Shown here: one piece after another, positions 1 through 24,120 of the stretch
Numbering within the stretch: the stretch's first letter is position 1
Layout: each line of letters starts with the position of its first letter
From: an uncultured bacterium
GTDB lineage: Bacteria > Bacillota > Clostridia > Christensenellales > Pumilibacteraceae
Reading direction: 5' to 3'
DNA length: 24,120 nt
NCBI GenBank assembly: GCA_949747725.1
Contig: CATKFJ010000302.1
Location: forward strand, 1 to 24,120
Made by a program: the position numbers and the translations under genes
The notes under the pieces: generated by a model
The model's input: only the letters and a program-made list of their open reading frames with translations
Database searches by the model: none
What the model was told of the DNA's origin: nothing

Positions 1-1513
1 ATGCGAACGGCGTTTTGTCCGCGGCTCCTACAATGGGAGGAACAACGGCTGTCAATAACAGGACGATAGCGCATGCAAGCGCGAAAAAATCGAACTTGAA
101 ATTCTTATCGGCTTTATAAACAAGACCGCGCAACGATCTGACCGTTGCGATAAACGCAAGCGCTATAGCTACTTCGCCCAATGCGGCGGTAATTATACTG
201 TTCACAGTGCTAGCATAAGAATAATAAATTTTGGTAGCGCCGTACGAAATAAAAACATTTGCGGTAAACAGCATTTCCAGCGTAGCGCCAAGCGGTGCAT
301 GCAAAGTAATGCTTAATTCTTTTAAATCTTTCTCTATAAAAGTTACGACGTTAATAATATTGCCGAACAGCAAGAAAAACGCGGTAATCGACAGTGCGGC
401 GACTACGGCGCGCTTTACCGTATGCTTTACGGGCGCCCCGTCGATAAACGCTTTTGCCAAACCGCCGACAAGTAAGGCGATCGCCGACATTACGGCTACG
501 ACAAGAAGCGCATCGCTCGGTGCAAGCATCGCGGCGATCGACAGTATGCACAACCCGACGCCGGACAAGATAAGCATGCTTGTAAGATAGGCAAAGAGCT
601 TACAGTTCTTTTTACGCAACATTCCGACAACGGCAAGAATAATGAATATTGCCGACAATACAACGATAACAAGTCTTATAAATACGGCTATCAACGCCAT
701 GACGAGCGCATATATTGTAGTATAGCGTTCATTATCGAGCATGTAAGCCATATCTATTTCTATTTCCTCTCCCGAAATATGGTCCATTGCGCCTATAGTA
801 GTTACGGCTAAATTATAGGCAAACATATTTATGTTTTTAAGTTCTGCCGCCATTAGCTCCATGGCTTTAGAGAACAGTTGTTCGGTAGTTGCGTCGGGAT
901 TGCGCACATACCACTTTTTAAGTTCGTTTTCCAACTTTTTATCGTTGATTATTTTGTTATAGTCATTGTATATATCGTCGATCTTTTTAACGTCCGCTTT
1001 ATCATACATATTGAGATTTAAATATCCGAGCGCGCCGAACACTTTCCATATAGATTGGTCTACAGTCTGAACGGATAATTCAAACTCCGTTTCTTCGCTT
1101 GCGTCGTTTGCAAACAAAGGCGAAATATCCGAATATGTCATTTTTATAGGACACAATAAAGCTATAAGAATAAACACTGCCGCAAACACGATCATCAACG
1201 TATTTACAATTACGCAATGTTTATTCTCGAAATCAACGATACCGCGCTTGGTTTTGCTTATCCACGCGCTCGCGCTCGATCGAGCGTCAGTCTTTACGGG
1301 TGCGCATGAAGGCTCAACGGGTTCGGCAGCAGTTTGACTTTCCGCTTCGTCGAATTTAGCGCCGCACATATTGCAAAATATGCCGTGCATGGGACGCTTA
1401 GCGCCGCAATTCGGGCAAAACCGATCTTCCGGAATTTCTACCTCCTTTCCGCACTGACTGCAAAACCGCGAAGTATCGGGATTTTGATAACCGCAATTGC
1501 CGCACTTTTTCAT
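1..1513 (-). CDS. Zinc-ribbon multi-span membrane protein, C-terminus cut by window edge
   Basis: The frame is open from an ATG at 1513 to the left edge, giving 504 residues and no stop, so the C-terminus is missing. A GGAGG ribosome binding site lies six bases before the ATG. Two tandem zinc ribbons form the N-terminus (Cys4/Cys7 with Cys18/Cys21, and Cys33/Cys36 with Cys47/Cys50). A polar linker leads to a first membrane span near residues 100-123. A mostly hydrophilic region of about 140 residues follows, probably outside the membrane. After that come closely packed hydrophobic spans near 264-298, 305-329, 332-353, 368-392, 437-460 and 473-495. I do not recognise the family beyond 'zinc-ribbon domain membrane protein', and I assign no function. 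It has its own promoter and is separated from gpmI by a probable terminator, so it is likely transcribed separately. Confidence 0.85.
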   Translation of the reverse strand, partial: MKKCGNCGYQNPDTSRFCSQCGKEVEIPEDRFCPNCGAKRPMHGIFCNMCGAKFDEAESQTAAEPVEPSCAPVKTDARSSASAWISKTKRGIVDFENKHCVIVNTLMIVFAAVFILIALLCPIKMTYSDISPLFANDASEETEFELSVQTVDQSIWKVFGALGYLNLNMYDKADVKKIDDIYNDYNKIINDKKLENELKKWYVRNPDATTEQLFSKAMELMAAELKNINMFAYNLAVTTIGAMDHISGEEIEIDMAYMLDNERYTTIYALVMALIAVFIRLVIVVLSAIFIILAVVGMLRKKNCKLFAYLTSMLILSGVGLCILSIAAMLAPSDALLVVAVMSAIALLVGGLAKAFIDGAPVKHTVKRAVVAALSITAFFLLFGNIINVVTFIEKDLKELSITLHAPLGATLEMLFTANVFISYGATKIYYSYASTVNSIITAALGEVAIALAFIATVRSLRGLVYKADKNFKFDFFALACAIVLLLTAVVPPIVGAADKTPFA

Positions 1514-1553
1514 ACTTTCCTCCGCAAAGAAACATCAATTTATCATTATATAT

Positions 1554-1581
1554 ATTATCATACATTCGTGATCCTTGTCAA
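1554..1581 (-). promoter_or_regulatory. Promoter of the zinc-ribbon membrane protein gene
   Basis: On the minus strand a perfect -35 TTGACA (1581-1576) is followed after 16 bases by GATAAT (1559-1554). The predicted transcript start near 1547 gives a leader of about 34 bases carrying the GGAGG site of the downstream gene. Confidence 0.75.
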
Positions 1582-1587
1582 TAGGTA

Positions 1588-1639
1588 TATAAAAATAAAA
1601 ACAAAAAACCGAAACGCCCGACCTTCGCCGAAAGTTTCG
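1588..1639 (-). terminator. Probable rho-independent terminator after gpmI
   Basis: Read on the minus strand, CGAAAC (1639-1634) can pair with GTTTCG (1615-1610), with a small hairpin possible in the 18-base loop. A T-rich tract with runs of six and five T follows at 1609-1588. The position between the gpmI stop and the next gene's promoter fits a terminator. The stem is short, so confidence is moderate. Confidence 0.55.
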
Positions 1640-1669
1640 ATTTTTATCTAAAGTTCTTGATATTATATC

Positions 1670-3184
1670 TTATTTATTTATAATGCTCTCGCCCGTCATC
1701 TCGGTCGGTTTTTTCACGCCCATAATGTCGAGCAGCGTAGGCGCGACGTCACACAGAGCCTTACCCGATTTAAGCGTTTTGCCCACGTATTTTTCGCCTG
1801 CGACTATAAGCGGCACGAGATTGGTCGTATGCGAAGTGCACGGCGAACCGCTCTCGAACTGCATGACCTCGGCATTGCCGTGATCTGCCGTCACTATAGC
1901 CGTACCGCCCGATCTCCACACCGCTTCGACTACTTTCTTCAAACATTCGTCAACAGCCTCTACGGCTTTCACCGCGGCGCTCAGCACGCCCGTATGTCCT
2001 ACCATGTCGCAATTGGCGAAGTTGAGTATAAGCACGTCCTTGCCGCTTTCCGCTTGTTCCACCGCCTTATCGGCCACCTCGTACGCGCTCATTTCGGGCT
2101 GAAGATCGTACGTCGCCACCTTGGGGCTTGCAACCAATACGCGCGTTTCGTTGTCGTTGGGCTTTTCCACGCCGCCGTTGAAGAAGAAAGTTACGTGCGC
2201 GTACTTTTCGGTTTCGGCGACGCGCACTTGAGTAAAACCGTTTGCGGCAAGATACTCGCCGAGCGTGTTTTTAAGATGGCGCGGAGGGAACGCCGTAAGA
2301 ATGTTTTTGAGCGTAACGTCGTACTGAGTCATGCCGACGTACGTTATTTGTTTATATCCGCCCATACGCTCGAAAGAATCGAACTCGGGTTCGGTAATTG
2401 CGCGCGATATCTGACGCGCACGGTCGGCACGGAACTTAAAGAATATCGTTGCGTCGCCGACATTTACTCCTTTATAATCGCCTATGACTACGGGTTCTAC
2501 AAACTCGTCCATAGTTCCTGCCGCATAGCTTGACGCCATAGCCGAGTCGGGCGACGAAAAATGCTTGCCGACGCCGGCAAACACGGCGTTGTATCCGCGC
2601 GCAACGCGTTCCCAACGGTTATCGCGATCCATATAGTAATAACGCCCCACCACAGTGCCTATAGCGCCCACGCCTATCTCCGCAATTTTTTCCTCGAGTT
2701 CGCGAATAAACGCCATGCCCGAATCGGGCGGAACGTCTCTGCCGTCCGTAATGCAATGCACATAGACAGTTTTTACGCCGCGCGCTTTGCAAAGCGACAA
2801 CAAGGCGTACAGATGAGTGTTCATGCTGTGCACGCCGCCGTTGCTCAAAAGCCCTACAAGATGAAGCGCGGTATTATTTGCCTTTACCGTATCGATAGCG
2901 GCATTGAAAGCGATATTATTATTGAACGAACCGTCTTTTATAGCGTCGTCGATAGTAGTAATGTCCTGATACACTACTCTTCCTGCGCCGAGATTAAGAT
3001 GTCCTACTTCGCTGTTGCCCATCTGACCTTCGGGCAGTCCAACGGCATAACCGGACGCGTTTATAAGCGTATGCGGATATTTTGCCATAAGCGAATCGAA
3101 AAACGGTTTTTTGGCTTTAAGAACGGCATTACCGTAATCATTGGGATTCTCTCCGAATCCGTCGAGAATAATCAAAGCGTTCAT
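1670..3184 (-). CDS. gpmI: 2,3-bisphosphoglycerate-independent phosphoglycerate mutase
   Basis: This cytoplasmic glycolytic enzyme interconverts 3- and 2-phosphoglycerate using two metal ions (usually manganese) and a phosphoserine intermediate. At 504 residues it matches the family length. The N-terminus carries the metal-binding LIILDGFG (Asp8). The catalytic serine is Ser58 in MGNSEVGHLNLGAGR, and TADHGNAEVM at 432-441 supplies Asp434 and His435 for the second metal site. The GRDVPP motif is present in the middle domain. The ATG at 3184 is preceded by GGGAGGT at ten bases. The N-terminus is a few residues shorter than usual, but nothing essential is lost. It lies 85 bases after tpiA, probably as the last gene of the run starting at mrnC. 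The usual neighbours gap, pgk and eno are absent from the window. Confidence 0.97.
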   Translation of the reverse strand: MNALIILDGFGENPNDYGNAVLKAKKPFFDSLMAKYPHTLINASGYAVGLPEGQMGNSEVGHLNLGAGRVVYQDITTIDDAIKDGSFNNNIAFNAAIDTVKANNTALHLVGLLSNGGVHSMNTHLYALLSLCKARGVKTVYVHCITDGRDVPPDSGMAFIRELEEKIAEIGVGAIGTVVGRYYYMDRDNRWERVARGYNAVFAGVGKHFSSPDSAMASSYAAGTMDEFVEPVVIGDYKGVNVGDATIFFKFRADRARQISRAITEPEFDSFERMGGYKQITYVGMTQYDVTLKNILTAFPPRHLKNTLGEYLAANGFTQVRVAETEKYAHVTFFFNGGVEKPNDNETRVLVASPKVATYDLQPEMSAYEVADKAVEQAESGKDVLILNFANCDMVGHTGVLSAAVKAVEAVDECLKKVVEAVWRSGGTAIVTADHGNAEVMQFESGSPCTSHTTNLVPLIVAGEKYVGKTLKSGKALCDVAPTLLDIMGVKKPTEMTGESIINK

Positions 3185-3244
3185 AATGAAAATGACCTCC
3201 CTGTTACATTTCCGGTTTGAGCGTACACTTTTATTTTAAGTAAG

Positions 3245-3260
3245 CCGCGCGGCTGCGCGG
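3245..3260. other. GC-only hairpin between tpiA and gpmI
   Basis: CCGCGC (3245-3250) and GCGCGG (3255-3260) form a six-base-pair, all-GC stem with a four-base loop in the 85-base gap between tpiA and gpmI. No clean T-run follows on the minus strand, so it is a poor terminator. It could instead stabilise or process the mRNA between the two genes. Confidence 0.35.
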
Positions 3261-3269
3261 TAAATCGAA

Positions 3270-4022
3270 TTATCGTGCGGCGTTTACTATTACCGCAAAA
3301 TCGTCCGCCTTAAGACTTGCGCCGCCGATAAGTCCGCCGTCGATCTCGGGCTGTGCCATAAGACCGACTACGTTTTTTGCGTTCATGCTGCCGCCGTATT
3401 GTATACGCATACCGTCGGCGATCTTCGCGCCGTAAAGCTCTTTTACGACAGACCGAATATAGCCTATAGTTTCGTTTGCCTGCTCGTCGGTTGCGGTCTT
3501 GCCCGTACCTATCGCCCAAACCGGCTCGTACGCGATAACTACTTTAACCGCGTCGGCGGCGGAAACGCCCTCGAACGCGCCGACGACCTGCGTGCGGCAC
3601 ACTTCTTCGGTCTTATTTCCCTCGCGTTCGGCAAGAAGCTCGCCAACGCACACTATGGGGGACAATCCGTTTTTGAGCGCTTGTATCAGACGCGCGTTTA
3701 CCGTCTTGTCCGTTTCGCCGAAATACTGACGGCGTTCGCTGTGTCCGATTATGACATAGCTTGCGCCCGCCTCTTTTAACATAGCCGCCGATATCTCGCC
3801 CGTAAAAGCGCCGCTGTCCGCCCACGCGATATTCTGCGCGCCTACCGCTATGTTTGTGCCTTTAACAAGCTCCGAAGCAAGCGCGATATCGGTAAACGGC
3901 ACGCAAACCACTACGTCGCACTCAGCGTCCTTCACCTTGGGCGCAAGCGCGGTTATAAGCTCGCGGCATTCCGCCGCCGTTTTGTTCATTTTCCAGTTGC
4001 CTGCAATAATGGGTTTTCTCAT
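3270..4022 (-). CDS. tpiA: Triosephosphate isomerase
   Basis: This glycolytic TIM-barrel enzyme interconverts dihydroxyacetone phosphate and glyceraldehyde 3-phosphate in the cytoplasm. It has the normal length of 250 residues, and all signature residues are visible: Asn9 and Lys11 in AGNWKMN, His94 in IIGHSERR, the general base Glu166 in AYEPVWAIGTGK, and the phosphate-binding YGGSMNAKNV near the C-terminus. The start chosen is the ATG at 4022. AGGAG occurs upstream but about 15 bases away, which is longer than usual, and I see no better start. The gene lies 32 bases after rlmB and 85 bases before gpmI, so it is probably co-transcribed with both. Confidence 0.98.
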   Translation of the reverse strand: MRKPIIAGNWKMNKTAAECRELITALAPKVKDAECDVVVCVPFTDIALASELVKGTNIAVGAQNIAWADSGAFTGEISAAMLKEAGASYVIIGHSERRQYFGETDKTVNARLIQALKNGLSPIVCVGELLAEREGNKTEEVCRTQVVGAFEGVSAADAVKVVIAYEPVWAIGTGKTATDEQANETIGYIRSVVKELYGAKIADGMRIQYGGSMNAKNVVGLMAQPEIDGGLIGGASLKADDFAVIVNAAR

Positions 4023-4054
4023 GATAATATTTTATTTCTCCTGTAGTGAATTTA

Positions 4055-4780
4055 TTATTTTCGATCGCGATTTATCTTCGCATAAATGCCGAGCGCCGCA
4101 GCTACGGACGCATTGAGCGAGTTTATTTTTCCGCGCATAGGCAACGACAGCACGCCGTCGCACAGTTCTTTAGTAAGCCGCGACACGCCCTTGCCTTCCG
4201 CACCCACCACAAGCGCGACCGCGCCCGACAGGTTTGCGTCATAGATATTTTCACCGCCCATATCGAGCGCGAACACCCACACGCCTTTTTCCTTTAATGT
4301 ACGAATGGCGTCGTTCACATTTACCACTCGCGCCACCTTTAAGTATTCCGCAGCGCCCTCGGCTACTTTGACTACGGTGTCAGTTACGGCTACCTGACGG
4401 TTTTTGCCTATCACAACGCCGTGCACGCCGCCGCATTCGCTCGATCGCAATATACTGCCGAAATTGTGCGGATCTTCTATGCCGTCGAGAATAATAATAA
4501 ACGGCGGCTCATTGCGCTGCTCGGCTACGGCTAAAATGCCGTCTATATCGGTATATTCGAAGTCCGAAGCATAACCTATACAACCCTGATGAACATTGCC
4601 GTCGGCGGCGCGGTCGAGGCTTTTGCGGTCGCACAGCCGTATCGGCACGCCGGCGCGCTTTGCAAGCGCCGTTATTTTTGCGCCGCGCTCGTCAGTATGA
4701 CCGGAAAGCATTTCTATACGGATAAATCCGCCGCCGTTTTTAAGCCGTTCGATAACGGCGTTTTTGCCGAAAATTTTTAT
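4055..4780 (-). CDS. rlmB: 23S rRNA 2'-O-ribose methyltransferase, TrmH/SpoU family (RlmB-like), apparent non-AUG start
   Basis: The protein is a SAM-dependent 2'-O-methyltransferase of the knotted SPOUT class, expected to methylate a guanosine of 23S rRNA. All three SpoU motifs are present: ILDGIEDPHNFGSILRSSE, ALVVGAEGKGVSRL and LPMRGKINSLNASVAAAL. The first in-frame ATG is at 4711, but the frame stays open upstream and encodes IFGKNAVIERLKN, the conserved start of the family's substrate-binding domain. Between that segment and an in-frame TAA at 4790-4792 there is no ATG, GTG or TTG. AAGGTGAG (4791-4784) is a good ribosome binding site placed for ATA at 4780, or less well for ATT at 4774. 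I therefore annotate 4780, giving 241 residues and the normal family length. If only ATG is accepted, the product is 218 residues and lacks the domain start. RlmB versus another TrmH-family specificity cannot be settled from sequence. Confidence 0.9.
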   Translation of the reverse strand: MKIFGKNAVIERLKNGGGFIRIEMLSGHTDERGAKITALAKRAGVPIRLCDRKSLDRAADGNVHQGCIGYASDFEYTDIDGILAVAEQRNEPPFIIILDGIEDPHNFGSILRSSECGGVHGVVIGKNRQVAVTDTVVKVAEGAAEYLKVARVVNVNDAIRTLKEKGVWVFALDMGGENIYDANLSGAVALVVGAEGKGVSRLTKELCDGVLSLPMRGKINSLNASVAAALGIYAKINRDRK

Positions 4781-4831
4781 TTTCTCACCTTAACAATACG
4801 CAGTTGCAAACAATCGCGTAAATCCGAATAC

Positions 4832-5554
4832 TTATTTTTTAAATATCTCTTCTTTTCGCGCCTTGACTTCTTTGGCTTTGCCGCACGATTTTTTGCCCTC
4901 GGGGCAATTGCCGTTCAAGCACCCCGGACCGCAGTCGCGGAATAGATTGGGCGCTACTTTGGCAACCTCTTTCATCATCATCCATGCGACGTTACGTATT
5001 TCCCACTGCGCGCGATTGCAGCAACGCAGCGAAAAAAAGTGCATAAGCTCGCGCGCATTCATTGTAACTATCATTTTCGTTTCGCAGGCATTGGGCAAAA
5101 TAAACCGCGCGTCCTCATTGGACTTCTCGCCTCTGCCGAGCGCGCTCTGCCAATCGCGGTACCAATCCATAATAGTATCCATCTGTCCCTTATACCGCGC
5201 AACCGCCGCCGCGCCGAGTTCCTCTATCGCCGGCGGAATCACATAGTTGAACGAATCCTCGGACACGTAGCGTTGAGAACGCACGGAAAACGACGCCACG
5301 CGGTGACGGGTTATCTGCGCAAGCAACGCGCGCGAAACGCCCTCAATCGAAAAAGTGAACGACGCATGCTCCGTAGGAGAATGATGTCCCATATCCATAA
5401 GCCTGTCGATAAACGCGCCGTTATCGCTCGCCATGATATTATCGGTAAGATCGTCAAGCTCTCTATCCGAATAGCAGAGTTTGGCGGCAAGCGCGACGGT
5501 CGCTTCGGGATCGGCTGTATGGCGTATAAGTTTTACTTTGGGTTGTACCTGCAT
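4832..5554 (-). CDS. thyX: Flavin-dependent thymidylate synthase
   Basis: ThyX makes dTMP from dUMP using FAD, NADPH and methylene-tetrahydrofolate, replacing ThyA. The family signature RHR-x7-S is present as Arg83-His84-Arg85 to Ser93, within ITRHRVASFSVRSQRY. The length of 240 residues is normal. The C-terminal tail holds four cysteines in a CGPGC-x4-C-x5-C pattern before a lysine-rich end. I believe this resembles tails of other clostridial ThyX proteins and do not treat it as a fusion. An AAAGGA site precedes the ATG by about eight bases. The gene lies 39 bases after mrnC and about 50 bases before rlmB; mrnC-rlmB neighbourhoods that include thyX are familiar in Clostridia, which supports all three calls. 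Confidence 0.97.
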   Translation of the reverse strand: MQVQPKVKLIRHTADPEATVALAAKLCYSDRELDDLTDNIMASDNGAFIDRLMDMGHHSPTEHASFTFSIEGVSRALLAQITRHRVASFSVRSQRYVSEDSFNYVIPPAIEELGAAAVARYKGQMDTIMDWYRDWQSALGRGEKSNEDARFILPNACETKMIVTMNARELMHFFSLRCCNRAQWEIRNVAWMMMKEVAKVAPNLFRDCGPGCLNGNCPEGKKSCGKAKEVKARKEEIFKK

Positions 5555-5593
5555 AACGTATTCCTTTTGTATGTATATTGAATATAGACTGTT

Positions 5594-5986
5594 TTAAGCA
5601 AGCCGATCGCCTATCTCCGCGCACAGCTCGAGCAAAGCATGCTCGCGATCCTTGTCGCCCGACAGATGAACATAACCTATCACCGCTTCGAGCGCAGTTG
5701 CTTTGTGATAATCGGTAGACGACGCCGTTTTCGCTTTGGAATGAAGGTGCGCGTTTTTTGCTCGCCGCGCAACATCCGCCTCGTCCGCAGTGAACGCGCC
5801 GCGCGATACAAGCTCGTCAAATACCTTTGCCTGCGCGGAAGCGTTTACCATTTTAGTCACAGTTGTGTGAAGGGTGCCTACCACAACGTCCGAATGTGCG
5901 ATCGCGCGTTCGCGTATATATAGCGTATGCACCGCATCGCCGATAAACGCCAGACCCGACGGTGTAAGCCTGTCAACTCGTTCCAT
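5594..5986 (-). CDS. mrnC: Mini-ribonuclease III
   Basis: Mini-III is a dimeric RNase III-type nuclease without a double-stranded RNA binding domain. In Bacillus it matures 23S rRNA. The RNase III signature region GLAFIGDAVHTLYIRER carries the catalytic Asp, and ALEAVIGYVHL near the C-terminus carries the catalytic Glu. The KNAHLHSKAK segment between them is typical of the family. From the ATG at 5986 the product has 130 residues, close to the usual 130-145. The frame is open further upstream to 6202, but that would run through the promoter and into the divergent gene, and those residues are not family-like. No ribosome binding site precedes the start. A GTG two codons upstream (5992-5990) lies exactly where transcription should begin, so it is the alternative start. 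This is the first gene of the run to gpmI. Confidence 0.93.
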   Translation of the reverse strand: MERVDRLTPSGLAFIGDAVHTLYIRERAIAHSDVVVGTLHTTVTKMVNASAQAKVFDELVSRGAFTADEADVARRAKNAHLHSKAKTASSTDYHKATALEAVIGYVHLSGDKDREHALLELCAEIGDRLA

Positions 5987-5998
5987 GTCCACAAGACT

Positions 5999-6027
5999 AT
6001 TATACATTTTGCCGTAAAATAAGTCAA
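5999..6027 (-). promoter_or_regulatory. Consensus sigma-A promoter of mrnC, implying a leaderless mRNA
   Basis: TTGACT (6027-6022), a 17-base spacer and TATAAT (6004-5999) form a near-perfect promoter on the minus strand. Only 12 bases separate the -10 box from the ATG at 5986. The in-frame GTG begins seven bases after the -10 box, at the expected first transcribed base. Confidence 0.85.
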
Positions 6028-6092
6028 CAAAATACAAGCCGTGCTGTCGATAGTTTTTAATAGTAATACGCCGATAAAAACGGCTCAAATAC

Positions 6093-6121
6093 TTGATATA
6101 TCGTTTCGGTCGTGTTATAAT
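6093..6121 (+). promoter_or_regulatory. Consensus sigma-A promoter of the zinc-ribbon protein at 6155
   Basis: TTGATA (6093-6098), a 17-base spacer and TATAAT (6116-6121) read on the plus strand. The predicted transcript start is near 6128, and an AGAGG ribosome binding site lies before the ATG at 6155. It diverges from the mrnC promoter about 65 bases away. Confidence 0.85.
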
Positions 6122-6154
6122 AAACGTATAAATATAATAATCCAGAGGCGTTAA

Positions 6155-6772
6155 ATGGTAAAGACAGTAACATTCCAATGTGCCAAATGCGGAAAAACAC
6201 ATTCGTTTACAATAGGAGCGCGCGATATTGCGACGCTGCAGGATGCCATAGATAACGTGCCCGAACGCGATGCCGACAAACTGCTTGAGGCGGTGAACCG
6301 CATGCTCTTAAACAAGAGCGAGGCGGAACGCACGTCGTTCATGATGAACAACGCCGACGCGCTGTCCATGGTAAACTACGACGCATGCGGTCAGTCGTTG
6401 ACTTTGTTTTCCGCAGACGACGTTAAAGCGATTTACGAAAAATATACTCCCGTTCAGATAGATAAACTCAATAAAAGCATGGCGCTGTGGGAAACGGCTG
6501 TAGCGAGCGAAGGGTTTGTGGCGTTCGACGCAATATTCTATTGCCGCAAGTGCAAAAAACTTACGCAGGGCATGTATCTAAAGGTCCGCTCGGTAGAGGA
6601 CAAAAAGGAACGCACTTATGTTTTCGCGCAGAAATGCCATACATGCAACAGCGATCTCACGCTTGTAAACGACGCAAATATGGGCTATATGTTCGAGGGT
6701 TTGACTGCGCGCGCGCCCTGCCCGTCATGCGGCGGTGCGATCACCGTTGCCGAAGTCAATTTCAAACCGTAA
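6155..6772 (+). CDS. Stand-alone zinc-ribbon protein, function unknown
   Basis: This 205-residue, apparently cytoplasmic protein has no signal peptide or membrane span. It contains four CxxC knuckles: Cys9/Cys12 at the N-terminus, then Cys130/Cys133, Cys161/Cys164 and Cys189/Cys192 in the C-terminal third. A helical middle region of about 100 residues lies between them. The arrangement suggests one or two metal-binding ribbons, possibly with Cys9/Cys12 completing a site. I do not recognise the family. The gene is a single unit with a consensus promoter and an AGAGG site six bases before the ATG, and it ends at a strong terminator. That argues for a real, steadily expressed protein. Nothing nearby on the same strand hints at its role. 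Confidence 0.85.
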   Translation: MVKTVTFQCAKCGKTHSFTIGARDIATLQDAIDNVPERDADKLLEAVNRMLLNKSEAERTSFMMNNADALSMVNYDACGQSLTLFSADDVKAIYEKYTPVQIDKLNKSMALWETAVASEGFVAFDAIFYCRKCKKLTQGMYLKVRSVEDKKERTYVFAQKCHTCNSDLTLVNDANMGYMFEGLTARAPCPSCGGAITVAEVNFKP

Positions 6773-6790
6773 CAAAATATATGCATATCG

Positions 6791-6824
6791 AAAAGCGGCG
6801 CAAGAAAATACCTGCGCCGCTTTT
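6791..6824. terminator. Bidirectional rho-independent terminator between convergent genes
   Basis: AAAAGCGGCGCA (6791-6802) pairs perfectly with TGCGCCGCTTTT (6813-6824) around a ten-base loop, and T-rich tails lie on both strands. It sits between the stop of the plus-strand zinc-ribbon gene and the stop of minus-strand fakA, so it can end both transcripts. Confidence 0.93.
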
Positions 6825-6841
6825 TATGTACCGAAAAGTTT

Positions 6842-8500
6842 TTATTCCACTACGAATATATACGAATAAACATCCTGACCGCCGTCAAACGAATAAAACT
6901 CGAGTTCGGGATACTTACGTCTTATATAGTCGGATATCCTTTGGGTATCGCTTTCGTTGCCGTCCTTGCCCGTCATGACTATTACGACCGACTTATCTTT
7001 TTTATCCATACCGTCGATAAGCCTACACGCAGCCTCGACGGCGTTCTTTTCGCACGATACAAGCGTTTTATCGGCAAGCCCCATAAAGTCGCCTTTTTTA
7101 ATATCTTTGCCGCTCATGCGACAGTCGCGTATCGAATACGTAACAAGCCCCGTCGCAACGCTTTCGGCAGCCGCGTCGAGCGCCGCTTTTATTTGCTCGG
7201 CATTGTCCGACGAATAGTCGATCATGCTCACAGCCGAATACCCCTGAGCAAGAGTCGTGCTGTTTATAACTATCACACGCGATTGGTCGTACATTTCCGC
7301 CGCTTGGTTCGCCGCCATTACGACATTGGCGTTGTTCGGGAAAACAAAAATGACGTCGGCATTTACGGCGTCGAACGCGCTTATAAAATCAATAGTCGAC
7401 GGATTCATCGTCTGTTTGCCGTCTACCACGGTCGCACCGAGCGAACGGAACTGCTCTATAAGCCCGTCGCCGTCCGCAACCGCAACGCATGCGTATTTAT
7501 TACGTTCTTTTTTGGGAGTTTGACGCTCGAACCGATTGCGCACCACCGCCTCGGTGTGCTGAACGGACATATTCTCTATTTTTACCGCTATAAGCTCGCC
7601 CACTGTAAGACAATATGCGATCACCTTGTCAGGCTCGAATGTATGGACATGCAGTTTAATGCGCGTATCGGTCTTGAACGCAACAATGGATTCGCCGCCC
7701 ATGCCCTCGAGATATTCTATAAGCGTTTTAACGTCATAGCTCTCGACGTCCGTTTTATTGTTTGTGAGCTGAACTATAAGCTCGGTACAGTATCCGAATT
7801 TCATTTCGCTGTCCGCGGTGAACTTGTCGTCGGGGCATGCGACAGCCGCCGTTTCGCGCTCCGCAACAGCCGACGTGTGCGCCTTACCGCAGAGCGCCGC
7901 AAACATACCCTCTATGACGTACACAAATCCGGCGCCGCCGCTGTCTATCACTCCTGCTTCCTTTAACACCGCCAACAGATCGGGCGTACGCTCGAGCGAC
8001 GCATACATTTCGTCGATAAAAAGCTCGAAATACTCTTCCGCAGTCGCGTCGTCCGAAACGCCGTCCGCTTTTTCTGTCGCCTCGCGCATTACGGTAAGGA
8101 TAGTGCCTTCGGTGGGCGCAACGACCGCCGAGTACGCCTGCTTTACTGCGGCGCGAAACGCGCGCTTTATATCGCTTACGGTCGCGATACCTGTCTTATC
8201 GAAACCGCGCCGCAATCCCTCGAAGAACTGCGACAGTATAACGCCCGAATTTCCTCGCGCCGATAAAAGCATGCCGCGCGCAAGCTTGTCGGATACCGTC
8301 GCAACGCTCGACAAATCGCCGCTTTCGAGCGCGGCAATACCGCCCTCCATTGTGCGTGCCATATTCTCGCCGGTATCGCCGTCGGGTATGGGAAATACGT
8401 TAAGCTCGTTTACCGTTTGAGCGTTATTGCGCAGATTAACTGCGCCGCTCTTTATCATGCGTGCGTAAAGTGCGCCGTCGAGCTTGTAGGTTGCGCTCAT
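6842..8500 (-). CDS. fakA: Fatty acid kinase subunit A (DAK2/YloV family)
   Basis: FakA phosphorylates fatty acids held by a FakB partner, producing acyl-phosphate for phospholipid synthesis. The 552-residue length is typical. The N-terminal DhaL-type ATP-binding domain (about 1-205) shows the metal-binding PIPDGDTGENM with Asp40 and Asp42, and LSARGNSGVILSQFFEG. Next comes the middle domain, with FGYCTELIVQL and a KLHVHTFEPDKV segment. The C-terminal part is the family's EDD-like domain. An AAGGAG site lies ten bases before the ATG. The gene starts 53 bases after the stop of a DegV/FakB gene on the same strand, so kinase and lipid carrier are very probably one operon. It ends against the bidirectional terminator at 6791-6824. 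Confidence 0.95.
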   Translation of the reverse strand: MSATYKLDGALYARMIKSGAVNLRNNAQTVNELNVFPIPDGDTGENMARTMEGGIAALESGDLSSVATVSDKLARGMLLSARGNSGVILSQFFEGLRRGFDKTGIATVSDIKRAFRAAVKQAYSAVVAPTEGTILTVMREATEKADGVSDDATAEEYFELFIDEMYASLERTPDLLAVLKEAGVIDSGGAGFVYVIEGMFAALCGKAHTSAVAERETAAVACPDDKFTADSEMKFGYCTELIVQLTNNKTDVESYDVKTLIEYLEGMGGESIVAFKTDTRIKLHVHTFEPDKVIAYCLTVGELIAVKIENMSVQHTEAVVRNRFERQTPKKERNKYACVAVADGDGLIEQFRSLGATVVDGKQTMNPSTIDFISAFDAVNADVIFVFPNNANVVMAANQAAEMYDQSRVIVINSTTLAQGYSAVSMIDYSSDNAEQIKAALDAAAESVATGLVTYSIRDCRMSGKDIKKGDFMGLADKTLVSCEKNAVEAACRLIDGMDKKDKSVVIVMTGKDGNESDTQRISDYIRRKYPELEFYSFDGGQDVYSYIFVVE

Positions 8501-8553
8501 TTGTAAGCTGCTCCTTAAAGCGAATTAAATATTTAATATATTATAATAAAGAA

Positions 8554-9444
8554 CTACCTGACAGACGGATCGCCCACACCGTATACGGCTACTGCGCCCG
8601 GGCCTACCGACGCGCCGATAATAGGACCTATGGTGTTTATGTATATTTCCTTCGGGTCTATAAGCTCCCTTACTCTGTCGGCAAGGTATTTCGCGGCTTC
8701 GGGACAGTCGCCGTGAACGACTATAACGGTCTGCTCGGACGCCGGCACGGGACCTTTTTCTATAGCAGCTTTCAATAGATTTACGCATTCGTCATGCGCG
8801 TTTTTGGTACCCTTTACCTTTTTTACGGCTTCGTTTTCGCCTGCGGCGTTGCTTATGATAATGGGCTTGATTCCGAACAAATTACCGAAAAACGCCGCCG
8901 ACGCTTTTACTCTGCCGGCGCGTTTCAGATATGTAAGACTGTCCGCCGTGCAAAACTGCAAAACGTTTACCGAGTACTCTTTTAGCCGCTCGCCTATCGC
9001 AACGGCGTCAAGCCCCTGTGCGGCAAGCTCTGCCGCCTTTAACGCAACGAGAAGTTCGCCGCCGCACGAATTTTTGGGATCGACGCAAACGATTTTATGT
9101 CCCGAATATTTTTCTTCGAGATTTTTGGCTACTACCTGTCCGACGTTATAAGACCCCGACAGTGCTGACGAACAAGCGACGTAAACAATGTCGTATCCGT
9201 CGTCCAAGTATTTGCCGAACACGTTTTCGAATTCGCTTACGGCAACCTGATTGGTAGTTATCCTTATGCCCGAACGCATAGCGTCGTAAAATTCTTTTAC
9301 CGTATAAATATCCCAATCCGTTGACGCCGGCTTTTCCTCGCCGCTCCAATTGACTGACATGCGCACATAGTCGATGTCGTATTGACCGCGCAGATCCTTG
9401 CCCATATCCGAACAAGAATCGGTAATGATCTTAACTTTATTCAT
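8554..9444 (-). CDS. fakB: DegV-family fatty acid-binding protein (FakB-like)
   Basis: DegV/FakB proteins bind a single fatty acid and present it to FakA for phosphorylation. The 296-residue protein shows the family start KIITDSCSD, a TTNQ segment near 63-66, the carboxylate-binding ACSSALSGSYN around 90-100, the YLKRAGRV motif at 172-179 and the C-terminal IGPIIGASVGPG. In that last motif the family normally has histidine (GAHxGPG), but here it is Ser279, so binding or phosphotransfer may differ from studied FakB proteins. A strong AAGGAGG site precedes the ATG at 9444, with a dedicated promoter upstream. Adjacency to fakA supports the FakB role. The chain-length preference cannot be read from sequence. 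Confidence 0.93.
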   Translation of the reverse strand: MNKVKIITDSCSDMGKDLRGQYDIDYVRMSVNWSGEEKPASTDWDIYTVKEFYDAMRSGIRITTNQVAVSEFENVFGKYLDDGYDIVYVACSSALSGSYNVGQVVAKNLEEKYSGHKIVCVDPKNSCGGELLVALKAAELAAQGLDAVAIGERLKEYSVNVLQFCTADSLTYLKRAGRVKASAAFFGNLFGIKPIIISNAAGENEAVKKVKGTKNAHDECVNLLKAAIEKGPVPASEQTVIVVHGDCPEAAKYLADRVRELIDPKEIYINTIGPIIGASVGPGAVAVYGVGDPSVR

Positions 9445-9483
9445 ACAAGTCCTCCTTAATAGTTATAACGTAATGTCTACACA

Positions 9484-9512
9484 ATATTACCAAATTCGAC
9501 AACGGTTGTCAA
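9484..9512 (-). promoter_or_regulatory. Promoter of the fakB-fakA operon
   Basis: TTGACA (9512-9507), a 17-base spacer and TAATAT (9489-9484) read on the minus strand, followed by a leader with the AAGGAGG site of fakB. Confidence 0.8.
9498..9510. promoter_or_regulatory. Candidate operator in the fakB promoter
   Basis: GACAACGGTTGTC is a perfect inverted repeat with six-base arms around one base. It overlaps the -35 box and the adjacent spacer of the fakB promoter, where a bound repressor would block RNA polymerase. It does not match the FapR operator as I know it, and I saw no second copy in the window. Confidence 0.45.
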
Positions 9513-9552
9513 TAAAAAATAAGAAAAGCGTTAGATAGCCCGTTGCGATTCC

Positions 9553-10227
9553 TTATGATTTATCACTCCCGTCTTTATCGATTATTTCATACCCGAACAC
9601 GTCGTCGTATTTCTTTTCGCTCCGAGCTTCGACCGCCGCGTCGGTTATTGGTGCGGCTGACGACTTGTCCGTATCGCGGCGCGTTACGGGCGCAGGGATT
9701 TTTTTAAGTACGACCGTCGCGAGCGAAGCAAATATAATATCGAGCGGCAACAGTATTACCGTCATAACTACCGCGAGCACGGGATATCCGCCCAATCTCG
9801 CAGCCCATTCCGCTAAATTCATGCCGTCTATCCCCACCGAAACCACATTTATCACTATCGCGTACAATACTCCGAACATTGCGTTAAAATACAATATCGC
9901 AATCAACGCCCTTAACGCGGCGAACTTCGGTTTAAAATACGAAAAGCGTTGCAAAAAATAGGTCAATATTCCGTACGGCGCAAAAATAACGACAAAAGTA
10001 AGCCATTTGACCGATAGTCCGCTCATTAAAAACATAAGCCCTACCGACGCAAGCGCGCAAAGAATACCGTACGGCAGACTGCCGCGCTTGCATGCCAAAA
10101 ATATGCAAAATGCCGCTAAATATAACGGCATAAAGCTTAACGGCAAGTATGCCGTAAGCAAACACATAATAACCGCTAACGCAGTGCAAACCGCGGCAGT
10201 AGTGAGTTTTTTGGTTGCGGCGCGCAT
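9553..10227 (-). CDS. Integral membrane protein, possibly ECF-transporter S-component-like
   Basis: The 224-residue protein starts with a short basic segment followed by TTAAVCTALAVIMCLLTAYLP, a pattern common in substrate-binding (S) components of energy-coupling factor vitamin transporters and in related small membrane proteins. I count about six hydrophobic spans, near residues 8-28, 33-46, 52-69, 73-92, 107-131 and 147-172. A charged cytoplasmic tail of about 45 residues follows, which is longer than usual for S components. No ECF ATPase or T component is in the window, so any transport role and substrate are open. The gene lies 11 bases after the J-domain-like gene and is probably the last of that run. 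Confidence 0.75.
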   Translation of the reverse strand: MRAATKKLTTAAVCTALAVIMCLLTAYLPLSFMPLYLAAFCIFLACKRGSLPYGILCALASVGLMFLMSGLSVKWLTFVVIFAPYGILTYFLQRFSYFKPKFAALRALIAILYFNAMFGVLYAIVINVVSVGIDGMNLAEWAARLGGYPVLAVVMTVILLPLDIIFASLATVVLKKIPAPVTRRDTDKSSAAPITDAAVEARSEKKYDDVFGYEIIDKDGSDKS

Positions 10228-10238
10228 GTCTTATATAT

Positions 10239-10892
10239 TTAACAGCAACGCATTGCGTTGCACAGACAGTCCGTCAAGCAATACGCGCAGCAGCATGAGC
10301 TTAAACAGTTAGCCATATTGTCGGCAGGCTGCTGTTGCGGCGGATAATTTCCGTTTTCTCCGTAAGGGGGCTGACCGTTATTATAGCCGCCGTAATTTCC
10401 CGTTTGACCGTTATTGGGCATCTGGTTCCGCGCGCCGTTGCCGCTCATGGAAAGATTTAGCTTATCGAGCGACGAACGGTATTTGGGATTGTTCGGGTCT
10501 TCGCGGAGCGCCATTTCGAGCTGAGTCTTAGCCTCCGTCAACCATTCGCGTTTATAAAAAACTATGGCTTGCATATAGTGCCATTCGCCTTTTCTGTCCT
10601 GAATGGAATCGAGAATATCCTGCGCCTCGTTATACTTACCCTGTCTGATAAGCGAATCGACGTTGCCGAAATCGCCGTCAAACGCCGACGTTCTGCTTTC
10701 CTGCTCGATATTAGCGCTTATTACGACCCACGCCTCTTCGAGTTCCTGAAGCTTGCGCGCGCCCTCGTTGCCTTCCTCGCCGGATTTAAAACGCTGTTCG
10801 CTGTAAATTTCGTGCAGCTCTTCGTATTTGGATTTTAACTTTTCGGGGCTTGACGATTTATCGAGTCCCAACACCGCATAGGGGTCTTTCAT
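10239..10892 (-). CDS. Degenerate J-domain/TPR protein with a cysteine-rich tail
   Basis: Residues 3-58 resemble a DnaJ J-domain (DPYAVLGL at the start, a long helix, then the AWVVI end helix), but the HPD motif that stimulates Hsp70 is missing; SEQ follows Tyr30 instead. Residues 73-147 form tetratricopeptide-like helices with the typical LEMALREDPNNPKY ending. A low-complexity Gly/Asn/Pro/Gln linker (about 150-193) leads to a C-terminal tail with nine cysteines in the last 22 residues. The tail could bind metal, form disulfides or be acylated; the sequence does not decide. A TAAGGAG site precedes the ATG. It lies 46 bases after the DUF5685 gene, and my recollection is that such J-like proteins often neighbour DUF5685 genes in Clostridia. 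A classical co-chaperone role is unlikely. Confidence 0.85.
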   Translation of the reverse strand: MKDPYAVLGLDKSSSPEKLKSKYEELHEIYSEQRFKSGEEGNEGARKLQELEEAWVVISANIEQESRTSAFDGDFGNVDSLIRQGKYNEAQDILDSIQDRKGEWHYMQAIVFYKREWLTEAKTQLEMALREDPNNPKYRSSLDKLNLSMSGNGARNQMPNNGQTGNYGGYNNGQPPYGENGNYPPQQQPADNMANCLSSCCCAYCLTDCLCNAMRCC

Positions 10893-10938
10893 AATATCTC
10901 CTTACATGACCTATGATATGCTATTCCGCTTATTTTAA

Positions 10939-11808
10939 CTATATTCTGGGCGGTTTTAGCTTTTTCGTCGAATCGAGCAATTCTTTCGCTTTAGAGCGCA
11001 TACCGCCGAACACTATATTTCTTATGAGCGAATAGCTCTGAGTGAAACGCATGCGCGAAAAACATTCTTCCGCTCTTCCGCAAATACCGTTGAATATAAA
11101 TTCCAACTGCTCGCGGTTAGCTTTTATAAAACATGCGCGGTTCTTAAACTCGCCCATGGAAAGCAGGAACGGATTGTACCGCTTATGCTTGCGATCGTCG
11201 ACAAGATCGTCGAGCGCATCGGCAAGATAAACGAACTTCCCTACATTATAACACAAACTCTTTAAATTGTCATCCGTTTGAACGCCCAATATCAGTTCGG
11301 GCAGATCGCGCATAAGGCTTGCAAACGGATCGGCGGCGCGGTCTATGCTCGACGTTTTGCTTTTTTCTACGGCGGACTGTTCCTTTACCGAACGCTTTAC
11401 GCGCTCCCATACTTCGGGACATATCGACTGCGCGAGCTTGCACGGTTTTCTCAGCATCCGCCTGAGCGCGCGATATTTCAGTCCGTCGCCGTCGACTACC
11501 CCGTCGTCGGCTTTCTGATAACACAGAATAATGTTAGCCGCGGCAATGCGTTTCAGCAGTTCGTTTGATTGCAGTATCGCCTTTTTTTTGGGATTGAGTA
11601 CGCACGGGCGTTCTTCTATCACCACATTCGCCTGACCGTAATCGTGCAACAAAGCCGATAGGAACGCAAAGTCGTAGTTTGTAGTAAACCTCGGCAACTG
11701 TCCGTACATTCTGCCCGTTTCACAGCACACGCCGCAATAGAAGGAGCGGTAAAGTACGAAATCGCTTGCCGACATGGTGGATTTTTGAGGTACAATATAT
11801 CCGTACAT
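10939..11808 (-). CDS. DUF5685 family protein
   Basis: The N-terminus MYGYIVP followed by YRSFYCGVCCE (Cys25, Cys28, Cys29) is the recognisable opening of the DUF5685 family, whose function is unknown to me. The 289-residue protein is mostly helical and soluble. Two aspartate-rich segments stand out, YQKADDGVVDGDG at about 97-109 and YLADALDDLVDD at 194-205. Their spacing recalls the paired Asp-rich metal/diphosphate sites of all-helical isoprenoid synthases, but this is only a resemblance. The ATG at 11808 lies three bases after the trpS stop and has no clear ribosome binding site, so translational coupling with trpS is likely. The J-domain-like gene follows on the same strand. Confidence 0.85.
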   Translation of the reverse strand: MYGYIVPQKSTMSASDFVLYRSFYCGVCCETGRMYGQLPRFTTNYDFAFLSALLHDYGQANVVIEERPCVLNPKKKAILQSNELLKRIAAANIILCYQKADDGVVDGDGLKYRALRRMLRKPCKLAQSICPEVWERVKRSVKEQSAVEKSKTSSIDRAADPFASLMRDLPELILGVQTDDNLKSLCYNVGKFVYLADALDDLVDDRKHKRYNPFLLSMGEFKNRACFIKANREQLEFIFNGICGRAEECFSRMRFTQSYSLIRNIVFGGMRSKAKELLDSTKKLKPPRI

Positions 11809-11811
11809 TGT

Positions 11812-12831
11812 CTACAACCGAACAAAGCCTATCTTTTTATAAACTTTTTCCAACGTGCGCACGGCAACGCGTCGGGCGTTCTCCGCACCGCTTCTCATGA
11901 GTTCGACAAGCGCGTTATCGTCGCGCCGCAAACTGTCGTACTTTTCACGTATGGGGCGGAGCGTTTCCACAACAGCCTCTCCAACACGCTTTTTGAACGA
12001 CGCGTAATCGGAGTTTTCGAATTCTTTTTCCGCGTCCCTGACCGACATGTTTTGAACAGACGCGTAAATCGAAAGCAGATTGGTTATGCCGGCTTTGTCT
12101 TTAGCAGCCACGATCTTGTTGTCGCAGTCGGTCACCGCGCGCTTAAACTTGCGCATTATATCCTCGGGTCGGTCGAGAATAAACACCGAACCGTCGGCGT
12201 TACCGTCGCTCTTGCCCATTTTCGCCGTCGGATCGGAAAGCGAATAAATGCGCTTGCCTACCTTGGGAACTCTGCCCTCGGGCACGGCGAACGTAGGACT
12301 GTATCTGTTGTTAAACCGATTGGCGATTGTACGGCAAAGCTCTACGTGTTGCAACTGATCCTCGCCGACGGGAACGATATCCGTTTGGTAAAGCAGGATA
12401 TCCGCCGCCATCAATACGGGATAATCGAACAGCCCGACGTTTACGTTCTCGGGAGCTTTTTGGCTCTTTTCCTTGAACTGCGTCATGCGCCGACCTTCGC
12501 CGAACATCGTGTAATTATTGAGCAGCCAGCACAGTTCGGCGTGCGCCGTAACATGCGACTGCACAAACAGCAAATTCTTTTCGGGTTCTATGCCGAGCGC
12601 TATCAAAAGCGCGAACATACGTTTGGTGTTTTCGCGCAGCTCTTTGGGTTCTATGGCAACGGTTATGGCATGAAGATCGGCAACCGCATAAATACAATCG
12701 AACTCGTCGGACATTGCAGGCCATTGCCGCATTGCGCCGATATAGTTTCCGAGCGTCGGATTACCCGTCGGCTTGATAGCCGAAAACACTCGCTTGCGTT
12801 TTTCGCTTTGTTGTTCGAGTTGATTTTCCAT
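11812..12831 (-). CDS. trpS: Tryptophanyl-tRNA synthetase
   Basis: This class I aminoacyl-tRNA synthetase charges tRNA-Trp in the cytoplasm. The HIGH-type signature is PTGNPTLGNYIGA (21-33), and the KMSKS loop appears as KMGKS (204-208), a common TrpRS variant. YPVLMAADILLY and VGEDQ, which shape the tryptophan and ATP sites, are intact. At 339 residues it has normal length apart from a charged N-terminal extension of about 12 residues before VFSAIKPTG. AAAGG before the ATG serves as ribosome binding site and lies next to the thrC stop, 12 bases upstream. I see no T-box leader before the gene or the run, so tRNA-Trp-sensing control is not evident. Confidence 0.98.
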   Translation of the reverse strand: MENQLEQQSEKRKRVFSAIKPTGNPTLGNYIGAMRQWPAMSDEFDCIYAVADLHAITVAIEPKELRENTKRMFALLIALGIEPEKNLLFVQSHVTAHAELCWLLNNYTMFGEGRRMTQFKEKSQKAPENVNVGLFDYPVLMAADILLYQTDIVPVGEDQLQHVELCRTIANRFNNRYSPTFAVPEGRVPKVGKRIYSLSDPTAKMGKSDGNADGSVFILDRPEDIMRKFKRAVTDCDNKIVAAKDKAGITNLLSIYASVQNMSVRDAEKEFENSDYASFKKRVGEAVVETLRPIREKYDSLRRDDNALVELMRSGAENARRVAVRTLEKVYKKIGFVRL

Positions 12832-12843
12832 GTTGTCTACCTT

Positions 12844-14307
12844 TTACTTATTACCGTATTTTTCTTTGACGTATCCGATTATCCCCGACGGAGATATAAC
12901 GTCGTTAAATCTTACCTCTGCGTCGAAAACTTCCTTTAAGGAGTCGGGCGCGTCCATTGCAGTAAGCTCTTCCATATCGCAGAGCATTTTTTCGGTCGCC
13001 TCGCCGCTCACGTTCTCGCCGAGCGCAGACATAACCGCCGGCGCGAACTTATACGGATTGGCGGTGGAAACTACCACCGTAGGGCGCAAAAACTCTCTGC
13101 GCCGCGCCGCCGCGTACGCCGTAGCCGTATGAGTATCGATAAGGTAACCGTACTCGTCGAACATATCGGCAATAGCGTCCTCGGCAACCTCGTCGTCGGC
13201 ATAATCGCAAGCGAATATATCGCGTATACGCTCGATCTCTTCCGCGCTTACGTTATACCTGCCCGTACTTTTAAGCTCCGCCATACGCTGCGCCGTAAGC
13301 CGAGCGTCGCCGCCGCTCATCTCGAACAGCAATCTTTCGAGATTGCTCGAAACAAGAATGTCCATCGACTGACTTTCGGTCTTGAAAAATTCACGGTTGG
13401 TATCGTATGCGCCCGTTGTTATAAAGTCGAAAAGAATGTTGTTTTTATTGGACGCGCAAACAAGCTTATTTACGGGCAATCCCATTTTTTTGGCGTAGTA
13501 TCCCGCCAAAATATTTCCGAAATTACCTGTGGGGACTACGAAATCTATCTCTTCGCCGTTTTTTATCTCGCCGCTGTCTACAAGATCGGCGTATGCGGAA
13601 AAATAATACGCTATCTGCGGCACAAGCCGACCGATATTGATCGAATTGGCGGATGACATGGAAATATTATTCGCCTTGAGCGCGGTCTTTAAACTTTCGT
13701 CCGAAAACGCCGCCTTTACGGCTGTCTGCGCGTCGTCGAAATTACCGGTGATCCCCACCGAACATACATTATCGCCGCCCTGCGTCTGCATAGCGAGCTT
13801 TTGCACTTTGCTCACGCCGTCCGTAGGATAAAACACGCACACTTGCGTGCCGGCTACATCCTTAAACCCTTCGAGCGCGGCTTTTCCCGTATCGCCGCTT
13901 GTTGCTACAAGTACGAGCGTTTCTGCGCTTTCGCCCTTATCCGCCTTGGCGCGAACAAGCAAGTGCGGCAAGACGGACAGCGCCATATCCTTGAACGCGT
14001 GCGTTCTGCCGTGCCACAGCTCGAGCACGAACAGATTATCGTCGAGTTTTACGACAGGCGCCGGCTCTCCGTCGAATGTCGAATATGCGGCGTTTGCAAT
14101 GCCCGACGTGTCGAATCCGAAAAACTCCGAAAGCACCTTATCCGCGCGCTTAACGTAATCAAGCCCGAAAAAATCGGAAACGTTAAGTTTGGGGAAAGTT
14201 TTAGGCACGTACAATCCGCCGTCCGCGGAAATTCCGTTTATGACCGCAGTCGCGCTGTCGACGTCGACAGACGTATCGCGCGTTGATGTATACTTTATAT
14301 CAGTCAT
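12844..14307 (-). CDS. thrC: Threonine synthase
   Basis: This PLP enzyme converts O-phosphohomoserine to threonine, the last step of threonine synthesis. It shows the long-form (about 490 residue) N-terminus YTSTRDTSVDVDSATA with the GISADGGLYVP motif. Lys106 in HGRTHAFKDMAL is the predicted PLP-binding lysine, and the phosphate-binding TSGDTGKAALEGF follows. At 487 residues it is full length. The ATG overlaps the last eight bases of the upstream P-loop gene, so the two are translationally coupled, and trpS follows after 12 bases. No other threonine pathway gene (hom, thrB) is in the window. Confidence 0.97.
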   Translation of the reverse strand: MTDIKYTSTRDTSVDVDSATAVINGISADGGLYVPKTFPKLNVSDFFGLDYVKRADKVLSEFFGFDTSGIANAAYSTFDGEPAPVVKLDDNLFVLELWHGRTHAFKDMALSVLPHLLVRAKADKGESAETLVLVATSGDTGKAALEGFKDVAGTQVCVFYPTDGVSKVQKLAMQTQGGDNVCSVGITGNFDDAQTAVKAAFSDESLKTALKANNISMSSANSINIGRLVPQIAYYFSAYADLVDSGEIKNGEEIDFVVPTGNFGNILAGYYAKKMGLPVNKLVCASNKNNILFDFITTGAYDTNREFFKTESQSMDILVSSNLERLLFEMSGGDARLTAQRMAELKSTGRYNVSAEEIERIRDIFACDYADDEVAEDAIADMFDEYGYLIDTHTATAYAAARRREFLRPTVVVSTANPYKFAPAVMSALGENVSGEATEKMLCDMEELTAMDAPDSLKEVFDAEVRFNDVISPSGIIGYVKEKYGNK

Positions 14308-14701
14308 TTACGATATTGTACTTTTGAAGGAAGTTGGGCAGTTTATCCGCCGAAACGGTAGCCGTAAAGTCTGCGCTTTCGAGCTTTTCCATCGTGTCGA
14401 ATATCGGCTTGAGCGCGCTCGGCTCCACATCCAAAAGTCTGCTCAATCCGTCGATAAACACGTATTGTATATCGAAGTTGGTGGAAACCATGCCTTTCAG
14501 GAAACCGCTGAGTTCGTATGTATTGCGCACGCCGTAATCCGCAACGTTTATAAACTTGACATTTGCGTTTACGCCGAGCGATTGAGAATTGTCGGTTATA
14601 AAGATAACCTGTCCGCTCGCCTTTTCGGCAACCGCGTTTGCCGCGTCCATAATACGTTTGGTTTTACCGCTGCCTTTTGCGCCGTAGATAACAGAAATCA
14701 T
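14300..14701 (-). CDS. Small P-loop ATPase-like protein
   Basis: The 133-residue protein begins with a Walker A motif, GAKGSGKT (residues 7-14), and has a Walker B-like strand IQYVFIDG ending at Asp84. The rest looks like a compact alpha/beta nucleotide-binding fold with no added domain, membrane span or signal peptide. I recall similar short clostridial proteins being loosely annotated as 'twitching motility protein PilT', a name not supported by any pilus gene here. An AAAGGAG site lies before the ATG. Its end overlaps the thrC start by eight bases. It may be a regulatory or scaffold NTPase. The function is unknown. Confidence 0.85.
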   Translation of the reverse strand: MISVIYGAKGSGKTKRIMDAANAVAEKASGQVIFITDNSQSLGVNANVKFINVADYGVRNTYELSGFLKGMVSTNFDIQYVFIDGLSRLLDVEPSALKPIFDTMEKLESADFTATVSADKLPNFLQKYNIVND

Positions 14702-14783
14702 AATAGTTCTCCTTTAAATATAATTGTATAACGGTCACCCGTATAATACCGATAATAATTTATACTGCTTTGAAAATCGAAGG

Positions 14784-15980
14784 TCAAATAAGCTGAGCTA
14801 AAAATCCGCCGATAGCGTCCAAACCGCGTTCGATGTCCTTTTCCGACGCGGCGTAAGACAATCTGACGTAATCGTCCGCGCCGAAACTCTCGCACGGGAT
14901 GACCGCGACCTGAGCCTGTTCGAGCAATAGCGACGCAAAGTCGTAAGCCGAACGGATACGCTGTCCTTCTATACTTCTGCCCATAAAGCCCTTTACTGAC
15001 ACCATTACGTAAAACGCGCCTTTCGGTTCGATATATTCGAGTCCGAGCCTGTGCAGTCTAAGCATCATGAGCGCGCGTCGCGCGTCGAACGTTGCACGCA
15101 TGTCCTCCAAAAACGCGTCGCCGTGGAACTTATCCGAAAGCGCGACGGCGGAAGCATACTGCGCAATGGAGTTGCTGTTGGACGTGCTGTGGCTTTGCAT
15201 GCTCGACATTGCCGACGCTATCTGTTCGTTAGCCGCCGCATAGCCGATACGCCAGCCCGTCATAGAATACGTTTTGGACATGCCGTTGATGACGATAGTG
15301 CGCTCTTTAAGAATATCCGAATACGCCGCTATGGAATGATGCCGACGCTCGTACGTCAATTTTTCGTAGATCTCGTCCGAAACGACAAACACTTCGTGTT
15401 TTTCGATCACCGCGCCGAGCGCATTGAGTTCGCTGCGCGTATACACCGCTCCCGTGGGATTGTTGGGATTGTTAAGTATGAACGCTTTGGTCTTTTCCGT
15501 TATCGCCTGTTCGAGTTCCTCTGCGGTTATCTTAAAACTGTTTTCCGCTTTGGTATGAACGAACACGGGTACTCCGCCGGCCATTTTAACGATCTCGGGA
15601 TAGCTGAGCCAATACGGCGACGGAATAATTACCTCGTCCCCGGGATTGAGTATCGCCATGAACGCATTGAACAGCGAATGTTTCGCACCGTTGGATACCA
15701 CTATGTTCGTAACGCCGTAGTCAAGCGCATTGTCGTTTTTGAGTTTCAGGCAGATAGCGTTTCTAAGCTCTACCGTGCCTGCCGCCGGCGTGTACTTTGT
15801 AAGACCTTTTTTAAGGGCTTCGTGTCCCGCCTCTATAATATACTCGGGCGTATTGAAATCGGGTTCTCCGGCTGCGAACGAAACGACGCGCATGCCGTCC
15901 GCTTTCATCTTTTTCGCGCGCGCCGTTATTTCCAATGTCAGCGACGGCGATATCGATTTTGCACGTTGGGCTATTTCCAT
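14784..15980 (-). CDS. Aspartate-type aminotransferase (class I PLP aminotransferase)
   Basis: This fold-type I aminotransferase of the 1-beta aspartate aminotransferase subgroup has 398 residues, the normal length. It opens with the subgroup's ISPSLTLEITARAKKMKADG and FAAGEPDFNTP. NNPNNPTGAVY and SDEIYEKLTY are cofactor-contacting segments, Lys236 in NGMSKTYSMTGWRIGY is the PLP lysine, and the arginine of DYVRLSYA would bind the substrate carboxylate. Aspartate with 2-oxoglutarate is the likely main reaction, but members also act on other amino acids, so I give no gene symbol. It has its own promoter and a GGAG site before the ATG, and lies 114 bases after the AAA ATPase gene. Confidence 0.95.
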   Translation of the reverse strand: MEIAQRAKSISPSLTLEITARAKKMKADGMRVVSFAAGEPDFNTPEYIIEAGHEALKKGLTKYTPAAGTVELRNAICLKLKNDNALDYGVTNIVVSNGAKHSLFNAFMAILNPGDEVIIPSPYWLSYPEIVKMAGGVPVFVHTKAENSFKITAEELEQAITEKTKAFILNNPNNPTGAVYTRSELNALGAVIEKHEVFVVSDEIYEKLTYERRHHSIAAYSDILKERTIVINGMSKTYSMTGWRIGYAAANEQIASAMSSMQSHSTSNSNSIAQYASAVALSDKFHGDAFLEDMRATFDARRALMMLRLHRLGLEYIEPKGAFYVMVSVKGFMGRSIEGQRIRSAYDFASLLLEQAQVAVIPCESFGADDYVRLSYAASEKDIERGLDAIGGFLAQLI

Positions 15981-16016
15981 AATTGGTTTCTCCGCAAGTT
16001 GTTTATTGTTTTATAT

Positions 16017-16045
16017 ATTATACACTTACTTTATAAAAAAATCAA
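16017..16045 (-). promoter_or_regulatory. Promoter of the aminotransferase gene
   Basis: TTGATT (16045-16040), a 17-base spacer and TATAAT (16022-16017) lie on the minus strand between the AAA ATPase operon and the aminotransferase. This marks the aminotransferase as a separate unit, although I saw no strong terminator before it. Confidence 0.8.
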
Positions 16046-16094
16046 GGGGATTTATAATAAGGAATCGCAATTCGTATTTCGCTTCTCGCACCGC

Positions 16095-17201
16095 TCAATC
16101 GTATCTTTCGAACTTCTCGAGCACGGTTGCGTCCACGGACGGTTTAACGCCGTCCAACGCGTCCTCTATATCGCGCATGGTAAGACCGCTTATAACGCCC
16201 GAACCGAGCGAACGCCGCAGCGGCGCGTCGGTCGCTCTGTCCACAAGCTCCGCAACGTCCGCGCCCGAAAAACCGAGCGTTCTAAGCGCGAGTACCGAAT
16301 AGTCTATATCGCCGTCGAGCTTGGTATTTTTAAGCTTGGACTTTATCATGGCAAGCCGCGCTTTTTCGTCCGGAAGCGGAATATATATCTTTTGACTGAA
16401 CCGCCCGGGACGCAGCGCAGCATCGTCCACCGCCCACGGATTGTTCGTCGCGCCCAACACCATGAGTCCCGAGCTCGTTCCCGAAAACCCGTCTATCTGT
16501 TGGAGCAGTTCGTTCACGCGTCTGTCGTTATGCACGTCGCTGCCGCGTTTGAAAAACAGCGAATCCAACTCGTCGAAGAAAATGATCGCGCGGTCGTTTG
16601 CGCGCGCGGCGTCGAAAAGCGCGGCGATGTTCTTTTCCGACTCGCCCACCCATTTGCTGACGATATCCGAACACTTTACCGCATAGAACACCGCGCCGGC
16701 CTCGTGCGCCGCGGCTTTGGCAAGCATAGTCTTGCCCGTCCCCGGCGGACCGTATAAAAGAACGCCGCCGCCCGACTTCTTACCGAGCGCGGCATACACG
16801 TCGCCGTGTTCCATAGGATATATCATTTTTATGCGTATTGCGTCCTTGGCGTCGTCAAGTCCTATAACGTCGTCAAACGTTACGTCGGGGATCTCCGCCG
16901 AACGGAACGCCGCGCAGCTTTCGCCGTCCGATATCGCTTCCGTGCCGCGCGACCGCACGGGTTCTACGGGCTTTTGGGGCGCGGACTCGGGCAAACCGTC
17001 TGCGATCGCTATAATACGCTTGGCGCGCTCGACTCGCGCGGCTTTCAGCTTTTCGCCGGAAAGCTTGGCAAGCTCAGTCATTATCTCCGCCGAACGGTAG
17101 TAGTCGCGCTTGGCTTTGTTGTACTGCCCCGAGTTCTGCGCGGACTGAGCCGACGAATACAGCATGTCGAAATTGCGTAAAAGAACGTCCTCGTTATTCA
17201 T
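16095..17201 (-). CDS. Vps4-like AAA ATPase with MIT-like N-terminal domain
   Basis: The first 70 or so residues form a three-helix pattern resembling an MIT domain, with GQYNKAKRDYYRSAEIMTEL as its centre. A Pro-rich linker (about 71-103) leads to one AAA module: VTFDDVIGLDDAK (107-119), Walker A GPPGTGKT (151-158), Walker B IIFFDELDSL with Asp210 and Glu211, the GATNNPW sensor region (250-256), and RPGRF with candidate arginine fingers. The pore loop SDIVSKWVGESEK (178-190) is nearly that of Vps4 and katanin. The C-terminal LEKFERYD resembles the last helix of the Vps4/katanin/spastin clade. The Vps4 beta domain seems absent. In eukaryotes and some archaea such ATPases disassemble ESCRT-III polymers. 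The gene starts four bases after the ESCRT-III-like gene. I infer a matching disassembly role in bacteria. A GGAG site precedes the ATG. Confidence 0.92.
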   Translation of the reverse strand: MNNEDVLLRNFDMLYSSAQSAQNSGQYNKAKRDYYRSAEIMTELAKLSGEKLKAARVERAKRIIAIADGLPESAPQKPVEPVRSRGTEAISDGESCAAFRSAEIPDVTFDDVIGLDDAKDAIRIKMIYPMEHGDVYAALGKKSGGGVLLYGPPGTGKTMLAKAAAHEAGAVFYAVKCSDIVSKWVGESEKNIAALFDAARANDRAIIFFDELDSLFFKRGSDVHNDRRVNELLQQIDGFSGTSSGLMVLGATNNPWAVDDAALRPGRFSQKIYIPLPDEKARLAMIKSKLKNTKLDGDIDYSVLALRTLGFSGADVAELVDRATDAPLRRSLGSGVISGLTMRDIEDALDGVKPSVDATVLEKFERYD

Positions 17202-17205
17202 CGCA

Positions 17206-17808
17206 TTACTCCGATTGCAGTTCGCCGAGCCGACGTTCGACCGCGCACGTATCCGAATTCGCTTCGATTTCCGAATCGAGCTGTTCCTGCATTTCGAACA
17301 TAGCGAGCAATTCGTCGTCCGACTTATTCGCCGAATAAATAGGACTGTTGTCCGACTCTACGGCTTGTTCGTACGCGCCGAAAAGTTCGTCTGCGCCCAC
17401 AAGCGCTTCTTCCGCGGCAGTACGGTTTTGCACCGAACTTTCGAGGAACGCCGCAAGCGCTTTCTGATCGCTCAACAGCTTATTAAGCGGCAATTTGGTA
17501 GTATTCTCGATAAAACGATTGTCGTCGATAGCCGCCTTGAGTTTTTCGAGCAGTTTTACATTGTACAGTAGAAACGCCGCGCGTTTGGTGTCGCGTTTTA
17601 TCTCTTCCTGTAACGTGCTTATCTTTTTCGCGCACAAAAGCTTGATGTCGCGGTTCTTTTCTTTACGACCGCGCTCCATAAGCGACTCCGCTTCGGCAGA
17701 CTTTGCGAGTATGCCGTTTTCGAGTTCTTCCTGCTGTTTGGTCTGCTCGATGATCGCGTTTACAACGTCCTCGCGCTTTAATTTTTTAAACTTGTTTCGT
17801 CCGAACAT
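17206..17808 (-). CDS. Snf7/ESCRT-III-like coiled-coil protein
   Basis: From the ATG at 17808, which has GGAG five bases upstream, the product is 200 residues and almost all helical. A more distant TTG start (17850) has no binding site. The N-terminus MFGRNKFKKLKRED is strongly basic. Two long helices (about 13-49 and 53-97) would form a hairpin, followed by shorter helices near 106-122 and 129-152 and an acidic helix DDELLAMFEMQEQLDSEIEA (164-183). This order, with its basic first half and acidic end, matches Snf7/CHMP proteins. The C-terminus VERRLGELQ (190-198) resembles MIM1, which in eukaryotic ESCRT-III proteins binds the Vps4 MIT domain. The next gene encodes an MIT-like AAA ATPase. 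It could alternatively be a generic coiled-coil or PspA-type protein. Structure prediction would decide. Confidence 0.85.
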   Translation of the reverse strand: MFGRNKFKKLKREDVVNAIIEQTKQQEELENGILAKSAEAESLMERGRKEKNRDIKLLCAKKISTLQEEIKRDTKRAAFLLYNVKLLEKLKAAIDDNRFIENTTKLPLNKLLSDQKALAAFLESSVQNRTAAEEALVGADELFGAYEQAVESDNSPIYSANKSDDELLAMFEMQEQLDSEIEANSDTCAVERRLGELQSE

Positions 17809-17878
17809 GATAGCTCCGTGATTTGGTTCGGAATTAAAAATCGGCTGCAACGCCTTTTAGAAATTCCCGAGGCTGAAT

Positions 17879-18208
17879 TTACTTTACGTACGAATTCCTT
17901 TCGGCGATCGCTACGTTAAGATCTTTGATTATTTCCTCGGCTTGGATAATTCCGCGGTCGTTGCCTTTAGACAACGCGATCTTAAGATCGCCGGCAAGCG
18001 CGTTTATCTTTTTGTCCGCTTGCGCCGCACCGACTTTATCCGAAGGCGTCATGTACCGCACCGCGTCGTAAACGCGTTCCGCGCTTTCTTTCATTTCGCC
18101 CAAAGCTATTTCTTTACAAACCTCGAGAATACGCGTATTGTCTTCTACGCGGATGCGGCTGTCGTTCAGAAGCTCTTTCTTGTCCGGCTTGGAAAAACAA
18201 AATCCCAT
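17879..18208 (-). CDS. Small helical protein of the TIR-SPFH-ESCRT-like operon
   Basis: This 109-residue protein has no family I recognise. It starts MGFCFSKPDKKELL, a short hydrophobic then basic opening rather like that of the coiled-coil protein downstream. Three or four amphipathic helices follow, near 24-53, 60-79 and 85-107. There are no membrane spans, cysteine pairs or catalytic motifs. An AAGGAG site lies six bases before the ATG. It sits 27 bases after the SPFH gene and 70 bases before the ESCRT-III-like gene, clearly inside the operon. It may be an adaptor, a regulator of polymer assembly or a diverged short relative of its neighbour. The function is unknown. Confidence 0.8.
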   Translation of the reverse strand: MGFCFSKPDKKELLNDSRIRVEDNTRILEVCKEIALGEMKESAERVYDAVRYMTPSDKVGAAQADKKINALAGDLKIALSKGNDRGIIQAEEIIKDLNVAIAERNSYVK

Positions 18209-18235
18209 GATATCTCCTTTTATATTGTAACTTGT

Positions 18236-19069
18236 TTAAAGTTTCTTTCCGCACTCCGAGCAGAACTTAGCTCCGGCATTGAGTTTGGTTCCGCAGTTCG
18301 GGCAGAATCTGTCGCCGAGCGCCGCGCCGCATTCCGCGCAAAACTTAGCCGAATGTCCTACCGTTGCGCCGCAAATCGGACAAGCCTTGCCGTTTTTTCC
18401 GAGTTCGTCGCGTTTGCGTTCTATCGCCATTATGTCCGCATCAGAAATGATAGCGCCGTTTACAGTAAACGAACAAAGCTCCAAACCGTACTCGGCGGAA
18501 AAAATATCGCCGATCTTATCCTTCAGGCACGCCGAAATCTTTACTTTTTTCTCGCCGAACTCGGTATAGCTCAAACGCTCCTCTCGCATTATCTCCGAAA
18601 CCACAGGCTCTACCACGCTCATGAGCCGTGACAGCAACCGTTTTTTAAGCTTATCCACGCTGTATTCGGTGTCCGCGCCCACTAACTCCAGATAGAACTG
18701 TTTGGGCGTTTTTACGCGGAATTCGAGTTCGCCGTTTATCCCGATCGATACGGGCACGCCTGTAAGCGGATCGCGCGTCCTTATGGGCGAAGCGGTTCCC
18801 CAAAGCATGGGCAGCTTAGCCGATTTGGAAATGAACACAAAATCCACCGACGCGCAATCGCTGTCCTTTTTAAGCCGAAACAGCCCGTTTTCGGTATCGA
18901 AAATATCGTGCCGTCCCGGTTCCAACGCCTCCGACACAACACCGTCTTTTATCAGCAAAACGGTATGCGTTTCAGGCACGATCACCTGCGCTTTAGCATG
19001 AAGTTCGTCCGCGCTTTCGCGGCAAAACAATTCCGTATTATTACCTGTGAATTTAACCAATTCCGCCAT
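18236..19069 (-). CDS. SPFH (YdjI-like) protein with tandem C-terminal zinc ribbons
   Basis: Residues about 20-215 match the SPFH/Band-7 fold of the YdjI ('virion core protein-like') group: a beta-rich start with VPETHTVLLIKDG and EPGRHDI, then GINGELEFRVKTPKQF, and helices running to IMAIERKRDEL. The last 48 residues hold two zinc ribbons (Cys230/233 with 244/247, and Cys256/259 with 270/273). No clear transmembrane span is present, so membrane association would be peripheral. In Bacillus subtilis, YdjI acts with the PspA homologue encoded in the same operon, and PspA belongs to the ESCRT-III superfamily. That makes the ESCRT-III-like gene two genes downstream meaningful. GGAGGTGA overlaps the TIR gene's stop codon three bases upstream, so translation of the two is coupled. 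Confidence 0.92.
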   Translation of the reverse strand: MAELVKFTGNNTELFCRESADELHAKAQVIVPETHTVLLIKDGVVSEALEPGRHDIFDTENGLFRLKKDSDCASVDFVFISKSAKLPMLWGTASPIRTRDPLTGVPVSIGINGELEFRVKTPKQFYLELVGADTEYSVDKLKKRLLSRLMSVVEPVVSEIMREERLSYTEFGEKKVKISACLKDKIGDIFSAEYGLELCSFTVNGAIISDADIMAIERKRDELGKNGKACPICGATVGHSAKFCAECGAALGDRFCPNCGTKLNAGAKFCSECGKKL

Positions 19070-19072
19070 GGG

Positions 19073-21538
19073 TCACCTCCCCGTTTGTTTATTATTGTTG
19101 TGCTTGGAAAGCTTGATACCTTCCAATACTATGGTTATTACCGACATTACCGTAAGAGCGACTTGACTTATTTCCACCTCTATATCGTCCGTTAAACTGC
19201 CGACAAAGTTCGCTATCACGATTATTGCGATACTTATCGTCAAATTGATCGTAGATATTATAACGGCATATTTCTGTTTGTTGGCAAACATAACTATGTC
19301 GCACAAGACGCGAAACACAAAGCACGTTATCAACAGCGAATCAATGGTTTCGGCGTTGTCGTGTACGCCGTCTATCACGTTTATCACGGCTATAACGAAC
19401 ATCAACCAACACAGCCCGGCAAAAACAAACGAACATGCGCCCTGCGCTATCCCAAACGCTTTTTGCCTGCGCTGTTTTTTTACGGTTTCGCGCTCATCGC
19501 GCGCTTTTTCCTCTTTGACGCGCCTCGATTTATCCGCACGGTTGTTCTCTATCTTTTCGAGCAGTTCGTCGTATATCCGTTTTTGTTCTTCGGTTGCAAG
19601 CGATTGCGCAAGCATGAAATATTCGTTTGTCGAAATATCCGCGGTAGACGCGCCGAGCTGATCCTCGGTCATATTGACGTCGCGCAACATTTTGCGGAAA
19701 TACAGCATGGACGAATAATAATTATACGTATCTATGGGCAGTATGTTCTTATTATCGACAAGATAATCGCTGAGCTTGGAGTCGTTCGTTCTGTTTTTGC
19801 TGCGTTCTCTCAAAAACAGCTGCGCGTTCCGCGCCACCGTTTCGCGCGCATTGGCGTATTCCCGAGCCTGCGCCGGCGACGCATACTTTACGGCAAGGTT
19901 ATACTCGGTTTCTCGCGTGATATCCTCCACGCACACAAGCGGCGTCTGTCCGTACTTAGCCCACAGTCTAAGCCAATAATACGTGCTTGCGACGTCGGGA
20001 AACTTTTTAAACAGCATACTGTCTTCGTCGGCGAACGCGTCCCTACAATCGTCGAGCGTTTCCGACAGACTCGAAAAATCTTCGTCGCGATATAGCCGCT
20101 GCGCGTCGTCCAGCTTGGATTTGACTTTACGCACGATCTTAGCCGAAAACGCGCTTAAAACGTCGTTAAGCCGCCGTTCGAAATTCGGTTCGTCGTCGGC
20201 AAACCGCACGGCATTATGATAGTAACGATGAACGGTAAAATCCTTACCGCTGTTCAACAGCATCTCGTCGCCTGCAAGCTTGTAATCGCACAGCATCAAA
20301 AGCCACCAAGCCTGAGCGCATTCCGGATCTTCGTCGAGTATGCCGTCGATTATATTTTCCGCGCGGCTGAAGTTTTGCGACTGCACTTCTATCTCGGCGC
20401 GGCGCAGTTTAGACCCGAACGACACCGAGCGCGCAGCGCCCGTTGCCGCCACGCCGCTTGCGACTATTTTTTCCAAACGGTCGAGTCGCTCCTGCTCTTT
20501 TGTGCGACGCTGTTCGGCAAGCATGCGTTCCTTTTCGCGCGCAAGCATACGCTTTTCTTCAAGCTCGCTCTTTTCGCGCTCGTCGCGCGCAAGTATGCCC
20601 TTTATATCTATAACAAGCTGTTCGAGATGCGCATACGGGTCGTCCTGAGCGTCCAACCACTGAACCTGCGACAGTGCGCGCTCGAACGCGCCGTCGTACG
20701 GAGTATCGTCTATCCTGTAGCTGTATAGCGCTTTATTCTCGAGCACCGCGGCTTTAAGCTCCATTTCGCAATCCTGCGAATATATGGATTTAAAGCTCGA
20801 AACAAGCAAGAACACTTTGCTGTTCTCCACGCCTTTCAGTATGTCGCGTTCGTAATTCTGCGATCCGGCAAGAATGTTGCGCGGCGCTATCCAACACCGC
20901 AATCCGCGTTCCTCGAGTCGAGTGCATATGGCGTCGGCTATATCCTGATCGGGTTCCGCCGTCCTGTGACATATAAACACGTCGCGATCGGTCACCTTGG
21001 AATAGCGCAATTTCTGTATGTACGATTTTATATTGCGGTCGAGCGCGGCGTCGTAATCGGCATAAGCGCTCGGATACGCGCGCGCGATGAATTCTTTTAC
21101 CGCGTCGAGATATTTCGGCTCGACGGTAGAAACAAGCGACGCCGTCACTTCTCTCAGCTCGTCGGGCGTAACGCCCGTAAACCGCGACGAACGTAAAAAC
21201 TCTAAAAATCCGACATCGCTGCCGTCGTACCGATCGGCAAGCGCAACATAGTACTGCGCGCAAAAATCGTCGGGCAGGACTGACAATATTTTTTGCGCAA
21301 AAAGCTTAACGCCGCCGTAATCGCGCGCCTTGCTGCTGTCCTGCTGAAGCCGTAACTGTTTGGCAAGATACTCGCGCCATGCCCTGATGTCTTGGGTATG
21401 GTCAAGCTCGACTTTGGAAAACAAAGCCGCACGCGGCACGTTAAACGTGCTTCCGCACGCCTCGCACTTACAGAATTCTCCCGAACCGTCGGGTATTATA
21501 GCGGTACTGCCGCAGTTTGTACATCTTACTTGTTCCAT
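19073..21538 (-). CDS. Membrane-anchored TIR-domain protein with N-terminal zinc ribbon
   Basis: The 821-residue protein starts with a zinc ribbon (Cys6/Cys9 and Cys25/Cys28). A helical segment leads to a TIR domain at about 184-318: RDVFICHRTAE, GLRCWIAPRNILAGS (the BB-loop region), and the helix with DCEMEL, where Glu260 is placed like the catalytic glutamate of NAD-cleaving TIR domains. A charged coiled coil spans about 318-358. A long helical, repeat-like region (about 370-690, with TPR-like stretches) follows, then four hydrophobic spans near 698-722, 733-752, 757-780 and 791-807 and a polar tail. TIR domains act in signalling, in NAD depletion during phage defence, or as scaffolds; which applies here is not shown. 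It is first in the operon, with no ribosome binding site and a TATAAT 12 bases before the ATG. Confidence 0.92.
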   Translation of the reverse strand: MEQVRCTNCGSTAIIPDGSGEFCKCEACGSTFNVPRAALFSKVELDHTQDIRAWREYLAKQLRLQQDSSKARDYGGVKLFAQKILSVLPDDFCAQYYVALADRYDGSDVGFLEFLRSSRFTGVTPDELREVTASLVSTVEPKYLDAVKEFIARAYPSAYADYDAALDRNIKSYIQKLRYSKVTDRDVFICHRTAEPDQDIADAICTRLEERGLRCWIAPRNILAGSQNYERDILKGVENSKVFLLVSSFKSIYSQDCEMELKAAVLENKALYSYRIDDTPYDGAFERALSQVQWLDAQDDPYAHLEQLVIDIKGILARDEREKSELEEKRMLAREKERMLAEQRRTKEQERLDRLEKIVASGVAATGAARSVSFGSKLRRAEIEVQSQNFSRAENIIDGILDEDPECAQAWWLLMLCDYKLAGDEMLLNSGKDFTVHRYYHNAVRFADDEPNFERRLNDVLSAFSAKIVRKVKSKLDDAQRLYRDEDFSSLSETLDDCRDAFADEDSMLFKKFPDVASTYYWLRLWAKYGQTPLVCVEDITRETEYNLAVKYASPAQAREYANARETVARNAQLFLRERSKNRTNDSKLSDYLVDNKNILPIDTYNYYSSMLYFRKMLRDVNMTEDQLGASTADISTNEYFMLAQSLATEEQKRIYDELLEKIENNRADKSRRVKEEKARDERETVKKQRRQKAFGIAQGACSFVFAGLCWLMFVIAVINVIDGVHDNAETIDSLLITCFVFRVLCDIVMFANKQKYAVIISTINLTISIAIIVIANFVGSLTDDIEVEISQVALTVMSVITIVLEGIKLSKHNNNKQTGR

Positions 21539-21550
21539 TACTGCATTTAC

Positions 21551-21556
21551 ATTATA
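21551..21556 (-). promoter_or_regulatory. Candidate -10 box of the TIR operon
   Basis: TATAAT on the minus strand lies 12 bases before the ATG at 21538, so the transcript would have a leader of about five bases. No good -35 box is present 16-18 bases upstream, so the promoter may be weak or need an activator. Confidence 0.45.
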
Positions 21557-21568
21557 AAAAGTTTAAAT

Positions 21569-21578
21569 TAGTATACTA
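21569..21578. promoter_or_regulatory. Short palindrome upstream of the TIR operon
   Basis: TAGTATACTA is a perfect ten-base palindrome located 30-40 bases before the TIR gene, near its presumed -35 region. It could be an operator, but in such AT-rich DNA it could also arise by chance. Confidence 0.25.
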
Positions 21579-21642
21579 TATGACAATCATTAAAATTTGA
21601 TTAGATTTTATTGCCGTGCACCGTCTACTTTGCGATATTTCC

Positions 21643-21671
21643 TTGCATAAAAAAAATATATATGTTACAAT
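21643..21671 (+). promoter_or_regulatory. Candidate promoter of the DUF1538-PII genes
   Basis: TTGCAT (21643-21648), a 17-base spacer and TACAAT (21666-21671) lie on the plus strand. The -10 box overlaps the ATG at 21670, so either transcription starts at another promoter or translation starts further downstream, for example at TTG 21700. Confidence 0.4.
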
Positions 21672-23235
21672 GAATAAAAATAACGATTGGTACAAATCTT
21701 TGAAAAGAGTTCTGTTAAAACTACGCGAAGCTCTTATATCGGTATTGCCGGTCGCCGCGATCGTGCTTATACTTGCCGCTACACCGCTTGTCGAGCTCAC
21801 CTCGACCGAAATGTGGGCGTTTGCGGTGTGCGCGATTTTTTTGATAATAGGCATAGGATTATTCAATCTCGGCGCGGACCTTGCCATGACGCCCATGGGC
21901 GAGCATATAGGCGGAGGTCTTACCAAATCCAAAAAAATTGCTGTACTGCTTGTGGTTTGCTTTTTGATGGGCGTGCTTATTACCGGCGCAGAACCCGATC
22001 TTTCGGTGCTTGCCGAACAGGTAAGCGCCGTTATGAATTCCACTTTGCTTATAGTGACGGTCGGCGTAGGCGTAGGCTTGTTCCTATTGATAGCCGTAAT
22101 AAAAATAATCGCGCGCAAAGATCTGTCGTCCATGCTGATGTTTTTCTATATGGCGCTTTTCGCGCTTTGCGCAATGCTTATAGAGAGCGGTAAAAACGAT
22201 TTTATAGCGATGTGCTTCGATTCGGGCGGCGTCACCACGGGACCGATAACCGTTCCGTTCATAATGGCGCTCGGCGTAGGTATCGCAACAACTATCGGCG
22301 GCAAAAACAGCAACGGAAACAGTTTCGGCTTGGTAGCGCTGTGCTCGATAGGACCTATCCTTGCCGTTACGATACTGTCGATGACGGCAAACGACGGACT
22401 TACATACTCGGAGCCTACATACACGGTCGCGTCCGAGCTGAGCGAATTCGGCGCCATATTGCTTGCGACGTGCAAAGAGGTAGTTATAGCGCTTGCGCTT
22501 ATTGTAGCGTTTTTCGTAATATTGCAGCTTACGATACTCAAGCTGCCCAAAGCGAAAATAATTCAGATAATAATAGGTATAGCTTACACGTTTATCGGGC
22601 TTGTCGTTTTTCTTACGTCGGTAAAAGTCGGGTTCATGCCCGTAGGGCTCAAGCTCGGCAAAGAACTTGCCGAAAACAAAACGGCGCTCATTCTTTTCGG
22701 ACTTACGCTCGGCATGGTAGTAGTTCTTGCCGAGCCTGCGATACATGTTCTTAACAAACAAGTTGAAGAAGTGACGGGCGGCAGCGTTACCAAAAAGGAA
22801 ATGCTTATTGCGCTGTGCGGCGGCGTGGGGCTTGCAATAGCGCTGTCAATGATCCGCATAATTTACGAGTTTTCCGTGTTGTACTATCTTATCCCCGGCT
22901 ATCTTATCTCGCTCGGGCTGTCTTTCTTCGTGCCTAAACTGTATACGGCGATCGCGTTCGACTCCGGCGGCGTGGCGAGCGGTCCGCTGACGTCCGGCTT
23001 TATCCTGCCGCTCGCGATAGGCGCATGTTCCGTGCTTTCGCCCGACGGCGTGCTCGAGCTTGCGTTCGGCGTGGTGGCTATGGTCGCCATGATACCGCTC
23101 ATCACCATACAGGCGCTCGGGTTTAAAGCCGTTATGAAGGAAAAAGCGCGCAACAGAATCATAATGAAACGAATACTTTCGTCCGACGACGAACAGATAA
23201 TCGACTTTGCATGGGAGGCTGATTATGGCAAATAG
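21670..23235 (+). CDS. DUF1538 integral membrane protein with internal duplication
   Basis: From the ATG at 21670 the protein has 521 residues, with at least ten hydrophobic spans and two homologous halves. FDSGGVTTGPIT (183-194) recurs as FDSGGVASGPLT (430-441), and AEPDLSVLAEQV recurs as AEPAIHVLNKQV. This is the DUF1538 pattern. The function is not established to my knowledge, but conserved polar motifs inside hydrophobic repeats suggest a transporter or channel. The frame extends to an ATG at 21616, but that N-terminus is not family-like and lies before the candidate promoter. No ribosome binding site is seen, so the exact start is uncertain. Its last 11 bases overlap a PII-like gene, which suggests the PII-like proteins control it, as PII proteins do for ammonium channels. 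Confidence 0.9.
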   Translation: MNKNNDWYKSLKRVLLKLREALISVLPVAAIVLILAATPLVELTSTEMWAFAVCAIFLIIGIGLFNLGADLAMTPMGEHIGGGLTKSKKIAVLLVVCFLMGVLITGAEPDLSVLAEQVSAVMNSTLLIVTVGVGVGLFLLIAVIKIIARKDLSSMLMFFYMALFALCAMLIESGKNDFIAMCFDSGGVTTGPITVPFIMALGVGIATTIGGKNSNGNSFGLVALCSIGPILAVTILSMTANDGLTYSEPTYTVASELSEFGAILLATCKEVVIALALIVAFFVILQLTILKLPKAKIIQIIIGIAYTFIGLVVFLTSVKVGFMPVGLKLGKELAENKTALILFGLTLGMVVVLAEPAIHVLNKQVEEVTGGSVTKKEMLIALCGGVGLAIALSMIRIIYEFSVLYYLIPGYLISLGLSFFVPKLYTAIAFDSGGVASGPLTSGFILPLAIGACSVLSPDGVLELAFGVVAMVAMIPLITIQALGFKAVMKEKARNRIIMKRILSSDDEQIIDFAWEADYGK

Positions 23236-23746
23236 AAAGAAAGCCGACGCAAAGAAAAAAGTCGAATCGCATGTAGAACAAATAAAAACTCGAGCGACTG
23301 ACCGTGCGGCGAAGTTTAAATCCAAAACGTCCGGTCGCATTGCCAAAATAAAGGCGATAAAGAACGGAACGTCCAATAATACCGTGACCGATAACCGATT
23401 GGAACTGCTTATAACAACGGTCAACCGCGGCAAGGGCGAATTTTTTATCGATCTTTTGCAATCGTTCGATGTAAACATGCAGTTCGTAGCGCTCGGCAAC
23501 GGCACAGCCGACGCTACCATACTTTCCAAATTCGGTTTTACCGATTCCGAAAAGACGGTAATATTCAGCGTTATACAGCAAAACAAACTGCCGGCCGCGC
23601 TCGAGGCGTTGGACGAAAAATTCCGCACGATCAAGAACGGCAAGGGCGTTGCCTATACCGTTCCGCTGTCAAGCGTAATAGGCACGCTTTTATTCGGGTT
23701 TTTAAGCAATAATAAAATGGCGGTCAAGGAGGATAGCGGCAAATGA
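23225..23746 (+). CDS. PII-like signalling protein with basic N-terminal extension
   Basis: The ATG at 23225 has GGGAGG seven bases upstream and gives 173 residues. About 55 lysine-rich residues precede a PII-like (ferredoxin-like) domain that starts at RLELLITTVNRGKGE and ends with NGKGVAYTVPLSSVIG, the typical GxGxAxxxPxxxVxG close of PII-type proteins. The T-loop region is atypical and lacks the uridylylated tyrosine context of GlnB. The short tail is polar. Its start overlaps the end of the DUF1538 gene, and its stop overlaps the next start by four bases (ATGA), so all three genes are translationally coupled. The likely role is sensing a small molecule and modulating the DUF1538 protein, which is an inference. 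Confidence 0.85.
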   Translation: MANRKKADAKKKVESHVEQIKTRATDRAAKFKSKTSGRIAKIKAIKNGTSNNTVTDNRLELLITTVNRGKGEFFIDLLQSFDVNMQFVALGNGTADATILSKFGFTDSEKTVIFSVIQQNKLPAALEALDEKFRTIKNGKGVAYTVPLSSVIGTLLFGFLSNNKMAVKEDSGK

Positions 23747-24120
23747 CCCACGAACTTATCATATGTATAGTGAATACCGGCTTTACCGACGTAGTTATGG
23801 ACGCGGCACGCGATAAAGGCGCGCGCGGCGGCACGGTATTGCACGGACGCGGCACCGCCAACAAAGAAGCGGAAGAATTTTTCCATATCTCCGTTCAGCC
23901 CGATAAAGAAATGGTAATGATCCTCGTTCCGTCCGACATCAAAAACGACGTTCTTCACGCCATATATCAAGCTGCCGGGCTTAAAACAGCCGGACAAGGG
24001 ATCGCGTTTGCATTGCCCGTGACAAACGTAATCGGCATATCCTCGCCTACCGCCGCCCAAAAACCCGAGGAAAAGAAAGAGACCGCTGCCGACGGCGAAA
24101 TTTCCGAAGCGTCTGCCGAG
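23743..24120 (+). CDS. PII-like signalling protein, C-terminus cut by window edge
   Basis: The gene starts at ATG 23743, with GGAGG upstream, and runs open to the right edge for 126 codons. The PII domain is complete: HELIICIVNTGFTD at the start, a T-loop-like ARDKGARGGTVLHGRG, and GQGIAFALPVTNVIG at the end. A Glu/Lys/Ala-rich tail then continues past the window. Compared with the first PII-like protein it lacks the basic N-terminal extension and has a more normal T-loop entry. Tandem PII-like genes after a DUF1538 gene suggest a two-subunit sensor for that membrane protein. The ligand is unknown. Confidence 0.87.
   Translation, partial: MTHELIICIVNTGFTDVVMDAARDKGARGGTVLHGRGTANKEAEEFFHISVQPDKEMVMILVPSDIKNDVLHAIYQAAGLKTAGQGIAFALPVTNVIGISSPTAAQKPEEKKETAADGEISEASAE

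Follow-up and report, generated by a model that had tools for sequence, protein, structure and literature searches.

The window, by which we mean the whole analysed stretch of 24,120 nucleotides, carries five minus-strand open reading frames that start with ATG and are separated by 3, 27, 70 and 4 bases (Table 1). In the order of transcription they encode a TIR protein, an SPFH protein, a small protein (SM), a coiled-coil protein (SNF) and a MIT-AAA ATPase. A first-pass annotation had described these genes as one operon, and its reading frames, coordinates and spacings were all borne out. We regard the five-gene operon as confirmed, and as more than a chance arrangement because many genomes share its gene order. 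The genes flanking it in the window are housekeeping genes, and the aminotransferase gene downstream is the same one in the window and at loci L042-L046. With such neighbours, the operon is not obviously mobile there.

Table 1. Positions of the operon genes and of features within their products (window coordinates).
Feature	Position	Strand	Basis
Zn-ribbon - TIR - helical - C-terminal transmembrane protein, 821 aa	19073..21538	-	PF13676
N-terminal zinc ribbon of TIR protein, C6, C9, C25, C28	21455..21523	-	
TIR domain, residues 187-309	20612..20980	-	PF13676, E 2.6e-17
Putative catalytic Glu260 of TIR domain	20759-20761	-	conserved column
SPFH/Band-7 protein, 277 aa, C-terminal double zinc ribbon	18236..19069	-	PF13421, PF13240
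SM, 109 aa	17879..18208	-	no Pfam match
SNF, 200 aa, ESCRT-III-fold candidate	17206..17808	-	predicted fold
Acidic C-terminal motif DDELLAMFE of SNF, candidate MIT-interacting motif	17293..17319	-	conservation in 65 sequences
MIT-AAA ATPase, 368 aa, Vps4/CdvC-like architecture	16095..17201	-	PF00004, AAA_lid_3, weak Vps4_C
MIT domain, ATPase N-terminus, residues 1-75	16977..17201	-	
AAA core, residues 147-276, pore loop SKWVGESEK, ATNNPW	16374..16763	-	

Gene content and recurrence of the operon

The TIR protein, which had been proposed to be membrane-anchored, matches PF13676 and has four hydrophobic segments near the C-terminus, which start near residues 704, 734, 758 and 786 in a simple hydropathy scan. 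The two CxxC pairs of its zinc ribbon are invariant in 47 aligned proteins. PF13676 is found in 45 of these 47, and a glutamate occupies the column of window residue 260 likewise in 45/47; by analogy with known TIR NADases, Glu260 may be catalytic. The TIR proteins are otherwise variable, with LRR_5 in 12/47 and TPR in many. The SPFH zinc-ribbon identity of the next gene product was upheld by PF13421 (Band_7_1, E 5.4e-17) and by a double zinc ribbon (PF13240, E 2.3e-12). A Pfam search of SM found no match, and an N-terminal hydrophobic segment is present in 18 of the 51 members of its family.

The order SPFH - SM - SNF - MIT-ATPase recurs in Clostridia, in some Bacilli (metagenome-assembled genomes titled Bacilli) and in Ca. 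Izemoplasma. We counted gene order at 54 SNF loci (53 plus the window), of which 15 were excluded for short flanks. All 39 assessable loci have a MIT-ATPase. An SPFH protein with zinc ribbons is encoded upstream of SNF in 38, and SM, no more than 600 bases upstream of SNF, likewise in 38. V2, which is another coiled-coil gene, is present in 34, a zinc-ribbon TIR protein in 32 and a trypsin-like protease in 19 (Trypsin_2 E 1.5e-24 in L040), although these counts are not independent because close relatives are among the loci (L088/L089, L063/L065). The fold of SNF, the ATPase N-terminus and this conserved co-occurrence had each been named as points on which the proposal could fail; we examined all three, and none refuted the five-gene module.

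A survey of 200 genomes of the order found SNF in 15, the MIT region in 19 and V2 in 21; 18 of the V2 genomes have a best E <= 1.5e-37 and three lie at 1e-8 to 8e-7. The MIT region is present in 15/15 genomes with SNF and in 18/18 with strong V2, although in G502, a genome of the strong-V2 group, its match reaches no better than E 8.8e-6. V2 was not found in 299 genomes drawn across the phylum with the same query that was positive within the order, and the module therefore looks lineage-restricted.

The ATPase and the two coiled-coil proteins

The ATPase combines PF00004 (E 2.8e-40) and AAA_lid_3 with a weak Vps4_C match (E 0.013). Its N-terminus is predicted with confidence as a three-helix bundle whose best matches are the MIT domains of Vps4 and archaeal CdvC, in line with the MIT-like N-terminus that had been read from the sequence; the hhalign score of the MIT region against two Vps4 MIT domains lies inside the shuffled range. 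The pore loop SKWVGESEK can likewise be read in the protein, as had been claimed, together with ATNNPW, and within the AAA family ATNxPW is found in 39/50 and RPGRF in 30/50. The designation "Vps4-like" suits the architecture better than it suits the AAA domain, where CDC48 (227 bits) outscores CdvC (203 bits, aligned over 17-367) among the NCBIfam models. A Vps4-type beta domain was not seen by eye, and in a small tree the AAA domain groups weakly with Vps4 (85/71, not starred). FtsH (201 bits) and PAN (196) score almost equal to CdvC. Our rejection of a plain FtsH or PAN rests not on these scores but on the MIT N-terminus and on the lack of any peptidase domain in the list of 25 Pfam families. 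At four loci (L053, L071, L074, L075) the MIT protein carries an AAA domain of the AAA_lid_6 type and none of the Vps4/Cdc48 type, which lowers our confidence in an ESCRT-like module.

SNF had been called Snf7-like. The predicted fold speaks for this, and none of the sequence methods used supports it. Helices are predicted at residues 12-49, 53-103, 108-111, 115-151 and 162-198. The AF2 model has a mean pLDDT of 72 and a pTM of 0.48, with pLDDT blocks of 76-95 over residues 11-100 and 43-69 beyond. In a Foldseek search of the PDB, 16 of the top 20 matches were chains of the ESCRT-III superfamily (Vipp1, CHMPs, Asgard ESCRT-III, CdvB2), each individually weak (all E >= 0.11), and the model superposes on the CHMP1B hairpin at 1.0 A over 93 residues. 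The model thus leans towards an ESCRT-III-like helix layout and hairpin. By contrast, a Pfam search with the single sequence gave no Snf7 match, Snf7 was matched by 2/65 family members (best E 1.4), an hmmsearch of the PDB found no ESCRT-III link, and hhalign of SNF against ESCRT-III scored no better than the reversed control; against V2, hhalign detected no relation. The SNF tail is conserved across 65 sequences, with L168 and E172 invariant and D164, D165, L167, A169 and F171 nearly so, which makes DDELLAMFE a candidate MIT-interacting motif.

V2, which is absent from the window operon, is a Vps2-class ESCRT-III homologue by profile. Snf7 is the commonest Pfam match of its family (26/40 members, best E 3.3e-4), and hhalign against CHMP2A/1B/3 gave a score of 35.4 (E 1.1e-4, probability 56%, 145 columns), whereas the reversed control scored 17.4 and the best of 60 column shuffles 17.6. 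An hmmsearch of the PDB with V2 gave nothing below E 0.1 and no ESCRT chain, and a single V2 query likewise. The C-terminal tail has a conserved IxxELxxLKK, which we take to resemble MIM1. In 17 of the 18 strong-V2 genomes of the order, no more than 300 bases separate V2 from the MIT region; in the remaining genome the distance is 4.2 kb. At two loci one V2 carries a fused FtsK/SpoIIIE domain (L109, E 2e-28; L108, E 4.9e-29).

Among the assessable loci, the window's genus is the sole one without V2 in the operon. The window-type operon occurs in 6/20 genomes of this genus. Pairs of V2 genes were found in four of these six, all four after der and plsY. No pair was found in the remaining 14 genomes, among which five carry one V2 gene; the two operon carriers that have no pair are 79% and 84% complete, and the four that have it are the most complete. 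An assembly titled Anaerocaecibacter muris strain CLA-AA-M11, for instance, has the window-type operon and a V2-pair locus elsewhere in its genome. The separate V2-V2-MIT-AAA locus has spoIVA close by in 4/4 genus members having it (SpoIVA by Pfam in L041, by blastp in the others). A search of the window genome detected no V2 and matched no spoIVA, which is no proof of absence, since a contig ends inside der, where the V2-pair locus would be expected.

A possible membrane-remodelling module and competing explanations

We consider it somewhat better than an even chance that the operon encodes a bacterial membrane-remodelling module which has SPFH, ESCRT-III and MIT-ATPase components and is coupled to TIR signalling. 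The interpretation of the first-pass annotation is thereby partly supported. Its structural, ESCRT-like part is largely borne out by the predicted MIT fold, the predicted SNF hairpin, the co-occurrence of the genes and V2 in sister operons, with the class of the AAA domain and the missing sequence link of SNF as its softer points; the function that it put forward, in envelope stress or anti-phage defence, is a hypothetical one. In such a module the SPFH zinc-ribbon protein would mark or scaffold a membrane site, at which SNF, from its basic/hydrophobic N-terminus, and V2 would polymerise. V2 would come from the same operon in relatives and, in the window's genus, from a second locus. Through its MIT domain the ATPase could grip the tails of both proteins, that is DDELLAMFE in SNF and the MIM1-like IxxELxxLKK in V2, and it would then extract the subunits, leading to remodelling and recycling. 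The membrane-anchored TIR protein might act as a paired sensor or effector that probably consumes NAD+ upon membrane breach or failed repair.

The highest AAA score with CDC48/p97, the swapped AAA type in four loci and a SNF protein that is not linked to ESCRT-III by sequence would also fit membrane protein quality control, in which an SPFH scaffold works with a Cdc48-like unfoldase by HflKC/FtsH-like logic, SNF and V2 are coiled-coil adaptors and the trypsin-like protease found near the module in about half of the assessable loci degrades substrates. We think this unlikely in view of the Snf7 match of V2, the MIT domain predicted at the N-terminus of the ATPase and the short distance between V2 and the MIT region. 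Anti-phage abortive infection, where SPFH/ESCRT senses or walls off phage membrane lesions and the TIR protein kills via NAD+ depletion, overlaps with the membrane-remodelling module and specifies its trigger. The conserved TIR glutamate, the variable TIR proteins and the patchy occurrence of the operon in the genus are consistent with it, but the housekeeping neighbourhood with its common aminotransferase is not that of an obviously mobile element, TIR was not found in some loci, and neither V2 in phage records nor SNF in plasmid records gave a match; this possibility is a serious one that we nevertheless hold to be doubtful. Finally, the V2-V2-MIT-AAA locus near spoIVA and the FtsK/SpoIIIE fusions are suggestive of a housekeeping membrane process, such as division or the formation of spore membranes or vesicles, in which TIR serves as a scaffold, an explanation that we judge improbable and the weakest of those considered here, given that the parts occur in only 15-21 of the 200 genomes of the order.

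If the membrane-remodelling module is the right reading, the operon family ties membrane remodelling to TIR signalling in some gut bacteria. A MIT-AAA ATPase adjoins a gene that is Vps2-class ESCRT-III by profile in gut Clostridia, in metagenome-assembled genomes titled Bacilli and in Ca. Izemoplasma, and this would offer a small system for testing minimal ESCRT parts and how SPFH scaffolds connect with ESCRT-III. More tentatively, Bacillota might possess a genuine two-subunit ESCRT-III/MIT-AAA machine, with SNF as the Snf7/Vps20-like and V2 as the Vps2-like subunit, and the subset of loci whose TIR partner is a transmembrane protein bearing BspA-type leucine-rich repeats might encode a receptor-like TIR that triggers ESCRT repair or cell death. 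A receptor-like TIR with ESCRT would follow a logic comparable to animal membrane-damage and Toll-type immunity.

Comparison with known systems

PADLOC gave no significant match for the SPFH, SM or SNF proteins and partial matches for the AAA and TIR proteins. The AAA domain partly matches IetA of IetAS (E 2.7e-35), with CDC48 and CdvC scoring higher, and the TIR protein weakly matches ThsB of Thoeris (E 6.9e-5). The IetS protease found no counterpart in the remaining four window proteins, nor did PADLOC find any other IetAS or Thoeris partner among the window proteins.

One recent survey restricts the ESCRT machine to archaea and eukaryotes. We found no earlier description of the operon in the open literature searched, which left out preprints and covered few subscription papers. 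The available portion of Ravi et al. (2024, PMC11237479) reports that bacterial Snf7/PspA genes occasionally adjoin AAA ATPases, with Vps4-like transfers and a two-AAA protein among the examples; its main text, as far as available, gave no account of an SPFH-SM-SNF-V2-MIT-AAA-TIR operon. There, the two-AAA protein has an N-terminal copy called inactive and sits with PspA, and beside the bacterial Vps4-like genes a TPR/6TM protein displaces Snf7.

In B. subtilis, PspA and the SPFH protein YdjI (Scholz et al., 2021, PMC8581546) likewise tie an SPFH protein to an ESCRT-III-superfamily protein at the membrane, whereas no MIT-AAA or TIR partner is named in the abstract of that report. With regard to a YdjI-type module, PF13421 with zinc ribbons lies upstream of SNF here, and SNF is a candidate member of the superfamily by its predicted fold. 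Different from PspA itself, the SNF family (n=65) and the V2 family (n=40) have no PspA among the 25 Pfam families listed; PF04012 (PspA_IM30) gave no SNF match at E <= 1, and the best match in the window genome (E 0.72) lies elsewhere than SNF.

Archaeal Meth_adaptin ESCRT loci, as described in the accessible text of Makarova et al. (2024, PMC10936438), also have an SPFH zinc-ribbon protein with Vps4 and ESCRT-III, while the bacterial operon adds a TIR protein. In archaeal CdvB/CdvC and eukaryotic ESCRT-III/Vps4, too, a MIT-AAA ATPase stands beside ESCRT-III-type genes, here V2 by its Snf7 profile, and the CdvC and Vps4 MIT domains are the closest to the predicted MIT fold of the ATPase. Compared with CdvB/CdvC and ESCRT-III/Vps4, the present system is bacterial and has SPFH and TIR partners, and its AAA domain is not clearly of the Vps4 clade and is swapped in four loci.

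The operon and its conservation

The five minus-strand open reading frames that the first-pass annotation had proposed as an operon were recovered exactly where it had placed them, with gaps of 3, 27, 70 and 4 bases. They encode a zinc-ribbon TIR protein (TIR, 821 aa), a Band-7 protein with a zinc ribbon (SPFH, 277 aa), a small protein (SM, 109 aa), an ESCRT-III-fold candidate (SNF, 200 aa) and a MIT-AAA ATPase (AAA, 368 aa). The window stems from a metagenome-assembled genome (1.6 Mb, 79% complete), and the neighbours are ordinary bacterial genes (phosphoglycerate mutase, triosephosphate isomerase, tRNA synthetase, threonine synthase, aminotransferase and an antiporter-like gene). Close relatives carry the same operon; one of their contigs bears the title Anaerocaecibacter muris CLA-AA-M11, a name listed under Bacillota, Clostridia, Pumilibacteraceae in the NCBI taxonomy. 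The SPFH query also hits an incomplete 504-aa protein with an open end (window positions 1-1513, minus strand; E 2e-6), perhaps via a zinc ribbon.

Scanning GTDB contigs with the SNF alignment yielded 53 loci, 54 with the window. We counted the 39 with at least 2 kb upstream and at least 4 kb downstream, accepting module genes only within set distances on the same strand. The genes co-occur: the MIT-ATPase is present in all 39 loci, SPFH and SM in 38 each and TIR in 32. V2, a second coiled-coil gene, was found in 34 and a trypsin-like gene in 19. The farthest locus, from Candidatus Izemoplasma acidinucleici (L094), has an SNF 31% identical and the order SPFH-SM-SNF-V2-AAA-TIR. In a survey of 200 Christensenellales genomes that scored only the MIT region of the ATPase, 15 genomes had SNF, 19 had the MIT region and 21 had V2 (3 weak). 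The MIT region was present in 15/15 SNF genomes and in 18/18 strong-V2 genomes, in each of the latter on the contig of a V2 (17 within 300 bases, one at 4.2 kb). One surveyed genome holds a second SNF copy containing one in-frame TGA (G428:C13:369781-370356, minus strand).

V2 and its separate locus

V2 lies 3' of SNF and was revealed by iterative profiles. Snf7 is the commonest Pfam family matched by its proteins (26/40, best E 3.3e-4, 24,736 models). The V2 profile aligned with CHMP2A/CHMP1B/CHMP3 over 145 columns (score 35.4, E 1.1e-4, probability 56%), while the reversed control scored 17.4 and 60 column-shuffled controls at most 17.6. The proteins end in a conserved IxxELxxLKK, which we take to resemble MIM1. 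On this sequence evidence, the best interpretation of V2 is a homologue of ESCRT-III of the Vps2 class. It was detected in 0/299 genomes sampled across the phylum.

Among the assessable loci, only those of the window's genus lack V2 in the operon. In this genus, a separate locus with two V2 genes and another MIT-AAA follows der and plsY near spoIVA (4/4 cases). Of the six genus genomes that carry the window-type operon, four have this locus. The other 14 genomes of the genus all lack it; five of them contain a single V2. Such overlap would arise by chance with 15/4845 = 0.003 if the genomes were independent; they are, in fact, related. The window's assembly breaks inside der, where the V2-pair locus would be expected to follow, and spoIVA had no match in this 79% complete assembly.

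At two loci a Vps2-like ESCRT-III domain is fused to an FtsK/SpoIIIE domain (PF01580; L109:5719-7254, plus strand, E 2e-28; L108:7621-9102, minus strand, E 4.9e-29). Each fusion gene lies between der-plsY and spoIVA, next to another V2 and another MIT-AAA. Between this locus and spoIVA, L109 encodes a 1107-aa TIR - NB-ARC - beta-propeller-like protein (9390-12713, plus strand; NB-ARC E 2.4e-23, TIR_2 E 9.7e-16).

ATPase and TIR variants

A long ATPase (672-731 aa) occurs in 19 of loci L042-L094; its domain order was taken from one scanned example, L040. Four loci encode a MIT region followed by one AAA only, typed by domain scan in L053, L071 and L075, with the L074 sequence reading alike. In L078 the contig ends within the second AAA. 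In 35/39 assessable loci the ATPase either has the Vps4/Cdc48-type motor or is cut off within it. The AAA arrangement thus varies between loci, and the ATPase is most conserved in its MIT region.

The TIR alignment comprised 47 of the 48 proteins found (L089, close to L088, was omitted). N-terminal zinc-ribbon cysteines are invariant in all 47, and TIR_2 matches and the putative catalytic Glu are each present in 45. BspA-type LRR_5 repeats were found in 12/47 and TPRs in many. Within this set, the window's TIR falls in a divergent four-member subgroup that keeps the putative catalytic Glu.

Features at loci on relatives' contigs
Feature	Locus	Coordinates	Strand	Remarks
Long ATPase	L040	9287-11377	-	MIT region, AAA with AAA_lid_6, then Vps4/Cdc48-like AAA
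MIT-type N-terminus + sole AAA	L053	5511-6647	+	AAA_lid_6 type, replacing Vps4/Cdc48-like motor
MIT-type N-terminus + sole AAA	L071	11175-12488	+	As L053
MIT-type N-terminus + sole AAA	L074	11175-12359	+	As L053
MIT-type N-terminus + sole AAA	L075	11212-12327	+	As L053
Zn-ribbon TIR protein	L040	4011-8447	-	BspA LRRs; receptor-like layout
Zn-ribbon TIR protein	L033	4724-10951	+	BspA LRRs, Listeria-Bacteroides repeats; receptor-like layout
Trypsin-like protease	L040	8499-9272	-	Trypsin_2 E about 1e-24; N-terminal CxxC pairs; adjoins module
Trypsin-like protease	L033	12402-13187	+	As L040 protease

Proposed mechanism and known systems

The most likely mechanism runs from SPFH through the ESCRT-III-type proteins to the MIT-ATPase, with TIR in addition. 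SPFH would mark a membrane site at which the ESCRT-III-type proteins would assemble, and the MIT-ATPase would grip their tails and remodel them. TIR would sense or answer damage. The module may serve in stress repair or phage defence.

No prior description of the operon was found in the published open papers searched. Archaeal Meth_adaptin ESCRT loci encode a zinc-ribbon SPFH protein together with Vps4 and ESCRT-III (Makarova et al. 2024, PMC10936438). Passages of Ravi et al. (PMC11237479) report that bacterial Snf7 is now and then linked to AAA ATPases, and also describe Vps4-like transfers and, next to PspA, a protein with two AAA domains; the present operon is not among the cases in these passages. 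An experimental precedent for the SPFH-ESCRT-III link is provided by YdjI-PspA of B. subtilis (Scholz et al. 2021, PMC8581546).
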